Shown in pieces: positions 1-64,000 of a stretch of DNA of 64,000 bases. Positions within the stretch are counted from its first letter, which is position 1. Every line of letters starts with the position of its first letter. Origin of the DNA: Ectobacillus panaciterrae DSM 19096 (GTDB lineage: Bacteria > Bacillota > Bacilli > Bacillales > Bacillaceae_G); contig NZ_AUMR01000019.1 of NCBI RefSeq assembly GCF_000430785.1, positions 1 through 64,000 on the forward strand. Direction: 5' to 3'. Both the position numbers and the translations under genes were made by a program. The notes under the pieces were generated by a model. That model was given only the letters and a program-made list of their open reading frames with translations. It was not told the origin of the DNA and ran no database searches.

Positions 1-149
1 TCAAAAGTAACTTCTTGACCTTCTTCTAAAGACTTGAATCCTTCGCCTTGAATAGCTGAGAAATGAACGAATACATCGTCTCCGCCTTCAACTTCGATGA
101 ATCCGAAACCTTTGTCAGCGTTAAACCATTTTACTTTACCGTTTTGCAT
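1..149 (-). CDS. csp: Cold-shock protein, CspA family (partial)
   Basis: The reverse strand encodes the first ~49 residues of a cold-shock domain protein, cut by the window edge. The RNP1-like KGFGFIE and RNP2-like VFVHF motifs are both visible. The start ATG at 147-149 has an AGGAGG Shine-Dalgarno at about 160-166. Csp proteins bind single-stranded RNA/DNA and act as RNA chaperones during cold and general growth. It is almost identical to the divergent csp at 738, so the two look like recent paralogues. Identity is certain; which numbered csp it is cannot be told. Confidence 0.96.
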
Positions 150-737
150 GAAAAAAATCCTCCTAAAATGTACCTTTATGTACATATCCATTTTCACCAT
201 TTCACTAACAATCCAAAAGGCGTTAAAAAACTGCAACCTCTGAGAAGATTTAACATTGCTATCCCCTACTGAAGTTACAGCTTATTTAAATCTCTATGGT
301 ATTAAAAGTAAAATGGTTTAAATCCACTATATCACGTTACGAACATAAAAGCAAAGCATGTCAGTCATAATTTTATAGTTATAATCAACTGCTTATATTA
401 ACGTAACATGAATTGCTCAACACTTCAAACATCTTCCATCTCTTTGACAGCGCCAACGGTAGCCCCCGTTCGCTCTTTGAAGCAGAATATTGCCTAAATA
501 CGATCAAGCATGTCATCTTCTGAAATTTCTTTGTCACCTATGAGAGTCTGAATTTTACGTTGGAAAATATATCTATCATCTCGCTTGCTATTTATTCTTC
601 TACCTGTTATGCTTAGGAAGAATTATTTTTGTTCGGTTTGTAAGATAACAAGTGTAAAAATGATTTTTCGTCTTGGTATTTTCGGAGAGCAAGGATAGTA
701 TTACATTGTGTGTGATTGCACACTAGGAGGTAACAAC
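150..737. promoter_or_regulatory. Divergent csp leader and promoter region
   Basis: About 590 bases lie between the two divergent csp genes. Long 5' leaders are known for csp mRNAs and respond to temperature. Just before the plus-strand csp, GTGTG and GCACAC (about 709-723) can form a small hairpin next to the AGGAGG Shine-Dalgarno. I could not assign -35/-10 boxes with confidence. A stop-interrupted reverse-strand reading frame (425-592) also lies here. Confidence 0.5.
425..592 (-). pseudogene. Possible decayed small ORF with in-frame amber stop
   Basis: One reverse-strand frame reads KIQTLIGDKEISEDDMLDRI, then TAG, then continues in the same frame with FKERTGATVGAVKEMEDV and a TGA at 425-427. 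Both halves look like normal soluble helical protein and share a frame, as expected for a recently interrupted gene. There is no good start or Shine-Dalgarno. I do not recognise the family, and chance remains possible. Confidence 0.3.
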
Positions 738-938
738 ATGTTACAAGGTACAGTTAAATGGTTTAATGCAGAAAAAGGTTTCGGCTTCATCGAACGCGAA
801 GGTGGAGACGATGTATTCGTTCACTTCTCCGCTATTCAAGGCGACGGCTTCAAATCTTTAGAAGAAGGTCAAAAGGTTACATTTGAAATCGTTCAAGGCA
901 ACCGTGGCGATCAAGCTTCTAACGTACAAAAAGCTTAA
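738..938 (+). CDS. csp: Cold-shock protein, CspA family
   Basis: Encodes a 66-residue cold-shock domain protein ([19 protein letters not shown]...), full length for the family, with the KGFGFIE and VFVHF nucleic-acid binding motifs. ATG 738 was chosen over an upstream in-frame start because AGGAGG at about 725-730 is correctly spaced and because the family begins MxxGxVKWFN. It acts as a cytoplasmic RNA chaperone. It is monocistronic, with an intrinsic terminator directly after it, and diverges from a near-identical csp at the window edge. Confidence 0.97.
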
Positions 939-951
939 TTAAAGCTGTGTG

Positions 952-982
952 AAAAAGGCTCTGAAAATCAGAGCCTTTTTTT
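952..982 (+). terminator. Intrinsic terminator of csp
   Basis: AAAGGCTCTG and CAGAGCCTTT form a stem with a short A-rich loop, followed by a T run. It lies 14 bases after the csp stop codon. Confidence 0.92.
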
Positions 983-1133
983 ATTTGGAAAGGATTTTTC
1001 ACAGTCAAAGGATTGCTGCTTCGGGAAAGAAATACTGAATGCTTGTTTAGTCCTTTTTCATTTACTATATCGTTTCTTCTTTACAATCCATCTTTTTCAG
1101 TATGCGGGTTCATGCTTGAAGCATACTATAGGC

Positions 1134-1232
1134 ATGAACGAGATAAATAACCCGGATTTTAGTTCTATTGCTGCATTTGCGGCTGGTCAGGACCATGATC
1201 TCTTTAAACTGCTCTTCGGGACAAATGAATAA
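1134..1232 (+). CDS. Possible 32-residue small protein upstream of the HMA-like gene
   Basis: An ATG-started frame encodes MNEINNPDFSSIAAFAAGQD followed by HDLFKLLFGTNE. Its TAA stop (1230-1232) overlaps the Shine-Dalgarno of the next gene, which would suit translational coupling. Its own ribosome binding site is weak (ATAGG close to the ATG). I do not recognise it. It could be a genuine small partner of the HMA-like protein or a chance frame. Confidence 0.35.
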   Translation: MNEINNPDFSSIAAFAAGQDHDLFKLLFGTNE

Positions 1233-1247
1233 GGAAGGATGATATCA

Positions 1248-1463
1248 TTGGCAGAAACAACATTATTTGTGCAAGAAGCAAAGTCCGCTCCCGCCATTCA
1301 GTCATTAGAAAGTACTTTAATTGACATAGCGGGCGTTGAACGAGCGTTAGCGGATGTAGAAGGAGGAAAAGTAAAGATTCAATTTGATGAAACAAAAGTT
1401 TCTGAAGAACGGATTGTCCTCACTCTTCAAGAGCACGGCTTCCATATTCATTCTCAAGAATAG
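1248..1463 (+). CDS. HMA-fold small protein without the CxxC metal site
   Basis: About 71 residues that follow the heavy-metal-associated (HMA) ferredoxin-like pattern: first strand TTLFVQ, a helix IQSLESTLIDIAGVERALADV, the second strand KVKIQFD, a second helix VSEERIVLTLQEHG and the end FHI. The usual MxCxxC loop after strand one is replaced by EAKSAPA, so it should not bind Cu(I) in the normal way. TTG 1248 is the preferred start: AAGGAAGG ends at 1238, giving 9-base spacing, while the ATG at 1239 abuts it. It may be a structural or regulatory relative of copper chaperones. Function is not known. Confidence 0.7.
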   Translation: MAETTLFVQEAKSAPAIQSLESTLIDIAGVERALADVEGGKVKIQFDETKVSEERIVLTLQEHGFHIHSQE

Positions 1464-1625
1464 AAATAATGCAGAATGGAATACCCAATCATCATTCTTT
1501 TCATGGACACTAGCAAAAGATATCTTGTTTGGCTGCATTTAACTGTTGAGATAAAGATCATAAAAGTATAGAATAGCTGTATTGAAACATAATGTAAGTC
1601 GATTCTTCATCATTCAAACTTCAGT

Positions 1626-1654
1626 TTGACATACATTATTCTTTATACTATAAT
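1626..1654 (+). promoter_or_regulatory. Consensus sigma-A promoter
   Basis: TTGACA (1626-1631), exactly 17 bases, then TATAAT (1649-1654): a perfect vegetative promoter. No coding sequence follows on this strand for several hundred bases; a structured region and a terminator do. Predicted transcription start is about 1661. Confidence 0.85.
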
Positions 1655-1660
1655 AAAATC

Positions 1661-1945
1661 CTTGCGCTAAATTAAAGAAGCTTACATACCTGCGATGTGC
1701 GTATGCTCCTTGATGTCTCAAACCTATAAACATTTTTCGGGAATTCAATAATGCTGTTTTGCCAACATGCCTGCTTAGACAGGACTTTGAAAAAACAGCT
1801 GCGAATGCCCACCTGCGAGAGCGGGTTTTGAGACACCAGAGTTACGGCAGAGCGGGGAATTCATTTTACATATATAGGAATTTGAATGAATTCCTTTGGC
1901 AGATAAACTAGAAAACCCGCCTCTTTAGCAGGCGGGTTTTCTAGT
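1661..1945 (+). ncRNA. Structured non-coding RNA, 6S-like outline
   Basis: The transcript from the consensus promoter to the terminator at 1907-1945 has no convincing ORF. A closing stem TGTCTCAAA (1714-1722) pairs with TTTGAGACA (1827-1835). After an unpaired bubble, GGGaATTC pairs with GAATgCCC, then GCTGTTTT (1753-1760) pairs with AAAACAGC (1792-1799), and CCTG/CAGG (1770-1783) caps it. A long rod with a central bubble is the architecture of 6S RNA, which binds sigma-A RNA polymerase. A further hairpin GGAATTCATT/AATGAATTCC follows. That it is a transcribed structured RNA is well supported; 6S identity is an inference. Confidence 0.65.
1907..1945. terminator. Bidirectional intrinsic terminator
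   Basis: ACTAGAAAACCCGCCT and its exact complement form a 16-bp stem around a 7-base loop, with T/A tracts in both arms. It can end the structured RNA on the plus strand and the small gene that stops at 1946 on the minus strand. Confidence 0.9.
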
Positions 1946-2101
1946 TCAATCCATGTTCATTACATCCAAACGAAACTGATCTATCGGAACTTGGGCAAAT
2001 GTTATTCTGCTATCCGCTTCATTCCCTTGCGGATCTTCTATTTGCGCCACTCTTTCAGTTGTATTCAGCCTGTTTTTCGTTTCTTGCTCCTGCTTGTTCA
2101 T
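1946..2101 (-). CDS. Small hypothetical protein, 51 residues
   Basis: A hydrophilic, Gln/Glu/Asp-rich small protein starting MNKQEQETKNRLNTTERVAQ, with no cysteine or membrane segment. The ATG ending at 2101 is chosen because AAGGAG lies 8 bases upstream; an earlier in-frame codon lacks such a site. It is not recognised. Size and composition resemble small sporulation-associated Bacillus proteins, but nothing shows this directly. The bidirectional terminator starts at its stop codon. Confidence 0.6.
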   Translation of the reverse strand: MNKQEQETKNRLNTTERVAQIEDPQGNEADSRITFAQVPIDQFRLDVMNMD

Positions 2102-2173
2102 TTGTACATCTCCTTTTATTGTGCTCTTCCTAGTATGCACAAAAATAAGAAAAGACAGTAAGAAATCATATTT

Positions 2174-2539
2174 TTAAATATCTTCCTCCTGTAAAAACAG
2201 CAGAAACTGCCGCCACTGCTCCTCGGTAAAATATAATTCTTCTGTTATGCCAAACACGACTTCTCCCAGAAGAGAGAACCTACAATCCAGAAAGGAAAAA
2301 CGAAACTCCTTTGGTATATAACCGCATTTATATAGTGAAGGGTCATCTAATAAGCCGTCCACTTCCCGTTCACAAATACCCCGAACCAAATAGTCCATTC
2401 GCAGCAGCGCTCTTTCCCGTTCAAATTCTTTCACCCGTTTCATCCATTCACTGCCTTTTTGTACATATAGAAAAAACACATCATCATTTCTCCCAAACCG
2501 TTCAGCCGCTTTCTGATAAAGCGCTTCTTTCCGCACCAT
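2174..2539 (-). CDS. Hypothetical protein, 121 residues
   Basis: A complete frame with GAGGAGG upstream of the ATG. It starts with a charged helical region (MVRKEALYQKAAERFGRNDD) and ends with a mixed hydrophobic/acidic segment (TEELYFTEEQWRQFLLFLQE). No signal peptide, membrane span or known motif was recognised. It may be cotranscribed with the 51-residue gene 70 bases downstream. Confidence 0.65.
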   Translation of the reverse strand: MVRKEALYQKAAERFGRNDDVFFLYVQKGSEWMKRVKEFERERALLRMDYLVRGICEREVDGLLDDPSLYKCGYIPKEFRFSFLDCRFSLLGEVVFGITEELYFTEEQWRQFLLFLQEEDI

Positions 2540-2574
2540 TGCGCCTCCTCTCTTTTTATATTTCTTTACAGATA

Positions 2575-2803
2575 TTATATATTGACAGATGTGTGCGCTG
2601 AAAACGCAAATATCTCAGATCCGTCCACATTCCCGATTACACCAACAACTTTCCCATATCGCGATAACTCTCCATACACATCCAAATTCCGCCAATCCCT
2701 GGCATGCATAATCAAATCAGCTATTTCCAAACCTAAAATGAGCCGCTTGGCAGTGTTTTGGCTCTTTTCGCATATGTGTGTCGGATAATACGATAATTTT
2801 CAT
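2575..2803 (-). pseudogene. Decayed YfcE/MJ0936-type metallophosphoesterase
   Basis: Reading the reverse strand from ATG 2803 gives KIIVLSDTHM (metal-binding DxH motif). After a one-base slip comes KRAKTLP, and after a second slip KRLILGLEIADLIMHARDW and GKVVGVIGNVDGSEIFAF, then TAA at 2575-2577. This is the N-terminal half of a YfcE-like phosphodiesterase with two frameshifts, HAGDW changed to HARDW, and the metal-site C-terminal half missing. An IS200/IS605 end lies about 30 bases upstream of its start. Confidence 0.75.
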
Positions 2804-2828
2804 ATGCAATCATCACTTTTTTCATATT

Positions 2829-2960
2829 TGAACTACCCACCACTTACTCGCTAACGCTCCTTGAAGTGGGGGATTCCTAAGAACACTAGCCTATCGACCA
2901 GTTATGGATTAGGCCACCCCCGTCGCTCCGACGGTTGAGAGACGAATCGCTTCGTTTCTA
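2829..2960 (-). ncRNA. Candidate omega RNA / right end of the tnpB element
   Basis: TnpB nucleases use an RNA made from the 3' end of tnpB and the right end of the element. Here the 3' end of tnpB (GATGGGGGTGGCC-like tail) runs into CCCCACTTCAAGGAGCG...AGTAAGTGGTGGG, a clear stem ending at TTCAA. The guide would be copied from the DNA just beyond, inside the decayed phosphoesterase promoter. Position is inferred from family architecture. Confidence 0.5.
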
Positions 2961-4030
2961 AGATTCTGTCCTGCGTTCAAATCTCGATCGTGATGGGTTT
3001 CGCAAGATGGGCATGTCCACTCACGCAAATTGAGATTCTTCACGTCTTTATGTTTGTAGCCGCAACAGGAGCATAACTGGCTGCTTGCAAATGTCTTGGA
3101 CACAGCGACGATTTGCTTGCCGTACCATTGGGCTTTGTACGCCAACATCGTGCGGAATTGCGACCAGCTTACTTCACTGATGGCTTTTGCAAGGTTGCCG
3201 TTCTTCAGCATGTTCGACACCTGCAAATCTTCTATCCCGATGAGATCATGGTTTTCGACCACATAGGTAGAGATTTTCTGCAAGTAGTCTGTTCTGGCAT
3301 TCACAATACGTTCATGCATACGCGCAACTTTGATGCGTTGTTTGTTCCAATTGGCAGAGCCTTTTTTACGTCTGGATAGAATACGCTGGGCTTTCGCCAA
3401 TTTGACTTCCAGCGTACGAAACCATTTTGGATTCGAGAATATTTCTCCTGTACTGAAAATGGCAAAGTCCTTGATTCCTAAGTCGACGCCAACGCTTGAT
3501 CCCGTTTTCTGTTTGGGTTGTACCTCTACTTCTGCCAAGAGGGATACAAAGTATTTGCCAGATGGATTTCGTCTTACTGTGGCGCTCAGAATACGGCCTT
3601 CCACTTCACGGCTTTTGGCAAATCGAACAAGGCCCAGCTTAGGGAGCTTGATGTAATTGCCCTCTACCGCAATGTTTCCATTTGTATGCTTTGTGATATA
3701 GGATTGGACTTTATTTCGTTTGCTTTTGAAGCGCGGCGCGTCATTTTGTTTTTTGAAAAAGCGTTTAAAGGCATCGTCAAGGTTCTTGAGGGAAGATTGC
3801 AAGGCAACGCTGTCTACTTCTTTCAGCCATGGCACTTCTTTTTTAAGCGCTGTGAGCTGTTTCGAGCAAGAGTTGTACGTCAAACCTTCACCTGTTGCCT
3901 TGTAGGCATCATTCCACGCTGCAAGGAAGCGATTGAATACAAAGCGGCTGCACCCGATTGTTTTATTGATGAAGGTGGATTGTTCTTTATTTGGGTAGAT
4001 ACGGAACTTGTATGCCTTGTTGACTAACAT
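2909..4030 (-). CDS. tnpB: TnpB RNA-guided endonuclease, IS200/IS605 family
   Basis: A 373-residue, full-length TnpB with AAGGAGGTGA before the ATG. It has the N-terminal [17 protein letters not shown] helix-turn-helix region and a split RuvC nuclease core: [13 protein letters not shown] (first Asp, about residue 180), [10 protein letters not shown] (Glu) and [11 protein letters not shown] (last Asp). The [12 protein letters not shown] zinc ribbon sits between the last two. All catalytic residues are present, so it is probably active. TnpB cuts DNA next to a short motif using its omega RNA and helps keep the element in place. A nearly identical 85-bp piece of this gene lies at 46.45 kb. Confidence 0.95.
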
Positions 4031-4222
4031 GGTACTTCACCTCCTTTTTCCATATAGGTAGTATAACATGTACACACTGGAAAAATAAGGTAAATAAAAG
4101 AAAAAAACAAACGAATGTTCCGTTCGTTGCAAACACACGATTGGAAATCTACAAAGAACAGAAAGAGTTTGGCACTTGTGCACAAATGATACGGTATCTT
4201 CTGCAGATCGCACTCGAACAGT

Positions 4223-4257
4223 CGGACAAGGGATGGCATATAGCCATCCCTTGTCCG
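4223..4257. repeat. Perfect 15-bp hairpin upstream of tnpB
   Basis: CGGACAAGGGATGGC pairs exactly with GCCATCCCTTGTCCG around a 5-base loop. There is no T run on either strand, so it is not a simple terminator. Next to it (4264-4315) ATCCCC and GATGGGG enclose a further stem. Such hairpins mark IS200/IS605 ends, where single-stranded DNA is recognised by the transposase. Confidence 0.7.
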
Positions 4258-4378
4258 AGGGCGATTCATCCCCACCCTACTCATTGGGCTGTGCCCTTCC
4301 CATTCCTTGAGGATGGGGTCTTCTCGCCTACAAAAGATAAAAATATTTTTTTATAAATTTTCTTACTTTTCTAACTTT

Positions 4379-4399
4379 ACAACAATGCATGATTGTTGT
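4379..4399. promoter_or_regulatory. Palindromic candidate operator of the permease gene
   Basis: ACAACAAT and ATTGTTGT (8-bp arms, 5-base centre) lie about 58 bases before the permease start, overlapping a possible TTGTTG -35 element. A repressor site is the simplest reading. The regulator is unknown. Confidence 0.5.
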
Positions 4400-4456
4400 A
4401 CAATCTATTCATATCACAACAAGATTCGACATTTTTTTTAACGGAAGGAGAGCATC

Positions 4457-5872
4457 ATGAGCTTGTTCAGAAAAAAATCAATTCAAAAGCTTATTAGAGA
4501 ATCTAGCGGCAGCGGCACTTCTCTGAAAAAAGACTTAGGGGCATTCGATTTAACAATGCTCGGTATCGGTGCCATCATCGGTACAGGAATTTTTGTATTA
4601 ACAGGGGTTGCAGCAGCAGAGCATGCAGGTCCAGCACTTATTTTATCCTTTATTCTTTCTGGTTTTGCCTGTGTATTTGCGGCACTTTGTTATGCGGAGT
4701 TCGCATCCACAGTACCTGTATCCGGCAGTGCTTACACATACAGCTATGCAGCGTTCGGTGAGATTTTCGCCTGGATTCTAGGTTGGGACTTAATCCTGGA
4801 ATATGGGCTTGCCTCTTCCGCAGTTGCGGCGGGCTGGTCCGGTTATTTCCAAGGGCTTCTTGCAGGCTTTGGCATTAAATTTCCGACAGCTTTAACAAGC
4901 GCGTATGACGCGGCAAAGGGTACGTTTATTGATTTACCGGCTGTCATTATCATTTTCATCATTACGTTCTTACTAACACGCGGTGTGAAAAAATCCGCTC
5001 GCTTTAACTCTATCCTGGTAATCATTAAATTAGCTGTAGTTCTATTATTTATCGGTGTTGGCGTTTGGTATGTAAAACCTTCGAACTGGACACCGTTCAT
5101 GCCGTTCGGTTTCTCTGGCGTAGCGACTGGCGCGGCAACTGTATTCTTTGCTTACATCGGATTCGATGCAATTGCTACAGCTGCAGAAGAAGTTCGCAAT
5201 CCGAAACGAAACATGCCGATTGGTATTATCGCTTCCTTAGCTGTATGTACAATTTTATATATCGTTGTTTCTTTAATTTTGACTGGTATCGTGCCATACG
5301 ATCAGTTAAACGTGAAAAACCCAGTAGCATTCGCATTGAACTATATTCACCAAGATTGGATTGCAGGTTTTATCTCTGTAGGCGCAATCGTTGGTATCAC
5401 AACAGTATTACTTGTTATGCTTTACTCGCAATCTCGTCTCTTCTACGCAATCAGCCGTGACGGATTGCTTCCAAAAATGTTCTCTCGTGTAAACAGAAAA
5501 ACACAAACACCGGTCCTAAATTCTTGGGTAACCGCAGTAATAGTTGCTTTTTTTGCAGGCTTTGTGCCGCTCGGCAAATTAGCTGAGTTAACAAACATCG
5601 GAACACTGTTCGCATTCATCACAGTTTCCATTGGTATTCTCGTATTGCGCAAAACACAACCGGACTTAAAGCGCGGTTTCCAAGTACCATTTTCACCAGC
5701 CATTCCTATCCTAGCAGTAGTATTCTGCGGATACTTAGTTCTTCAGCTTCCAGCTGCAACTTGGATGGGCTTCGGCGTTTGGTTAGTGATCGGTCTAATC
5801 ATCTATTTCTCATATAGCAAAAAGCATAGCTCACTAAACCAAAGAGAAAATGCAGAAGAAAAAGTAAGTTAA
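4457..5872 (+). CDS. APC-family amino-acid permease, YfnA/CAT type
   Basis: A 471-residue, 12-helix carrier of the APC superfamily. The N-terminal LGAFDLTMLGIGAIIGTGIFVLTG unwound helix 1 (GxG substrate-binding motif), EVRNPKRNMP in loop 6-7, and the conserved LTNIGTLFAF helix are diagnostic of the cationic amino-acid transporter/YfnA branch. AAGGAG precedes the ATG. The substrate cannot be read from sequence; relatives move alanine-like or branched amino acids with protons. Monocistronic, with a palindrome upstream and a terminator downstream. A paralogue sharing most of its sequence is at 37612-39009. Confidence 0.9.
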   Translation: MSLFRKKSIQKLIRESSGSGTSLKKDLGAFDLTMLGIGAIIGTGIFVLTGVAAAEHAGPALILSFILSGFACVFAALCYAEFASTVPVSGSAYTYSYAAFGEIFAWILGWDLILEYGLASSAVAAGWSGYFQGLLAGFGIKFPTALTSAYDAAKGTFIDLPAVIIIFIITFLLTRGVKKSARFNSILVIIKLAVVLLFIGVGVWYVKPSNWTPFMPFGFSGVATGAATVFFAYIGFDAIATAAEEVRNPKRNMPIGIIASLAVCTILYIVVSLILTGIVPYDQLNVKNPVAFALNYIHQDWIAGFISVGAIVGITTVLLVMLYSQSRLFYAISRDGLLPKMFSRVNRKTQTPVLNSWVTAVIVAFFAGFVPLGKLAELTNIGTLFAFITVSIGILVLRKTQPDLKRGFQVPFSPAIPILAVVFCGYLVLQLPAATWMGFGVWLVIGLIIYFSYSKKHSSLNQRENAEEKVS

Positions 5873-5887
5873 ATATAATGACGTTAG

Positions 5888-5916
5888 AAACACCCGGTAA
5901 CCCGGGTGTTTTTTAT
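5888..5916 (+). terminator. Intrinsic terminator of the permease gene
   Basis: AACACCCGG and CCGGGTGTT around a short loop, followed by TTTTTATTTTT. Confidence 0.92.
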
Positions 5917-6045
5917 TTTTGTAATAACACCAATCGAAATGGATAAAGCTCCTCTATCAACCTATCCTCTTAAACAGCTGAGTCCTTTCTTAATTATCTC
6001 TCGCGTCTCTTCAGAAGAACTAGCTTTTGTATGTATTTATACTTG

Positions 6046-6091
6046 TGGGCGTAAAACCACGATACCTTTAGGTTCGTGGTAGTTCACCTGT
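6046..6091 (-). repeat. Possible solo IS200/IS605-type end
   Basis: On the reverse strand GTGAACTACCACGAACC...GGTATCGTGGTTTTACG forms a stem (ACCACGA/TCGTGGT) preceded by GAACTACC, the same order seen at the right end of the tnpB element at 2.83 kb. No transposase lies nearby. It could be a remnant end or an unrelated hairpin. Confidence 0.3.
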
Positions 6092-6114
6092 TCTCAAAAT
6101 AACTTTATTTATAA

Positions 6115-6150
6115 CAAAAAGGCACTCACAATTGTAAAACTGCGAGTGCT
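6115..6150 (-). terminator. Terminator of the aminotransferase gene
   Basis: On the reverse strand GCACTCGCA pairs with TGTGAGTGC, followed by CTTTTTG, starting a few bases after the aminotransferase stop codon. Confidence 0.85.
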
Positions 6151-6157
6151 GCTCGAT

Positions 6158-7510
6158 TTATTTAATGCTTTCTAACGCTTCTACAAGCACTTTCTCAAGA
6201 AACTGCACATCTTCCTCCTTAATATTCAAAGGCGGAGAAAGAGTAAGCACGTTATTATAACCCGCAACTGTCGTACCGTTTTTGCCGATAATAACGCCTT
6301 TTTCTTTACATGCACCAATAACTCGATTAACGAGATTCACATCCAGCGGAACTTTCGTTGTTTTGTCTTCTACGAGCTCAATTCCAATTAATAAGCCTTT
6401 TCCGCGTACATCCCCGACAAATGGATGATTGGCAAGCTGTGCCTGAATTTCCTGTAACAGTTGTTTCCCTAACAGCTCAGATCGTTCAAACAAGTGCTCG
6501 CGCTCCATGATTTCCAAGTTTTTCAGCGCTACAGCACAAGCTGCCGGGCTGCCCCCGAACGTGTTGACATGGCGGAAATAATCATATTCCTCCGAACCCT
6601 TAAACGCATCGTAAATATCCTTTCTCACCGCGGTTGCAGAAAGCGGAAGATATGCGCTTGTCAGTCCTTTCGCCATCGTAATGATATCTGGTTTGACACC
6701 GTAGTTCATAAAACCAAACGCCTTTCCTGTTCTGCCGAAGCCGCAGATGACTTCATCGACAATCAGAAGCGCCCCGTGTTTTTCACACACTTCCTTGACG
6801 CCCTTCATGTAGCCGTCCGGCGGAATTAAGATTCCTCCCCCTGTAATAATCGGCTCCATAATGACAGCAGCAACCGTTTCGCTGAGCTCCCAAGTCATTG
6901 CATTATCAATGGCTTTTACGGATTCCATTTCATGGGGCGCTTTGCCGTCTTCATTATTGCGATAGCTGTCCGGCGGCGCTACATGCAAGAAACCCGGCGC
7001 CAAGGGCTCATACTTATATTTGCGCTGCGCTTGACCAGTAGCTGCCAATGCACCCATGGAATTGCCGTGATAAGCCCGGTAGCGCGATACGATCTTATAA
7101 CGGCTTCCTTCTCCTTTTTGCTGATGATATTGACGGGCGATTTTGAAAGCCGTTTCGTTCGCTTCGGACCCGCTGTTGGAATAAAAAATAACGTACTCTT
7201 CCCCAAGCAGTTCATTCAGCTTTTCGGCGAGCTTGATCGCAGGCTCATGGCTTTGTGTCATTGGGAAGTACGCCAGCTCCTTTAATTGCTCGTAAGCTGC
7301 TTCCGCCAATTCTTCGCGTCCGTACCCTACATTTACACACCAAAGACCGGCCATCGCATCCAAATATCGCTTTCCGTCCTTGTCCGTTACCCACGCGCCT
7401 TCTGCCTTTTTTGCGACCATTGTTGCATCAGGACTGTACGGTCTCATGGCGTGCCACACGTATCGGGCATCCTTAGCCGCTAAATCTTCATTTTGTTTGA
7501 TTTTCACCAT
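6158..7510 (-). CDS. Class III omega-aminotransferase (probably beta-alanine:pyruvate)
   Basis: A 450-residue PLP-dependent class III aminotransferase. YSNSGSEANETAFKIAR (phosphate and PLP site), DEVICGFGRTGKAFG (cofactor Asp) and ITMAKGLTSAYLPLSA (Schiff-base Lys) are present, and length is normal. In this cluster the expected reaction is beta-alanine + keto acid to malonate semialdehyde + amino acid, feeding the adjacent dehydrogenase. Other omega-amino acid or taurine substrates are possible. It lies 22 bases after the dehydrogenase gene, so the two form one unit ending in a terminator. Start ATG has GGAGGAG upstream. Confidence 0.88.
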   Translation of the reverse strand: MVKIKQNEDLAAKDARYVWHAMRPYSPDATMVAKKAEGAWVTDKDGKRYLDAMAGLWCVNVGYGREELAEAAYEQLKELAYFPMTQSHEPAIKLAEKLNELLGEEYVIFYSNSGSEANETAFKIARQYHQQKGEGSRYKIVSRYRAYHGNSMGALAATGQAQRKYKYEPLAPGFLHVAPPDSYRNNEDGKAPHEMESVKAIDNAMTWELSETVAAVIMEPIITGGGILIPPDGYMKGVKEVCEKHGALLIVDEVICGFGRTGKAFGFMNYGVKPDIITMAKGLTSAYLPLSATAVRKDIYDAFKGSEEYDYFRHVNTFGGSPAACAVALKNLEIMEREHLFERSELLGKQLLQEIQAQLANHPFVGDVRGKGLLIGIELVEDKTTKVPLDVNLVNRVIGACKEKGVIIGKNGTTVAGYNNVLTLSPPLNIKEEDVQFLEKVLVEALESIK

Positions 7511-7532
7511 AGTCCTCTCCTCCCTTATTAAA

Positions 7533-8999
7533 TTAGAAGTCGAATCGGGATGTAATCATCTTTTTGCGCGTATAGAAGTTCACGCCATCTTTTCCGTTTA
7601 CATGCAAGTCGCCGTAGAAAGAATCCTTCCAGCCGGAGAATGGAAAAAACGCCATTGTTGCCGGTACGCCGACGTTCACACCCAGCATTCCCGCATCCGC
7701 TTCTTCCCGGAATTGCCGAATCGCCTTTGCGTCCTTTGTATAAATGGTCGCACCGTTTCCGTATCGAGACTTCTGGATATATTCCAATGCTTCATCCAAG
7801 TTCTCTGCACGAAGCAAGCTTAGTACCGGTGCAAAAATTTCATCCTTCGCAATCGTCATCTGCGGCGTTACATGATCAAAAATTGTTGGCCCTAAGAAAA
7901 TTCCTTCAGAGATTTGATCCATTTCCTTGCGGCCGTCCCGGATCAGCTGTGCTCCTTCTCGGACGCCTGTTTCAATATACCCGATTACTTTTTCACGATG
8001 TGATTGACGAATTACAGGCGTTAATAATACTTCTTCATCCAATCCGTTACCTATACTGAGTTCATCCGCTTTATCCTTTAGCGCTTTTACAAAAGCGTCG
8101 TTGTCTCCGACTACCACAACAGCGCTGCACGCCATACAGCGCTGGCCGGCGCTTCCAAAAGCAGATGAGATAATGTGGTCTGCCGCTTTATTCATATCAG
8201 TGTCAGGCATGACGATATGATGATTTTTTGCGCCTGATAAGGCCTGCACTCGTTTTCCTTGCGCCGCAGCGCGCTGATACACGTATTTCGCAACCGGCTG
8301 AGAGCCGACAAACGAAATGGCTTTTACGTCATCATGATCCAAAAGTCCATTTACAACATCATGCGCGCCGTGAACGATATTCAGCACCCCTGCCGGTCCG
8401 CCTGCCTTTGTAAATAATTCAGCAAGCTTGTTCGCCAAAATCGGCGTCCGTTCGGATGGCTTGAGCACAAATGTATTGCCGCATGCAATCGCAAGCGGGA
8501 ACATCCATAACGGCACCATCATCGGGAAGTTAAACGGCGTAATACCTCCAACTACGCCTAACGGATAGCGGAACATTTCAGAATCGATGTCCTCTGCGAT
8601 GCCAGAAAGCGATTCTCCCATTAAAAGCGAGGGAGCGCCTGCGGCGAATTCTACGCACTCTATGCCGCGCTGCACTTCTCCGTATGCTTCCTTATACGCT
8701 TTGCCGTTTTCTAGTACAATCAGCTTTGCCAGCTCTTCATGCTGCTCGGTTAATAAGTAATGATATTTAAATAGAACGCGGGCGCGTTTTGGAACGGGCA
8801 CCTTTTTCCACTCTGCGAACGCTGTCTTTGCGGCTTGTACTGCTTTTTCCACATCTTCTTTTGTAGAGATTCCGACCTTGGCAAGCACTTCGCCAGTTGC
8901 AGGATTCGGAACATCCAGTACTTCACTGCCGCTCGCTTCTACCCATTGTCCGTTAATGAAATTTCTGAGAACCAATGTATCACTCTTTGTCGTTGCCAT
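7533..8999 (-). CDS. mmsA: (Methyl)malonate-semialdehyde dehydrogenase, CoA-acylating
   Basis: A 488-residue aldehyde dehydrogenase of the MmsA/IolA subfamily. [14 protein letters not shown]-type nucleotide region, [13 protein letters not shown] and GQRCMACS (catalytic Cys) match CoA-dependent members rather than ordinary ALDHs, which carry an ELGGK motif. It would convert malonate semialdehyde from the aminotransferase into acetyl-CoA and CO2. It is first in a two-gene unit; the 157 bases upstream, between it and the regulator gene, should hold its promoter. An iolA role cannot be excluded from sequence, but no inositol genes are nearby. Confidence 0.9.
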
Positions 9000-9156
9000 A
9001 AGTCCCCTCCTATATTTTTAATGGCTTTCTATCATTATCTCGTATATACTGCAGGCATTCATTAGACATAGTGTCAAACGCCTCTATCCTTTTCTTCTAC
9101 ATGTTGGTTAGTGTACAGACGTATAAATTTTCTGTAACATAGAGATAGCTTACTGG

Positions 9157-10710
9157 CTACTGATACATTTTTATACGATTCGTTAATATCAAATAATCGT
9201 AAGCCTGCAGCATAAATTCAATAACAAGCCTTTTTTCCGGCTTCATGAAATCTGCACCGAGCAGCTGCTCCAGCTTCGTGATGCGATGATACAGCGTTTG
9301 TCTGACAACGAATAATCGGTTTGCCGTTTCCTGCTTGGAGCCGTTGCAAGCCAAATAGACCCGCAGGGTTTCCATCAGATTTCCTTTATACTTTTGATCA
9401 TAGCAAATGACAGGATCTAAGTATTCAAGGACAATTTCCTGCAAATCGCTATGCTTATGTATCATGGAAATCAAACGGTACATGTGCAAATCTTCATAGA
9501 AATGGCACTGCTTTCCTGTATTTTGTTGTACTTTAATCGCTTCCTTTGCTGTTAAGAAGCCTTTCGTGAAATCTTCAAGCTGTTCACTGAACTTTCCGAC
9601 CCCAATCGTAACGGCAAGTTTTTGTTTCTTCATAAAATCGGATTGCATCAGTCGCTGCAGGCCGCTTTCAATCCGTTGTCTCATTTTGCTGTCCCGATTG
9701 TTTAATAGAACAAAAGCAAGTTCATTTCGTTTCTCTGTACAAAGCGCGGAAAACCCGAACTGTTCAAAGATTGTCCGGAATAGCAGTTTAAAATATATAA
9801 AATCGGTATCTAAATCTTGAAACTTGCAAATGCACACCGTTCCGCCTTTCGGTTTATGCGGCATTCGATGACTCACGAGAAACCCCATGATTTCATCTTC
9901 ATCATGCTCCCCGGAAAGCCAGCTGTGCACCCACTCGTTTTCCTCTGCCCTTCTTTTCTCTTCTACATATAAATCACGAAGTAAATGCTGTGCAAGTGCT
10001 GTAGCTGTTCGATCCAGAATGAGCGTGTCGTATTCAGTGACTTCATCGGCTGTGTAAATAAAGAGGTCTGCATAATTTTGCCCGAGCAGCTGAATACATT
10101 GATGGGCTGTTTTGCGTTCATCAACACCTTTTACTCTCTCTACATTCTCATAAGGCAAAACATATTTTTTATTTCCATTCATTTGAAACACCACAGTATG
10201 ACCGAGATGATGCTGCAGCAGCTCAAGAATCTCTTTGCAATTTCGGATAGACAGCAGTTTCTTGTTTAACACTTGCGAATATTGTTCAAGGTTTGAAATC
10301 ATTTGATATTGCTGATTGATGAGATGAGAGTGGATATCGTGCGTAATCTCTACATACGGAACTTCCTGTTGAAAGAGCAGGATGGGAAATGCATGATCGT
10401 TTGCCAAACGGATGATGTCCTGCGGGATTCGGAAAGGGTGTCTTGTCATATCAATGCATAAACCGGATGCTTGCATTTCGAGAAGCTCTTGCAAAAACGA
10501 GAGGAACAATGCCGGGTCTTCTTTCCATCCTAATCCTGTTGATAAAACGAGCTCCTGCCCTTTTAAAAGTGTTTTGACGTTTGCCACTTCTAGTATATGC
10601 ACCCATTTGACGGCACGCTGCAACCCTGCTTCTCCGGCAATTATTTCAGCTTTTTCAAAATGTTTTCGTTTTAAAATATCTGTCATCGTAAGCTGGAAGT
10701 GATGCTGCAT
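9157..10710 (-). CDS. PucR-family transcriptional regulator
   Basis: A 517-residue regulator with an N-terminal PucR domain (TMTDILKRKHFEKAEIIAGEAGLQRAVKWVHILEV) and a C-terminal PucR-type helix-turn-helix (ETLRVYLACNGSKQETANRLFVVRQTLYHRITKLEQLLG). ATG 10710 (MQHHFQL) is chosen for its AGAGGTGA site; an earlier in-frame codon is less good. PucR proteins activate purine or pyrimidine breakdown genes when a ring-opening intermediate is present. Its position between the two transcription units, on the same strand, suggests it controls both. The ligand is not deducible. Confidence 0.9.
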   Translation of the reverse strand: MQHHFQLTMTDILKRKHFEKAEIIAGEAGLQRAVKWVHILEVANVKTLLKGQELVLSTGLGWKEDPALFLSFLQELLEMQASGLCIDMTRHPFRIPQDIIRLANDHAFPILLFQQEVPYVEITHDIHSHLINQQYQMISNLEQYSQVLNKKLLSIRNCKEILELLQHHLGHTVVFQMNGNKKYVLPYENVERVKGVDERKTAHQCIQLLGQNYADLFIYTADEVTEYDTLILDRTATALAQHLLRDLYVEEKRRAEENEWVHSWLSGEHDEDEIMGFLVSHRMPHKPKGGTVCICKFQDLDTDFIYFKLLFRTIFEQFGFSALCTEKRNELAFVLLNNRDSKMRQRIESGLQRLMQSDFMKKQKLAVTIGVGKFSEQLEDFTKGFLTAKEAIKVQQNTGKQCHFYEDLHMYRLISMIHKHSDLQEIVLEYLDPVICYDQKYKGNLMETLRVYLACNGSKQETANRLFVVRQTLYHRITKLEQLLGADFMKPEKRLVIEFMLQAYDYLILTNRIKMYQ

Positions 10711-10786
10711 ATCTTCACCTCTTCTAAAAAGCATAATGAGTATACTATTCGTGTTTTTAAAAGAGCATTCCTTCTTTTCTCAAAAT

Positions 10787-10820
10787 GAAACAGGACCGGC
10801 GTACATGCCGGTCCTGTTTC
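10787..10820 (-). terminator. Terminator after the permease/small ORF unit
   Basis: GAAACAGGACCGGC pairs exactly with GCCGGTCCTGTTTC around a 6-base loop, directly at the stop of the 73-residue ORF, with a T-rich reverse-strand tail. It separates the preT-to-small-ORF unit from the regulator gene. Confidence 0.88.
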
Positions 10821-11042
10821 TTAGGAAACGCTGCTCATTTGTTTAATGAGAAGAGCCGAAAAATATTTGCGCGCATCCGCGGTCATGATATGCAGCGTTT
10901 GGGGTTCTTCTGCTTCTCCTTGCTTTTCAAAATCAACAAAAGCCCCGTCAAGCGTTTCCCGGATATTTGCAATCAAATAGCCCTTTTGAATGAGAAAATC
11001 AATTTTATCGCGCTCTGCCAAAAATTCCGTATGTGATGACAT
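10821..11042 (-). CDS. Small uncharacterised protein of the pyrimidine operon
   Basis: A 73-residue soluble protein (MSSHTEFLAERDKIDFLIQK...). ATG 11042 has AAGGAG 8 bases upstream, whereas a GTG three codons earlier overlaps that site. No cysteine motif or membrane segment is visible. It lies 18 bases behind the permease and just before the terminator, so it is the last gene of the preT operon. Fixed position suggests an accessory role, but I recognise no family. Confidence 0.65.
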   Translation of the reverse strand: MSSHTEFLAERDKIDFLIQKGYLIANIRETLDGAFVDFEKQGEAEEPQTLHIMTADARKYFSALLIKQMSSVS

Positions 11043-11060
11043 ACAAAACACTCCTTTTCT

Positions 11061-12581
11061 TTAAATAGGCTGCTCTTTGCCGACAACCACTTCTTCCGTC
11101 ACCGGACCTTTGATATTCGTGATTTTCTCATATTCACCTTCCCGTAAAACACTTTTATCATCTTTCATTAAATAAGCGTAAATGCCCATGGAAATGATTA
11201 ATCCGAAGGCCAAAGCATTTTCCCATATGAAGTGCAGTCCTGAAATCATCAATCCGAGTATAGGAACAGCAATTCCGCAAATTAAGGCGTAAACCCCGTT
11301 TTTATTAAATCCGCTCGAATAGTTGTAACGTCCGCCAGGTTCATATAGTTCTTTGAGAACCATTTTTCTGCGGCGGACAAGCCAATAGTCCGCGATGGCG
11401 ATTCCATCAATCGGTCCTAGCAAAGCACCGTATGTGCCAAGCCAGCCGAATATATAGTTTCCAAAGTTAGACATGATATACCACGGCTGCATCATAATGG
11501 CGAAAACTCCAGTAATAAGGACGCCAATTCCGAATGTAATCCGTTTTGGATGCAAATTCTCGATGGCACGGGCAGGAGCTACGATGTTAGCTCCGACGTT
11601 AATCGTTAGGGAAGAAATAACAATGACAACTGTTCCTAAAAAGATAACCAACGGCGGGAATTTAGCGAGCAGCTGTACGGGATCCCATATAGCCTGGCCG
11701 AATATAACGACAGTCGCTGATGTAACCGCAATACCGATAAAAGAAAAGATGGTCATTGTAATCGGAAGGGAGGATGCTTGAGCAACCATTTGCGATTTTT
11801 GACTTTTTGCATATCGGCAAAAATCAGGAATATTCAAGGCCAGCGTAGCCCAAAAAGAGATAACTCCCATGAGTGCAGGGAAAAATATTTTTAAAAACTC
11901 GCCCGTTGTTTCGAATTTAGAAGGAGTTTCCAAAATGGGGCCCAAACCTCCCGCACGGGTGAATGCCCAGCCAAATAGGACGATGGCTGCAACAGCTATG
12001 GTAGGGGCGGCGATTGCCCCCAATGTTTTAATCGCCTGTGGACCTTTATATGCCACACCGACATTTAATGCCCAAAACAGTGCGAACACTATGGCTGTAT
12101 GTCCGGGTAAATCCGCCCAAGCCCGGAATGAGGCTGACAACAATGTATCGATTGCAGTGGTTCCAATCCATGTATTAATCCCGAACCATCCAGCAGCCAC
12201 AACGGCACGGGCCAAGGCAGGAATGTGCGCCCCTTTTGCCCCGAACCAAAGCCGTGCGAAAACAGGATACGGAATACCAAACTTTGTCCCGGCATGAGCA
12301 TTCAGTAGAATCGGAATAAGAACAATTACATTGCCAAGAAAAATCGTTCCGATAGCTTGCCACCAGTTCATTCCTAATGAAATCATCCCGCTGGCCATTG
12401 TGTAGGTCGGGATGCATAAACACATCCCGATCCACAAGGTAGCGAAATTCAATCCTTTCCATGAATGTTCCTGTAAGGTCGTCGGCCGCAAATCGTCATT
12501 CCACATCGGGCTGTCGCTTAACTTTTGAGCAGCTTCGTCTGTCAGGGTTACAATCCCGTTTTGTTCAATCTGTGTCTTCAT
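11061..12581 (-). CDS. NCS1-family nucleobase/hydantoin permease
   Basis: A 506-residue membrane carrier of the NCS1 family (Mhp1/PucI/allantoin type): NDDLRPTTLQEHSWKGLNFATLWIGMCLCIPTYTMASG at the N-terminus, then 12 predicted helices, including the conserved AAGWFGINTWIG segment and a YxxxGRYNY-like motif near the C-terminus. It probably imports uracil, dihydrouracil, hydantoin or allantoin by sodium or proton symport. It follows the dihydropyrimidinase gene and a repeat element. AAGGGGGG precedes the ATG. Confidence 0.9.
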   Translation of the reverse strand: MKTQIEQNGIVTLTDEAAQKLSDSPMWNDDLRPTTLQEHSWKGLNFATLWIGMCLCIPTYTMASGMISLGMNWWQAIGTIFLGNVIVLIPILLNAHAGTKFGIPYPVFARLWFGAKGAHIPALARAVVAAGWFGINTWIGTTAIDTLLSASFRAWADLPGHTAIVFALFWALNVGVAYKGPQAIKTLGAIAAPTIAVAAIVLFGWAFTRAGGLGPILETPSKFETTGEFLKIFFPALMGVISFWATLALNIPDFCRYAKSQKSQMVAQASSLPITMTIFSFIGIAVTSATVVIFGQAIWDPVQLLAKFPPLVIFLGTVVIVISSLTINVGANIVAPARAIENLHPKRITFGIGVLITGVFAIMMQPWYIMSNFGNYIFGWLGTYGALLGPIDGIAIADYWLVRRRKMVLKELYEPGGRYNYSSGFNKNGVYALICGIAVPILGLMISGLHFIWENALAFGLIISMGIYAYLMKDDKSVLREGEYEKITNIKGPVTEEVVVGKEQPI

Positions 12582-12604
12582 AAAACCCCCCCTTTTTCAG
12601 AATA

Positions 12605-12747
12605 GATGAGATAAGGTGAAACTTCATTCTTGGAGCTCTTTTCTCCAAGAATGTTAGTTGAACCAATCGGGTTCTTACCGTCCGTTTTCCCTCTCGCTTT
12701 GGCCCCTTTGCTACGGACGGTTAGAACGAGATAAGGTGAAACTTCAT
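12605..12747. repeat. Intergenic repeat element bounded by 20-bp direct repeats
   Basis: GAGATAAGGTGAAACTTCAT occurs at 12608-12627 and again at 12728-12747, exactly 120 bases apart. Between them lie two hairpins: CATTCTTGGAG/CTCCAAGAATG (11-bp stem) and ACCGTCCG/CGGACGGT. It fills the gap between dihydropyrimidinase and permease, so it is transcribed. It looks like a small mobile or duplicated palindromic repeat; similar sequences are scattered in Bacillus genomes as far as I recall, but I cannot check the family. Confidence 0.7.
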
Positions 12748-12756
12748 CAGCCAATA

Positions 12757-14172
12757 TCACTGTATGGATATAGTCTCTTGCTGTTTTAAAGTATCTTCGC
12801 CGTATTTTTTTCTCTTTAAATACGTTCCATAACCAGGCTTTCCGACAAATCGCTTGTCGCGCACAACAAATTCTCCGCGGCAGAGGACACTCACTGGTTC
12901 TCCAGTCACTCGCATACCTTCAAACGCGTTATAATCGACCGCCATATGGTGAGTGGCTGCCGAAATCACGCGTTCCGCGGTCGGATCGAAAATGACCAAG
13001 TCTGCGTCAGATCCCACTGCAACCGTACCTTTTTGCGGGAATAAACCGAACAGCTTGGCAATGCGAGTAGAGGTAATCTCAACAAACTGGTTCAAGGAAA
13101 TTCTGCCTTTCTTTACACCTTCAGAGAACAGAACGCTCACTCGGTCTTCGATAATCGGCCCGCCGTTTGGAATTTTTGTAAAGTCTCCCCTTCCAAGCTC
13201 TTTTTGTCCTTTAAAATCAAAGGAACATTGGTCTGATCCGAGCGTTTGCAGCTGTCCGTTTTTCAGTGCGTTCCACAGCACCTCCTGATGCCATTTTTCA
13301 CGCAGCGGCGGAGACCAAACGTACTTCGCTCCTTCAAAGTTCGGCTTCTCTAAATAAGATCGATCCAGAACCAAATATTGCGGGCACGTTTCTCCCCATA
13401 CGTCCAGGCCTTTGTTTCTTGCTTCTGCAATTTTTTCAACCGCCTCTGCACAAGAAACGTGAACGACATACAGCTGCGAATCCGCTAAAGCCGTCAGCTG
13501 GCAAGCACGGCCCGTTGCTTCCCCCTCCACTTCAGGCGGTCTTGTTAACGCATGATAGATCGGCTCTGTTTTTCCTTCCTCCAACGCTTGCTTCGTTAAG
13601 TAATCGATGACATCGCCGTTTTCTGCATGCACCATGACGAGCGCCCCCAGCTTCTTCGCCTCAATGAGCGTGCGGTACAATGTGCCGTCATCCGCCTGGA
13701 ATACGTTTTTATAAGCCATGAAGACTTTAAAAGATGTGATTCCTTCTTCAATGACTTGCGGCAGCTCGTTTAGGACGGCTTCATTGATTTCACCGATCAT
13801 CAAGTGGAAGCTGTAATCGATGACTGCTTTTTCTTTTGATTTGTCATGCCACGTTTGAATTGAATTTTGCAACGACTCGCCTTTATTTGTTAAGCAAAAA
13901 TCAATGATTGTTGTCGTTCCGCCAAAGGCAGCTGCCATCGTACCTGTTTCAAAATCGTCCTTTGTAACCGTTCCGCCAAACGGCATATCCAAATGCGTAT
14001 GCGGATCAATCGCACCCGGAAAAATGTAACAGCCATTTGCATCTACTACTTCCGCGTCTTCTCTTGACAGCTGGTGTCCAATTGCAGAAATTTTTCCGTT
14101 TTCAATTAATACGTCTGCTTTGTATGTATCCGCAGCCGTGACAATGATTCCATTTACAATAATCTTTTTCAC
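12757..14172 (-). CDS. hydA: Dihydropyrimidinase / D-hydantoinase
   Basis: A 471-residue cyclic amidohydrolase. DPHTHLDMPF gives the two metal-binding histidines near residue 58, SFKVFMAYK the carbamylated lysine near 148, and further metal ligands follow in VMVHAENG, YVVHVSCAEA and the SDQCSF Asp region. It opens the ring of dihydrouracil/dihydrothymine (or 5-substituted hydantoins) to N-carbamoyl-beta-amino acids. It sits between PreA and the permease in one operon. Sequence does not separate dihydropyrimidinase from hydantoinase, but the preTA neighbours favour dihydropyrimidinase. Confidence 0.92.
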   Translation of the reverse strand: MKKIIVNGIIVTAADTYKADVLIENGKISAIGHQLSREDAEVVDANGCYIFPGAIDPHTHLDMPFGGTVTKDDFETGTMAAAFGGTTTIIDFCLTNKGESLQNSIQTWHDKSKEKAVIDYSFHLMIGEINEAVLNELPQVIEEGITSFKVFMAYKNVFQADDGTLYRTLIEAKKLGALVMVHAENGDVIDYLTKQALEEGKTEPIYHALTRPPEVEGEATGRACQLTALADSQLYVVHVSCAEAVEKIAEARNKGLDVWGETCPQYLVLDRSYLEKPNFEGAKYVWSPPLREKWHQEVLWNALKNGQLQTLGSDQCSFDFKGQKELGRGDFTKIPNGGPIIEDRVSVLFSEGVKKGRISLNQFVEITSTRIAKLFGLFPQKGTVAVGSDADLVIFDPTAERVISAATHHMAVDYNAFEGMRVTGEPVSVLCRGEFVVRDKRFVGKPGYGTYLKRKKYGEDTLKQQETISIQ

Positions 14173-14202
14173 TGAATTTCCTCCTTTATCCTGATTCGTT
14201 CC

Positions 14203-14238
14203 ACTACCATCAGCAGGAATGATCCTGCTGATGGTAGT
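14203..14238 (-). other. Perfect 16-bp intercistronic stem-loop
   Basis: ACTACCATCAGCAGGA pairs exactly with TCCTGCTGATGGTAGT around a 4-base loop, between preA and the dihydropyrimidinase gene. There is no T run on the reverse strand, so it is more likely an mRNA processing or stability element than a terminator. It may lower or separate expression of the two parts of the operon. Confidence 0.75.
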
Positions 14239-14244
14239 TTCACT

Positions 14245-15531
14245 TTATTTCAAACTATCAATCTTACAGCTTGCAGATGCGGATAACGCTGCCTGACGCT
14301 CGTTCCAAGTCATCGGCGGCAGTTCGTTTTTCAGTTCTACCATCGAAATAGCTCCTTCTTCCGGACAGACGATCGAGCATAAATTGCATCCGACACAGTC
14401 CTCTTCGCGTACGCGCAAGTAGCTGTTTCCGGCAGTGTCTTTCAACATGTCAATGCACTGATGCGATGTATCTTCGCAAGCGATATGGCATTTGTTGCAG
14501 TTGATGCAAATATCCGTATTGATGCGGGCCACCACTTTATAGTTGAGGTCTAAATTGCCCCAATCTGAGTATCTCGGAACAGCCTTTCCGACCAAGTCCA
14601 TCACAGAGGCGATTCCTTTTTCATCCAAGTAGTTATTCAAGCCGTCAATCATATCTTCTACAATACGGAAGCCGTGGTGCATAGCGGCTGTACACACTTG
14701 TACGCCAGTCGCTCCCATGAGCATGAATTCCACGGCATCCTTCCAGCTTGAAACGCCGCCCATGCCTGAAATCGGAACGGTGATATGCGGATTGCGCGCA
14801 CATTCTGCCACCATGTTCAGCGCAATCGGCTTTACTGCCGGACCGCAGTAGCCGCCGTGCGCTCCTTTTCCAGCAACGTGCGGAATCGTATTCCATGAAT
14901 CCAAATCAACTCCGGCCAAGCTGTTAATTGTATTAATCATGCTTACCGCATCAGCGCCGCCGCGAACCGCAGCTTCAGCTGTAACCGTGATATCTGTAAT
15001 GTTCGGCGTAAGCTTGACGATAACCGGTGTTTTCGCTGCCTCTTTCGCCCAATGCGTTTGCTTTTCAACAAGCGCAGGCACTTGACCGGAAGCCGATCCC
15101 ATGCCGCGTTCCGCCATTCCGTGCGGACACCCAAAGTTCAGTTCTAGCCCGTCGACGCCGACATCCTCCACACGTTTTACAATCTCATGCCACTTTTCCT
15201 GCTTCGGTTCCACCATAAGAGACGCGATGATTGGATGATTTGGAAAACGTTTCTTTGTTTCATAGATTTCTTTTAAATTCACTTCAAGAGGACGGTCCGT
15301 AATAAGCTCGATATTATTGAAGCCCGCCACACGCTGCCCGTTAAAGCTGACAGCTGCAAATCGGGATGATACGTTCAAAATCGGTTCTCCCAGCGTTTTC
15401 CAAACAGCGCCGCCCCAGCCTGCTTCAAACGCTCGTTGTACTTGATATCTGGAATTCGTCGGGGGTGCTGACGCGAGCCAAAACGGGTTCGGTGACTGTA
15501 TGCCTGCCAAATTGATTCGTAAATCTGCCAT
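14245..15531 (-). CDS. preA: NAD-dependent dihydropyrimidine dehydrogenase, PreA subunit
   Basis: A 428-residue protein with an FMN-binding dihydroorotate-dehydrogenase-like barrel (GIQSPNPFWLASAPPT near the start; ELNFGCPHG; SGMGGVSSWKDAVEFMLMGA near residue 255) and a C-terminal ferredoxin domain with two [4Fe-4S] motifs, CINCNKCHIACE and CVGCNLCSIVCPE. It is the catalytic half that reduces uracil or thymine to the dihydro form. The gene starts 14 bases after preT, consistent with a PreTA complex. Confidence 0.94.
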   Translation of the reverse strand: MADLRINLAGIQSPNPFWLASAPPTNSRYQVQRAFEAGWGGAVWKTLGEPILNVSSRFAAVSFNGQRVAGFNNIELITDRPLEVNLKEIYETKKRFPNHPIIASLMVEPKQEKWHEIVKRVEDVGVDGLELNFGCPHGMAERGMGSASGQVPALVEKQTHWAKEAAKTPVIVKLTPNITDITVTAEAAVRGGADAVSMINTINSLAGVDLDSWNTIPHVAGKGAHGGYCGPAVKPIALNMVAECARNPHITVPISGMGGVSSWKDAVEFMLMGATGVQVCTAAMHHGFRIVEDMIDGLNNYLDEKGIASVMDLVGKAVPRYSDWGNLDLNYKVVARINTDICINCNKCHIACEDTSHQCIDMLKDTAGNSYLRVREEDCVGCNLCSIVCPEEGAISMVELKNELPPMTWNERQAALSASASCKIDSLK

Positions 15532-15545
15532 AGCGTGTCTCCTCC

Positions 15546-16895
15546 TTAAGCTGTTTCAGCAGCTGTTTTTATTAATTGTTCATGAATAGCATAAGCTGTC
15601 TGCTTTCCTTGCTGCGCAGCCGTTACAACCATCGCTTCCCCTTGTCCTTTTCCAAATACAACGTCACCACAGGCAAAAACTTTAGGGTTGGAGGTTTGAT
15701 ACGTTTTCAAATCTACTGTGACAACGCCTGACTTATGCGCTAATGCAAACTCTTCGATCAGCTCAAGATGTCTGACTTGCCCGATCGCCTTAATAACGCC
15801 GTCTGCCGGCAATACAAACTCAGATCCTGCTACCGGTACAGGACGGCGTCTTCCATCCTCGCCTGCTTCTGTCAATTCCATTTTGATGCATTCAATGCCG
15901 ATGACGTTTCCTTCTCCATTGCCGACTATGCGCTTTGGAGCCGTCAGCCATCTGAATTCAACGCTGTCTTGCTTGGCAAATTTATACTCGAAGTCATAAG
16001 CCGTCATTTCTTCTTTTGTACGACGGTATAAAATTTTGACGTTTTCAGCACCGAGACGGACAGAGCATGTAGCGGCGTCGATCGCTGTGTTGCCGGCACC
16101 GATAACAACCATCCATTTTCCTGCATATTCGCTCGGCAGCTCGTTGCCTTTTGTTTGTTTCACAAACTCAATCGCATCATGAACACCGTTCAGTTCTTCT
16201 CCTTCGATATGGAGATCAGGAACACGTCCCATGCCGATTGCCAAGACAACAGCGTCAAACCCATCTAATAATTCCTGTGCTGGAATATCTGTTCCGATAC
16301 GCGTATTTGTACGAATTTCTACATTGAGCCTTCTGACTTGATTCACTTCCCAATGAGAAACAGCTTGCGGCAAACGGAACGAAACAATACCATACGTATT
16401 GAGTCCGCCGGCTTCTTGTTCCGCTTCGAAGATTGTAACAGCATATCCCATCCGAGCCAGCTCGCGCGCCGCTGAAAGACCGGCTGGACCGCTGCCGACA
16501 ATCGCCACCGTTTTTCCGTTTTTGTTTCCTGCTTCAAATAACGTCTGTTCATTTTGAATGGCCCAGTCTGTTGCATAGCGCTGCAAATTGCCGATCATAA
16601 TCGGCTTTGTAGAATGATTTAGCACGCACGCCTCTTCGCACAGCTCTTCTGTCGGGCATACACGCGAGCAGCTTGCGCCGACAGGGTTGGAAAGCATGAT
16701 TGTTTTGGCGGAACCCTTTATATTTTCGGAAGCGATTTTCTTAATGAACGACGGGATGTCAATTCCAGTTGGACACGCTTGAATACAAGGTGCATCGTAA
16801 CAATATAAACAACGATTCGCTTCTTCTATTGCTTCGCGTTTGGATAGACCAGCCTCTATCTCTTGAAAGTTTCTTTCTAACTGTGCTTTGTTCAA
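15546..16895 (-). CDS. preT: Dihydropyrimidine dehydrogenase, PreT (NAD(P)H) subunit
   Basis: A 449-residue flavoprotein of the glutamate-synthase small-subunit type. The N-terminal domain has Fe-S cysteines (CLYCYDAPCIQACP and CSRVCPTEELCEEAC). An FAD dinucleotide fold follows (VAIVGSGPAGLSAA, near residue 130) and then an NAD(P) site (VVIGAGNTAIDAAT). It passes electrons from NAD(P)H to PreA. It is the first gene of the pyrimidine operon and is preceded by a ~430-base leader with regulatory structures. The combination with preA and dihydropyrimidinase makes this assignment firm over GltD. Confidence 0.93.
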   Translation of the reverse strand: MNKAQLERNFQEIEAGLSKREAIEEANRCLYCYDAPCIQACPTGIDIPSFIKKIASENIKGSAKTIMLSNPVGASCSRVCPTEELCEEACVLNHSTKPIMIGNLQRYATDWAIQNEQTLFEAGNKNGKTVAIVGSGPAGLSAARELARMGYAVTIFEAEQEAGGLNTYGIVSFRLPQAVSHWEVNQVRRLNVEIRTNTRIGTDIPAQELLDGFDAVVLAIGMGRVPDLHIEGEELNGVHDAIEFVKQTKGNELPSEYAGKWMVVIGAGNTAIDAATCSVRLGAENVKILYRRTKEEMTAYDFEYKFAKQDSVEFRWLTAPKRIVGNGEGNVIGIECIKMELTEAGEDGRRRPVPVAGSEFVLPADGVIKAIGQVRHLELIEEFALAHKSGVVTVDLKTYQTSNPKVFACGDVVFGKGQGEAMVVTAAQQGKQTAYAIHEQLIKTAAETA

Positions 16896-17312
16896 CTCGC
16901 CCCAGCCCCCTCTTTCGTTTCTTCCTATAGAAAAAGGGATAGGATATTTATATAGAAGTCCTACCCCTTTGCTTTCTCTTTATGTATGTCTACAGATGCA
17001 TCTCCCGGAACTTTAAGATTGGTTTGTATCAAACCAATCTTGACTTTATCTGTTATGCTCACTCCCCTTCCCTGTCATATATCTAGTGCAAAGCTTGTTT
17101 TAATTGTACTAATATTCTGAAAAATTAACATTAGACAATGAGTTAAAATGTTACATCCCCTCGTTTACCATTATGTAAAAGGGCAATGTCAGAAATTCTA
17201 ACATTAACACCAAGCTTTTACAAAAAAAGACGGCATTCTTGCATATCATACAATCTTCCGTATACATTCATTTTCAGTTCATATTTTTGATCCTTACAAA
17301 CAATATGGATAG
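16896..17312 (-). promoter_or_regulatory. preT leader: attenuator-like hairpin, palindrome and CodY-like box
   Basis: Three structures lie here. (1) At 16929-16973, reverse strand AAAGGGGTAGGA pairs with TCCTATCCCTTT and is followed by TTTTTC, an intrinsic-terminator shape only ~35 bases before preT. (2) At 17015-17041 there is an 11-bp inverted repeat, AAGATTGGTTT/AAACCAATCTT. (3) At 17111-17125 the reverse strand reads ATTTTTCAGAATATT, two mismatches from the CodY consensus AATTTTCWGAAAATT, next to a possible TTGTCT...AATATT promoter. PucR-type control plus nitrogen/GTP-linked CodY repression would fit the pathway. Confidence 0.55.
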
Positions 17313-17342
17313 AAAAGGACGCCTCTCATCAGGCGTCCTTTT
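17313..17342 (-). terminator. Terminator of the protein-kinase-like gene
   Basis: AAAAGGACGCCT pairs with AGGCGTCCTTTT around a 6-base loop; the upstream arm includes the last codons of the gene. Confidence 0.85.
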
Positions 17343-18015
17343 GAAATAATTTTCGCAGTTTTTTATAAAAACGATACGAGTGACGTACCATATCCAAAAG
17401 CAGATAAGGTACAGGTATAGGATATTTATAGAAGAAGGGCAAGTAAATTTTATAATAAGCTCTTACTAAATCTCTCCACTTCGAGTCTTCTCCCTTTTTG
17501 TAAAAGTCGGATACATCGACCACATATCCTTTTCCGTCCTCCATCATTACATTTTTACCGTGAACGTCGTAAGGGTTTAAACCGCGCTTTCTTGCGTAGT
17601 CGAGCGCTTCATTAATATCCTCGATAACACTCTCCGGTATTCGAACACCTTTATGAAAAGCGTCATACAAAGTCATCCCTTTCAACCGCTGTAAAATTAA
17701 ATAATAAGTTTCTTTATGAAGCAAGGATGAATAAGAGGGATGAACGCCGAGCTTTTCGTATACGGCGGCTTCCTTTTCAAGCCCTTCCACGTCGCGCGCA
17801 TACACTTTCACAACCCATTCCTTATGCTGCTGATGCATAAACACCGCTGCATAATTGCCGGTACCAATACATTCCCATTCTTTCGGCACCTTCTTGACAC
17901 GAATGGGATCGTGCGGTTTCTCGCTTCTTATATGCAAATCCTGAAGCAGTGTTGTTTCCACCAGTGCGGTAAAGCTTCGAAGTTCTTTCTCCATTTCCAT
18001 TACATTACAGGTCAT
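17329..18015 (-). CDS. Small protein-kinase-like protein (YrzF/RIO type)
   Basis: A 228-residue protein with protein-kinase hallmarks: a glycine loop CIGTGNYAAVF (about residue 50), the lysine in WVVKVY (about 70), a catalytic-loop variant NPYDVHGKNVMM (about 150) and a metal-binding VVDVSDF (about 168). The C-terminal lobe is short and ends with basic helices. Bacillus YrzF-like putative Ser/Thr kinases look like this. The substrate is unknown. A later in-frame ATG (MEMEKELRSF) is an alternative start. Cytosolic and monocistronic. Confidence 0.75.
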   Translation of the reverse strand: MTCNVMEMEKELRSFTALVETTLLQDLHIRSEKPHDPIRVKKVPKEWECIGTGNYAAVFMHQQHKEWVVKVYARDVEGLEKEAAVYEKLGVHPSYSSLLHKETYYLILQRLKGMTLYDAFHKGVRIPESVIEDINEALDYARKRGLNPYDVHGKNVMMEDGKGYVVDVSDFYKKGEDSKWRDLVRAYYKIYLPFFYKYPIPVPYLLLDMVRHSYRFYKKLRKLFQKDA

Positions 18016-18146
18016 GCGCTATCGTATCACCTGCCCCTCCCGTTGTCATTCTAAACAAAACCCTCAGTTGCTATTATATGTCGAATTAAAATGCTTGCAT
18101 GTAAATTGTACTATGTTCAAGAACGTTTTGTGAACATCTTTCATTT

Positions 18147-18189
18147 GGTGAGCATAGTCACAACTCCGTTCTTGTTTTTTCAGTATGAT
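18147..18189 (+). promoter_or_regulatory. Fnr-type box and promoter of the hemerythrin gene
   Basis: GTGA-N6-TCAC (18148-18161; full site GGTGAGCATAGTCACAA) is centred 29.5 bases before a TATGAT -10 element (18184-18189). That puts the box near -41.5, the class II activation position for CRP/Fnr proteins. The same geometry recurs before the next gene. Confidence 0.75.
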
Positions 18190-18218
18190 ACAAGCAGAAG
18201 ACAAAAGGAGGTTTTTTC

Positions 18219-18746
18219 ATGGGTAAAGGCTGTCATTTATCCCAAAGTGCTGAAATAATGCTATGTCCTGCTTTGCAAAAATTAAAAGATGAGCATATAC
18301 ATTTAAATACTTTAAAGCTCGCATTATTTCAAAATTCATCTGCAATACAGGAAGAACCGAAAAATGCCTTTTTAAAAATAGCTGAGCTTCGTAAACAAGT
18401 TTTGGCGTTTTTATACGTACTAGAGCTGCATTCCAAAAAAGAAGAAGACGTTCTGTTTGAAATGATGGCAAACTATATCGGTAAAGAGATGGGACCGATT
18501 GCAGTTATGGAATACGAGCATGAGCAAGCCAAATTAAATATAGCGGCATTTCTGGAAAAAACTGATAACCCCTCCCTTGCATTGACAGAGGAAAGCACCG
18601 TTCGTCTTGTGCAGTTCATCATAAATGCGTGTACCATTTTGACAGATCACTTTATGAAGGAAGAACGAGTGTTATTCCCGATGGCTGAGCAGATGCTTTC
18701 ATTGGAGGAAAAAGAGGAAGTGTATAAACGAGTTGAAGCTATGTAG
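18219..18746 (+). CDS. Hemerythrin-like domain protein
   Basis: A 175-residue all-helical protein with hemerythrin-type metal ligands: KDEHIHLNTLK near the start, LELHSKKEEDVLFE in the middle, YEHEQAKLN, then ILTDHFMKEERVLFPMAE. This H...HxxxE...H...HxxxE order is the di-iron signature of oxygen/NO-handling hemerythrins. AAAGGAGG precedes the ATG. It probably scavenges or senses O2, NO or iron under low oxygen. A terminator separates it from scdA, but both have Fnr-type promoters. Confidence 0.85.
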   Translation: MGKGCHLSQSAEIMLCPALQKLKDEHIHLNTLKLALFQNSSAIQEEPKNAFLKIAELRKQVLAFLYVLELHSKKEEDVLFEMMANYIGKEMGPIAVMEYEHEQAKLNIAAFLEKTDNPSLALTEESTVRLVQFIINACTILTDHFMKEERVLFPMAEQMLSLEEKEEVYKRVEAM

Positions 18747-18757
18747 CGATATATGGA

Positions 18758-18788
18758 AGCATCCTTTCACTAAGAAGGATGTTTTTTT
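18758..18788 (+). terminator. Intrinsic terminator of the hemerythrin gene
   Basis: CATCCTT/AAGGATG stem followed by seven T residues, 12 bases after the stop codon. Confidence 0.88.
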
Positions 18789-18857
18789 CTGTCTAGACAA
18801 GATAAAAAATAATTGTCACAGCATGCAGGAAATTCGTAACAAAGTGTTAACGACTAT

Positions 18858-18900
18858 TGTGAGCCGCATCACTCTCTCCCTCTTTCATCTTCGGTATGCT
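18858..18900 (+). promoter_or_regulatory. Fnr box and promoter of scdA
   Basis: TGTGA-GCCGCA-TCACT (18858-18873) matches the B. subtilis Fnr consensus TGTGA-N6-TCACT exactly. A TATGCT -10 (18895-18900) lies 29.5 bases after its centre, again placing the box at about -41.5. Confidence 0.85.
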
Positions 18901-18936
18901 GAATTTGTAAATAAATCGGAGTCAGAGGTGACAGGA

Positions 18937-19638
18937 ATGAATACACAATTCACAAGCGAATCTCGTGTTGGAGATGCTGTAGCTGTATTTCCAAAAGCAA
19001 GCGATCTTTTTAAAGCAAACCGGATCGATTTTTGCTGCGGCGGCAACAAAACAATTGAAGAAGCAACAAAAGATAAGTCCGTTTCTATAAATGAGTTACT
19101 TTTTACATTAAATTCTCTTTACAGTCAGTACACCGCATCCGAAAATGAGCAAAACTGGAATGAAGCAAGCTTTTCCGCCATTATCGATCATATTGTCCAT
19201 ACGCATCATAGCTATTTGAATGAGGAACTCCCGCAGCTCAGCCCGTACGTCACGAAGGTATTCCGTGTTCATGGACAACATCAGTCTCATCTCGCGCTAG
19301 TACATTCACTCTACCATCATCTTAAAACAGAGCTGGAACAGCATACAATAAAAGAAGAAGTCAGCATCTTCCCTCTCATTATGGAATATGAACAAAATCC
19401 TACGCCGGAAAACTTGGCAAAAGCAACTGCTGCTTTAGATGAGCTGGAATCTGAGCATGATCAAGCAGGCTCTATCATCAAGCAGCTTCGCGAAATCACA
19501 TTTGACTTCACCCCCCCGGAAGGCGCTTGCCGTACGTATCAAATGGTATATAAGCGTTTGGAGGAACTGGAATCAGACTTGTTCCAGCATGTTCATCTGG
19601 AGAACAATATATTATTTAAACGATTATCAGCTCTATAA
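18937..19638 (+). CDS. scdA: Iron-sulphur cluster repair di-iron protein, ScdA/RIC family
   Basis: A 233-residue protein with the N-terminal ScdA domain (VGDAVAVFPKASDLFKANRIDFCCGGNKTIEEA, with the CC motif) and a C-terminal hemerythrin-like di-iron domain (HHSYLNEELPQL, HGQHQSHLALV, HTIKEEVSIFP, LESEHDQAG, HVHLENNILF). ATG 18937 is chosen because AGAGGTGACAGGA precedes it and because family members begin close to this point; a longer frame has no support. RIC proteins repair Fe-S clusters damaged by nitric oxide or oxidants. The exact Fnr box upstream predicts induction without oxygen. Confidence 0.94.
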   Translation: MNTQFTSESRVGDAVAVFPKASDLFKANRIDFCCGGNKTIEEATKDKSVSINELLFTLNSLYSQYTASENEQNWNEASFSAIIDHIVHTHHSYLNEELPQLSPYVTKVFRVHGQHQSHLALVHSLYHHLKTELEQHTIKEEVSIFPLIMEYEQNPTPENLAKATAALDELESEHDQAGSIIKQLREITFDFTPPEGACRTYQMVYKRLEELESDLFQHVHLENNILFKRLSAL

Positions 19639-19648
19639 GCTGCTACTT

Positions 19649-19684
19649 CAAAGGACTCATTTCAAAAGAAATGGGTCCTTTTAT
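19649..19684 (+). terminator. Intrinsic terminator of scdA
   Basis: AAAGGACTCATTTC pairs with GAAATGGGTCCTTTT, ending in TTTTA. Confidence 0.88.
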
Positions 19685-19779
19685 CATTCACTTGCAAATC
19701 CATGTTCATAACATATTGAACATTATCAATATAGTAACTATAATTTGTTGTATAGCAGAGTTACAGAAAGGTGGTCCTA

Positions 19780-20421
19780 TTGAAAAACAGAGTAGCTTTA
19801 TACGATATCATTTTCTTTCTTGTATTCCCTCTGGTCGTCTGGAATTACGGCAGAGACATGATTGGCGATTATTATGCGATGCTGCTGTCATCTGCGCCCG
19901 GCATCATTTACAGCGTCTTCCGATTCGTAGCCTTGAAGCAGTTCAATGTATTCGGCATTTTCATGCTGGTGAATCTTGTTGTCGGGGCACTGGTAGATGT
20001 ACTGGCCGGATCGGCTATTCAGCTGTTATGGAATAACGTTTATTATGCGTATACGCTAGGGGCCGTCTTCTTCCTTACAATCATCATCAAAAAACCAATC
20101 GCTTTATATTTTGCATTAGATATCGTGGAGCTGCAAGGACAAAACCGCCAGCACATGAAACCGTTATTTATGAAAAAGAAACTTTTTTCTATTTTTCAGC
20201 TCATCACGCTTGGCTTTGTTATTCGTGACATTGTGCTTGCAAGTATTAAAGTATGGCTTATTCTCCGCTACGGCGTGGACGCTTTTGACAAAGGCATTAT
20301 ACTGAGACAGGCCTTGAACTGGGCATTTTCAGCTGTCTTCGTACTAGGCTTTTTATATGTAGCGAAAGCAGCGCAGGAAGTGGCTCCGGACAGCGAGCAA
20401 GCATTGGAAGAAAGCAACTGA
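19780..20421 (+). CDS. Integral membrane protein, VC0807-like
   Basis: A 213-residue protein with about six hydrophobic helices (for example YDIIFFLVFPLVVW, PGIIYSVFRFVAL, FGIFMLVNLVVGALVDVLAG and AYTLGAVFFLTIII). The overall pattern matches the uncharacterised VC0807 family, sometimes linked to intracellular septation-type proteins. TTG 19780 is preferred: AAAGGTGG lies just before it, while an earlier GTG sits inside that site. Function unknown. Followed by a strong terminator. Confidence 0.65.
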   Translation: MKNRVALYDIIFFLVFPLVVWNYGRDMIGDYYAMLLSSAPGIIYSVFRFVALKQFNVFGIFMLVNLVVGALVDVLAGSAIQLLWNNVYYAYTLGAVFFLTIIIKKPIALYFALDIVELQGQNRQHMKPLFMKKKLFSIFQLITLGFVIRDIVLASIKVWLILRYGVDAFDKGIILRQALNWAFSAVFVLGFLYVAKAAQEVAPDSEQALEESN

Positions 20422-20441
20422 ACACGTTCAGTTGCTTTTTT
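20411..20441 (+). terminator. Terminator of the membrane protein gene
   Basis: AAGCAACTGAAC/GTTCAGTTGCTT stem followed by T6; the left arm uses the last codons. Confidence 0.9.
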
Positions 20442-20553
20442 AATGGCTCAGGTTTATTGCGATATATAAACTTATGAAAATTTTTTCTTCATTCTCCAAA
20501 CAAGATATGTATGCTGCTCTTCCTTCAATCTTTATTTCATTTCGCAAAACAAA

Positions 20554-20630
20554 CACTCCCTTATTTTTGAGTTTGAGATGATTATGAATATCTACTAATA
20601 GCTTTTAAAACAAAAACATCTAAGGGAGTG
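20554..20630. repeat. 77-bp region with 10-bp terminal inverted repeats
   Basis: CACTCCCTTA (20554-20563) and TAAGGGAGTG (20621-20630) are exact inverted repeats around an AT-rich, non-coding 57 bases. It could be a tiny palindromic repeat or a cruciform; no function is visible. The rest of 20442-20670 holds nothing I recognise. Confidence 0.4.
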
Positions 20631-20672
20631 GAGGATGTAGTAATCTTCGGTCTTTTAAAAGAGGAATGGAAA

Positions 20673-20704
20673 GAGAAAACACACTAGCTCTTTAGTGTGT
20701 TTTC
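20673..20704 (-). terminator. Terminator of the GNAT gene
   Basis: AGAAAACACACTA pairs with TAGTGTGTTTTCT; the first arm lies in the last codons of the gene on the reverse strand. Confidence 0.85.
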
Positions 20705-21153
20705 TGCGTTTCACGATTTTCCTTGCGCCAATCAATCATCTCATGCCGCTTCCCTGTTTTCGTGAACCCGGCCTTCTCCAAAACACGGATTGAAGCCGCA
20801 TTCGTTTCCAAGCATTCCGCGAGTACAGTTGAGACCTTCTCCGTGCCGAACGCCCACGTTACAAGCGCCGTTACCGCTTCGGTCGCATAGCCTTTTTTCT
20901 GAACGGCCGGCAGTATGCCGTAACCGATTTCCACTTCTCTTTCCTCATTCGGCTTTCCTTTAAAGCCAAGATCACCGACCACTCGGTTTGTTTCCTTTTC
21001 CATAACATACCACACGCCCCAGCCAGACATATCCGGATTTTGTCTGAGCTCCTTCAAATACATCATTATATGGTCGCCTGCTTCATAATCCTTCTCTTTC
21101 ACTAAATCCCGCGTACATGGAAGGATTATGAGTCTATTTGTTGTGATTTGCAT
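20692..21153 (-). CDS. GNAT-family N-acetyltransferase, RimJ/RimL type
   Basis: A 153-residue acetyltransferase beginning MQITTNRLIILP, as RimJ/RimL-type members do. It has the acetyl-CoA motif A region VEIGYGILPAVQKKGYATEAV (Q/RxxGxG/A variant QKKGYA) and motif B NAASIRVLEKAGF. It is slightly shorter than the common ~180 residues in the part before motif A. It could acetylate a protein N-terminus, an amino acid or a small molecule; no context helps. Confidence 0.88.
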   Translation of the reverse strand: MQITTNRLIILPCTRDLVKEKDYEAGDHIMMYLKELRQNPDMSGWGVWYVMEKETNRVVGDLGFKGKPNEEREVEIGYGILPAVQKKGYATEAVTALVTWAFGTEKVSTVLAECLETNAASIRVLEKAGFTKTGKRHEMIDWRKENRETQKTH

Positions 21154-21370
21154 GTGTGATTCTCCTTCGTTTCATTTCTATCTTTATTTTATTTCTGTGC
21201 TGTTTCTTTTATATCCTTCTATTATTTAGTATTTCTAACAGCAATACAGTAAATGAAATTCGAAAACTATATATCTCACTTTAATATAAGGATGGTACTG
21301 CTTTAGCTTTTGTATTTCCGAATAAGATTGTATTTACAAAGTAACGGTCACTATCCATGTGGTGGTCGTT
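21154..21370. other. AT-rich intergenic region
   Basis: Upstream of the GNAT gene. It contains its leader and no ORF, repeat or terminator that I can support, apart from short homopolymer runs. Confidence 0.4.
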
Positions 21371-21563
21371 CTATTTAACTACGTTATCCTCACCACGATC
21401 TGCAGCTTTCTTATCCCAAATATAAGAAGAAAACTCTCGAGACGCTTATCTTCATATAGAACTTCATTGACTTTAACTTCAGCAAAACACCCTAATTTTC
21501 TATAAAATTCAATTGAAGTTCCATAACATCCGGATTGAAGTTATCATAAGTTGTTAATAACAT
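21371..21563 (-). pseudogene. Frameshifted small gene, possibly acetyltransferase-like
   Basis: An ATG at 21563 follows AGAGGGG, and the frame starts MLLTTYDNFNPDV. After a slip it continues as GTSIEFYRKLGCFAEVKVNE and VLYEDKRL, and after a second slip as SSYIWDKKAADRGEDNVVK with TAG at 21371. The SIEFYRKLG block resembles the motif B of GNAT enzymes, but the family is not certain. Two frameshifts in about 60 codons indicate decay. Confidence 0.4.
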
Positions 21564-21679
21564 TGAAATCCCCTCTGATTTTTAGGAATTTGAAAATATA
21601 ATTTTTATGAAATTGAAGGAATTTCCTTTATTTTTGTCGAAATACATCTGAATACATAAATTACTGGAGATGAAATACT

Positions 21680-21961
21680 ATGAAATTTGATGGAGCTATA
21701 GTTAGTGAGCAAGGTGTAAAGTTTGCAATTGCTGTTGTAGAAAATGGTGTATTTTATAACTCGGACAGTTACATTGATCAAATCCGAAACCGCTTTGTGC
21801 CTTATTTTCCAGATGTACCTATCCTGCTGATGAGTACAGATCGTAAAGGTAGAATCGTGTACCACGGCAGAACGGACCTTACATTAATTCTCGCAGGTCT
21901 CGATTTCAGGAAGATTAATTGGAAAAGATATAATGCAAATGACCTTAAAAGCCACCTTTAG
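21680..21961 (+). CDS. Small hypothetical protein of Bacillus type
   Basis: A 93-residue protein (MKFDGAIVSEQGVKFAIAVV...YFPDVPILLMSTDRKGRIVYHGRTDL...INWKRY). I have an impression of similar short proteins of unknown function in Bacillus, but name none. GGAGATG precedes the ATG. Its last ~10 codons run into the truncated transposase fragment on the other strand, so the original C-terminus may have been altered by that insertion. Confidence 0.6.
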   Translation: MKFDGAIVSEQGVKFAIAVVENGVFYNSDSYIDQIRNRFVPYFPDVPILLMSTDRKGRIVYHGRTDLTLILAGLDFRKINWKRYNANDLKSHL

Positions 21962-22234
21962 TGAGGTGGTTTTTATGATAAGTAAGGACTGTTTCCCCCG
22001 CTTATCAATCAAGGCTGATTCACCGTGTTCCCGATATCGACGCATCCACACTTTAATCTGATCTTTGTCTACAATTCCCAACTCCGCTGCAACTTCTCGC
22101 TTCAATTTTCCCTCTATTCGCATACGAACAGCCTGTAACTTTGTCTCAAACGAGTAACTTTTGAACCTTTGTCCTTTTTTCGCCTTATTTACTTGATAAA
22201 GTACTTTATTGTACTGTCTGATCAGGTCCTGCAC
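21884..22234 (-). pseudogene. IS3-family OrfA (transposase helix-turn-helix), truncated
   Basis: The reverse strand encodes YNKVLYQVNKAKKGQRFKSY and FETKLQAVRMRIEGKLKREV followed by AAELGIVDKDQIKVWMRRYREHGESALIDKRGK, the N-terminal helix-turn-helix of an IS150/IS3-type OrfA. After RGK the similarity stops and the frame reads through into the neighbouring gene's complement. No orfB or DDE domain follows, so this is the dead 5' end of an insertion sequence. Confidence 0.82.
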
Positions 22235-22379
22235 CGCTTCTCACTCCTTCCCCACCAAATCAAGTTTTTATCTTGTCTTCCCCTAAAAATTTTTCTATAA
22301 AAGCTATCCTATATTCAGAACATTCCCCCAAACCTCTTAACTTCCATTTGAATATCCTATTAAAACGAATATAAGGAAG

Positions 22380-22871
22380 TTGAAAATATTAGGAAATTCA
22401 CATCTCCAAAAAGCAGATATCATCCTTGTTAAAGGGGCATATTTGATAGATACAGGGATTAAACTTATTACACACTCTCAATTTAGTCATGTTGCTTTAG
22501 TTTCCAATCCAGACACTATGGAAATTATTGAAGCAACGCCAATGGGTGTAATTCGGAATTCTATTAATCAATACACTGGCTACACGTCTGTATTTCGTTT
22601 AAAAACCCTTACTACTGGACAAGCAGCAAATATTGTAAAGTATGCAGAACAACAACTTGGTAAACCCTATGACTTCGGAGAGATTGTACACCAGTTTCTT
22701 AGGTATATCTTTCATGTCCCTGATAACCATGTAGAAAAAACACGTTTTATCTGTTCAACATTAGTAAATGCTGCATATTTAAGCGAGAGAATAAAATTAA
22801 CGAAGCAAAACTTACCTTCCCCTGAAGATATCTACGAATCTACTTTATTAACCAAGGTAGCCGATATATAA
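22380..22871 (+). CDS. Permuted papain-like (NlpC/P60 superfamily, YiiX-type) protein
   Basis: A 163-residue protein with the order typical of permuted NlpC/P60 enzymes: KADIILVKGAYLIDTGIKLITHSQFSHVALV near the N-terminus (catalytic His in FSHVAL) and RFICSTLVNAAY later (catalytic Cys in ICSTLV), with QLGKPYDFGEIVHQ between. Members are lipid or peptide-bond hydrolases/acyltransferases. TTG 22380 is the only usable start but sits close to AAGGAAG. No signal peptide, so probably cytosolic. It lies among decayed mobile DNA and may be horizontally acquired. Confidence 0.75.
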   Translation: MKILGNSHLQKADIILVKGAYLIDTGIKLITHSQFSHVALVSNPDTMEIIEATPMGVIRNSINQYTGYTSVFRLKTLTTGQAANIVKYAEQQLGKPYDFGEIVHQFLRYIFHVPDNHVEKTRFICSTLVNAAYLSERIKLTKQNLPSPEDIYESTLLTKVADI

Positions 22872-22909
22872 GTCTTGTGAACTCCCCTATTAGGGTGGTT
22901 CTTGTCCTT

Positions 22910-23137
22910 TTATTCATATATATTTCCTTTTATTGAGCTGTTTATCCGTTTCATGCAAAATGGATTTTTTATAAAGGAGTCTGGCAGCGGTATATTCCAG
23001 AGCACTTTATTACAAGCGTCCTTAATCACCTTTATGTAGTTGTCGGCGTCTGGCTTGGATATAGGACGCAAGATACCTTGTTCAGCTTGCAGCTTCTTTT
23101 TGTTAGAAACACATGTGCCAATGTTAGCAAAGCGGTT
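22910..23137 (-). pseudogene. RusA-like Holliday junction resolvase remnant
   Basis: One reverse-strand frame reads NKKKLQAEQGILRPISKPDA followed by DNYIKVIKDACNKVLWN, the conserved KPDxDNxxK core of phage RusA endonucleases, and ends in TAA at 22910. There is no start, the N-terminal part is absent, and the C-terminal active-site DD region is replaced. This is a prophage relic. Confidence 0.65.
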
Positions 23138-23229
23138 TTCCTTTATCGAAAAACCGCTTTATATCAACTATTTATAGTAGCCAGATTGCGAATCATGTGG
23201 TATCTTGTAGAAAAAGGAGGGATTTTCTC

Positions 23230-23985
23230 ATGAGATACGCAATTGTTACTGGAACGTCCCGCGGTCTTGGAGAAGCTGTCGTGCGTCAGCTTCTGGAACA
23301 AGAAGTGATTGTATTTTCTATTTCCAGAAGCCGCAATATAGAGCTTGAGGAAATGGCAAAGGAAAACGGAACGTTGTTTTATCCTTTCAGCTTTGATTTG
23401 CATACCTCATATGAAATTGAAGAGCTAATGAATGAGGTATTCTCACTCATGGATGTTGACAGCGCGAATGCCATTTACTTAATCAACAACGCTGGCATGC
23501 TTGCGCCAATGAAGCCGATTGAACGCGCTGAAGCAAGCACACTCATTGAGAATGTCCACGTGAATTTGCTTGCGCCGATGCTGTTGACTTCTGAGTTTCT
23601 AAAACGCACGCACGAAGCTCCTCTGGATAAGCGCATTGTGAATATCTCGTCCGGCGCCGGGAAGAATCCGTACTACGGATGGGGTGCATATTGTACGACA
23701 AAAGCAGGTATTGATATGTTTACGCGTTGTGTAGCTATGGAAGAGGAAGGAAAAGAATACCCTGCAAAAGTGATTTCCTTTGCGCCAGGTGTAATAGATA
23801 CAGATATGCAGGCAGAAATACGCAATACGAACAAAGAAGATTTTACTAACTTAGATCGGTTTCTTGCCCTAAAAAAAGAGGGAAAACTGCTATCTCCGAA
23901 TTACGTTGCGCAAGCGGTTGTTAAGCTGTTGGAAACGGATGATTTCGAGCACGGCGGAATCGTTCGCATCGATGAAAGAGATTAA
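23230..23985 (+). CDS. Short-chain dehydrogenase, YueD/benzil reductase type
   Basis: A 251-residue SDR. TGTSRGLGEAV (NADPH-binding TGxxxGxG, residues ~7-17), INNAGM (near 90), the catalytic Ser in NISSGAGKN and the YCTTK Tyr/Lys pair are all present. The overall sequence matches the sepiapterin-reductase-like YueD group, for which a Bacillus cereus enzyme reduces benzil to (S)-benzoin. AAAGGAGGG gives the start at ATG 23230. The physiological substrate is unknown. Confidence 0.88.
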   Translation: MRYAIVTGTSRGLGEAVVRQLLEQEVIVFSISRSRNIELEEMAKENGTLFYPFSFDLHTSYEIEELMNEVFSLMDVDSANAIYLINNAGMLAPMKPIERAEASTLIENVHVNLLAPMLLTSEFLKRTHEAPLDKRIVNISSGAGKNPYYGWGAYCTTKAGIDMFTRCVAMEEEGKEYPAKVISFAPGVIDTDMQAEIRNTNKEDFTNLDRFLALKKEGKLLSPNYVAQAVVKLLETDDFEHGGIVRIDERD

Positions 23986-24008
23986 AGAACTATGGTACAG
24001 TACGGTTA

Positions 24009-24101
24009 AATGTATATGCCGTATATGCCCACAACGAAAAAGCTATCAGATTATACGCAATTGGCTTTAGCAATCTTTGCGCTATGGAAAGGCCCATTTA
24101 A
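24009..24101 (+). pseudogene. C-terminal fragment of a GNAT acetyltransferase
   Basis: The frame VYAHNEKAIRLYAIGFSNLC AMERPI then TAA contains the NEKAIRLYxxxGF motif B of GNAT enzymes, but no upstream domain or start codon remains. Confidence 0.55.
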
Positions 24102-24145
24102 CTACGCTGCGAGGTATTCATGGCTTAAAGTCTACACCATGAATT

Positions 24146-24183
24146 AAAAAAGGAAGCCTTAGATTAATAGGCTTTCTTTTTTT
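24146..24183. terminator. Bidirectional terminator downstream of thrS
   Basis: AAAAAAGGAAGCCT and AGGCTTTCTTTTTTT form a stem with A and T tracts on both sides, suited to ending thrS from the right and anything from the left. Confidence 0.85.
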
Positions 24184-24188
24184 GCTTG

Positions 24189-26123
24189 CTATTGGTTTAA
24201 AAATGAATCTTTATTTTTAATTTCAAGCTTAATTTTTGTAAGGAATTCATCAAACAATACTGCTTCAGATGTATCCTCGCCATATTTACGAACGTTTACA
24301 GCCCCATTTTCGGCTTCTTTATCTCCAATTACAAGGATATATGAAGTCTTTTTAACTTGCGCCTCCCGAATTTTATATCCAAGTTTTTCATCACGCATAT
24401 CCAGCTCAACCCTTATGCCGGCATTTTGTAATTTTTCTTCAATCTCTTTGGCATATTGTTGATGCGCTTCAACTGATACAGGAATAATCTTCGCTTGGAC
24501 AGGAGCCAACCAAACTGGAAAAGCTCCAGCGAAGTGCTCAATCAATATTCCAAGGAATCGATCAATGGAACCGAATACAGCGCGATGGATCACGACAGGA
24601 TGCTGCTTTTCATTTTTAGCATCAATATAATGCAAATTGAATTTCTCCGGCATTTGGAAATCGAGCTGGACTGTACCGCACTGGTGGCTTCGCTTCAAAG
24701 CATCCTTGATGTGAAAATCAATTTTCGGGCCGTAAAACGCACCGTCACCTTCATTAACCTTATAGTTGTAGTTTAATTGCTCAAGTACATTTTGCAGAGC
24801 GCCTTCCGCTTTTCTCCACAATTCGTCGTCTCCCATCGAATTTTCCGGTCTTGTGGACAACTCTATCTCGTAATTAAAACCAAGTGTACTGTAAACATAG
24901 TCAATTAGTTTGATTACCGACTTAATTTCACTTTCAATTTGTTCAGGTGTAACGAAAATATGGGCATCATCTTGACAAAATGTACGAACTCTCAATAGTC
25001 CGTTAAGGGCGCCGCTGAACTCATGACGGTGAACTTGACCGAATTCAGCCATCCTGATCGGCAAATCACGGTAAGAATGCAGTTTATGTTTAAAAATGAG
25101 CATATGGCCGGGACAGTTCATCGGCTTTAGCGCAAAGCTTGTATGATCGACCTCTGAGAAATACATATTTTCTTTATAATGGTCCCAATGCCCGGAGTTT
25201 TCCCATAACCTTCGATTCATCATGAAAGGCGTGCGGACTTCTTCGTAATTATGCTGCTGTTGAAGTTTTCTCAAGAAGAATTCCAGTTCATTTCGCAGCG
25301 CCTGACCCTTCGGCAAATAAAACGGCATGCCCGGCGCTTCTTCAGAAAACATGAACAGCTCTAACTCATTACCGAGCTTCCGGTGATTTCGCTTTGCAGC
25401 TTCCTCTAGAAATAAAAGATGTTCGTTCAATTCCTTTTGGGAAGGAAATGCGATGCCGTATATTCGCTGAAGAACTTGATTGTCGCTGTCACCGCGCCAA
25501 TATGCTCCTGAAACATGAGTTAATTTGAAAGCTTTAATAAATCCAGTCGAAGGCAAATGCGGTCCGCGGCATAAATCTACAAATTCGCCTTGCTTATAAA
25601 GTGTGATGTTTTCATGAGCAGGAATATTTCGCAAAAGTTCTAACTTTAGATGGTCATTCAAATCTTGAAAAATCTCTTCTGCTTCATTCCGAGTAACTTC
25701 AATTCGTTGCATCTCCAAGTTTTCGTTAATAATTTTTCTCATTTCATTTTCTATACGAGGTAGCTCTTCAACAGCAATACTGTTAGGAAGGTCTATATCA
25801 TAATAAAATCCGTTTTCGATAACAGGACCTACTCCCAATTTTACATTGCCATACATTCTTTTTATTGCTTGTGCCAAAACATGGGCAGCTGTATGCCTCA
25901 ATATTCCTAAGCCGCTTTTTGAATCTAAAGTTAAAATCTCGATTTTTGCGTCTTCATGTATGCTTCTGCGCAAATCGAACAATTGACCATTGACTTGTCC
26001 TGCAATAGCTTTCTTTCTTAAACCTGGGCTAATTGACTCCGCAATCTCTTCCAATGTGATCCCTTTTGAATAGTCCTTTTCACAACCATTCGGAAAGATG
26101 ATTTTAATTACCTTTTCACTCAT
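24189..26123 (-). CDS. thrS: Threonyl-tRNA synthetase
   Basis: A 644-residue class II synthetase with the full domain order: TGS domain (KIIFPNGCEKDYSKGITLEEIA), editing domain with HTAAHVLAQAI and the HxxxH-type site, motif 2 region RMAEFGQVHRHEFSGALNGLLRVR, zinc ligands (MNCPGHM Cys; His 385-type and 511-type positions present), motif 3 HRAVFGSIDRFLGILIEH and the anticodon-binding domain. ATG 26123 (MSEK) is 8 bases after GGAG. Two T-boxes precede it. B. subtilis has two ThrRS genes, thrS and the T-box-rich thrZ; which orthologue this is cannot be settled here. Confidence 0.96.
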   Translation of the reverse strand: MSEKVIKIIFPNGCEKDYSKGITLEEIAESISPGLRKKAIAGQVNGQLFDLRRSIHEDAKIEILTLDSKSGLGILRHTAAHVLAQAIKRMYGNVKLGVGPVIENGFYYDIDLPNSIAVEELPRIENEMRKIINENLEMQRIEVTRNEAEEIFQDLNDHLKLELLRNIPAHENITLYKQGEFVDLCRGPHLPSTGFIKAFKLTHVSGAYWRGDSDNQVLQRIYGIAFPSQKELNEHLLFLEEAAKRNHRKLGNELELFMFSEEAPGMPFYLPKGQALRNELEFFLRKLQQQHNYEEVRTPFMMNRRLWENSGHWDHYKENMYFSEVDHTSFALKPMNCPGHMLIFKHKLHSYRDLPIRMAEFGQVHRHEFSGALNGLLRVRTFCQDDAHIFVTPEQIESEIKSVIKLIDYVYSTLGFNYEIELSTRPENSMGDDELWRKAEGALQNVLEQLNYNYKVNEGDGAFYGPKIDFHIKDALKRSHQCGTVQLDFQMPEKFNLHYIDAKNEKQHPVVIHRAVFGSIDRFLGILIEHFAGAFPVWLAPVQAKIIPVSVEAHQQYAKEIEEKLQNAGIRVELDMRDEKLGYKIREAQVKKTSYILVIGDKEAENGAVNVRKYGEDTSEAVLFDEFLTKIKLEIKNKDSFLNQ

Positions 26124-26149
26124 CATAACCACTCCATTCCAAATTGTTT

Positions 26150-26410
26150 AATAAAAAAACACACCCATCCCTAAAAATAGGGACGAGTGTGTTAATACCC
26201 GTGGTTCCACCCAGATTCCCATCAAAACCTTTTCATAAGGTTACAATGGCTCCATTCGCTGTAACGCAGCGTCTGCGGTATTGGATACTGTTATTTCCCC
26301 AATACAACTCGAAGGCGGTAAGTCATTCCCCTGCGTTAGGAAGATCTCAGCATTTCTTCCTTCTCTGTAAAACCGTCAAGAATGACTCATGTCCTTTTCA
26401 TCGCTTGTTT
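26150..26410 (-). promoter_or_regulatory. T-box riboswitch, gene-proximal copy
   Basis: The reverse strand has the T-box sequence TGGGTGGAACCACGGG (26198-26213), followed by a terminator AACACACTCGTCCC/GGGATGGGTGTGTT plus T7. Stem I lies near 26320-26400 and contains AGAGAAGG...and CTTACCGCC, where ACC could be a threonine specifier. Uncharged tRNA-Thr would stabilise the antiterminator and allow thrS transcription. It is an almost exact duplicate of the next element. Confidence 0.92.
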
Positions 26411-26421
26411 ATATTCAATTC

Positions 26422-26690
26422 AAAACAAAAACACACCCATCCCTAAAAATAGGGACGAGTGTGTTAATACCCGTGGTTCCACCCAGATTCCCACCAAACC
26501 TTTTCATAAGGTTACAATGGCTCCATTTGCTGTAACGTAGCAGCTACGGTATTGGATACTGTTTTTCCCCAATACAGCTCGGAGGCGGTAAGCTATTCCC
26601 CTGCGTTAGGAAGATCTCAGCATTTCTTCCTTCTCTGTAAAACCGTAAAGAATAGCTCGTGTCCTTTTCATCGCTTGTTGTTTAGTATAT
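26422..26690 (-). promoter_or_regulatory. T-box riboswitch, promoter-proximal copy
   Basis: The same architecture as the downstream copy: Stem I (to about 26690), the T-box TGGGTGGAACCACGGG, and its own terminator with T run near 26424-26466. Differences between the copies are compensatory: GTCATTC/GAATGAC versus GCTATTC/GAATAGC in Stem I, and CGCAG/CTGCG versus CGTAG/CTACG further on. Both RNAs therefore appear to be kept functional, which gives two successive checkpoints for uncharged tRNA-Thr. Confidence 0.92.
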
Positions 26691-26825
26691 TGATTTATAA
26701 TATACAACATCATAGTTAAATTTTCAAACTTTTTCCATTCACACTTGCACTAGTGTTTCGATTTTTAAACTGCATAAGAAACATCCTTTAAAAATCCTCT
26801 CCAAATATTTCATCACCATTCACGA

Positions 26826-26868
26826 AAAAGAGACCGCTCATCCGGCATGAAACAAACAGTCTCTCACT
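26826..26868 (-). terminator. Terminator of the first alpha-glucosidase gene
   Basis: AGAGACTG...CGGTCTCT on the reverse strand, followed by TTTTTC, right after the stop codon. Confidence 0.75.
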
Positions 26869-26869
26869 A

Positions 26870-28531
26870 TTAAATAAAATATACTCGTGCTTCATAAGGC
26901 TGCAATTCAAACTTATATACGCTAGTATGCGATTTTACTTGATAGTTGTTTAATGCCATGTTGCTTGAGGATAATGCACAGCTTGTGCATTCGTAGTTTG
27001 CTTTTTCTTTTGTTAAGTTTGCGATTACGACCGCTTGCTTATCGCCCAGCGTTCTTGTGTAAGCGTATACTTGCGTATCTTCCAGCATGATTAAATCATA
27101 TGTGCCGTATATAAATACTTCATTTTCCTTGCGAAGACGAATCATATCTTTATAGAAATTCCAGATGGAGTTCGGATTTTCCATATCATTCTTTACGTTG
27201 ATTTCTGCATAGTTTTCATTCATGCCAATCCATGGCGTGCCTGTTGTAAAGCCTGCGTTTTCGCTGTCATCCCATTGCATCGGTGTACGTGAGTTGTCGC
27301 GGCAGCTGTTCCAGACAACTTCCATAATATCTAAATGAGAGCGCCCTCTTTCACGTTCCACACGATAGAAGTTTTTGATCGCTACGTCGTCGTATTCTTC
27401 GATGGATTCAAAGTGAATATTTGTCATCCCAATTTCTTGTCCTTGATAAATGAACGGTGTACCTTGCATTAAGAAATACATCACCGCAAATGCTTTGGCA
27501 CTCTCTACGCGATATTCCTGATCATTGCCCCATGTAGATACAACGCGCGCTTTGTCATGGTTTTCAATGAATAATGCATTCCACCCATGGTTTTCTAATC
27601 CCTTTTGCCATTTCGTTAAAGTTTTCTTCAAGGATACAACATCGATTTCGCCGACTTTGCTTTTATCCCAAAGATCCAAATGCTCGAATTGGAAGACCAT
27701 GTTGAATTTCCCTTTTACTTCACCGACCCACTCTTCTGCTTCTTCTACAGTCACGCCATTCGCTTCGCCGACTGTCATAACGTCATATTTAGCAAACGTT
27801 TGCACTTTGAGCTCTTCTAAAAACTCTTGAATGCCTTCTTGGTTCATATGGCAAGCAAAGGACGAAACGTAATCTAAGTTATTCGGATTTGGCAGATCCG
27901 GGAAGCCTTCACGCTTTTTAATATGGGAAATGGCATCTACGCGGAAGCCGTCAATTCCCTTACCAAGCCACCAGTTCATCATGTCATACAGCGCAAATCG
28001 AACATCTTTATTTTCCCAGTTCAAGTCAGGCTGCCTTTTGGAAAACACATGCAAAAAGTATTGCTTTGTCGCTTCGTCATATTCCCATGCAGAGCCGTTG
28101 AAGATACTTTCCCAGTTGTTTGGCTCTTTGCCGTCTTTGCCATCGCGCCAAATATACCAATCGCGCTTTGGATTATCTTTAGATGAACGAGACTCGATAA
28201 ACCACGGATGCTCATCGCTCGTATGATTGATAACAAGGTCAATAATCAGTTTCATGCCACGCTTGTGAACCTCTGCCAGAAGCTGATCGAAATCCGCCAT
28301 GCTGCCGAATACTTCCATTATCTCTTGATAATCGCTGATATCGTAGCCGTTGTCATCGTTCGGAGATTTATAGAACGGACAAATCCATATGACATCGATT
28401 CCAAGCTCCTTCAAATAATCAAGCTTCGAGATAATTCCCTGCAGATCGCCGATTCCGTCTCCGTTAGAATCCATGAAGCTTCTTGGATATATTTGATAAG
28501 CTGCCGCTTCTTTCCACCAGTGTTTTGTCAT
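26870..28531 (-). CDS. malL: Oligo-1,6-glucosidase / alpha-glucosidase, GH13
   Basis: A 553-residue GH13 enzyme. Its catalytic regions are visible: DLVINHTSDEHPWF (region I), GFRVDAISHIKK (nucleophile Asp), VMTVGEANGV (acid/base Glu) and FIENHDKAR (stabilising Asp). The start MTKHWWKEAAAYQIYPRSF is typical of intracellular oligo-1,6-glucosidases without a signal peptide. The Val after the nucleophile block agrees with alpha-1,6 preference but does not prove it. Likely splits isomaltose, sucrose or malto-oligosaccharides after uptake. It follows a paralogue 119 bases upstream. Confidence 0.92.
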   Translation of the reverse strand: MTKHWWKEAAAYQIYPRSFMDSNGDGIGDLQGIISKLDYLKELGIDVIWICPFYKSPNDDNGYDISDYQEIMEVFGSMADFDQLLAEVHKRGMKLIIDLVINHTSDEHPWFIESRSSKDNPKRDWYIWRDGKDGKEPNNWESIFNGSAWEYDEATKQYFLHVFSKRQPDLNWENKDVRFALYDMMNWWLGKGIDGFRVDAISHIKKREGFPDLPNPNNLDYVSSFACHMNQEGIQEFLEELKVQTFAKYDVMTVGEANGVTVEEAEEWVGEVKGKFNMVFQFEHLDLWDKSKVGEIDVVSLKKTLTKWQKGLENHGWNALFIENHDKARVVSTWGNDQEYRVESAKAFAVMYFLMQGTPFIYQGQEIGMTNIHFESIEEYDDVAIKNFYRVERERGRSHLDIMEVVWNSCRDNSRTPMQWDDSENAGFTTGTPWIGMNENYAEINVKNDMENPNSIWNFYKDMIRLRKENEVFIYGTYDLIMLEDTQVYAYTRTLGDKQAVVIANLTKEKANYECTSCALSSSNMALNNYQVKSHTSVYKFELQPYEARVYFI

Positions 28532-28650
28532 TGTTTGCTCTCCTTATTTCCTATGTTGTCACAATAGAACATACTGCAAAATGCACGAAAAACCTCAATA
28601 GCAAAGTAGCAGGAAAATGGAGTGTTTTCATCCTTTTTTCCTCAGCTGGG

Positions 28651-30342
28651 TTATTTTTTGAAGTATACAACCGCTTCATACGGCTTTAATGCGAACGCCT
28701 CTTTTGCTTCTTCCGGATAATTGGTGATAAGTATAGCCGCTTTCTTTGTTTCTTCAAGAAGCGCCGCATCCTCGATTGTTTGATTTTCGCCGCTGAAATT
28801 ACATAAAACAATCAGCTTTTCGTTATTCCATGTACGTTCATAAGCGAATACAGCCGGATGCTCGCGGTGCAGCAGGCGGAAATCGCCTTCTGTCATAATA
28901 TCCATTTCCTTGCGCAAGCTGATCAGCTTTTGATAGTAGTAGAAAATGGAGTGTTTGTCCTCCAACGCCTGCTTCACATTGATTTCTGTGTATCTTGGAT
29001 TCATGCGGATCCAAGGTTCGCCAGTTGTGAATCCTGCATTTTCGCTGTCATCCCATTGCATCGGCGTTCTTGCATTGTCGCGCCCTTTTACATAGATAGA
29101 TTCCATAATATCTTCATACGCAAACCCTTGCTGCGTGCGTTCTTTATACATATTTAATATTTCTACGTCGCGGTAATCTGCTAAGTGTTCAAAGCGTACG
29201 TTTGTAATGCCGATTTCTTCGCCCTGGTACACATAAGGAGTTCCTTGCATCATGTGAAGACACGTCGCCAGCATTTTTGCCGATTCTGTCCGGTATTCCT
29301 TGTCATTTCCGAAACGGGATACGATGCGCGGCTGATCGTGGTTGTTCCAGTATAAGCTGTTCCAGCCCTTGCCGTGCAATCCGATTTGCCACTTTGCCAA
29401 ATTATCTTTTAAGTCAATTAGTTCAAGCTGCTTTAAGTTCCATTTTCCGCCCGGCGCGCTGTCAAGATCCATATGCTCAAACGTGAAAATCATGTTCACT
29501 TCTTTACGTTCGGGATTTGTATAAAGAACTGCGTCCTCAGGCGTTGTTCCCGGCATTTCCCCTACTGTCATAATATTGTACTTGGATAAAACTTCACGAT
29601 GCATTTCTTGCATAAATTTATGGATGCGAGGTCCGTTTAAGTAATATTTCCCGCCGTCTGCGTACAACTGTCCTGGCTGCAGGTCCCCGTCAGGCAAGCC
29701 CGGCACTTTTGAAATAAAGTTGACTACGTCCATACGGAAGCCGTCGATTCCTTTATCAAGCCAAAAACGCATCATTTTGTATACTTCTTCGCGCACCTTC
29801 GGGTTTTCCCAGTTCAAATCCGGCTGCTTTTTTGTGAAAATATGCAAAAAATATTCTTCTGTCGCTTCGTCATACTCCCATGCGGAACCGCTGAACACGG
29901 AGCCCCAGTTGTTCGGCTCTTTGCCGTCTTTTCCGGGACGCCAGTAATAGAAATCGCGATACGGATTGTCTTTGCTGCTGCGGGACTGTACGAACCAATC
30001 ATGCTCATCAGACGTATGGTTCACAACCAGGTCCATCACAAGCTTTAGACCGCGCTTGTGCATTTCGGCAAGCATCAGATCAAAATCCTCCATTGTGCCG
30101 AACTCATGCATGATGTTTTCATAGTCGCGAATATCATAGCCGTTATCATCGTTTGGAGAATCATATACAGGACTCAGCCAGATTACCTCTACGCCAAGCT
30201 CTTTCAAATAATCAAGCTTTGAGATAATCCCTTGAATATCCCCAATACCATCTCCGTTTGAATCCATAAAGCTGCGCGGATAAATTTGGTACACCGTCGC
30301 TTTTTTCCACCATTCCACATTATTTTCGGCAAACGTTTGCAT
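28651..30342 (-). CDS. Oligo-1,6-glucosidase / alpha-glucosidase, GH13 (paralogue)
   Basis: A 563-residue GH13 enzyme close to the downstream malL, with LVMDLVVNHTSDEHDWF, GFRMDVVNFISK (nucleophile), IMTVGEMPGTT (acid/base) and YWNNHDQPR (stabiliser). It has an extra ~12-residue insertion around GLPDGDLQPGQLYADGGKYY, as in trehalose-6-phosphate or oligo-1,6-glucosidase subgroups. ATG 30342 (MQTFAENN) is 9 bases after GGAG; an upstream TTG is less likely. No sugar transporter or regulator gene lies beside the pair. Probably cytoplasmic alpha-glucoside hydrolysis with a different substrate range. Confidence 0.9.
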   Translation of the reverse strand: MQTFAENNVEWWKKATVYQIYPRSFMDSNGDGIGDIQGIISKLDYLKELGVEVIWLSPVYDSPNDDNGYDIRDYENIMHEFGTMEDFDLMLAEMHKRGLKLVMDLVVNHTSDEHDWFVQSRSSKDNPYRDFYYWRPGKDGKEPNNWGSVFSGSAWEYDEATEEYFLHIFTKKQPDLNWENPKVREEVYKMMRFWLDKGIDGFRMDVVNFISKVPGLPDGDLQPGQLYADGGKYYLNGPRIHKFMQEMHREVLSKYNIMTVGEMPGTTPEDAVLYTNPERKEVNMIFTFEHMDLDSAPGGKWNLKQLELIDLKDNLAKWQIGLHGKGWNSLYWNNHDQPRIVSRFGNDKEYRTESAKMLATCLHMMQGTPYVYQGEEIGITNVRFEHLADYRDVEILNMYKERTQQGFAYEDIMESIYVKGRDNARTPMQWDDSENAGFTTGEPWIRMNPRYTEINVKQALEDKHSIFYYYQKLISLRKEMDIMTEGDFRLLHREHPAVFAYERTWNNEKLIVLCNFSGENQTIEDAALLEETKKAAILITNYPEEAKEAFALKPYEAVVYFKK

Positions 30343-30482
30343 TTTCAACAGCTCCTATTCTTTTATTTTATATAAAAACTATATGAAGTTTTAACCAACT
30401 GACAAAAGTTCTTCTATACATTCCTTACATCACGTATGAAAAATGGAAATCCAACCAGAATAATGTGAAAGGAGGGAGATAT

Positions 30483-30938
30483 ATGTTACTGAATTTTATA
30501 CTCGGGCTTCTTCTTCCGCTTCCGGCAGGCATTTATTTATATAGGAAAGATAAAAAAATCCTATTATGCACATTCCCTTTCACCAGTATGATTGCATTCC
30601 TAATCAATGAACTGGGGTTTTATTTCGGATTCTGGAATGTCCTGCCGATTATCGATGGGCATAAATCTTTTTCAGCACTGCCGCTTGATATGGGGCTCTA
30701 TCCGGTTTTGGGAACATTGATGGTTTACTCCATTAAGCTGAAAAACAAAAACCCTTTTATAGTCATCCTCCTTGTCGCCCTTTTTACAACACTGCTGGAA
30801 TACTTATTGGTACAGGTTGGAAGAGTAACTTATGGCAATGGCTGGAACATCTTTTTTACTTTCTTTTCGTATCTAATACCGTACGCAGTGGTTTACTTAT
30901 ATAACATATTATTAGAAAGAGTTATAAGAGAACCTTAA
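30483..30938 (+). CDS. Small integral membrane protein, CBO0543-like
   Basis: A 151-residue protein with about five hydrophobic helices (MLLNFILGLLLPLPAGIYLYRK; SMIAFLINELGFYFGFW; MGLYPVLGTLMVYS; NPFIVILLVALFTTLLEYLL; IFFTFFSYLIPYAVVYLYNILL). Overall it resembles the CBO0543 family common in Bacillus, whose function is unknown. ATG 30483 has AAAGGAGGG at good spacing. It stands alone with its own terminator. Confidence 0.7.
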   Translation: MLLNFILGLLLPLPAGIYLYRKDKKILLCTFPFTSMIAFLINELGFYFGFWNVLPIIDGHKSFSALPLDMGLYPVLGTLMVYSIKLKNKNPFIVILLVALFTTLLEYLLVQVGRVTYGNGWNIFFTFFSYLIPYAVVYLYNILLERVIREP

Positions 30939-30947
30939 GATACAGCA

Positions 30948-30987
30948 GCAAAAAAACGAGAGATTCTAGATACTCTCGTTTTTTTGC
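30948..30987 (+). terminator. Intrinsic terminator
   Basis: AAAAAACGAGAG and CTCTCGTTTTTT enclose an 8-base loop, just after the membrane protein gene. Confidence 0.92.
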
Positions 30988-31197
30988 CTGTAAAAATTAT
31001 TATTTCCCCATCTCCGAATCTCAAATCAACCATGTCTCCCTTTCACTTGAAGTTTATATCGCCAAATAATTGATAGTTCACAATTGCTTAACCGCAAAAA
31101 CTCATAATAAAATTACAATTCGAAAAATTTTTATTCACAAATAACAAAAATTATGTTAGACTAAGCTAAAATTCAGAGGAAAAGGGAGCAATGAGCT

Positions 31198-31242
31198 ATG
31201 TTTAACGTAACTTTATTTGCACAACTGCATCATCATACATAA
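31198..31242 (+). CDS. Histidine-containing leader peptide, 14 residues
   Basis: ATG 31198 encodes MFNVTLFAQLHHHT and stops at TAA 31240-31242. AAGGGAG lies 9 bases upstream, better than for an overlapping ATG at 31191 (MSYV). Three consecutive CAT histidine codons near the end are the signature of peptides that sense charged tRNA-His, as in the enterobacterial his leader. The stop is followed at once by the mutually exclusive hairpins and terminator described next. Translation itself is not proven. Confidence 0.7.
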   Translation: MFNVTLFAQLHHHT

Positions 31243-31360
31243 ACCCTTGAACCTTGCGTAAAAAAATTACGCGTAGGTACAAGGGTTATTCCCGTTGTAC
31301 CTACGTTGCTATTAGAGCCATGTAGGTATTTTTATACCAGCATGGCTCTTTTTGTTTTTT
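31243..31360 (+). promoter_or_regulatory. Ribosome-mediated transcription attenuator (proposed)
   Basis: Segment 1 (CCCTTG...TTGCGTAA) can pair with segment 2 (TTACGCGTAGGTACAAGGG). Segment 2 can instead pair with segment 3 (TTGTACCTACG), so 1:2 and 2:3 exclude each other. Segment 4 is a strong terminator, AGAGCCATG...CATGGCTCT (31314-31349), ending in a T-rich tract to 31360. Stalling of a ribosome at the His codons would shift the balance and let transcription reach the carrier gene. The wiring is inferred from pairing alone. Confidence 0.65.
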
Positions 31361-31452
31361 ACAGCATGAAGTTAATGGTTTTAACAAGGTGTTGGATGGT
31401 GCAGATTCAACAACGAATGTTACAACACAAATGAATAAAGGAGAAATGAAAA

Positions 31453-32883
31453 ATGGAAATGAAAAAATGGGGATTATGGATTTTAACTGCGTTTGTCGTA
31501 GGGAATATGGTAGGCGGAGGCATTTTCATGCTTCCATCAAATTTAGCGCAAGTAACCAGTCCGATGGGATCGATCCTAGCTTGGGGCGCTACAGGATTAG
31601 GCGTATTTATGATTGCGCTTGTATTCGGAAATTTAGCAATGAGAAAACCTGATTTAAAATCAGGACCGCAAAGCTATGCACAAGCGATGTTTTCTTCTCC
31701 TAAGGCTGGAAAAGTTGCTGGATACAGTATGGCATGGGGCTATTGGGCAGCGAACTGGGCCGCTACAGCTTCAGTTATTATTTCTTTTGCCGGGTATTTG
31801 TCAACGTTCTTTCCGGTAATGCAAAGCAAAACAATATTGCTTACTATCGGATCATTCGAGCTGGAACTTGGAAAATTTGTAACATTTCTCATTTGTACAA
31901 TCATGTTGTGGGGCATTCAAATCATTCTTTCTCAAAATTTAAACAGTGCCGGAAAAGTGAACCTTATGGCTACTGTCACGAAGATCATCGGGTTCGCGCT
32001 GTTTATTGTTTTGACTGTTTTTGTTTTTGATGCAGCAAACCTTGGAAACGGTGCATCATTTGTCAATGAAAGCGGAAAATCAGTATCTTTAGGCGGTCAA
32101 GTGAATGCCGGTGCTATCGCAACGCTGTGGGCATTCATTGGAATTGAATCTGCCGTTATGTTATCAAACCGTGCTAAATCTCAGCGTGACGTTAAGAAAG
32201 CGACTATGATCGGTCTTCTTATCGCTATGATAATTTATGTAGGGATTACCTTATTGACGATGGGCGCACTGCCTGAGGAAGCGCTCAAAACTTCGCAAAA
32301 GCCGCTTGTAGATGCTTTAGCAGCTGTAGTTGGAAGCAAAAGTGCTTCTGTTATGGCCTTTCTTGCTCTTATTTCTTTATTCGGATCAACAGTAGGATGG
32401 ATTGTAGTGAGCTCAGAGGTTCCGTACCAAGCGGCCAAAAGCGGATTATTCCCGATGTTTTTTGCTAAAACTAATAAAAAAGGAAGTCCGGTAAACTCAT
32501 TAACGCTTACGAATGTAATGACGCAAATCTTCCTGTTCTCTACAATTTCCGGGACTGTTACACAAGCCTATAATTTTGCGATTGTAGTAGCTACACTAGC
32601 ATACTTGATTCCATATCTCGTGACTGCCGTTTATCAATTAAAGCTCGTTATTACAGGCGAAACGTACGATATAATAAAAGGCTCCCGCAAGCTTGATGGA
32701 TTTGTTACAATCCTTGCACTTATTTACTCTGTTTGGGTGATTAAAACCGGTACAGCAGATATGAAAACTTTCTTGTTAGGAATAGGGTTATTCGCTTTAG
32801 GATTAGTCTTATATCCTTTTATCATGAAAAATTCACCTGCAGCCGAAACAGATGCCTCTAATATAAGTAATCGAGCTTCATGA
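31453..32883 (+). CDS. APC-superfamily antiporter/permease, ArcD/APA type, candidate histidine carrier
   Basis: A 476-residue, 12-helix APC carrier of the basic amino acid/polyamine antiporter branch: FVVGNMVGGGIFMLPSNLAQV (helix 1 GxGIF motif), FIGIESAVMLSNRAKSQRDVKKATMIG (helix 6 and loop), LFGSTVGWIVVSSEVPYQAAKSGLFPMFFAKTNKKGSPVNSL. Relatives exchange arginine/ornithine or histidine/histamine. The HHH leader peptide points to histidine, but this is inference. AAAGGAG precedes ATG 31453. No decarboxylase or deiminase gene lies nearby, so uptake rather than precursor/product exchange is likely. Confidence 0.85.
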   Translation: MEMKKWGLWILTAFVVGNMVGGGIFMLPSNLAQVTSPMGSILAWGATGLGVFMIALVFGNLAMRKPDLKSGPQSYAQAMFSSPKAGKVAGYSMAWGYWAANWAATASVIISFAGYLSTFFPVMQSKTILLTIGSFELELGKFVTFLICTIMLWGIQIILSQNLNSAGKVNLMATVTKIIGFALFIVLTVFVFDAANLGNGASFVNESGKSVSLGGQVNAGAIATLWAFIGIESAVMLSNRAKSQRDVKKATMIGLLIAMIIYVGITLLTMGALPEEALKTSQKPLVDALAAVVGSKSASVMAFLALISLFGSTVGWIVVSSEVPYQAAKSGLFPMFFAKTNKKGSPVNSLTLTNVMTQIFLFSTISGTVTQAYNFAIVVATLAYLIPYLVTAVYQLKLVITGETYDIIKGSRKLDGFVTILALIYSVWVIKTGTADMKTFLLGIGLFALGLVLYPFIMKNSPAAETDASNISNRAS

Positions 32884-32932
32884 GGCTTATCATATACGCA
32901 TTTTGATAATTCGGAAATAGATAACCAACAAA

Positions 32933-32970
32933 GGGTATTAGCATCATCAATATATTGAATGCTAATATCC
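32933..32970 (+). other. Stem-loop downstream of the carrier gene
   Basis: GGGTATTAGCAT pairs with ATGCTAATATCC (one mismatch) around a 14-base AT-rich loop. No T run follows. It may protect the 3' end of the mRNA or act as a weak terminator. Confidence 0.45.
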
Positions 32971-33062
32971 TGCATTAATCTCATACAAATATGGGTATAC
33001 AAGTATACGGTATTTGTGTAGAGTCTCGATGATTCATATAGACCAGAAAGGGTGCACCTAGT

Positions 33063-33641
33063 TTGAATTACTTTTCCGTAAACTTAATTCCAGGTTATTT
33101 TCGAGATTATAATGAGCAATCCAGTTTGCCGGCACGTGGCCTAATTTTGCAATCCTTGCTCTTACGTGCTACAGATTGTTATGTTTACGGGCTTGAGAAA
33201 GGTTCGGGGTTGTTGCAACAATGCTCTGACATCCTCTCTCCTACCCGAAACAAATATAAAGTGGATTTGGAGCAAGAAGTCATAAAAGGATATGAACAAT
33301 TATGGAATATGCAAGGATGGGGTAACGGTTCAATTGTAATTGTGATGGAGTCAAAACAATTTAAAGGTGCAGATATCTTTCCTTACTGTTATAATCCCGA
33401 TGTTCTGGACACTTCTAATACAGGAGAGATTCCTGCCGCTGTCAGGTATTGTAAGGATGCGGCTAAACGTAATAAAGTTGCACTTTGTTTATCAGTTTCC
33501 AATGGAACAGAGTATATGACTGTTTATGCACCAGGTGGCATTCTAAAAGAATTGTTCGATCTTGCAGTTCAGCAATGTTTGAAATCTAAATCTGATACTT
33601 TATATAAACAGCAAAAAAAACAGAGAAGCCTATCAAGATAA
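33063..33641 (+). CDS. Hypothetical protein, 192 residues
   Basis: Starts at TTG 33063 (MNYFSVNLIPGYFRDYNEQS), with AAAGGGTG upstream. It has no signal peptide or clear membrane helix; segments NGSIVIVMESKQF and NKVALCLSVSNGTEYMTVYA look like beta strands of a mixed alpha/beta fold. The C-terminus is basic (KQQKKQRSLSR). I recognise no family. It has its own terminator and lies between the proposed histidine carrier and the copper genes. Confidence 0.65.
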   Translation: MNYFSVNLIPGYFRDYNEQSSLPARGLILQSLLLRATDCYVYGLEKGSGLLQQCSDILSPTRNKYKVDLEQEVIKGYEQLWNMQGWGNGSIVIVMESKQFKGADIFPYCYNPDVLDTSNTGEIPAAVRYCKDAAKRNKVALCLSVSNGTEYMTVYAPGGILKELFDLAVQQCLKSKSDTLYKQQKKQRSLSR

Positions 33642-33693
33642 TAAGCAATAACTTGAACGATTTAGAAAAAATGATAAAACTTATACAATAAAA

Positions 33694-33730
33694 GAAAGAG
33701 GTGACGGAGTATATTTCCGTCGCCTCTTTT
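33694..33730. terminator. Terminator between converging genes
   Basis: AAAGAGGTGACGGA pairs with TTCCGTCGCCTCTTT (one mismatch), with T/A tracts on both sides; it can serve the hypothetical gene and copZ, which converge here. Confidence 0.88.
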
Positions 33731-33736
33731 CGTGTG

Positions 33737-33940
33737 CTACTTCACATCGTAACCTTGATCTTCAATCGCTTCTTTCAGCTTTTCTGCGTTTACTTTTGCC
33801 TCATCGTAATTTACATCTACAATACCTTCTTGCAAATGCACTTCTACATTTGATACGCCTTCAATCTCTGTAAGAGCTTTCGTTACTGCCATTTTGCAGT
33901 GACCGCAAGTCATTCCTTGTACATTTAATGTGATTGTCAT
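33737..33940 (-). CDS. copZ: Copper chaperone CopZ
   Basis: A 67-residue HMA protein with the Cu(I) site GMTCGHC (residues 9-15) and the typical C-terminal YDVK. It carries Cu(I) in the cytosol to the CopA ATPase. AGGAGG precedes the ATG. It lies 28 bases after copA, as in Bacillus copZA loci but in the order csoR-copA-copZ. Confidence 0.97.
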   Translation of the reverse strand: MTITLNVQGMTCGHCKMAVTKALTEIEGVSNVEVHLQEGIVDVNYDEAKVNAEKLKEAIEDQGYDVK

Positions 33941-33968
33941 AATAAATTCCTCCTAGATTTTTTGTATG

Positions 33969-36365
33969 TTATATTTTCACGCGTTTCAAACGAAGCGCGT
34001 TTGTCACAACAGATACGGAACTGAATGCCATCGCTGCTCCTGCAACCCATGGCTCCAACAGTCCGGCCGCAGCTATAGGAATACCGATTGCATTATAGAA
34101 TAAAGCCCAGAATAAGTTTTGACGGATGTTTCTCATTGTTTTGCGGCTCAAATCAATGGCTTTCGGAATATGAGCCAAGTCTCCGCCCACTAAGGTGACA
34201 TCAGCAGTCTCGATCGCGACATCAGATCCTGTGCCGATAGCCATACCAATGTCTGCTTTCGCAAGAGCTGGCGCATCGTTGATACCATCACCAACCATTG
34301 CTACTCGTTTGCCTTGTTTTTGCAATTCTTCGACGATGTTTGCTTTGTCCTCCGGAAGTACCTCTGCGTACACACGGTCCAAATGCACTTGTTTAGCAAT
34401 TGCTTCAGCTGTACGTTTGTTATCTCCCGTTACCATGTATACTTCTATACCCATTTGCTTCAATGTTTGTATGGCTTCTTTTGAGCTTCCTTTTACAGTA
34501 TCTGCAACAGCAATAATCCCTGCAAACTGTTGATTGATTGCAACAAGCATCGCTGTTTTGCCCTTCTGTTCAAGCTCCACCATTTTATTCTCATGCTGCG
34601 CCACTTCCACAGAGCGTTCTTTCATCAGCTTCCGCGTTCCGACAAAAACCGTTTTTCCGTCAACTACAGCTTCAATTCCATGACCGGTGATAGCGGAGAA
34701 ATGCTCTAGCTGTTTCACAGAAATGGCTTTCTTCTTTCCATATTCCACAATCGCATGAGCCAATGGGTGTTCAGAAGCACTCTCGGCCGAAATGGCATAG
34801 TCTAGCATACCTTCTTGGAATTCCACAACATCCGTCACTTCCGGTTTTCCTTTTGTGACTGTCCCCGTTTTATCCAGCAGTACCGCATTGACTTTATGTG
34901 CCCCCTCCAGGTATTCACCTCCTTTAAAGAGAATACCCTTCTCTGCGCCTTTACCTGTGCCGACCATAATAGATGTCGGTGTCGCAAGACCGAGCGCACA
35001 TGGACAAGCGATTACAAGAACTGCAATGGCCACTTCAAGCGCCTTTGGCAAATCACCAGGTATTACGAAGAAATACCATGCAACAAAAGCGACTGCCGCA
35101 ATGCCTACAACAATCGGTACGAAGATACCGGAGATAACGTCAGCCATGCGTTGAATAGGCGCCTTCGATCCTTGCGCCTCCTCCACGATTTTAACGATAC
35201 CGGCAAGGGCTGTGTCTTTCCCTACCTTTTCCGCACGGATTGTAAGCACACCGTTCGTGTTAATGGTCGCACCGATAACAGAATCATCTTCTTTTTTGTC
35301 AACTGGGATGGATTCTCCTGTGATCATGGATTCATCTACCGCTGATACCCCGCTTATGACAATACCGTCTACTGGTATCTTTTCACCCGGCTTGACGAGA
35401 ATCGTGTCGCCTATTACAACTTCCTCCAACGGAATCTTCACTTCTTCTCCGTCACGAATGACAAGAGCTTCTTTGGCCTGCAGGCTCAACAACTTGGAAA
35501 TCGCTTCCGTTGTTCGCCCCTTCGCCAGTGATTCAAAGTATTTTCCGACAAGCACAAGCGTAATCAACACAGCACTCGTTTCGAAATACAGGTTTGGCAT
35601 ATAGTCAGGATTTCCTAATGTTTTGAAAGCCTCGAACAAGCTATAAAAGTAAGCTGCTGATGTCCCGAGCGCAACGAGTACATCCATGTTGGCGCTCTTG
35701 TTTCGCAGCGCACGGTACGCACCTGTATAAAAATGACAACCTATATAAAATTGAACTGGTGTTGCTAAAAGGAGTTGGAGCCATGGATTCATCAAAATAT
35801 GCGGCAGCGGCAATCCCGTATCAAACGGCATGTGTCCAATCATCGTATACAATAAAGGTAGTGACAGAATGATTGAAATCATAAGTTGTCGTTGTTTTTG
35901 TTTCAACAGTTCTTCTCTGCGTTCTGTATGATCTTCCTTTTCGTTTCGGACTTGCCCCTTGTAGCCAAGCTTTTTGATTTTCTCCAAAATGTCTTCTATA
36001 GAAACAGTGCCTTCGTTGTATTCTACAACAGCACTGTTTGTCGCTAAATTGACAGCGGCATTCGTAACACCTTCCATACGGTTTAATCCTTTTTCAATCC
36101 GAGTTGCACACGCCGCGCATGTCATACCTTCAATGTCTAGCGTTACCTTCTCTGCCACAACGCCGTACCCTAAATTTTCAATTTTCGTTTGGATATCAGT
36201 TACACTTTGTTTAGATGGGTCATACTTAACTGCGGCTTTTTCCATCGTTAAATTGACATTTGCTTCGACTCCATCCATCTTGTTCAGCACTTTCTCGATT
36301 CGGGTTGAACAAGCGGCACATGTCATACCTGTTACTCCAAGTGTAACGAGCTTTTGTTCACTCAT
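33969..36365 (-). CDS. copA: Cu(I)-exporting P1B-type ATPase CopA
   Basis: A 798-residue ATPase with two N-terminal HMA domains ([10 protein letters not shown] and [10 protein letters not shown]), eight predicted membrane helices, the actuator TGES loop (MITGESIPV), the membrane CPC metal site ([15 protein letters not shown]), the phosphorylation motif DKTGTVTKG, the HP dipeptide (SEHPLAHAI) and [16 protein letters not shown]. All hallmarks of Cu(I) efflux are present. It exports copper from the cytoplasm. It follows csoR by 15 bases and precedes copZ. Confidence 0.98.
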
Positions 36366-36380
36366 AATGCCATCTCCCCC

Positions 36381-36692
36381 TTATTTTGAGAACTGCTTAA
36401 TCACATGCATGAGCTCTTGAATTGATTCTTCTCCGTTTCCTTCACGAAGAGCTTTTGATACACAATGCTTTGTATGGCGTTCTAACAAATTAAAACCCAC
36501 CTTATTTAAGGCTGCATTAATCGCTGAAATTTGAATCAAAACATCAACACAATAACGGTTATCCTCTACCATCTTTTGTACGCCGCGCACTTGCCCTTCA
36601 ATACGTTTTAAACGCTTGATGATGCTTTCGATCTCTTCTTCCGTTCTCGGGATCATCTTTGGATCTATATTGTTATCTTCACAATGATTCAT
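36381..36692 (-). CDS. csoR: Copper-sensing repressor CsoR
   Basis: A 103-residue all-helical DUF156 repressor. The Cu(I) ligands Cys-His-Cys are visible in NRYCVDVLIQI and LLERHTKHCV. ATG 36692 (MNHCEDNN) follows GAGGTGA; an earlier in-frame start has no site. CsoR binds the cop promoter and lets go when Cu(I) binds. It is the first gene of the csoR-copA-copZ operon and probably represses itself through the operator overlapping the promoter. Confidence 0.96.
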   Translation of the reverse strand: MNHCEDNNIDPKMIPRTEEEIESIIKRLKRIEGQVRGVQKMVEDNRYCVDVLIQISAINAALNKVGFNLLERHTKHCVSKALREGNGEESIQELMHVIKQFSK

Positions 36693-36732
36693 TTTTATCA
36701 CCTCATTTATTAGCATGGTTATCTTTGATTAC

Positions 36733-36761
36733 AGTATACGGGTATGGGGTATATGATGCAA
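36733..36761 (-). promoter_or_regulatory. csoR-copAZ promoter with CsoR operator
   Basis: On the reverse strand TTGCAT, 17 bases, then TATACT makes a good sigma-A promoter. The spacer reads CATATACCCCATACCCG, a G/C-tract pseudo-palindrome with ATACCC repeats like known CsoR sites. A repressor bound there would block both promoter elements. Confidence 0.75.
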
Positions 36762-36882
36762 CCTTAAAAATCAATTATGCAGAAAACTTGCAGAAACGGA
36801 AAAGATAATACGCACCTGCCTCAACATATGATGAAGAGTGAATGAAAGGACAGGCAGGTATTAGAAATATATACCATCAGTC

Positions 36883-37188
36883 TTGGCACTTTGCTTTATC
36901 TCTGTTTTAACCGCGTCATACCTTTCTAATTCTAAAGATACCCTAATGGAGTATATGGTATTCATCATGTCCTTTGGCATGAGCATCGGTTTGAGTATCG
37001 GATTTTATCTCGGAATGATTCTCAACGTACATACATCATTGCTTTTTATTTATACTTTCAGCTGGGGTTATCATTCTTCTGACTGTTTTTATAACATTTC
37101 AGGACTTCCATTCAAACGGACCTCCTCAACACGAACAACACAGGCTTCATCATTAACACATGCTGGCAATAAATATCCTCAACGTTGA
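36883..37188 (+). pseudogene. Frameshifted small membrane protein near csoR
   Basis: One frame encodes MEYMVFIMSFGMSIGLSIGF YLGMILNVHTSLLFIYTFS; a second helix VIILLTVFITFQDF and the tail HSNGPPQHEQHRLHH then read on in another frame to a TAA at 37154-37156. Joined, they form a two-helix membrane protein with a His-rich tail, possibly metal related. A single indel near 37065 would explain this. If only the first frame is real, it is a small hypothetical protein. Confidence 0.45.
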
Positions 37189-37225
37189 CTAATCTAGAGA
37201 TATTTCCCAACTATATATGAGTGCA

Positions 37226-37375
37226 TTATAATTTCGACATGTCCATGTGCTATGTGTAACCAAAAGGGAATATTGTATGCTTCTTCTCTCTGGTTTACCC
37301 TTGCATGAACCACTACAAAGGTTTAACCGTTTCTGCACGTCGCCGGATGATCTCTCCCCACCATCAAAAGACGTT
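37226..37375 (+). repeat. Structured intergenic element, copy A
   Basis: This stretch aligns over ~150 bases with 49530-49690. Shared blocks include CGACATNTCNAT, AAAAGGGAA, TTTACCC(T/C)TGC, a GTTT(A/G)ACCG(C/T)TTCT block, CGGATG(A/C)TCTCTCC and AAAAGANACGTTTTT. Differences often fall in apparent partner positions, such as TGCATGAACCAC versus TGCGTGGGCCAC. There is no ORF. A structured RNA or a mobile repeat fits. The 37190-37611 interval holds nothing else but the terminator below. Confidence 0.6.
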
Positions 37376-37463
37376 TTTTATTCACATGTATATAGAACCA
37401 TCTGATCCATTAACAACAACCTTTTTACGAAAAAAGCCTTGTTTTTTATATCTCTTATATCTC

Positions 37464-37497
37464 ATAAAAAAAGCATCCCAGCTATACACTGGGATGC
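37464..37497 (-). terminator. Strong reverse-strand terminator
   Basis: GCATCCCAG pairs with CTGGGATGC around a 7-base loop and is followed by TTTTTTT on the reverse strand. It most likely ends the permease transcript from 37612, 115 bases away. Confidence 0.9.
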
Positions 37498-37611
37498 AAC
37501 GTATTAGTGACCTCCATGCCCCTCTCCAAATGTGTAACATTATAGGGATTTCTTGTCATACCAGCATTCTCACTATTTTTATTGCTTTTTAATAAAAAGG
37601 AGGCGCAGGTT

Positions 37612-39009
37612 TTATGCAATATTTTGTTTTTGTTTTGCTTTATTTAATCGGCTGTTCTTATAACCATACGTAGAGTAAATGACGAGACCGATTACTAACC
37701 AAACGACAAATCCTTTCCATGTGAATGCTTGAAGCTGAAGCATCAGATATACACAGAAGATAACCGCTAAAGCTGGTATAACAGGAACCCACGGTGTTTT
37801 AAAACCGCGTTTTAAATCTGGGCGTGTTTTACGTAATACAGCCACCCCAACCGAAACAGTTGAAAAGGCGAATAATGTCCCTATATTTGTCAACTCAGCC
37901 AATTTATCAAGCGGGACAAGTCCAGCGAATAAAGCAACCAATAAACCCGTTATCCACGTACTAGCTATAGGAACCTGTGTTTTCGGATGAACTTTGGACA
38001 AGCCCTTCGGAAGAAGTCCATCTCTGCTTATAGAGTAGAACAGACGCGTCTGTCCAAACATCATAACTACCAAAACAGTTGTAATACCAACGATTGCCCC
38101 AAGGGAAATAAATCCGGCAGCCCAATCTTGATGGATAAATGATAACGCGAATGATACTGGATTTTTAACACCTAGTTCACCGAATGGAACAATCCCGGTA
38201 AGAATCAAAGAAACAATAATGTAAAGAACTGTGCAAACAGATAATGCTGTTATAATCCCGATCGGAAGATTGCGCTGTGGATTTTTAACTTCCTCAGCAG
38301 CAGTAGACACCGCATCGAAACCAAAATATGCAAACACAACGGTTGCAGCTCCTGCCGTTACCCCGGAAAAACCAAACGGCATAAATGGTGTCCAGTTTGT
38401 CGGTTTTACGTACCATACTCCTACCCCAATAAACAGAATCACTACTGCTAACTTAATGATAACCATGATTGCGTTGAATTTAGCAGATTCCTTAACTCCC
38501 TTAGAAAGCAGGAAAGTAATCAAGAATACTATGATCACAGCAGGCAGATCAATAAAGGTGCCTTTTGAAGCATCAAATGCACTCGATAAGGCAGCAGGTA
38601 AATGAATGCCGAATCCTGACAATAATCCTTGAAAATAACCAGACCATCCGCTTGCAACTGCCGAAGAGGCAAGTCCATACTCCAGAACTAAATCCCATCC
38701 TAAAATCCATGCGATCAATTCACCAAAAGCAACATAGCTATAGGTGTAAGCGCTTCCAGCTTCGGGAATCATGGACGCGAATTCAGAATAACACAGTGCT
38801 GCAAACGTACATGCTAAGCCGGCGATAATAAAGGATAAAATAAGAGCTGGACCAGCATATTTCGCGGCCGCAACACCTGTCAGTACAAATATCCCTGTAC
38901 CAATGATGGCCCCTATGCCCAACATCGTAAGGTCGAATGCACCTAGTACTTGCTTAAGTGAATTGTTCGAATTTTCGCTCGCTATAGATTTTTTTCGAAA
39001 TAATTCCAT
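37612..39009 (-). CDS. APC-family amino-acid permease, YfnA/CAT type (paralogue)
   Basis: A 465-residue carrier nearly collinear with the permease at 4457-5872: the same LGAFDLTMLGIGAIIGTGIFVLTGVAAA start, EEVKNPQRNLPIG loop and LTNIGTLFAFSTVSVGVAVLRK helix. Predicted 12 membrane helices. GGAGGG precedes the ATG. An Lrp-type regulator gene lies 270 bases upstream on the same strand, which could make this permease a target. Substrate unknown. Confidence 0.9.
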   Translation of the reverse strand: MELFRKKSIASENSNNSLKQVLGAFDLTMLGIGAIIGTGIFVLTGVAAAKYAGPALILSFIIAGLACTFAALCYSEFASMIPEAGSAYTYSYVAFGELIAWILGWDLVLEYGLASSAVASGWSGYFQGLLSGFGIHLPAALSSAFDASKGTFIDLPAVIIVFLITFLLSKGVKESAKFNAIMVIIKLAVVILFIGVGVWYVKPTNWTPFMPFGFSGVTAGAATVVFAYFGFDAVSTAAEEVKNPQRNLPIGIITALSVCTVLYIIVSLILTGIVPFGELGVKNPVSFALSFIHQDWAAGFISLGAIVGITTVLVVMMFGQTRLFYSISRDGLLPKGLSKVHPKTQVPIASTWITGLLVALFAGLVPLDKLAELTNIGTLFAFSTVSVGVAVLRKTRPDLKRGFKTPWVPVIPALAVIFCVYLMLQLQAFTWKGFVVWLVIGLVIYSTYGYKNSRLNKAKQKQNIA

Positions 39010-39181
39010 ATGACCCTCCTATTTAAAGATAATATCGACAAATGTCGTGATCTTTTTCTGTTTTCTATTCTACTCACACTATTATTTTTTGTAAAGTGTA
39101 AATTTTCGAAAAATTTTACCTAAACTTAGAAAAGGAGTTCTAATGCAAAAAATCTACTTTTTGGAACGTTTTTCACAAATT

Positions 39182-39217
39182 GAAAACTCCCTGCTACTCA
39201 TGGGCAAGGAGCTTTTT
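39182..39217 (-). terminator. Terminator of the Lrp-type gene
   Basis: AGCTCCTTGC pairs with GCAGGGAGT (with G-U pairs) and is followed by TTTTC on the reverse strand. Confidence 0.65.
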
Positions 39218-39278
39218 GTGATTAGAAAGAAGAAATGTCCATAGGATTTTTCTATTACACCTAAAAACTTATTCTCTT

Positions 39279-39728
39279 TTATTCTGACTCCTTAATCTTG
39301 GGGAGGATGTGACGATAAGGTACTGGTGATAACAAAACTATAGAAGTATTTAAATGTCCATAAGGCATTAATCGGTCTATCAGCAATCTCATGCTTTCCA
39401 TATCAGCTACAGCCGCCTTTAGAAAATGACTACCAACTCCTGTTACACGATGACATTCAATGATATCTGAATCCTGTCTAACTACTTGTTCGAACTCATG
39501 AGCAGATACTTTAGGTTCACTTACTTGAATAAAGAGCAGTACCCCTCGTCCAACTGCAGCTGGGGACACCCTAGCGCTAAATCCTTCAATAATCCCCTTT
39601 TCTTGCAAGCGATGCAAGCGTTCAGAAATGCTCGGCCGACTGAGTGCTAATTTCTTTGATAATTCGCTCACAGTCATACGTCCGTCCATTTGGAGAAGCT
39701 CCAGCAAATTAATATCCAATTGATCCAT
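39279..39728 (-). CDS. Lrp/AsnC-family transcriptional regulator
   Basis: A 149-residue feast/famine regulator: N-terminal helix-turn-helix (LDINLLELLQMDGRMTVSELSKKLALSRPSISERLHRLQEKGIIEGF) and a C-terminal RAM ligand-binding domain (VGRGVLLFIQVSEPK...VTGVGSHFLKAAVADMESMRLLIDRL). ATG 39728 (MDQLDINL) fits family N-termini. It binds amino acids and usually controls adjacent amino-acid transport genes. Here it diverges from a YitT-type gene and precedes a permease on its own strand, so either could be its target. Confidence 0.9.
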   Translation of the reverse strand: MDQLDINLLELLQMDGRMTVSELSKKLALSRPSISERLHRLQEKGIIEGFSARVSPAAVGRGVLLFIQVSEPKVSAHEFEQVVRQDSDIIECHRVTGVGSHFLKAAVADMESMRLLIDRLMPYGHLNTSIVLLSPVPYRHILPKIKESE

Positions 39729-39863
39729 TAAATCCCTACTTTCAAAATGAAGGAATATACTCCTATTTTTATTCAAAATAAAGTATAAAACTCCAGAAAA
39801 TATTCGTTTTGTTATGTGAATTGAATCATTAATATTCTATCATTAAATTATTAAATAGAAAAT

Positions 39864-39880
39864 GAAAATTTAAAATTTTC
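39864..39880. promoter_or_regulatory. 17-bp palindrome between lrp-type and yitT-type genes
   Basis: GAAAATTT-A-AAATTTTC is a perfect palindrome 50 bases before the YitT-type start in an AT-rich divergent promoter region. It is a plausible binding site for the Lrp-type protein. Confidence 0.5.
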
Positions 39881-39931
39881 AAATATTAAAGGAGGGAATT
39901 TCTTTAATTTTCACTAAAGGAGCGCAAAAAT

Positions 39932-40558
39932 ATGATTAAAATAATAAATATATTGTTTGGATGTCTAATTACAAGCATAGGCGTATTGCTTTTAAGACAT
40001 GCTCATATAATTACTGGAGGAACAGCCGGACTTTCATTGAGCCTTTCCTATATTTTAAATATGCCTTTTGCTACTTTATTTTTTGCTGTCAATATACCCT
40101 TTTATGTTTTTTCTTTTATAAGAATGGGATGGAAATTCACCGTGTCTACGATATTTGCCGTTACAATTTTATCCTTAATGACCGGCGTAGATCGGTGGTT
40201 ACCTCCTTTTTCAATTCCTGCGTTGCTTGGTGCTGTTGTAGGCGGCATAATTATAGGATTTGGATTATCTATTCTATTTTTAAATAACTCTTCACTTGGT
40301 GGAGCCAATATTCTCGCTCTATTTTTACAAAAAAGATTCAATTGGAATCCAGGGAAGATTAATTTTCTGTTCGACTTTTTAGTCGTTATTTCAGGTATTT
40401 ATTCTGTAGGAGTAACGAAGGGTATCTACTCTATTTTATCTATTTCCATTATTTCTAGTATCATTAGTTATTTTAAAAACAAAATAGCGAATAGAGATAC
40501 AGCTGAAAAAGATGCTAAAAATTATTCTCTGAAATCAAAAATGAAAAGGGTAGGTTAA
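39932..40558 (+). CDS. YitT-family membrane protein
   Basis: A 208-residue protein with five or six hydrophobic helices and YitT-family features: HAHIITGGTAGLSLSLSYILNMPFATLFFAVNIPFY and LNNSSLGGANILALFLQKRFNWNPGKINFLFD. It lacks the C-terminal DUF2179 domain of longer family members, ending instead in a basic tail. The role is unknown, perhaps transport. AAAGGAG precedes the ATG. It diverges from the Lrp-type gene. Confidence 0.85.
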   Translation: MIKIINILFGCLITSIGVLLLRHAHIITGGTAGLSLSLSYILNMPFATLFFAVNIPFYVFSFIRMGWKFTVSTIFAVTILSLMTGVDRWLPPFSIPALLGAVVGGIIIGFGLSILFLNNSSLGGANILALFLQKRFNWNPGKINFLFDFLVVISGIYSVGVTKGIYSILSISIISSIISYFKNKIANRDTAEKDAKNYSLKSKMKRVG

Positions 40559-40611
40559 TAATGATACTATCCCTCTTGTGTAAACAGTTAGTAACCTATA
40601 CTCTCATAAAC

Positions 40612-40655
40612 AAAACCCCTTCAGTTCAACGCGAGGGAACCGAAAGGGTTTTTGG
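40612..40655. terminator. Terminator between yitT-type gene and multicopper oxidase gene
   Basis: AAACCCCTTCAGTTC and GAACCGAAAGGGTTT form an imperfect stem with a T tail on the plus strand and an A/T tract on the other, between converging genes. Confidence 0.8.
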
Positions 40656-40662
40656 TTCGGAA

Positions 40663-42315
40663 TTACTCCGGCATATTTGGAACATTCGGATTTGGCTTGT
40701 AAGTTGATTGGAAATCGGCATACTTCACTTCTGTCACCATTCCGGAAGAAGCATGGTGCAAATCATGACAATGGAACATCCATTCGCCCGGGTTGTCAGC
40801 GATAAACGCTACCTCGTACTCTTCACCCGGTTTTAGGTTAAGCGTGTCTTTCACAATCGGAGACCCTTCCACCGGCTTTCCATTCTTGCTTAATACCTGG
40901 AAGAAGTGACCGTGCAGATGCATCGGGTGATCGTCCATCATCGAGTTGTTTTTCAACTTCACTTTGACAAGATCCCCTTTCTTCACTTGAATCGGATCGA
41001 TATTCGGGAACGTTTTTCCGTTAATGGTATACACCATGTTTTTCCCATCCATCTGCGTGTTCAAATCCATTGTATAACTGACATCATACTTCTGATCCAA
41101 TGTAAAGGCTCCTGCTTTCTTTGTTCCGTAAGCTGTCAAGTCTACTTTCGGAAGTTCTTCTTTCTCGGTTGCTTTGTCTTTCATTTCTGTGCTGCCTTCA
41201 TATTCAATCACAGCCTTCATGCCTTTTGAACCTTTCATGTTTCCATGACACTCAATATACCACTTACCAGGATTGTTGGCTGTGAACTCTACATCGTACC
41301 GCTCACCTGGCGCAATCGCCAGAACCTGATCTTTGATTACTTTTGGATCGTTAATCGGCTGTCCGTCTGTCGCAATTACTTTCACATCTTGGCCGTGAAT
41401 ATGAATATTATGCGACATATAGCCGGCATTCACAAATCTGAGGCGAACTTTATCGCCTTGCTTCACCTTCAACGGCTTCACCAAGTCTCCGCTTTTTCCG
41501 TTAATGGTGAACAAGTCATACATGCTCATATCATGCCCGGCCATATTCATATCATTTGAACTCTTTTTGTTATCATCCATTTTCATGTCACCATGATCCA
41601 TACCGCTCATATCATCTTTGTTTGAACCTTCCATGTTCATACTTCCATGGTCCATTCCTGCGTCTTTGTTGTTCGTGTCGTTATCTTTGCCGGCAGTGCT
41701 TTTGGTCATTTCCTTGAGCTGCTTATTGATTTCTTTTTGATCTGTGACCCACTCATCCAGCATTAACGTGTAATCTTTGTCGTATTGTTCTGCAGGATCC
41801 TCCACTACCAAAGAGCCATACAATCCTCGGTCAAGCTGATTTACGGAATCTTGATGGGAATGATACCAATACGTACCTGGTGTATTCGCAACAAATTCAT
41901 ACGTAAAGCTCTTTCCTGGCATCACTGCGTCCTGCGTGACTCCCGGAATACCGTCCATATTGTTTAGAACAGGATATCCATGCCAGTGAATGGAAACAGG
42001 AGCAGATAATTCATTTTTCAAGGTAACCTTTACCTTCTCTCCCTTTTTGACGCGAATCTCAGGTCCCGGCGCTGAACCATTAAATGTCCAAACCGGCACG
42101 ACAACACCGTTGCTTAACTGTTGTTTTTCTTCTTTCGCCACCAATGTTACTTCCGGTCCGTTTATCACCTTTAAAGGCTGAACGGCTGTTTCCTTGGCGT
42201 TTGATTTGCTTTGATTCATATTTTTATGATCCATTGTTCCATTCGTCGCTGCAGAACAAGCGGTAATCAGAGAAATTGCAGAAACTGCAATGGCCGTCAT
42301 AAACGACTTCTTCAT
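40663..42315 (-). CDS. Multicopper oxidase lipoprotein (copper tolerance)
   Basis: A 550-residue protein with a lipobox (SLITAC, Cys ~20), so it should be anchored outside the membrane. The four copper-binding blocks are intact: HWHGYPV, YWYHSHQ, HPMHLHGH and HCHDLHH. A Met/His-rich insertion (MDHGSMNMEG...MSGMDHGDMKMDDN...MAGHDMSMYD, about residues 215-265) is typical of oxidases that detoxify Cu(I), such as PcoA/CueO-type. It probably oxidises Cu(I) at the cell surface. Start ATG has GGGGAGGGGG upstream. The divergent two-component genes likely control it. Confidence 0.93.
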   Translation of the reverse strand: MKKSFMTAIAVSAISLITACSAATNGTMDHKNMNQSKSNAKETAVQPLKVINGPEVTLVAKEEKQQLSNGVVVPVWTFNGSAPGPEIRVKKGEKVKVTLKNELSAPVSIHWHGYPVLNNMDGIPGVTQDAVMPGKSFTYEFVANTPGTYWYHSHQDSVNQLDRGLYGSLVVEDPAEQYDKDYTLMLDEWVTDQKEINKQLKEMTKSTAGKDNDTNNKDAGMDHGSMNMEGSNKDDMSGMDHGDMKMDDNKKSSNDMNMAGHDMSMYDLFTINGKSGDLVKPLKVKQGDKVRLRFVNAGYMSHNIHIHGQDVKVIATDGQPINDPKVIKDQVLAIAPGERYDVEFTANNPGKWYIECHGNMKGSKGMKAVIEYEGSTEMKDKATEKEELPKVDLTAYGTKKAGAFTLDQKYDVSYTMDLNTQMDGKNMVYTINGKTFPNIDPIQVKKGDLVKVKLKNNSMMDDHPMHLHGHFFQVLSKNGKPVEGSPIVKDTLNLKPGEEYEVAFIADNPGEWMFHCHDLHHASSGMVTEVKYADFQSTYKPNPNVPNMPE

Positions 42316-42364
42316 CTTTGTTCCCCCTCCCCTTCTTCTCGCTCATTATACAAAAACATTTTCG

Positions 42365-42417
42365 AGAAATTATGGAGAAAAAAGCTTTAAAAATAAAAAA
42401 TGAACTGCATAATTTCT
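42365..42417. promoter_or_regulatory. Inverted repeat in the oxidase/two-component divergent promoter
   Basis: AGAAATTATG (42365-42374) and CATAATTTCT (42408-42417) are exact inverted copies 33 bases apart, between the oxidase and response-regulator genes. They may be the response regulator's binding sites for both promoters. Confidence 0.55.
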
Positions 42418-42469
42418 GCACGTTTTTACTGTACACTATGCTTAAGATACACATGAGAGGAGAAACAAT

Positions 42470-43144
42470 ATGATTGAAGTATTGCTTGTGGATGATGAGC
42501 CGCGTATGCTGGATTTATTATCGTTATATCTGACACCAAGGGGATATCACTGTATTAAAGCAACATCTGGACAACAAGCAGTTTCCTTATTAGAACAAAG
42601 ACAGTTTCGATTGGTGCTGCTAGACGTCATGATGCCTGAAATGGATGGTTGGGAAACTTGCAGAAAAATCCGCGAAATCAGCACAGTTCCCATCATTATG
42701 GTAACAGCGCGCAACCAAACACCCGACGTGATTCAAGGGTTAAAGCAAGGTGCCGATGATTACGTCACAAAGCCATTTCATGAAGAAGAACTATTGGCGC
42801 GAATCGAAGCGGTTCTGCGAAGAATGCACAGCTATTTGAAAGTGGAATTCAAGGGATTAGTATGGGATGAATCCAAACACCTTGCCTCCATGAACGGCAA
42901 AGAACTGTCCCTTACCCCTATCGAATTCTCGTTGTTGGGACTCTTTTTAAACAATAATGCATATGTGTTTAGCCGTGAGCAGCTAATAGAACGCATATGG
43001 GGAAATGATTCAGATACAGAAGATCGCACAGTCGATTCTCATATACGCAACTTACGTGATAAACTAAGAAAATCGGGATTCCCAATCGAACAGCATCTAA
43101 AAACTGTATACGGTATTGGTTATCGCTGGACGAATGAGGAATAG
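42470..43144 (+). CDS. OmpR-family response regulator
   Basis: A 224-residue response regulator. The receiver domain has VDDEPRM (acidic pocket), LLDVMMPEMDGWE (phosphorylated Asp ~52), VTA (switch Thr) and GADDYVTKPF (Lys). The C-terminal winged helix includes RTVDSHIRNLRDKLRK and GIGYRW. It is paired with the kinase 29 bases downstream. Placement next to the multicopper oxidase suggests control of copper or envelope stress genes. Confidence 0.95.
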   Translation: MIEVLLVDDEPRMLDLLSLYLTPRGYHCIKATSGQQAVSLLEQRQFRLVLLDVMMPEMDGWETCRKIREISTVPIIMVTARNQTPDVIQGLKQGADDYVTKPFHEEELLARIEAVLRRMHSYLKVEFKGLVWDESKHLASMNGKELSLTPIEFSLLGLFLNNNAYVFSREQLIERIWGNDSDTEDRTVDSHIRNLRDKLRKSGFPIEQHLKTVYGIGYRWTNEE

Positions 43145-43173
43145 CATAACGGAATTGCAAGGATCGTGAAAAC

Positions 43174-44541
43174 ATGAAACATATCTCAATTAAATTAGGT
43201 TTTTATTTTTTAATCTGTGTCACATTGATTGAAGTCATATTGTTTGCTTTATTGTACTACAGTCTAGTCAACACGCGCGTTGATGAAGAAGTTGCCTCTC
43301 TTCTTACGCGCGGCAACAGCCACCGCGATGTGTTGGAGAAATATTTCGATCCGCAAACGATTATGCATGTCGCATTAATGGAGTCAGAAGCAGAAACGAA
43401 AGTGGTCATAACATCCAATGATGGCAGCATACTGGCGAAGTCCAACAATGTAGACCCGGCAATGGAAGAACATCTCTATAAAAAGATGGGGCCCGTACCG
43501 AAACAAGGAACTGTCATAGAAAATCATTGGAAAACGTCAAATTATATTTGTACTGTCAGCCCTATCCAAATTCAAGGAGACACAAAGGGCTATGTATACA
43601 TGTTCTTAGGAACAGATTCTATTAAAGAAATGATTCAACGATTAACGAATCAATTTTTATTGATTGCTGCTATCACATTTCTATTAACTGCTGTAACTAT
43701 GTTTCTCTTATCCCGTATCCTTACGCAGCCGTTAATACGCATGAAAAAAGCGACAGAAAAGTTAAGCAAGGGTGATTTGTCCGTTTCTTTGAACATGAAA
43801 AGCAATGATGAAGTGGGGGAATTGGGGCAATCGATTCAAACGCTGGCAAATGATTTGAATTACATGAAGAAAGAAAGAAGTGAATTTTTGGCGAGTGTAG
43901 CTCATGAGCTTCGTACACCGTTAACTTATGTAAGAGGCTATGCGGATATCGCAATGAGAGATACACTGTCTCAGGAAGAACGCAATACATATTTGACCAT
44001 TATTAAAGACGAAGCCGATCATTTGACGGGTTTGGTTCAAGATTTATTTGAGCTCGCACAGATGGAGAAACATAATTTTATCATCGAAAAGCAAGAGACC
44101 AATATCTATGATTTTTTAGAGAAAATTGTGGCAAAGGTGCAGCCTGCCTACGAAGATAAGCAAATTCAAATTGTTTTATCTTGTCCGAAGGATCTTGCGG
44201 CTCCCATTGATCAAAAACGGTTTGAACAGGTGATCATGAACTTGCTGAACAACGCATTTTTTCACTCTGAGCCAAACTCCACTACATCTATTACAGTTAC
44301 AAATTGCAAATTAAACATACAAATTGGCATTCAAGACGAGGGAGAAGGAATTCCTCCTAAAGATCTTCCCCACATCTTTGAGCGATTTTATAGAGTAGAT
44401 AAATCAAGGACACGAGCGACCGGAGGAAGTGGATTAGGCCTTGCCATTGTAAAGGAGATTGTTGAACTTCACGGAGGAACTATAACTGTAGAAAGTAAAT
44501 TAGGGGAAGGGTCTGCCTTTACCATTACATTAAAAAAATAG
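43174..44541 (+). CDS. Membrane sensor histidine kinase
   Basis: A 455-residue kinase: membrane helices at about 8-30 and 165-188 enclose a ~130-residue extracellular sensor, followed by HAMP (LLSRILTQPLIRMKKATEKL), the H-box FLASVAHELRTPLTYVRGY (about residue 250), N-box NLLNNAFFHS and G-boxes DEGEGIPP and GGSGLGLAIV. The sensor has few Cys/Met/His and gives no direct clue to its ligand. Context (copper oxidase opposite) makes copper a reasonable signal, though other envelope stresses are possible. Confidence 0.94.
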   Translation: MKHISIKLGFYFLICVTLIEVILFALLYYSLVNTRVDEEVASLLTRGNSHRDVLEKYFDPQTIMHVALMESEAETKVVITSNDGSILAKSNNVDPAMEEHLYKKMGPVPKQGTVIENHWKTSNYICTVSPIQIQGDTKGYVYMFLGTDSIKEMIQRLTNQFLLIAAITFLLTAVTMFLLSRILTQPLIRMKKATEKLSKGDLSVSLNMKSNDEVGELGQSIQTLANDLNYMKKERSEFLASVAHELRTPLTYVRGYADIAMRDTLSQEERNTYLTIIKDEADHLTGLVQDLFELAQMEKHNFIIEKQETNIYDFLEKIVAKVQPAYEDKQIQIVLSCPKDLAAPIDQKRFEQVIMNLLNNAFFHSEPNSTTSITVTNCKLNIQIGIQDEGEGIPPKDLPHIFERFYRVDKSRTRATGGSGLGLAIVKEIVELHGGTITVESKLGEGSAFTITLKK

Positions 44542-44757
44542 CAATGTCCCCTTATTTTAAAGAAGGAAAAACTATAACACTTCCTGCACTTTCTCAGAAG
44601 AAAATGAGCTTCTTAAGCAGCACCTGCACGTCAAAGTTCATGCAGGAATCTGGAACGGAGCTAAATCTGACACAGTAAATCCTGTGTAATTTTTCAAAGC
44701 AAGCCGTTCTCTTCATAACATTTGGATACTTATCCTTCATAGCTTTTTCCATTCTTA

Positions 44758-44799
44758 TAACAAGCAGATCAGCAACTTACAGAATGCTGATCTGCTTGT
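44758..44799 (-). terminator. Terminator of argH-like gene
   Basis: CAAGCAGATCAGC pairs exactly with GCTGATCTGCTTG around a 12-base loop just after the stop codon; the reverse-strand tail is only moderately T-rich. The rest of 44542-44757 holds no supported gene. Confidence 0.75.
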
Positions 44800-44801
44800 T
44801 T

Positions 44802-46301
44802 CTAGGACTGCAGAAGCTGTTGAATTAACTCATTCAACATAGTTTCTGCCTCGCTCATTTTGTCTTTGCTGCTCGTAAGCTTCTCTTCACACGCCTGCAA
44901 TCCGGCATACCTCTGCTCCAGCATACGTTCCACCTCACGCACATTCGGTCCCCCCAGTACACGGCGGCGCTCCACGAATACTTGCGGTGACACGATGGCA
45001 TTCCATTCATCCTCCGACAAAGATGTTATCTGCAAAAGCGCATTCACCTCGCATACGCTCAGTTCATACAGCTCTTTCTTTTCCTTAATGCACTCCTTTG
45101 CAATCACGCTCGCCAGTTTATGAGCGCGGCGAAGCGGGATGCCTTTATCGCGAGTCAATACATCCGCCAGTTCTGTTATCGTAATCGCGTTGCGGGATGC
45201 CCGCTGCTCCAGCTTCTCTTTATCAATCTTCATCGTACGCACCACTGCGTTCATTAAACAAATCACACGCTGTGCTTTTTCAAAGCTGCGGTATAAGTGC
45301 GGTTGCAAATCATCCTCTGTGTCGACAATATCGCCAAAAGGTGTATTATGAATCATATGAAACACTGCCAATGCTTCCGCATAAGAGCTGCTTGCAAGAG
45401 CCCGCGAATGCTCAATAGAAACAGGGTTTCTTTTTTGCGGCATGATGCTGCTGATTTGGACATATGGATCTGCAACGACGATGCCCCCGAATTCCTTTGT
45501 TGCCATCATTAAAAAATCTTGAATCCAGCGGCCGCTGTTTGTCATGAGCATCGCGATTGCCGCTGCCGTCTCCAATAAGTAGTCGGCACCCGCGATGGCA
45601 TCGTATGAATTTTCTACGAGACCGTCAAACCCCAAAAGCTCCGCCACACGATGCCGATTAATTGCAAATCCTGTTGTGGACAGCGCCGCAGCTCCAAGAG
45701 GAGATTGATTTACTGTTTTGTACACAGCCCACAGACGCTGTAAGTCACGATACAGTACATCGTAAATAGCGAGAAAATAATGCCCTAATGCAGTGGGCTG
45801 CGCCGGCTGCGTATGCGTATATGCAGTGACAATTGTATTTTTATGCTCCTCGGCCTGTTCGAGCAAGCTTTCTCCGAGCATGATGGCATGCCGGATCAGC
45901 TCTGTAATATGTCTTCGCAGCACCATCCGATACATCGCCACTCCCATGTCGTTCCGGCTGCGGGCGATATGCATGTTCCCAGCTATTTCATCGCCAATCG
46001 CTTTTTGTATGCGATCTTCAATTAAGAAAAACAAATCCTCATATTGCGGGTCATATGCCAACGAACTGAAATCTTCTTGTTCCACCTCGCATATTCCCTT
46101 CAAAATCCGCTTTGCATCGCCCTGCTCTATAATTCTCTCTTCCGCCAGCATGATCATATGAGCGCGATGAATCGCGAACATTTCTCTGTACAAATAATCA
46201 CGCTGATCCTCAAATACAGGATGAAGCAACCGCTCTGCATATGTTTTTCCAGGAAACACGTTCCCTTCCTTACTGACAAACACATCCTTTGACTCTTTCA
46301 T
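44802..46301 (-). CDS. argH: Argininosuccinate lyase family protein
   Basis: A 499-residue member of the fumarase/aspartase superfamily, with the ArgH features ARSRNDM (substrate loop), TAYTHTQPAQPTALGHYFLA (catalytic His region) and the signature SSIMPQKRNPVS. The C-terminal extension after residue ~440 is longer than in typical 460-residue ArgH. ATG 46301 is 7 bases from GGAGGGG. It stands alone, without argG, so it may be a second, specialised lyase rather than the main arginine enzyme. Confidence 0.85.
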   Translation of the reverse strand: MKESKDVFVSKEGNVFPGKTYAERLLHPVFEDQRDYLYREMFAIHRAHMIMLAEERIIEQGDAKRILKGICEVEQEDFSSLAYDPQYEDLFFLIEDRIQKAIGDEIAGNMHIARSRNDMGVAMYRMVLRRHITELIRHAIMLGESLLEQAEEHKNTIVTAYTHTQPAQPTALGHYFLAIYDVLYRDLQRLWAVYKTVNQSPLGAAALSTTGFAINRHRVAELLGFDGLVENSYDAIAGADYLLETAAAIAMLMTNSGRWIQDFLMMATKEFGGIVVADPYVQISSIMPQKRNPVSIEHSRALASSSYAEALAVFHMIHNTPFGDIVDTEDDLQPHLYRSFEKAQRVICLMNAVVRTMKIDKEKLEQRASRNAITITELADVLTRDKGIPLRRAHKLASVIAKECIKEKKELYELSVCEVNALLQITSLSEDEWNAIVSPQVFVERRRVLGGPNVREVERMLEQRYAGLQACEEKLTSSKDKMSEAETMLNELIQQLLQS

Positions 46302-46372
46302 CGCTTTCCCCTCCAAGCATTTCGATTACTACTATAGTAAGAAAAAGTGCCCGGAATGTGCTTCTATCACAA

Positions 46373-46401
46373 AAAAACGATGCGGCTGCATCGTTTTAGC
46401 G
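46373..46401 (-). terminator. Terminator of a decayed reverse-strand gene
   Basis: AAAACGATGC pairs with GCATCGTTTT around GGCT/AGCC; on the reverse strand it is followed by TTTTTTTG. It lies directly after the stop codon of the remnant at 46396-46660. Confidence 0.85.
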
Positions 46402-46660
46402 CTGAAAATTCGGATTAGTCAAGACTTGCATATAAAACGCGCGGAGCTTGCTGCGCAAGCTGGGCACGTCCACTCACGCAAATTGAGATTCTTCACGTCT
46501 TTATGTTTGTAGCCGCAACAGGAGCAGAGCTGGCTGCCACAATAGTTCCATAAAATAATAGTTGTTCCAATGAGCATGATGAAGCTAAGCTGCGTATCCG
46601 ATAGAACGCCGGCACAAAAACCACAGATTAATACATATATTGATTGGAGTATTTTTCCTA
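46396..46660 (-). pseudogene. Membrane-protein remnant interrupted by a tnpB fragment
   Basis: On the reverse strand, [32 protein letters not shown] (a membrane helix) runs into a tnpB-derived segment, after which the frame [18 protein letters not shown] with TAA at 46396 ends just before a terminator. The two outer parts look like one gene's middle and C-terminus separated by foreign sequence. The original family is not recognised. Confidence 0.5.
46453..46537 (-). repeat. 85-bp copy of the tnpB zinc-ribbon segment
   Basis: This stretch matches tnpB at 3001-3083 with only a handful of differences (for example GGGCACGTCC for GGGCATGTCC, GCAGAGCTGG for GCATAACTGG). It encodes [22 protein letters not shown] and nothing more of tnpB. 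Ends of the element are absent here. Confidence 0.88.
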
Positions 46661-46667
46661 AAGAAAA

Positions 46668-46690
46668 AACTCACAGAGTAATCTGTGAGC
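46668..46690 (-). terminator. Terminator of the YuzL-like gene
   Basis: CTCACAG/CTGTGAG stem followed by TTTTTTC on the reverse strand, at the stop codon of the small gene. Confidence 0.88.
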
Positions 46691-46819
46691 CTACGATTGC
46701 TTTTGCTTATGACGAGAAGAGCTCGCCTTTGTACCCGTTTCTGAAGTTGTCGTTCCTTGTCCTTGCACTTGAGCAGAACCTAGTTGTACGCGAGATGGAT
46801 CCTTTTTTCTTTTGCCCAT
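46691..46819 (-). CDS. YuzL-like small basic protein, 42 residues
   Basis: GGAGGTGAG precedes ATG 46819, which encodes MGKRKKDPSRVQLGSAQVQG QGTTTSETGTKASSSRHKQKQS. It is short, basic and low in hydrophobic residues, with the K(R)KKDPS start and VxGQGT core I associate with YuzL-type Bacillus proteins. The role is unknown, probably sporulation related by analogy. A clear terminator confirms it is a gene. Confidence 0.75.
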   Translation of the reverse strand: MGKRKKDPSRVQLGSAQVQGQGTTTSETGTKASSSRHKQKQS

Positions 46820-47038
46820 AACTCTCACCTCCGCTCTTACCTTCCCCTTTTGTCTGTTTTTTTATTCTTTCTATGGAATATATTACAAACATTTCGTATA
46901 TGTAACAGATTTGAAATTTGAATTTTCTAACTATTTTATATATTATTTACCTTAGAGTCCTTCAACCGGTTGCTCCTCCCATGCAGGACAAGCATGGTGC
47001 TTCCATGCACAATAAGAAACTATTAAGGGGGTTGTTTC

Positions 47039-48523
47039 ATGAGTCAAGTAGCTGTTCAAATTCATGAAAAGGTTGCGAAGTTTTTACAAGGTACGAAAAA
47101 GCTGTACATTAATGGGTCATTCATTGAAAGCGCTTCCCAAAAAACATTTGAAACACCAAACCCTGCAACTGGTGACACATTAGCTGTTGTATACGAAGCT
47201 GGCCGCGAAGATATTAACAAAGCTGTGCTGGCGGCACGTCAAGCATTTGATGAAGGTCCTTGGTCCAAGATGTCTGCGGCGACTCGCAGCCGTTTGATGT
47301 ATAAGCTCGCTGATTTAATGGAAGCGAATCAAGCAGAGCTCGCGCAGCTCGAAACGCTTGATAACGGAAAACCGATCAACGAAACTTCAGCTGCGGACGT
47401 TCCGCTTGCGATTGAGCATATGCGCTACTATGCAGGCTGGGCAACGAAAATCGTCGGTCAGACGATTCCGGTGAACGGCAACTATTTTAACTATACACGT
47501 CATGAAGCAGTCGGTGTTGTCGGACAAATCATTCCGTGGAACTTCCCGCTGCTGATGGCAATGTGGAAGCTTGGCGCTGCACTTGCGACAGGCTGTACGG
47601 TTGTATTGAAGCCGGCAGAGCAAACGCCTCTTTCTGCATTATATTTGGCTGAGCTCATTGAAGAAGCTGGATTCCCGAAAGGTGTCGTCAATATCGTACC
47701 TGGATTCGGCGAATCTGCTGGTCAAGCGCTCGTCAACCATCCGCTCGTTGACAAAATCGCATTCACAGGTTCCACGGAAGTCGGCAAAATCATTATGAGA
47801 CAAGCTTCTGAGTCGCTAAAACGCGTTACGCTTGAGCTTGGCGGCAAATCTCCTAACATCATTTTGCCGGATGCAGATCTTTCCCGTGCGATTCCGGGTG
47901 CTTTAAATGGCGTTATGTTCAACCAAGGACAAGTGTGCTGCGCCGGATCCCGTCTCTTCATTCCGAAGAAAATGTTCGATAACGTAGTTGCTGATCTTGC
48001 GCTTTACTCCAAGAATATTAAGCAGGGCGCAGGTATCGATCCGCAAACGAATATTGGACCGCTCGTTTCCGAGGAGCAGCAAAAACGAGTTCTCGGCTAT
48101 ATCAATAAAGGAATTGAAGAAGGGGCAGAGCTCGTAGCGGGCGGCACGCAACCATTTGATAACGGCTATTTCGTCTCTCCTACTGTATTTGCGGCGGTAA
48201 AAGACGAAATGACCATTGCAAAGGAAGAAATTTTCGGACCGGTCATCGCGGCAATGCCGTTTGAAGATTTGGACGAAGTGATTGAGCGTGCGAACCGTTC
48301 CAACTATGGACTCGCAGCAGGCGTTTGGACAGAAAACATTAAGAGCGCGCACTACATCGCAAGCAAACTTCGCGCCGGCACGGTATGGGTGAACTGCTAT
48401 AATACGTTCGACGCAGCATCTCCATTTGGCGGCTATAAGCAGTCCGGCCTCGGACGCGAAATGGGCTCTTACGCACTGCAAAACTATACGGAAGTAAAGA
48501 GCGTTTGGGTGAATATGGATTAA
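47039..48523 (+). CDS. dhaS: NAD-dependent aldehyde dehydrogenase, DhaS type
   Basis: A 494-residue aldehyde dehydrogenase with IIPWNFPLLMAMWKLG, FTGSTEVGK (NAD-binding), VTLELGGKSPNIILPDADL (general-base Glu) and FNQGQVCCAGSRLFI (catalytic Cys ~302 preceded by another Cys). The CC pair and overall sequence fit the DhaS/ALDH2-like group oxidising acetaldehyde and other simple aldehydes. AAGGGGG precedes the ATG; a terminator follows. Monocistronic, cytosolic. Confidence 0.92.
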   Translation: MSQVAVQIHEKVAKFLQGTKKLYINGSFIESASQKTFETPNPATGDTLAVVYEAGREDINKAVLAARQAFDEGPWSKMSAATRSRLMYKLADLMEANQAELAQLETLDNGKPINETSAADVPLAIEHMRYYAGWATKIVGQTIPVNGNYFNYTRHEAVGVVGQIIPWNFPLLMAMWKLGAALATGCTVVLKPAEQTPLSALYLAELIEEAGFPKGVVNIVPGFGESAGQALVNHPLVDKIAFTGSTEVGKIIMRQASESLKRVTLELGGKSPNIILPDADLSRAIPGALNGVMFNQGQVCCAGSRLFIPKKMFDNVVADLALYSKNIKQGAGIDPQTNIGPLVSEEQQKRVLGYINKGIEEGAELVAGGTQPFDNGYFVSPTVFAAVKDEMTIAKEEIFGPVIAAMPFEDLDEVIERANRSNYGLAAGVWTENIKSAHYIASKLRAGTVWVNCYNTFDAASPFGGYKQSGLGREMGSYALQNYTEVKSVWVNMD

Positions 48524-48530
48524 TAAGAAT

Positions 48531-48560
48531 GACCTCCAGCAGCATGCTGGAGGTTTTTTA
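48531..48560. terminator. Terminator between dhaS and the NDK-like gene
   Basis: ACCTCCAGCA and TGCTGGAGGT form a stem followed by TTTTTTA. It lies between converging genes. Confidence 0.92.
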
Positions 48561-49409
48561 TACGAAATCGAGCATTGTTGTTTTAAGCAAGCATGTTTCC
48601 CATTTCGTAAGCTTCAAATCCGCTATGACGGGCGCTTGAAACAGCACATCGTAGTTGATTTGTTTAAAATGCTTGTAGTCTGTGATGCGCTTCAGCAATT
48701 TGTCTTTGCGAATGGCCGCTTGAAACATCTCATATTCCTCCTGCAGAGTTTTGTACAGCCAGGTTCGCTTCATGCACTGGCTTACGCTCATGGATTGACG
48801 GTGCTTCTCATCAATATAGTCCCTGTATCTCCGCTTCACTGCGAAATGCATGGATGAAGCTCGTATGCACTGCTTCTTGATACGAAAGTATATATCTGTA
48901 ACATCGAGATTGTGCTTCCCTTTGTGCTTAAGTAAGCACGGAGCATCTTCTGTCAATCGTTCCAGCTCTTCAGCCGTAAAAAACAAGGACGCTTCCCTTT
49001 TCGCAGTGCTTGTACAATCTGAAGAATGAAATAGATTAAATACTGGATTCATCGATCCGAACATCCTCCGTATTGTTCCTTCCTTTGCCTTTTCAGGCCT
49101 GAAGTTCCCTTTCCATTTCTTACTAATCAATTCAGAAATCGATTTGTACGGCGGCTGCGGCGTGCCGTGAACCAGCACGCATAAACTTTCTCCCAAACGA
49201 AAGAATTCTGCTTCCAATTCTCGCCGCTCAGGATAACTCTTATATCTGTCCCGATATAAAAGCCGGCATAAATCCGGCGTAATGGTTACATATTTGCAAG
49301 CAAGAATCTGAAAGCCTTTCTGCCGTAGAAACGACAAAATTTCTTGTTCCAAATGTAAATACACCGCGTCCGGCTTGCATATTACGAACCCTAAGTTGTC
49401 CCAATTCAA
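48558..49409 (-). CDS. NDK-fold protein with an extra C-terminal domain
   Basis: A 283-residue protein. Residues 1-~165 follow the nucleoside-diphosphate-kinase fold: GFVICKPDAV (the KPDxV strand), a Kpn-like loop, LVHG, TIRRMFGSMNPVFNLFHSSDCTSTAKREASLFF (equivalent to G...NxxHGSDS..A..EI..FF, with the catalytic His and SD retained). Residues ~170-283 are a basic helical domain (RYRDYIDEKHRQSMSVSQCM...) of unknown kind. Ordinary Ndk is ~150 residues without such a tail and has HGSD, not HSSD. Nucleotide transfer or sensing is possible; function is not established. Confidence 0.7.
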   Translation of the reverse strand: MNWDNLGFVICKPDAVYLHLEQEILSFLRQKGFQILACKYVTITPDLCRLLYRDRYKSYPERRELEAEFFRLGESLCVLVHGTPQPPYKSISELISKKWKGNFRPEKAKEGTIRRMFGSMNPVFNLFHSSDCTSTAKREASLFFTAEELERLTEDAPCLLKHKGKHNLDVTDIYFRIKKQCIRASSMHFAVKRRYRDYIDEKHRQSMSVSQCMKRTWLYKTLQEEYEMFQAAIRKDKLLKRITDYKHFKQINYDVLFQAPVIADLKLTKWETCLLKTTMLDFV

Positions 49410-49529
49410 TATCTATATCTCCTTTCTACCATATGTAATAATGTATGGTAAAAAGGTAAAGTTGCTTATGCAAAAAGGTAGATTTCATAAGATGCTTATA
49501 GATTAATTATTATATATAAGTCCACTTTG

Positions 49530-49690
49530 TTATTCCGACATATCTATTTGCCACGTAGAACAAAAGGGAAACTGCGCTCGCTCCCTCTCTATGATTTACC
49601 CCTGCGTGGGCCACGAAAAGGGTTTGACCGCTTCTACGCTTAGTCGGATGCTCTCTCCCCCCTAAAAGAAACGTTTTTATGTCGATTTTT
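49530..49690 (+). repeat. Structured intergenic element, copy B
   Basis: The second copy of the element at 37226-37375. Here CCACG (in TTTGCCACGTAG) can pair with CGTGG (in CTGCGTGGGCC), and GGGTTTGACC has a partner in GATTTACCCC; both are weaker in copy A. It lies in the gap 49410-49797 with no ORF, and a T-rich tract follows. Whether it is an RNA or a repeat is open. Confidence 0.6.
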
Positions 49691-49764
49691 TTAGTTGCAT
49701 TTATATATAAACAGAAACTTACATAGAAAATTTATCTTCCCCAATTTCATAAATCTTCCTCCAA

Positions 49765-49791
49765 CAAAAAGAGAGCCATTTCTGACTCTCT
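49765..49791 (-). terminator. Terminator of the 90-residue gene
   Basis: AGAGAG...CTCTCT stem with TTTTTG on the reverse strand, immediately after the gene. Confidence 0.75.
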
Positions 49792-49797
49792 ACTGTT

Positions 49798-50070
49798 TTA
49801 TAACTTATGGATGGCTTCAATAATTTCTTGAGTTAGCTGAAAAATATCTCCTGCTTTAGAGATAACTGCTGTGTAGTTATCACCTTGTACAAAAGTTATA
49901 TCATCCTGCATAAATACTTCAATCTCTACCTCACTAGGCGGCATAGAGTTGATAATATCTATGATCTTATCCCCATATCCAAAAAGCAGTTGAATGGCTT
50001 GAGCCTCAGGACTATGAGGCAATAACTCCTGCCCCCCAACAACACTAATACTATTTGCTACTACTGACAT
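49798..50070 (-). CDS. Small hypothetical protein, 90 residues
   Basis: A soluble 90-residue protein (MSVVANSISVVGGQELLPHS...SEVEIEVFMQDDITFVQGDN YTAVISKAGDIFQLTQEIIE). TTGGAGGTAATG gives a strong ribosome binding site. The end looks like a helical segment. I recognise no family. Monocistronic with its own terminator. Confidence 0.65.
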   Translation of the reverse strand: MSVVANSISVVGGQELLPHSPEAQAIQLLFGYGDKIIDIINSMPPSEVEIEVFMQDDITFVQGDNYTAVISKAGDIFQLTQEIIEAIHKL

Positions 50071-50114
50071 AACATTACCTCCAACTATCAGAATACCTTA
50101 CTATTTCCACATGT

Positions 50115-50400
50115 ATGGAACTTTTCCCTTCCTTTATACTAGTAACTTCTGAGAAAAAGGCCTATATAAAAGCCTTCATAGAAAATACCTGCATACCCTT
50201 GAAAAATTCCTCTTTAAATTTTGGAAGTTTATTACCTAGTCTATTAGACTTAGATCCTCCTAAATATTGCCGCTATCGCAATATTGTCAACCAAGTATTC
50301 ATACCGCGCTGACTTCAGCAGATGGCACCTCGCATTACAATCATCACCCAAGGACTGCTGGAAGCTTTAAAAGGAAAGGGACCATTCTTATGGACTGGTC
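50115..50400 (+). pseudogene. Cytochrome P450 N-terminal remnant with in-frame stop
   Basis: The frame reads LLDLDPPKYCRYRNIVNQVF IPR, TGA (50310-50312), then in the same frame LQQMAPRITIITQGLLEALKGKG. This matches the bacterial P450 block DPPxHTRxRxLVxxxFTPR...xxxAPRIxEIxxxLL, with a nonsense mutation inside. The part before it (FILVTSEKKAYIKAFIE) is a degraded start and everything after ~50390, including the haem-binding Cys region, is missing. Confidence 0.75.
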
Positions 50401-50436
50401 GCTTCATTTTTGTATATCACTACCTTAGTTTTCACT

Positions 50437-51177
50437 CTACATCTGCAAGCCGCCGCTTATATTCAGCACTTCTCCTGTTATGTATGACGCCCAATCCGAA
50501 GCCAAAAATGCCGCTGCATTCGCAACATCCCGAGAAGTGCCAATTCGCTTCAGCGGAATGGCCGCAATCATTTTATCTTTAATCGAGTCCGGAATCGTTT
50601 TTGTCATTTCCGTATCCATAAAGCCCGGACAAATCGCGTTGCACGTTACATCGAATGCCGCAAGCTCCTTTGCTGCTGTTTTCGTCAAGCCGACAACGCC
50701 TGCTTTGGCTGCAGCATAGTTCGCTTGCCCGATATTCCCTTCCCGGCTGATGGAGGAAATATTAATAATACGGCCGCTTCTTTGCTCGCGCATATGCTGC
50801 ACAGCCGGCTGCATGCAGTTGAATACGCCTGTTAAATTCACTTGAATCACGCTGTCCCACTGCTCGCCATCGAGCTTATGCAGCATACCGTCGCGTGTAA
50901 TGCCGGCATTGTTTATTAAAATATCAATTTTTCCGTATGCTTCAACCGTATATTCCACGAGCTTTCTTGCATCGTCACGGTCTCCCACATTGCATGCGAA
51001 AAACGAAGCGGCGTACCCTTTCTGTTTGAGCTCCTCTGCCGTTTCTCTCGCTCCTGCTTCATTAACATCGCTAATTATGACCTGTGCTCCTAATGAAGCA
51101 AGTTTTTCTGCAATTCCTTTTCCAAGACCGCGCGCCGATCCAGTTACGACTGCGCATTTGCCATCCAATCTTATCAT
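50437..51177 (-). CDS. SDR reductase, FabG/PhaB type (3-oxoacyl or acetoacetyl-CoA reductase)
   Basis: A 246-residue short-chain dehydrogenase: VVTGSARGLGKGIAE (cofactor site), INNAGITRDGMLHKL, NISSISREGNIGQANYAAAKAG (catalytic Ser, Tyr, Lys) and the C-terminal GEVLNISGGLQM. The ITRDGMLHKL stretch and overall length are shared by FabG and PhaB, so either 3-oxoacyl-ACP or acetoacetyl-CoA may be the substrate. No phaC or fab genes are adjacent. AAGGAAG precedes the ATG. Confidence 0.88.
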   Translation of the reverse strand: MIRLDGKCAVVTGSARGLGKGIAEKLASLGAQVIISDVNEAGARETAEELKQKGYAASFFACNVGDRDDARKLVEYTVEAYGKIDILINNAGITRDGMLHKLDGEQWDSVIQVNLTGVFNCMQPAVQHMREQRSGRIINISSISREGNIGQANYAAAKAGVVGLTKTAAKELAAFDVTCNAICPGFMDTEMTKTIPDSIKDKMIAAIPLKRIGTSRDVANAAAFLASDWASYITGEVLNISGGLQM

Positions 51178-51331
51178 TCCTACACTTCCTTTATCATTTA
51201 ATATCTCTTATTTCTTTCGCTTCTGTTCTTTTGTTTTCCTTGTCATTTTTGTGAAAAAACAAATGAAATTGGATAAAGCATCCAAGAGAAGGCAAACTAA
51301 TGCTGTACATATAGGAAAGGAGGCTTCAACA

Positions 51332-51481
51332 ATGGCTAAGAAAAAAGCAATGCGCAATGTACAGTCTGACGGACGCGATGTGGAATTCTCTCAAGAACTG
51401 GCAGATCAAGATGATTTAGAGGCGCAAGCACGCTCTCAAGCAGCTGATGCGCGCCAAAAGAAAAACATGAAGAACGAGTAA
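51332..51481 (+). CDS. yfhD: YfhD-family small protein
   Basis: A 49-residue hydrophilic protein beginning MAKKKAMRNVQSDGRDVEFS with the YfhD signature ELADQDDLEAQARSQAADAR. ATG 51332 follows AAAGGAGG. The longer upstream frame has no start site. YfhD-type proteins are found in Bacillus spore formers; their exact role is unknown. Terminator directly after it. Confidence 0.85.
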   Translation: MAKKKAMRNVQSDGRDVEFSQELADQDDLEAQARSQAADARQKKNMKNE

Positions 51482-51482
51482 G

Positions 51483-51508
51483 AGAAGGCATTTGCCTTCT
51501 CTTTTCAT
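51483..51508. terminator. Terminator between yfhD and the cyclase gene
   Basis: AGAGAAGGC and GCCTTCTCT enclose ATTT and are followed by TTTTC; it can serve both converging genes. Confidence 0.88.
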
Positions 51509-53352
51509 TTCATATAATGCGCCAAAGCAAGAAGCGGGAATAAGTGATTGTAGCTGTGATACCGAATGTAAAAGCCGCCCGGCAGCCCAAGGCCAGTCGG
51601 ATATGTGAGCGCCGTTTCACTCAGTTCGTTTTGCCGCAGCAAAAACGCAGCGCCTCTCTGAACGGATGATGCTTCTTTTCCTTTTACCGCCATAATGGCA
51701 TCTATTGCCCATGCCGTTTGCGAAGGCGTACTGAACGAAAACGGCATAAAGCGCTTTTTCTCGCTGCTTTGGCACGATTCTCCCCAGCCACCGTCACTGT
51801 GCTGGATAGATTCGAGCCAACGCACCGCTTTTTGGAGTGCTGGATGGTTTGCTGAAACACCTGCCGCGCGCATGCCCGTTACAGCCGCCCACGTACCATA
51901 TATATAGCAAATACCCCATTTTCCGTACCATGAGCCATCTTCTCTTTGGTTTTCAACCAGAAACTCCACTGCCCTCTTCACAATGCGATGCTTTTCGTTC
52001 ATGCCCGCATAGGTGCCAAGAAACTCCAGTACCCTTCCTGTTATATCAGCAGTGGAAGAATCAATGATGGCATCTTCCGCATTATCAATCGGAAGCAGCG
52101 TCAGCCATTCGTTATCTGCACCTTTCTCAAACGCCCCCCAGCCCCCGTCTTTGTTTTGCATCTGAAGAAGCCAATTCAAGCCCTTTTTCCACGCTGTCTC
52201 ATACTTGGCTTCCCGTGATGCCTGACGTGTAATGGCGCGCAGCGCTGCTGATGTATCATCATTATCCGGCACAAACGTGTTCATATCCGAAAATCCCCAG
52301 CCACCCGGCTCTGCTTTCGGAGCATGAACAGCCCAATCTCCTTTTTTCGTATGCTGTCGCAGCAGCAAGTACTCGTTCGCAGCTGTAATCATCGGATCTT
52401 GCGGCGGCACACCGGCTTCCTGTAAAGCATAGCTGAGTAAGGCTGTATCCCAAACTTCGGACGGCGAGTTTTGCAGATGAAGGCCTCGTTCTGTTTCATA
52501 GAAATATGTAGACAATCCTTGTAAAGCTTGTGAAATAACAGGTGCATCCTCCTTATATCCAAGTGCAAGCATGGCATAGATCATGTAAAAAGTGGCACTC
52601 GCATAGCTGTAAAGCGTTCCGTTTTCTTCTAAGCGCTTTAGCATAAAATCCTCTGCCGCCTGATAGCCTTTTTGGTGGATTTTCACCGGATACGATGCAA
52701 GCTGTTTTCCTTCCTTTAAGAGAGTATCAAGAAAAGGAACACGGTCTTGTTTAAACCAATCCGGATTTTCGCCAAGCAAATGACTTAAATCAGGCACATG
52801 CTCCGCTTCCGCCACAAAGCGCTTATTCATGCAAACGATCAGCGGTGTAAGATGTATGCGGGCGTAATTGCTCAGCTCATATATAGAAAACGGCGCAGAC
52901 GGAGGCAGCAAAAAGATGGTCATTGGAAGAGAAAGCCGCTTCGGATACGGATATTGTCCGAACAATGCAAGCATGAATTTCGTCATGAAATGCGTGCGTG
53001 CCAATCCGCCCCTCGCTTTTATAAAATCCTCCGCCCGTCTCATGTTCGAATCGCTTTTAGAAAAACGGCCGGACATTAATAACGCCATATATGCCCCGAT
53101 TGTCGCAGACAGATTGCCGCCTTGCTCATCCTTATACAGCTTCCACGCGCCGTTTGCGTCCTGCAGACCGGCAATGCGCTCTGTTAATCTATTCATCAGC
53201 CTATCTTCTTTTTTATGTAAAGCTTGAAGCGTCATAATCATGAAGCAATCTGTCAAAGGCGCTCCCTCGAAGCAAAAACGCCACGTTCCGTCAGCATATT
53301 GCAGGCGCCGCAAGTCCGCTATGCGTCCTTGGATATGTTCATGCAGTTCCAT
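51505..53352 (-). CDS. sqhC: Squalene-hopene / sesquarterpene (tetraprenyl-beta-curcumene) cyclase
   Basis: A 615-residue class II terpene cyclase. The protonating DxDD motif is seen as PDNDDTSAAL (~residue 345), and QW repeats as NKDGGWGAF, REDGSWYGKWG and HSDGGWGES. The length fits bacterial SHC; Bacillus enzymes often act on C35 tetraprenyl-beta-curcumene as well as squalene, and sequence alone does not separate the two. Products are hopanoid-like membrane lipids or spore sesquarterpenes. It is membrane associated. GGAGGGG precedes the ATG. Confidence 0.93.
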   Translation of the reverse strand: MELHEHIQGRIADLRRLQYADGTWRFCFEGAPLTDCFMIMTLQALHKKEDRLMNRLTERIAGLQDANGAWKLYKDEQGGNLSATIGAYMALLMSGRFSKSDSNMRRAEDFIKARGGLARTHFMTKFMLALFGQYPYPKRLSLPMTIFLLPPSAPFSIYELSNYARIHLTPLIVCMNKRFVAEAEHVPDLSHLLGENPDWFKQDRVPFLDTLLKEGKQLASYPVKIHQKGYQAAEDFMLKRLEENGTLYSYASATFYMIYAMLALGYKEDAPVISQALQGLSTYFYETERGLHLQNSPSEVWDTALLSYALQEAGVPPQDPMITAANEYLLLRQHTKKGDWAVHAPKAEPGGWGFSDMNTFVPDNDDTSAALRAITRQASREAKYETAWKKGLNWLLQMQNKDGGWGAFEKGADNEWLTLLPIDNAEDAIIDSSTADITGRVLEFLGTYAGMNEKHRIVKRAVEFLVENQREDGSWYGKWGICYIYGTWAAVTGMRAAGVSANHPALQKAVRWLESIQHSDGGWGESCQSSEKKRFMPFSFSTPSQTAWAIDAIMAVKGKEASSVQRGAAFLLRQNELSETALTYPTGLGLPGGFYIRYHSYNHLFPLLALAHYMK

Positions 53353-53409
53353 AGTTCCCCTCCTATCCGTATACGATATTCAGGAACGCACATGCATATG
53401 AACAAAATA

Positions 53410-53436
53410 AAAAAGCAGCCGAAACAGCTGCTTTTT
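53410..53436 (-). terminator. Terminator of the DUF212 gene
   Basis: AAAAAGCAGC and GCTGCTTTTT around CGAAACA/TGTTTCG, starting at the stop codon, with a T-rich reverse-strand tail. Confidence 0.88.
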
Positions 53437-53860
53437 AGTAATACCAGGCGGCCACGGCGGCGCCTAAAACGGCACCGACAACGACTTGGTACGGCGTATG
53501 ACCGACGAGTTCATTCAATTGTTTATAATCCTTTGCTCTTCCGTGAAAGAAATCATTCAAAATTTTCGCCTGTCTGCTTACCGCAAGACGAACACCAGAC
53601 GCATCATACATCACGATGACAGCGAATATAACTGCCAGGGCAAATGATGTGCTTGCGACTCCTTCCTGAAAGCCAGTGGCGGTTGCCAAGGCTGTAACAG
53701 TAGAGGAATGCGAGCTTGGCATGCCGCCGGATGAGAAAAACTTTGCAAAATCCACCTCTCTTGTCTTAATTAAAACAATTACTACCTTTGCAAATTGTGC
53801 CAAGAACCAGGCAATGACAGCCGACATAAGCGGACCGTTGTCCAAGATATGCTCCATCAT
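53435..53860 (-). CDS. Divergent PAP2 family membrane protein (DUF212, YuiD-like)
   Basis: A 141-residue protein with about four membrane helices and DUF212 landmarks FFSSGGMPSSHSSTVTALAT (phosphatase-like PSSH motif) and LNELVGHTPYQVVVGAVLGAA (GHT). The family is related to PAP2 lipid phosphatases but of unproven activity. ATG 53860 (MMEHILDNG) follows GGGGGCG; an upstream ATG is poorly placed. A role in lipid phosphate turnover is plausible, and the terpene cyclase neighbour uses pyrophosphate-derived lipids. Confidence 0.88.
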   Translation of the reverse strand: MMEHILDNGPLMSAVIAWFLAQFAKVVIVLIKTREVDFAKFFSSGGMPSSHSSTVTALATATGFQEGVASTSFALAVIFAVIVMYDASGVRLAVSRQAKILNDFFHGRAKDYKQLNELVGHTPYQVVVGAVLGAAVAAWYY

Positions 53861-53929
53861 AAGCGCCCCCCTACGAAAGAACTTTTTCTTTATCATAGTG
53901 TTTCATAGAAAAAAAGGCAAATGTTTCCG

Positions 53930-55138
53930 TTAAACCGCCTCTTCGTTTTGCAGCACAGTCCAGTTGATGACGAAAATGTGCTTTTCTTTTAAAATAGCCT
54001 CCAGCCGTTTTCGTACAAGCCCGGCATGACTTGCATCCGTTCCGGGAAGAAGCACATACAGCATGTGTGTCACGCTATTGTACGCCACCTGATCTAATTC
54101 GCACAGCTCTTTGGCCAATACATCCTGCAAAAACGGCAAATGTTTTTCTTCTAAGCCGCGCACGTACATGCCGATACATACGAACGGCTGCTCAAACAGA
54201 TGCAGTCGCTCCCGTTCAAGATCTATATACTTTTGAAATGATGTCATATGATGAATGCGTGTGCCCGGATATAAGTCATCCCGTTCCCGCTGTTTTTCTG
54301 CTTTTTCATAATGATATACGATTATATGCAAAAGCGATTGTAAAAACGTTACGTTCAAATCTGCAGGACGATATCTATCCATATTTGGTATTATCATCAC
54401 TTTTTCAATCTGATCCTTCACCACAAGCGGAATTGCCAGCATGGGCGCATCCTCTTCCCCCGGTTGTTTCCATGTAGCAGTCCGGCTGTTCAACATTCTT
54501 TCATAAAAAGATGATTGCTCAAGATAAACAATTGGCGGCATATAACCCAAACCGATGCGCACTTGCATTTGCAACGTATGCTGTGGAGAATCGAGATGAT
54601 AGATTGCGAAGCTTTCAGCTTGAAAATACTCTCGCAAGACTTTAGCGCACTCGTTCAGCACACGATCTGGATGATTTTGTTCCAAAGAAGCGGCAAGTTC
54701 ATAAGCTGCGATCATACTCGCTTCCCCTTGCAGCAGCTGCTTATGCAAATGCTTGTTTTCTTTTTCCAGACGAACAAACTCCTCTTCAAACAAAAGCTTC
54801 TCTTGCGCAAATTCATGCTCCAGCGTATGTAAATCGCCGTGCTTCCTATGAAATACAGAGCCGAATAAATAGGCGCATGCGATCAGCCCGATAATTATAA
54901 GGGCGGCTTCCTTCCCTTCTGCACTGCCGGACGGCACATTTTTGACGAGCATAACCGTCAGGCTCAGCAAAAGCGAAGAAATGATACCGCTTTTCCATCC
55001 GTTTTGCAGCGTAATGTAAAGTACACAAAACATACCAACAGCCGCTAACATAAGGGTATTTCCCCAAATGGCCGCCGCCAGCGCCAAAACAAACCCTGCC
55101 AATATTTCTAATACTTGTCTTCCTGCTTGTTTTCCCAT
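53930..55138 (-). CDS. PelD-like membrane GAF/degenerate-GGDEF protein
   Basis: A 402-residue protein: four hydrophobic helices at the N-terminus (LEILAGFVLALAAAIWG; MLAAVGMFCVLYITL; IISSLLLSLTVMLV; ALIIIGLIACAYLFG), a coiled coil (residues ~90-130, EHEFAQEKLLFEEEFVRLEKENKHLHKQLL), a GAF domain (~145-265) and a C-terminal domain with the length of a degenerate GGDEF. This order is that of PelD, the c-di-GMP receptor of Pel polysaccharide export. No other pel genes are near. GGAGG places the start at ATG 55138. Confidence 0.65.
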   Translation of the reverse strand: MGKQAGRQVLEILAGFVLALAAAIWGNTLMLAAVGMFCVLYITLQNGWKSGIISSLLLSLTVMLVKNVPSGSAEGKEAALIIIGLIACAYLFGSVFHRKHGDLHTLEHEFAQEKLLFEEEFVRLEKENKHLHKQLLQGEASMIAAYELAASLEQNHPDRVLNECAKVLREYFQAESFAIYHLDSPQHTLQMQVRIGLGYMPPIVYLEQSSFYERMLNSRTATWKQPGEEDAPMLAIPLVVKDQIEKVMIIPNMDRYRPADLNVTFLQSLLHIIVYHYEKAEKQRERDDLYPGTRIHHMTSFQKYIDLERERLHLFEQPFVCIGMYVRGLEEKHLPFLQDVLAKELCELDQVAYNSVTHMLYVLLPGTDASHAGLVRKRLEAILKEKHIFVINWTVLQNEEAV

Positions 55139-55241
55139 CGTATCCTCCGCACTCACAAACTAAGGATGCCAACATCTTCCTTATTTTTATAGTAATATAG
55201 AAATGTATAATTTTTCTATATATTTTTAAAAATTTTCATAA

Positions 55242-55268
55242 AAAAGCCCGGGGTTCCCCCGAGCTTTA
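55242..55268 (-). terminator. Terminator of the rarD-like gene
   Basis: AAGCTCGGGG pairs with CCCCGGGCTT (one G-U) around GAA and is followed by TTTTTTA on the reverse strand. Confidence 0.88.
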
Positions 55269-56207
55269 TGACGCCTTCGCAGATTTATTTTTTCCAAACT
55301 TCGGCTGCAGACTAACCATAAGCTTCGTCTTCGCGAACGAAAACGTCACAAGCGCCATCCAAATAAAGAAGAACGCGGTCAAATGGGCTTTTGTGAAATG
55401 CTCGTTATATAAGAATATACCTAAGCATAAGCTGATGGTCGGGGCGATATATTGCAAAAAGCCTACCATAGACAAAGGAATGAGCTTCGTTCCCTTCGCA
55501 AAGTAGAGAAGCGGCAATGCAGTTGCGACGCCGCTGCCCACCAATAAGAGACTTTCAGAAAAGGAACCCGTTCCAAATGAAATATTTCCGTTTACTTGCA
55601 AATACACTAAGTAGATAAAAGCAACCGGCGTAATAACAAGCGTCTCTAATGTCAAACCAATCATAGAATCGAAATTTGTAAGCTTTTTCGCCAAACCGTA
55701 TATACCGAAGCTGACTGCAAGGCTTACCGCAATCCATGGGAACGAACCGTACTGAACAGTCAGCACTGTTACGCCAACAGCCGCTAACGCCACCGATAAA
55801 AGCTGCCAAAAGTTTAGCCGCTCCTTCAATACGACCATGCCAAGCAAAATGCTGACGAGCGGGTTGATGTAATAACCAAGACTTGCTTCAATAATATGAT
55901 CATGGTTCACCGCCCATATGTAAATGAACCAGTTCACACTAATTAATAAAGATGCAATAATTAACATGATGAAGGATTTCGGATTGCGAAGCAGCCTCTT
56001 CCATTCCGTCCGAAATTGACCCATTCGTTTACTAATGCTTAATATGATCAGCATAAATACAAATGACCACACAACGCGGTGCGCTAGTATTTCTTCAGCC
56101 GAAACGCCTTGCACGAGCTTCCAATAGAGCGGAAGTATCCCCCACATCACATAAGCGCCACCAGCATAGATTATGCCTTTTTTTTGCTGCGATGACTGAT
56201 TCTCCAT
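55266..56207 (-). CDS. rarD: EamA-family transporter, RarD type
   Basis: A 313-residue, ten-helix drug/metabolite transporter. KGIIYAGGAYVMWGILPLYWKLVQGVSAEEILAHRVVWS and the WFIYIWAVNHDHIIEASLGYYINPLVSILLG block are characteristic of RarD. ATG 56207 (MENQSSQQ) lies after AGGAGG. RarD proteins were named for chloramphenicol sensitivity; the real substrate is unknown. A strong terminator follows. Confidence 0.92.
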   Translation of the reverse strand: MENQSSQQKKGIIYAGGAYVMWGILPLYWKLVQGVSAEEILAHRVVWSFVFMLIILSISKRMGQFRTEWKRLLRNPKSFIMLIIASLLISVNWFIYIWAVNHDHIIEASLGYYINPLVSILLGMVVLKERLNFWQLLSVALAAVGVTVLTVQYGSFPWIAVSLAVSFGIYGLAKKLTNFDSMIGLTLETLVITPVAFIYLVYLQVNGNISFGTGSFSESLLLVGSGVATALPLLYFAKGTKLIPLSMVGFLQYIAPTISLCLGIFLYNEHFTKAHLTAFFFIWMALVTFSFAKTKLMVSLQPKFGKNKSAKAS

Positions 56208-56315
56208 GCTATTCCTCCTACTCTCTTTACCTAACATTCATTATATAAGCGCCGCTCTCTTTCATACAACAGCTTCTTTTCTCATTTTCCCGACAAAGCA
56301 GCAAGCAGGCTTTCC

Positions 56316-56756
56316 TTACTTTGCAAACAACTTCACGTATTCGCCGTAGCCTTCCTTCTCCAGCTCTTCTTTTGGAATGAAACGAAGCGCCGCGGAGTTG
56401 ATACAATAGCGAAGGCCCCCTCGGTCGCGCGGTCCGTCGGTGAAGACGTGGCCCAAGTGCGAGTCCGCATCCTTGCTGCGCACTTCTGTGCGAATCATGC
56501 CGTGCGTCAAATCACGCAGTTCCTTCACTTGCTCATCTTTTAACGGCTTTGTAAAGCTTGGCCAGCCGCAGCCGGAATCGTATTTATCAAGCGAGCTGAA
56601 CAGCGGCTCTCCGGAGACGATATCCACATATAATCCCTCACCCTTATAATCGTGAAATTCGTTTCGAAACGGTGGCTCCGTTCCGTTTTCTTGCGTGACC
56701 CGATATTGAATCGGCGTCAGCTTGCGAAGCGCCTCTTGCTTTTTAGATTGGTCCAT
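56316..56756 (-). CDS. msrB: Peptide-methionine (R)-S-oxide reductase MsrB
   Basis: A 146-residue MsrB with [32 protein letters not shown] and [11 protein letters not shown] (catalytic Cys). No CxxC zinc pairs are visible, so it is the zinc-free form. It reduces methionine-R-sulphoxide in proteins. ATG 56756 has GAGGAGGG upstream; the longer frame adds no conserved residues. No msrA is fused or adjacent. Confidence 0.95.
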
Positions 56757-56822
56757 ATGTATCCCTCCTCTTATATGGCACTCATTATACCGAAAGAAGC
56801 TGGAAAAGAAAAACAATGCGCC

Positions 56823-57074
56823 TTAGCGCATTGTCCATAACGCAGCGGCCGTAAGCAGTGCCAAAAGCGGAATGCCGACCACAAATTGCATCTTTTGTGT
56901 TTTATGGCGAAACGTATACATGCCGAGCCATGCGCCGAACGCTCCGCCGATGGCCGCTGCAAAAAACAGCATGCTTTCGGAAATACGCCACTCTTTCCGT
57001 TTTGCTTTTTGTTTATCGTTGCCCATTAGGTAAAAAGCCCATATGTTCACAAGTAATATGTATATCCACTTCAT
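56823..57074 (-). CDS. DUF1294 small membrane protein (YsdA-like)
   Basis: An 83-residue protein with two or three membrane helices (YILLVNIWAFYLMG; ESMLFFAAAIGGAFGAWLGM; GIPLLALLTAAALW) and the DUF1294 landmarks NDKQKAKRKEWRISE and GGAFGAWLGMYTFRHKTQK. The family has no known function. GGAGAG precedes the ATG. Confidence 0.88.
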   Translation of the reverse strand: MKWIYILLVNIWAFYLMGNDKQKAKRKEWRISESMLFFAAAIGGAFGAWLGMYTFRHKTQKMQFVVGIPLLALLTAAALWTMR

Positions 57075-57157
57075 CCCTATCTCTCCTCTGCTTCCTTCAT
57101 TGTATCATAAAAAGAAGCATGCAGGGATTTGCATGCTAGCAGTTGTTTAAGTACAAA

Positions 57158-57190
57158 AACACCCTCCCATAATCTATGGTAAGGGTGCCT
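57158..57190 (-). terminator. Terminator of the VWA-tubulin operon
   Basis: CACCCTTACCATA pairs with TATGGGAGGGTG and is followed by TTTTTG on the reverse strand, 11 bases beyond the tubulin-like stop codon. Confidence 0.85.
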
Positions 57191-57200
57191 GATATACCGC

Positions 57201-60200
57201 TTATACGTTCGCCTTCGTTTCCTCATGCACCTCTTGGACGCCGAGCATATGCAGCCATTTTTTGTAGGAGGCACTGTTTTCGTCCACATAGCCTTTTGCA
57301 TACGAACGATTCCACAAATGCTCGATAAAAATAGCCGCTTCCTTCCGTGCGATGCCTTCCGCTCCTGCTCCGTAGTAACTTTTAAAATAGCTCTCTATTT
57401 CATCAAGCAAAAGACGAAGCAATTCATCGGACGTTTCTTCAAGCGTCGCATCCCGCTTCGCTTCGCTGCCGTACATGAGGACAACGTCTAAAATATTGTG
57501 AATGAACTCTTTGCGCAGCCATTTTAAATCCTGAGCGCCCGTTACAAACGGATGCGTATATAAATGTCCGCCTGCCTGCAGCGCCGCTTCCTGCTCCTGC
57601 TCGAAGCGGGAAATGATGTTTTCATAAATGAACGGGTTATGCAACAGTCCTCTGTGCAATTTATAGCCCTCGCACGTCACATTCTTGCCTCTGGACTGAA
57701 TAAGCGAGCTTCGTCCGATACCGTTATATTGGTACACGAACTGCTCATCTACCCTGACAAGGCTGATCCAGCGGTACATGTACGCATATAAAAATGCACG
57801 GTTGCATTTTTCATAATCAAGCTTCGTTTGCGTAGCATTCAAGTCAGGCATAAATGCCGGCAAATGCCAATATTTATCAAGATGCGGCGTTAAGTTGGAC
57901 TTGCGGACGTTCAGCTTGTGAACGCGCCGGTAATATGCTTGGAAGTAATCTCCCTTGCCGTCGTTATAGCCGTTTGCCGCATGACCGGCGGAAAGCTTCG
58001 GAAAATCCTGAAGCGACAAGCCATAATGCGCCCGATAGCACACCACTTCAAACGGTGAAAACGCCGTATCGACCGTTTCCTTTTCCCTGAACACCTCTTG
58101 CACCAATTCCTCGTTCAGCTCGCGATACACGTTCGGGTGAATCCCCCAATACTGCAGCTCGCGGTGATGCGCTACTTTCGGAATGAACGGACTCGCTAAA
58201 TGAATGAGATTGTCAATGCGCTCTTTCACATATTCGCTGCGGTCGCAGCTTTTAAAATCAGCTTCTTTGCGCAGTGCATCAATTACGTTCAGTTCGAGTT
58301 TATCGCGATACCGCGACTGCAATTCTTTACGGCAATACGCAAGAATATGCGAGCGGTAAAAATCCTCTACCTTTTGCGACCTCCCTTCTTCTGCTCCGCT
58401 GTCCTTGCAGTACTCCCGATATAAGCTTAAATAAATCTCCGAAGAAATTTCAGGCGGCAATATGCCGTTATCTACACTTTGATAAAGTTGCTTCCACAGC
58501 TTTTCCTGCATCTCTTCGCTTGCGAGCACGTACACGCTCGTCGGATTCGTTTTTCCTTCGAATTCCTTGGCGCGCTTTTGGATCTCAAGCAGCAGGTTTT
58601 CCCGCGTTTCCTGCAGGTTATCAAAGAACCGCTCCCAATGCTTAATCATTTGTTCAACCGCTTGGTAAATGGATTGATACACAAGCTCAAGCAGCATTTC
58701 CTTGCGATAATCCGTCAGTTTATTCACATACTGCGCGATAATATCCTGAAACTCTTTACGGAACGCGCGCTGCATATTATGAAACATTTTTCCGAACCAG
58801 CCCTGCTGCTCCGAAAGCTCGACGCGGCGCACCGCCGTTACCGTGCCGTCCACATTGCCGAGATTGAATTTTTTATCGTAATTTTGGATGAGATTGCGCT
58901 TTTGTTCATTGCTTTCCTGCAAGCGCTTCATGCGCTCTGCCAACAGCTTTCGAACTTCATACAGCATATACCGCGATGTCACAGGATGAATCGGAGACGG
59001 TTTTTTCAAAAACCACGTGTTGAGCTGATACGATTGCCCCTCAGCGCCGCTCGGCGAAAACTGATCCGCTTCAATAATGTCATACACAAGCGTTGTGACG
59101 TGCTCGTGTACGCGGCTTGGAATGCTGTAGGCATATAGACGCACCGCATGATCGACACGTCCTACCTCTCCCTTCATTTGCTCCGGCACCTTCAGCTTCG
59201 CGCTCATCACTTTGCATTCACGCTGCAGGCGATTCAACTCCTCATCCTTTTGCACCGTGCGCTGCACGTAGCTGTCCACTGCTTCTAAAAACTGACGTGC
59301 CTTGGGCATGCCCGTTTTACCGCCTTCCGCTCCTTCGCGCGTTTCCATATAAATTTGCTTGTAAAACGGATGCGCCCGCTCCGGCCGCGTGGCGAGGTGC
59401 TCCAAATCCTCCAAAAAGCTGCGGCCTCGCTCCGGCTTTTCCCGCTGCACGCCGCGGCGTACATCCTGCTCGTAACGGTTTTTCTTCTCCTCATACAATT
59501 TGTCTAAATGCAGCCACGACTCATCCAAGCCCTGCACCGCCCACTTAAGGGCCGAATATTCCAAAACATGCCCGTACGGATAAATGAGTTTTGCCGCACC
59601 GGCTCCGCAATAGCGCGCTTTTCCGTTCGAATCGGCAAGCTGCTGAATTTGGTTATCCTCCTGTGCAAAATGATTGGCGGAAATCGGACTGAACAGCTGC
59701 AGATAAATCGTATTCGTCATCTGCTCCATATAATCGGACAAATTCTGCAAATGATGACCGTGCAAATTTTCATAGTCATACAGGAAGCAATAGTTATAAG
59801 GCAAATGCTTCTGCATGATCGTATGATTCGTCCGGCCGTCTTCGTCTACTTGATCCGGACGGTATTCCAGCTCAATTGTCGCACCGCCGCGGCGGGACAG
59901 CTCGCCGGAAGAGCCGAGCGTAATCGCATGCAGCTCTTTTAAAGAAGCATAGCCGTTCGCCTGAACAGTCTCAAACTCTTTCGCGCTGATTGTTCGTGTT
60001 TTGACGAGAGCGTCAGGAAGGAGAAATGCCCCTCGTATGATAATGTTATTATGCTGTAATTTTTTTCGGAGCATTTCCCGCAAATACAGCGCAATTTGGA
60101 GATACATTCCCGATCCGGTTCCGCCTGCGAGCGACGTAATGATGATGACGCGCACGCCGTACTCCGTCGTATCGCTTGTGACCGGAAAGATTCTTTCAAT

Positions 60201-60569
60201 CTCCTGCCAAAATGCTGTCAGCTTATCATCCTTCATCGCCGCCCGCAATGCCAGGCGGGAAATAACGCGAAGCTGCCCTGCGCCTTCTGTAAGCGGCTTG
60301 TCGAGAATCGTCGGATCCTCTGGAAACCAATCCGTAATCGTCGCATCCTCCGCAAGATATTCACGCGGCGTTTTGCTGGAACTTGTTTGTGTCATGAATT
60401 TTTTATTTCCAAATCGGCTCACCGTGTTAATATCCGTATCAAACACATGCATCGCCACCTTCTTGCGGCGCTCCTTCGGTATTTTGCTGTACACATTATA
60501 CGTAATCGTACTTCCGATCCCCCCAAGACCAATTAAAATCGTCGGAACTTGTGAATTCACCCGTACCAT
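57201..60569 (-). CDS. Large tubulin/FtsZ-superfamily protein (Tubulin_2 type)
   Basis: About 1,122 residues. The N-terminal ~350 form a tubulin/FtsZ-like GTPase: TILIGLGGIGSTITYNVY (nucleotide loop, ~10-27), VFDTDIN, and SLAGGTGSGMYLQIALYLREML with the GGTGSG tubulin signature (~149-154). The remaining ~750 residues are mostly helical, with a basic coiled-coil-like middle and no transmembrane segment. FtsZ and TubZ are only ~350-500 residues, so the C-terminal part is a special extension. Start choice: ATG 60569 lies directly after the VWA stop codon; GTG 60560, better spaced from GGGGG, is an alternative. Probably cytosolic and membrane recruited. Confidence 0.85.
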   Translation of the reverse strand: MVRVNSQVPTILIGLGGIGSTITYNVYSKIPKERRKKVAMHVFDTDINTVSRFGNKKFMTQTSSSKTPREYLAEDATITDWFPEDPTILDKPLTEGAGQLRVISRLALRAAMKDDKLTAFWQEIERIFPVTSDTTEYGVRVIIITSLAGGTGSGMYLQIALYLREMLRKKLQHNNIIIRGAFLLPDALVKTRTISAKEFETVQANGYASLKELHAITLGSSGELSRRGGATIELEYRPDQVDEDGRTNHTIMQKHLPYNYCFLYDYENLHGHHLQNLSDYMEQMTNTIYLQLFSPISANHFAQEDNQIQQLADSNGKARYCGAGAAKLIYPYGHVLEYSALKWAVQGLDESWLHLDKLYEEKKNRYEQDVRRGVQREKPERGRSFLEDLEHLATRPERAHPFYKQIYMETREGAEGGKTGMPKARQFLEAVDSYVQRTVQKDEELNRLQRECKVMSAKLKVPEQMKGEVGRVDHAVRLYAYSIPSRVHEHVTTLVYDIIEADQFSPSGAEGQSYQLNTWFLKKPSPIHPVTSRYMLYEVRKLLAERMKRLQESNEQKRNLIQNYDKKFNLGNVDGTVTAVRRVELSEQQGWFGKMFHNMQRAFRKEFQDIIAQYVNKLTDYRKEMLLELVYQSIYQAVEQMIKHWERFFDNLQETRENLLLEIQKRAKEFEGKTNPTSVYVLASEEMQEKLWKQLYQSVDNGILPPEISSEIYLSLYREYCKDSGAEEGRSQKVEDFYRSHILAYCRKELQSRYRDKLELNVIDALRKEADFKSCDRSEYVKERIDNLIHLASPFIPKVAHHRELQYWGIHPNVYRELNEELVQEVFREKETVDTAFSPFEVVCYRAHYGLSLQDFPKLSAGHAANGYNDGKGDYFQAYYRRVHKLNVRKSNLTPHLDKYWHLPAFMPDLNATQTKLDYEKCNRAFLYAYMYRWISLVRVDEQFVYQYNGIGRSSLIQSRGKNVTCEGYKLHRGLLHNPFIYENIISRFEQEQEAALQAGGHLYTHPFVTGAQDLKWLRKEFIHNILDVVLMYGSEAKRDATLEETSDELLRLLLDEIESYFKSYYGAGAEGIARKEAAIFIEHLWNRSYAKGYVDENSASYKKWLHMLGVQEVHEETKANV

Positions 60570-60573
60570 CCCC

Positions 60574-62688
60574 CTAGTCGCACTCGTATCGATACGTTTC
60601 CTTGCCATAGCCGCGGTCAATCCTAACCGCTTCATTCGGGTAAAGCGTACGATGCTCGAAGCCTATTTCATCTTCTTGCAAAAATGAACCGTCAATAATC
60701 ATGCCTTCCACCTGTGATTCCTTCGCGACAAACACAGCTTTCGTCCCCTTTTTCGCAATGAACGTTACAGACTGCACGGTCCGCCGCTCTGCCCTGTACG
60801 GAATGCCGAGATAATGCTTCCACCATGCATTGCGAAGCAGCTCGGGCTCTCCTTTATGAATCCATTCATCCGATAACGACTGATCTAATTCATAAGAAAT
60901 AAAGGCTCTTCGGTGAAAGCGCGGGCGTATAATCCAGCCGATGACTAAAACCGCAAGCATGATGATAACAATGCCAATCGGCAATACATACTGAAAAATT
61001 ACATTATACCGTTCCCAAAACGATACATCTGCAACAGTAAGAACAACAACTTGTGATGCTTTTCCGAATTCTTGACTTTCCATTGTGATGGCGGCTTCTA
61101 TGGTGCCGGTTTCTGTAAAGTTAAATGTGTCGGAGTAATAAGGGCGAGGATATAAATAGAGTTTCGTACCTTGTTGCGACAGTTCATAGCTGATTCGTTT
61201 GTTGAACGTGACGCGGAACGAGGTGTTTTTGATTTCTTCCGCTGTCATCGGCTTCCCGTCAAGAAGCGGCTGCAATACAATGGGAGAGCTTTCGGAAAGA
61301 TCGGTAACCTTCTCCCGCCAATCCTTTGTTTCTACTTGAAGAGACAGCTTCGGCTTTGGAACGGGACTTATGCGAAACTCTTTCGTCTGCTGGTAAAACC
61401 CTTTAATATTCATGCTGACATTCCCGCGAATCGGCTCTGTCCCGACCTTCATTTCATATTGAAACGTCTTGCGCAAGTCATCCCATTTCATCGGCTCGGA
61501 TTTGCCGTTTTGCACAATCGATGCTGCAAAATAAGAAGAATTCACCGGGAGCTCATTCGGCTTCGCCTCAACAATCACCGTGCTACCCTCATACATCTTC
61601 TCGCTTGCTTCCGTCAGCTGCTTGCCCTCTTTTTTATATACCTTTACCGTGTAATCGAGCGCAGGCTCGACAAGCACCTTTATGCTGCCGGAAGAAATGT
61701 CCCGATCCAGCTGCAATTCATATTTCCCGGCCTTCAGCACTGCGCCGTCTGATCGGGCAAGGTGCGTAATGCTTCCATTTAAAATCGCTCGCTGCGGCGT
61801 TTGTGTTTTGTACGGTCCTTCTGTCACAAGCGTTGCGTCCGATGTTTTCACAACACGCGCATTCTCTGCGCTTCCCTGCTGCACAACCGTTATTCTTCGA
61901 AGCGGAAACGGTGATGTAACGGTTACCTTATTTCCTTTCACTTCCGTTTTTACCACATCTTCTACATTGGAAAACGGATCGCGGTTCGCAATAAGCCCCG
62001 CCGCTTGATTAACGCTATTCACAACGCCGTCCTCGCCGTCTGTCGGAAGAAGAATGCCGTTTATCGTCTCTTGCCAAATCTCTTTAAACGTATTCACCTG
62101 CTGCCGTTCATCCTCAGTCAACTGGGACTCCATCGTAATTAAAACAGAATGAACAGAAAGCTTTCTCTCGTCCATCCAAGCTTTAAAATTCCGGAGCGTA
62201 TCTGTAATATGCTTTTTATTTCCTTCATACTGCGCACCGTTTGAAGATTCCAGCTCATTAAACGCGCCGTCGGTCAGCATGATAAGCCAAAACTCATCCT
62301 TCCCGTTGCTCGATTGTCGCTTTAAAGCCTCAATCGCCGTCTCCACCGATTGAAACGGTGTATTTTTATAGCTGTTCCAGTTCCGTATTCCGTCTATCTC
62401 CGCCTGACGTTTTCCAAGCGTAACCGCTATCTCCTGTGCAGGATTGCTCATCAGCACGTACGAAAAGCGGTCTCCTCCGTCAAGCAGCCCGACAAAGCTC
62501 TGCAGCGCATAGCTTGCATACATCCAGCGGTTCACCGCCTTTTTTCCGCTCGATCGCATACTGCCGGAATCATCATATACGAGCACGACCGTCCTTCGCT
62601 TCGCCTCACCGTCCTTTGCCCCGGAGACAGGCATCCAAACCATAAGCAGCAAAAGAAGCACGCATGTGGCCATCAAATGTTTTCTCAT
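60574..62688 (-). CDS. Secreted, membrane-anchored VWA-domain protein
   Basis: 704 residues. A signal peptide (MRKHLMATCVLLLLLMVWMP) precedes a VWA domain with a full MIDAS motif DDSGSM (~39-44) and LIMLTDGAF. Several Ig/beta-type segments follow (~270-540). One membrane helix (VLPIGIVIIMLAVLVIGWII, ~566-587) leads to a ~117-residue cytoplasmic tail ending RYECD. ATG 62688 follows AAAAGGTGG at 9-base spacing; the longer frame in front lacks a good site. It ends 4 bases before the tubulin-like ATG, a coupled pair. VWA domains bind metal-dependent protein partners. Confidence 0.9.
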   Translation of the reverse strand: MRKHLMATCVLLLLLMVWMPVSGAKDGEAKRRTVVLVYDDSGSMRSSGKKAVNRWMYASYALQSFVGLLDGGDRFSYVLMSNPAQEIAVTLGKRQAEIDGIRNWNSYKNTPFQSVETAIEALKRQSSNGKDEFWLIMLTDGAFNELESSNGAQYEGNKKHITDTLRNFKAWMDERKLSVHSVLITMESQLTEDERQQVNTFKEIWQETINGILLPTDGEDGVVNSVNQAAGLIANRDPFSNVEDVVKTEVKGNKVTVTSPFPLRRITVVQQGSAENARVVKTSDATLVTEGPYKTQTPQRAILNGSITHLARSDGAVLKAGKYELQLDRDISSGSIKVLVEPALDYTVKVYKKEGKQLTEASEKMYEGSTVIVEAKPNELPVNSSYFAASIVQNGKSEPMKWDDLRKTFQYEMKVGTEPIRGNVSMNIKGFYQQTKEFRISPVPKPKLSLQVETKDWREKVTDLSESSPIVLQPLLDGKPMTAEEIKNTSFRVTFNKRISYELSQQGTKLYLYPRPYYSDTFNFTETGTIEAAITMESQEFGKASQVVVLTVADVSFWERYNVIFQYVLPIGIVIIMLAVLVIGWIIRPRFHRRAFISYELDQSLSDEWIHKGEPELLRNAWWKHYLGIPYRAERRTVQSVTFIAKKGTKAVFVAKESQVEGMIIDGSFLQEDEIGFEHRTLYPNEAVRIDRGYGKETYRYECD

Positions 62689-62714
62689 AAGCTGACGCCA
62701 CCTTTTCAATGGGA

Positions 62715-62740
62715 TAACCATAGACAAATTCCTATGGTTA
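62715..62740. promoter_or_regulatory. Inverted repeat before the VWA gene
   Basis: TAACCATAG and CTATGGTTA (exact 9-bp arms, 8-base loop) lie 27 bases before the VWA start codon. It may be an operator or a 5'-leader hairpin. A second hairpin, CCTGCGT/ACGCAGG, lies near 62900-62925. Otherwise 62741-63018 shows no gene I can support. Confidence 0.5.
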
Positions 62741-63018
62741 AGCTTATGAAAAAAATAGCGGGATATGACTTGTATTTTCAGAGGGACAGATCGCACAGAT
62801 AATAATATTATGTAAAAAAAAGAGGAGTGTTTTAGGGTGAGGATAGTGCGCCTGCCGAGTTTTGTAACAGTCCAATCCTTTAACAACACCTCCCTGCGTT
62901 TTTATTAGGCACGCAGGTTTGTTTCTTTGTTTACCGCATACTACGAGCATTTTGGGGTTTAAAGGCAGGGGAGAAATGAGAAGGATTGCCGGACGATTTT
63001 TTGATTTTATCCTAAATA

Positions 63019-63052
63019 AAAAGAGATGCTTCCTAATTATAAGCATCTCTCT
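63019..63052 (-). terminator. Terminator of the 54-residue gene
   Basis: AAGAGATGCTT pairs with AAGCATCTCTT-type arms around an AT loop, with TTTTTA on the reverse strand. Confidence 0.85.
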
Positions 63053-63131
63053 TTGTTTGTAAAACCTTATAAATATGACTTTGGTTCTTCTAAGATCCAT
63101 TCGCGATATCGGATTGCTTGCTGAGAAAGAG

Positions 63132-63296
63132 CTATTCCAGCAAGCCCATATCTGTCTCTTCTACGTTTGGCGCAGCACCCATTAATCTGCGGGCTTCCGC
63201 AGTAAGCGTACCATCAAACGCAAACTCCGCGTCTCTGCCTGTACCGGCATGCGCTGTGCGTCCGTCGAAAAAAACAGGGAATTGACCGTATTCCAT
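63132..63296 (-). CDS. Small hypothetical protein, 54 residues
   Basis: ATG 63296 lies 7 bases after GAAGGGGG and encodes MEYGQFPVFFDGRTAHAGTG followed by RDAEFAFDGTLTAEARRLMG AAPNVEETDMGLLE. Balanced composition, no cysteine, no membrane helix. A strong terminator follows at 63019-63052, so this is very likely a real gene. I do not recognise it. The region between it and the ZIP gene (63297-63563) holds nothing I can support. Confidence 0.6.
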   Translation of the reverse strand: MEYGQFPVFFDGRTAHAGTGRDAEFAFDGTLTAEARRLMGAAPNVEETDMGLLE

Positions 63297-63563
63297 TTTC
63301 ATACCCCCTTCGTTTCCATGTCTATATTTAGAGGTTGTTCAAAACGCATTTCATTATGCAAAGTTTGCCGCTATTTTGTCATCAACAAATTTAAAATGAC
63401 AGATTTATGTTCCGGAATACTTAAAGGTCAGATGGATGAAAATCCTCTCTCTTTGCAGTTAAAACAGCATGATTTCAAAAGTAATGTAATAGGCTATGAC
63501 AAGACATTTACACACTTAGCTATTTACAGTGACGATATAAGCTTACTCTCTCCAAAATTCCAA

Positions 63564-64000
63564 TCACCTCACCCAATGCGTCAGCGCAATCATCGTAAGC
63601 AATCCAATAATAAACGAAAACGTTGCCGATCGTTCATTCCCGTCCCCGTGACTTTCCGGAATCAGCTCCTTATACACTACAAACAGCATCGCCCCCGCCG
63701 CAAACGCCAGTCCGTACGGTACGACTCCCGCAAACTGGCCGGCAAACGATAATCCGAGCATACCTGATGCCAACTCCAGCAAACCTGTAAGCGAAGTATA
63801 AAAAAGCGCCTTTAAAGGTTTTATCCCATGAGAAACTAAAAATAACGCAACCAAAAATCCTTCCGGTATATTCTGCAGTCCGATCGCAAAGGAGACGAGC
63901 GGTCCCAAATCTTCAAAATGACTGCCGTAACTGACGCCGACGGAAAGGCCTTCGGGTATGTTATGGAACGCCATCGCAATCAATAACAGCGGCGTTCCTT
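63564..64000 (-). CDS. ZIP-family metal transporter (partial)
   Basis: The reverse-strand frame continues past the right window edge, so the N-terminus is missing. The visible ~145 residues include AMAFHNIPEGLSVGV and AIGLQNIPEGFLVALFL, the paired H/QNxPEG metal-binding helices of ZIP transporters, then ELASGMLGL and the final helix FSFIIGLLTMIALTHWVR. It should import Zn2+, Mn2+ or Fe2+; ZupT-like bacterial members have broad range. Confidence 0.9.
   Translation of the reverse strand, partial: GTPLLLIAMAFHNIPEGLSVGVSYGSHFEDLGPLVSFAIGLQNIPEGFLVALFLVSHGIKPLKALFYTSLTGLLELASGMLGLSFAGQFAGVVPYGLAFAAGAMLFVVYKELIPESHGDGNERSATFSFIIGLLTMIALTHWVR

Follow-up and report, generated by a model that had tools for sequence, protein, structure and literature searches.

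Operons that join a gene of the FtsZl1 family, a widely scattered family of tubulin-like proteins, to a VWA gene were described in 2010 by Makarova and Koonin, and the majority of the family has a VWA gene in the operon (PMC2875224). From gene context these authors proposed a role for FtsZl1 in membrane remodelling or vesicle biogenesis; one reviewer of the paper favoured transport or signalling. They could not place T6-H7 in FtsZl1. The Tubulin_2 group (PF13809), to which these proteins belong, was set aside as sparse and divergent in PMC9871819. Among the papers listed by a literature search of mostly open-access journals, we found no experimental study of FtsZl1 function.

We found a two-gene operon of this family in a 64,000-nucleotide stretch of the genome of Ectobacillus panaciterrae DSM 19096 (contig NZ_AUMR01000019.1, positions 1 to 64,000; hereafter the window). 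Both open reading frames were where a sequence-only reading of the window had put them, on the minus strand. The features, in window positions, are:

60574..62688, minus strand: VWA gene, 704 aa (open reading frame, start ATG 62688; PF13519; AlphaFold2 model)
61984..62595, minus strand: VWA domain, residues 32-235, with MIDAS D39-x-S41-x-S43, T110 and D140 (alignment, VIA)
60928..61005, minus strand: membrane helix, residues 562-587 (hydropathy and model)
60577..60924, minus strand: cytoplasmic tail, residues 589-704, a small beta domain (identity to congeners)
57201..60569, minus strand: tubulin-like FtsZl1 gene, 1122 aa (start ATG 60569; PF13809; model)
59529..60539, minus strand: Tubulin_2 domain, residues 11-347, with GGTGSG at 149-154 (PF13809 match)
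57204..59528, minus strand: mostly helical extension, residues 348-1122 (model secondary structure)
57151..57190, minus strand: terminator-like hairpin and T run behind the pair (folding energy against shuffles)

The two genes are co-directed, with 4 bases between the VWA stop codon and the ATG of the tubulin gene; translation might instead begin at a GTG 9 bases further in. The single terminator that had been read at the end of the pair was borne out by folding energy (-18.2 kcal/mol, z -3.19 against 200 shuffles), and the hairpin was absent from the list of a simple terminator scan. Beyond it, the next gene encodes a DUF1294 protein. We saw no conserved third gene behind the pair at the other loci of the two-gene clade (below). 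Promoter-like sites were not enriched (7 found; shuffle mean 10.2). Elsewhere in the window, positions 612-982, 1684-1862 and 26176-26410 gave Rfam matches over the gathering score (cspA thermoregulator, 6S RNA and T-box leader).

We found that the second gene belongs to the FtsZl1 family. Its product matched PF13809 with E = 4.9e-70 and 237 bits (curated cut-off 27), over profile positions 1-354 of 356, and was the only protein in the genome to do so. It contains the loops GLGGIG (from residue 14) and GGTGSG (from residue 149). The second of these agrees with the family's GTP-binding loop GG(G)TG(S/T)G, in which S is replaced by A in the Bacteroidota rows. A helical part follows the FtsZ-like domain in the model (longest helix, residues 599-667), and the adjoining gene of the operon encodes the VWA protein. 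The sequence-only reading had described a protein of about 1,120 residues with a helical extension of about 750, close to the 1122 residues of the frame and the ~775 mostly helical residues behind the Tubulin_2 match. NCBIfam gave only 17 bits against a cut-off of 125, and the solved relatives found by sequence were two TIM9 chains (E 0.23 and 0.41), matched on the coiled part.

The predicted structure supported the tubulin-type fold that had been claimed from the loop motifs. The model (pLDDT 76.2, pTM 0.52) matched CetZ (3zid_B; VIA Z 18.9, 276 residues, rmsd 6.5) and an Asgard tubulin (9f6t_B; VIA Z 18.0, 264 residues, rmsd 3.8), and the best 50 VIA matches all came from tubulin, CetZ or FtsZ, alone or in complexes. 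Foldseek on the same model gave a best E of only 3.4e-3. We limited family claims from fold searches to tubulin and VWA. Profile comparison with FtsZ covered the T1-T4 part only (E 0.0019, probability 14%), so sequence does not confirm the polymer-contact parts. In the model, a strand (260-264), a helix (277-293) and the loop after it sit at the expected places of S6, H7 and T7, and D305-N306 in this loop is invariant in 21/21 aligned sequences. We propose D305 as the T7 acid, which we infer from position and conservation because the FtsZ profile alignment did not reach T7. The model shows a tubulin-type fold followed by a long helical extension.

By prediction, the product of the first gene is a secreted VWA protein that crosses the membrane once; its MIDAS is complete, and its cytoplasmic tail is conserved and of beta structure. 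The match to PF13519 (VWA_2) was barely above the Pfam cut-off (28.7 bits against 27), and that to PF00092 was below it (16.4 against 23.8 bits). The MIDAS pattern DxSxS...T...D is intact: among 18 aligned sequences D140 is invariant, and D39, S41, S43 and T110 each occur in 90% or more; profile and pattern together place the protein among VWA proteins. By hydropathy, a signal peptide and a single further hydrophobic helix are followed by 116 residues (117 in the sequence-only reading, which had the same topology). The AlphaFold2 model (mean pLDDT 82.3, pTM 0.55) has a VWA domain at ~32-235, beta domains at ~247-553, a helix at 562-587 and a beta tail at 595-703. Its VWA domain superimposed on the solved VWA protein 4fx5 (VIA Z 19.0, 178 residues, rmsd 2.4), as expected for the VWA/MIDAS ectodomain that had been proposed. 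NCBIfam gave only 19.5 bits against a cut-off of 432. Two TLE1 chains found among solved-structure sequences (E 0.0008-0.0009) were taken as chance matches.

A VWA domain with an intact MIDAS might also indicate integrin-like adhesion, in which the outside domain would attach the cell to a surface and a tubulin-like polymer would bear the force. Many VWA proteins matched the fold, pilus adhesins and the integrin I domain among them. However, such matches are common to nearly any VWA protein, adhesive or not, and we consider this explanation very unlikely.

Among the species of the genus, the tail is the part of the VWA protein that has changed least. Compared with three congeners, identity was 77-83% in the tail, 61-72% in the VWA domain and 52-53% in the remaining outside part. 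The corresponding values were 54%, 49% and 36% for a sister species, and 30-31%, 36-38% and 25-28% for two relatives with a four-gene operon, in which the VWA domain is therefore better kept than the tail.

We compared the pair with its relatives. PF13809 is patchy: 22/397 genomes of the order sample had a match (16 above cut-off), as did 14/398 of the phylum sample (11 above cut-off). We removed duplicate contigs (L023=L018, L024=L016, L041=L015, L091=L026, L092=L027, L090=L034) and short or weak PF13809 matches (L013, L014, L055-L059, L080-L087). Regions L021, L022 and L069-L071, among the dropped weak matches, had no match to VWA or to the proteins X and Y described below. We counted as other types the f48-type loci (L060-L065, L088, L089) and the distant L066 and L068. 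This left 24 distinct loci of the same type in Bacillota, a number that counts the window itself.

The VWA gene was next upstream of the tubulin gene in 24/24 of these loci, in one of them (L034) as a fragment. This is the stable pairing that the sequence-only reading had asked a genome survey to show. Four Ectobacillus species, the window's included, and one sister species carry the pair side by side, and the two-gene loci form one clade (support 100/100). The reading had named beforehand two outcomes that would count against it, a model without a tubulin fold and the two genes standing apart in most genomes. Neither was seen in Bacillota, but the seven Bacteroidota loci had no VWA gene directly beside the tubulin gene (0/7; 3/7 are on contigs <10 kb). 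In one of them, L035, a VWA gene lies two genes upstream.

Several other loci deserve separate mention. L034 (Ornithinibacillus; L034:9161-19358) has, besides the VWA fragment, an intact tubulin-like frame, but both X and Y are broken into two frames. In L088 and L060-L065 a VWA match that bears a MIDAS lies two genes after the tubulin gene; L066 and L089 have no MIDAS match. At L068 (L068:6910-8709 and 8702-11512) a MIDAS gene stands directly upstream of the Tubulin_2 gene, and the latter is directly followed, by eye, by a 599-aa frame that opens with a GLGGAG loop and may encode another tubulin-like protein.

We found that the operon is longer in the other relatives. Genes for two proteins, X (~720 aa) and Y (~1280 aa), lie behind the pair in 18/24 loci, which are 18/18 of those checkable outside the Ectobacillus clade (the contig of L042 ends before their place). 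X and Y were present in 0/5 loci of the Ectobacillus clade, and searches of the five genomes of the clade (E 1e-3, one query each) did not find them elsewhere, although two positive-control genomes matched. The two-gene layout of the sequence-only reading therefore holds for the Ectobacillus clade only; elsewhere in Bacillota, loci of the type comprise four or more genes. In X there are one to three hydrophobic segments, near residues 500-560 in the full-length sequences, and no Pfam family reached cut-off. For Y, 13/14 sequences show several hydrophobic segments within the first 220 residues; the fourteenth is a C-terminal piece. HExxH, a downstream EGxAxWxE pattern and preceding cysteine pairs occur without exception in all 14 aligned sequences of Y. 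Pfam gave only peptidase matches below cut-off. We read Y as a putative membrane-bound zinc peptidase.

The two-gene form probably arose by reduction of the larger module. The tree did not settle the placement of the two-gene clade among the four-gene loci. However, a far relative (L067, 21% identical) has all four genes, its X with the support of E 5e-5 only and its Y with HELTH, which makes loss of X and Y in the Ectobacillus clade the simpler reading. Upstream of the operon in L067 (L067:16830-19500) are frames that by eye resemble a Ser/Thr kinase and a PP2C phosphatase.

If X and Y were lost, the pair might be a decaying remnant without function. Their absence from the genomes of the window's species, three congeners and the sister species is what this would predict. 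However, the two-gene form is under purifying selection. Between two close species (L017 and L018), dN/dS was 0.020 for the tubulin gene and 0.101 for the VWA gene; pairs that include the window have reached saturation of silent sites. The frames are uninterrupted in 5/5 loci of the clade. Purifying selection already largely refutes decay, which we regard as extremely improbable.

Membrane proteins behind the pair are also consistent with the published proposal (PMC2875224), in which the tubulin-like protein would shape a membrane, for remodelling or vesicle biogenesis, and the VWA protein would anchor it. FtsZl1 membership and the predicted membrane helices of X and Y favour this reading. However, the proposal was based on gene context, and a reviewer argued otherwise, as noted above. 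Furthermore, remodelling predicts neither the peptidase motif of Y nor the CARF-HEPN neighbour described next. We consider this explanation doubtful.

In some relatives the operon stands next to a gene for a TIGR02710-type CARF-HEPN protein. The gene is directly after Y in L025 (Evansella), L026 (Sutcliffiella) and L028 (Alteribacter), and directly before the VWA gene in L095 (genome G576):

L025:12121-13599: CARF-HEPN gene beside the operon
L026:19518-20975: CARF-HEPN gene beside the operon
L028:19464-20960: CARF-HEPN gene beside the operon
L095:5434-6933: CARF-HEPN gene beside the operon

The L025 and L026 proteins matched NCBIfam TIGR02710 and Pfam Csm6 6H and Csm6 HEPN, all above cut-off, and TIGR02710 was above cut-off in G553 (the genome of L026) and G576 in the order-wide search. 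That search found the family in only 9/397 genomes (8 above cut-off). The four operon-side proteins belong to a group of seven, 45-93% identical to one another; the remaining three, L096 and two from short contigs of a single genome (L101, L102), are encoded away from the operon. The order has four more TIGR02710 proteins, which share 19-31% identity with the group; the genes of three of them lie within ~8 kb of a Cas10 palm match. The HEPN motif RN.S...HG is present in 10/11 aligned proteins, with HN in L099.

Of the three genomes searched for Cas10 that have the CARF-HEPN gene beside the operon, two gave no match above cut-off. The palm profile had no match in G553, one below cut-off in G576, and one of 29 bits (cut-off 27) in the Evansella genome; the CRISPR-bearing G022 and G025 gave 117 and 121 bits. 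Since the profile also matches in an E. coli control, we presume that the weak matches may be GGDEF proteins. Among the papers listed by a literature search of the same scope as above, none joined 'CARF domain' with FtsZ, tubulin or VWA terms.

The four-gene block and the CARF-HEPN gene are separable. G108, a congener of G553, lacks the 12-kb block at the corresponding site and retains the CARF-HEPN gene (L091:2999-14981, Y-X-tubulin-VWA, against L096:10742-10753; flanks 83-85% identical). The block was therefore gained or lost as a unit, and separability of the RNase speaks against CARF-HEPN as an obligate part.

These neighbours raise the possibility of surveillance or conflict, in which a VWA-tubulin assembly would sense envelope attack and act through peptidase Y, and sometimes through a CARF-HEPN RNase, with Ectobacillus keeping the core. 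Four operon-side genes of so rare a family, and the clean presence or absence of the block in one genus, are consistent with this. So is the proposal of Kaur et al. 2020 (PMC7159879) that tubulin-vWA neighbourhoods of another type are conflict systems. However, no CARF-HEPN gene was found in the window's genome, 14/18 four-gene loci have no such neighbour (some stretches are short), L096 keeps the gene without the block, 3/7 of the group are away from the operon, and PADLOC gave nothing strong. We judge surveillance unlikely. A more specific version is quite improbable in our estimate: the VWA-tubulin-X-Y operon would be a CRISPR-independent shut-down triggered at the envelope, in which a ligand bound by the outside VWA domain would switch a tubulin-like assembly at the membrane, this assembly would set off the zinc peptidase Y and, in some lineages, a Csm6-like CARF-HEPN RNase, and Ectobacillus would keep a sensor-scaffold core after loss of the effectors.

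Based on these results we tentatively favour, with a little under even confidence, the notion that the pair represents the core of an FtsZl1-VWA module that has shrunk to two genes in the Ectobacillus clade. The VWA tail would hold the tubulin-like protein at the cytoplasmic side of the membrane, where assembly would be driven by GTP, and binding of a ligand or metal by the outside VWA domain would alter this assembly. Where the module is fuller, X and the peptidase Y would be under the control of the assembly; the Ectobacillus core would act alone or with unlinked partners. Judged solely by domain type, the likeliest use is to sense and answer disturbance of the cell envelope. The PF13809 score, the tubulin and VWA folds, membrane topology, the 24/24 pairing and the dN/dS values argue for the core-module explanation, as do conservation of the tail within the genus, the predicted membrane helices of X and Y, and the HExxH of Y in 14/14 sequences. 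Against it are the restriction of the FtsZ profile match to T1-T4, the low pTM of the two models, the two four-gene relatives in which the tail is not best kept, and the lack of an adjacent VWA gene in Bacteroidota.

For asking what FtsZl1 does, hardly any genetic system could be smaller than the two-gene form, and strains of the genus are in culture. The more surprising clues are in the relatives: the peptidase motif of Y and the CARF-HEPN neighbour are concrete, testable outputs that the membrane-remodelling proposal does not name.

We compared the pair with known systems. Cell division, TubZ-type plasmid partition and phage spindles had been judged poor fits from the sequence, and failed profiles together with plasmid and phage searches agreed. 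Like FtsZ, the tubulin-like protein has a tubulin-type fold and a glycine-rich T4 loop, but it is three times longer, its match to PF00091 was below cut-off (23.1 bits against 33), and FtsZ_C was not listed up to E 1. It thus fails the FtsZ profiles, and FtsZ proper is encoded separately. FtsZ_C occurs in 3 copies in the window's genome and 1 in each of 4 relatives. The two further FtsZ genes (L104:4404-5765, contig C119; L105:7356-8510, contig C93) are ~73% identical to the main FtsZ and lie on short contigs of lower G+C; the L104 copy has a repeated C-terminal tail. Assembly contamination (4%) is a possible source.

TubZ and PhuZ are also of the tubulin superfamily, and TubZ chains were among the Foldseek matches. 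The pair differs from both in its chromosomal contig, conserved synteny, membrane partner and long extension. Plasmid partition does not suit a pair with the same neighbours as in congeners and a membrane VWA protein as partner, and only 3/72,556 plasmid records matched the tubulin-like protein, all at <28% identity. The PHROGs PhuZ profile gave E 0.085 over 23 residues; besides PhuZ, one PHROGs family of unknown function matched (E 0.14). A single phage record (1/50,697) matched, at 27% identity over 82% (MT836542.1, 6991-9729). It is an unannotated 9.8-kb fecal 'Bacteriophage sp.' and may be a bacterial fragment. Among known defence families, the best PADLOC matches were PDC-S32 (E 0.063) and LeoB (E 0.34).

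GAP1-N2 systems, as described by Kaur et al. 2020 (PMC7159879), resemble the pair in joining a tubulin gene with a C-terminal helical part to VWA genes, near the membrane. They differ in having two VWA genes and, in Firmicutes, two tubulin genes, a zinc-ribbon GTPase and GAP1 components. Judged by eye, no GAP1, zinc-ribbon GTPase or FNIII component was recognised among the neighbouring ORFs of the window. We take the f48-type loci, also by eye, to be of the GAP1-N2 kind.

The closest described system is the VWA-FtsZl1 operon. It was published in 2010, and the pair is therefore not a new kind of system. The pair differs from the published operons in having two genes only, with no kinase, P-loop GTPase or OmpA gene recognised beside it by eye. 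The published operons also include unnamed families, A1-A2 and B1-B9, to which X and Y may belong. The pair shares with the published operons (PMC2875224) an N-terminal FtsZ/tubulin domain followed by a long helical or coiled-coil part, and a neighbouring VWA gene whose product has an intact MIDAS and, often in the family, a signal peptide or membrane segment.
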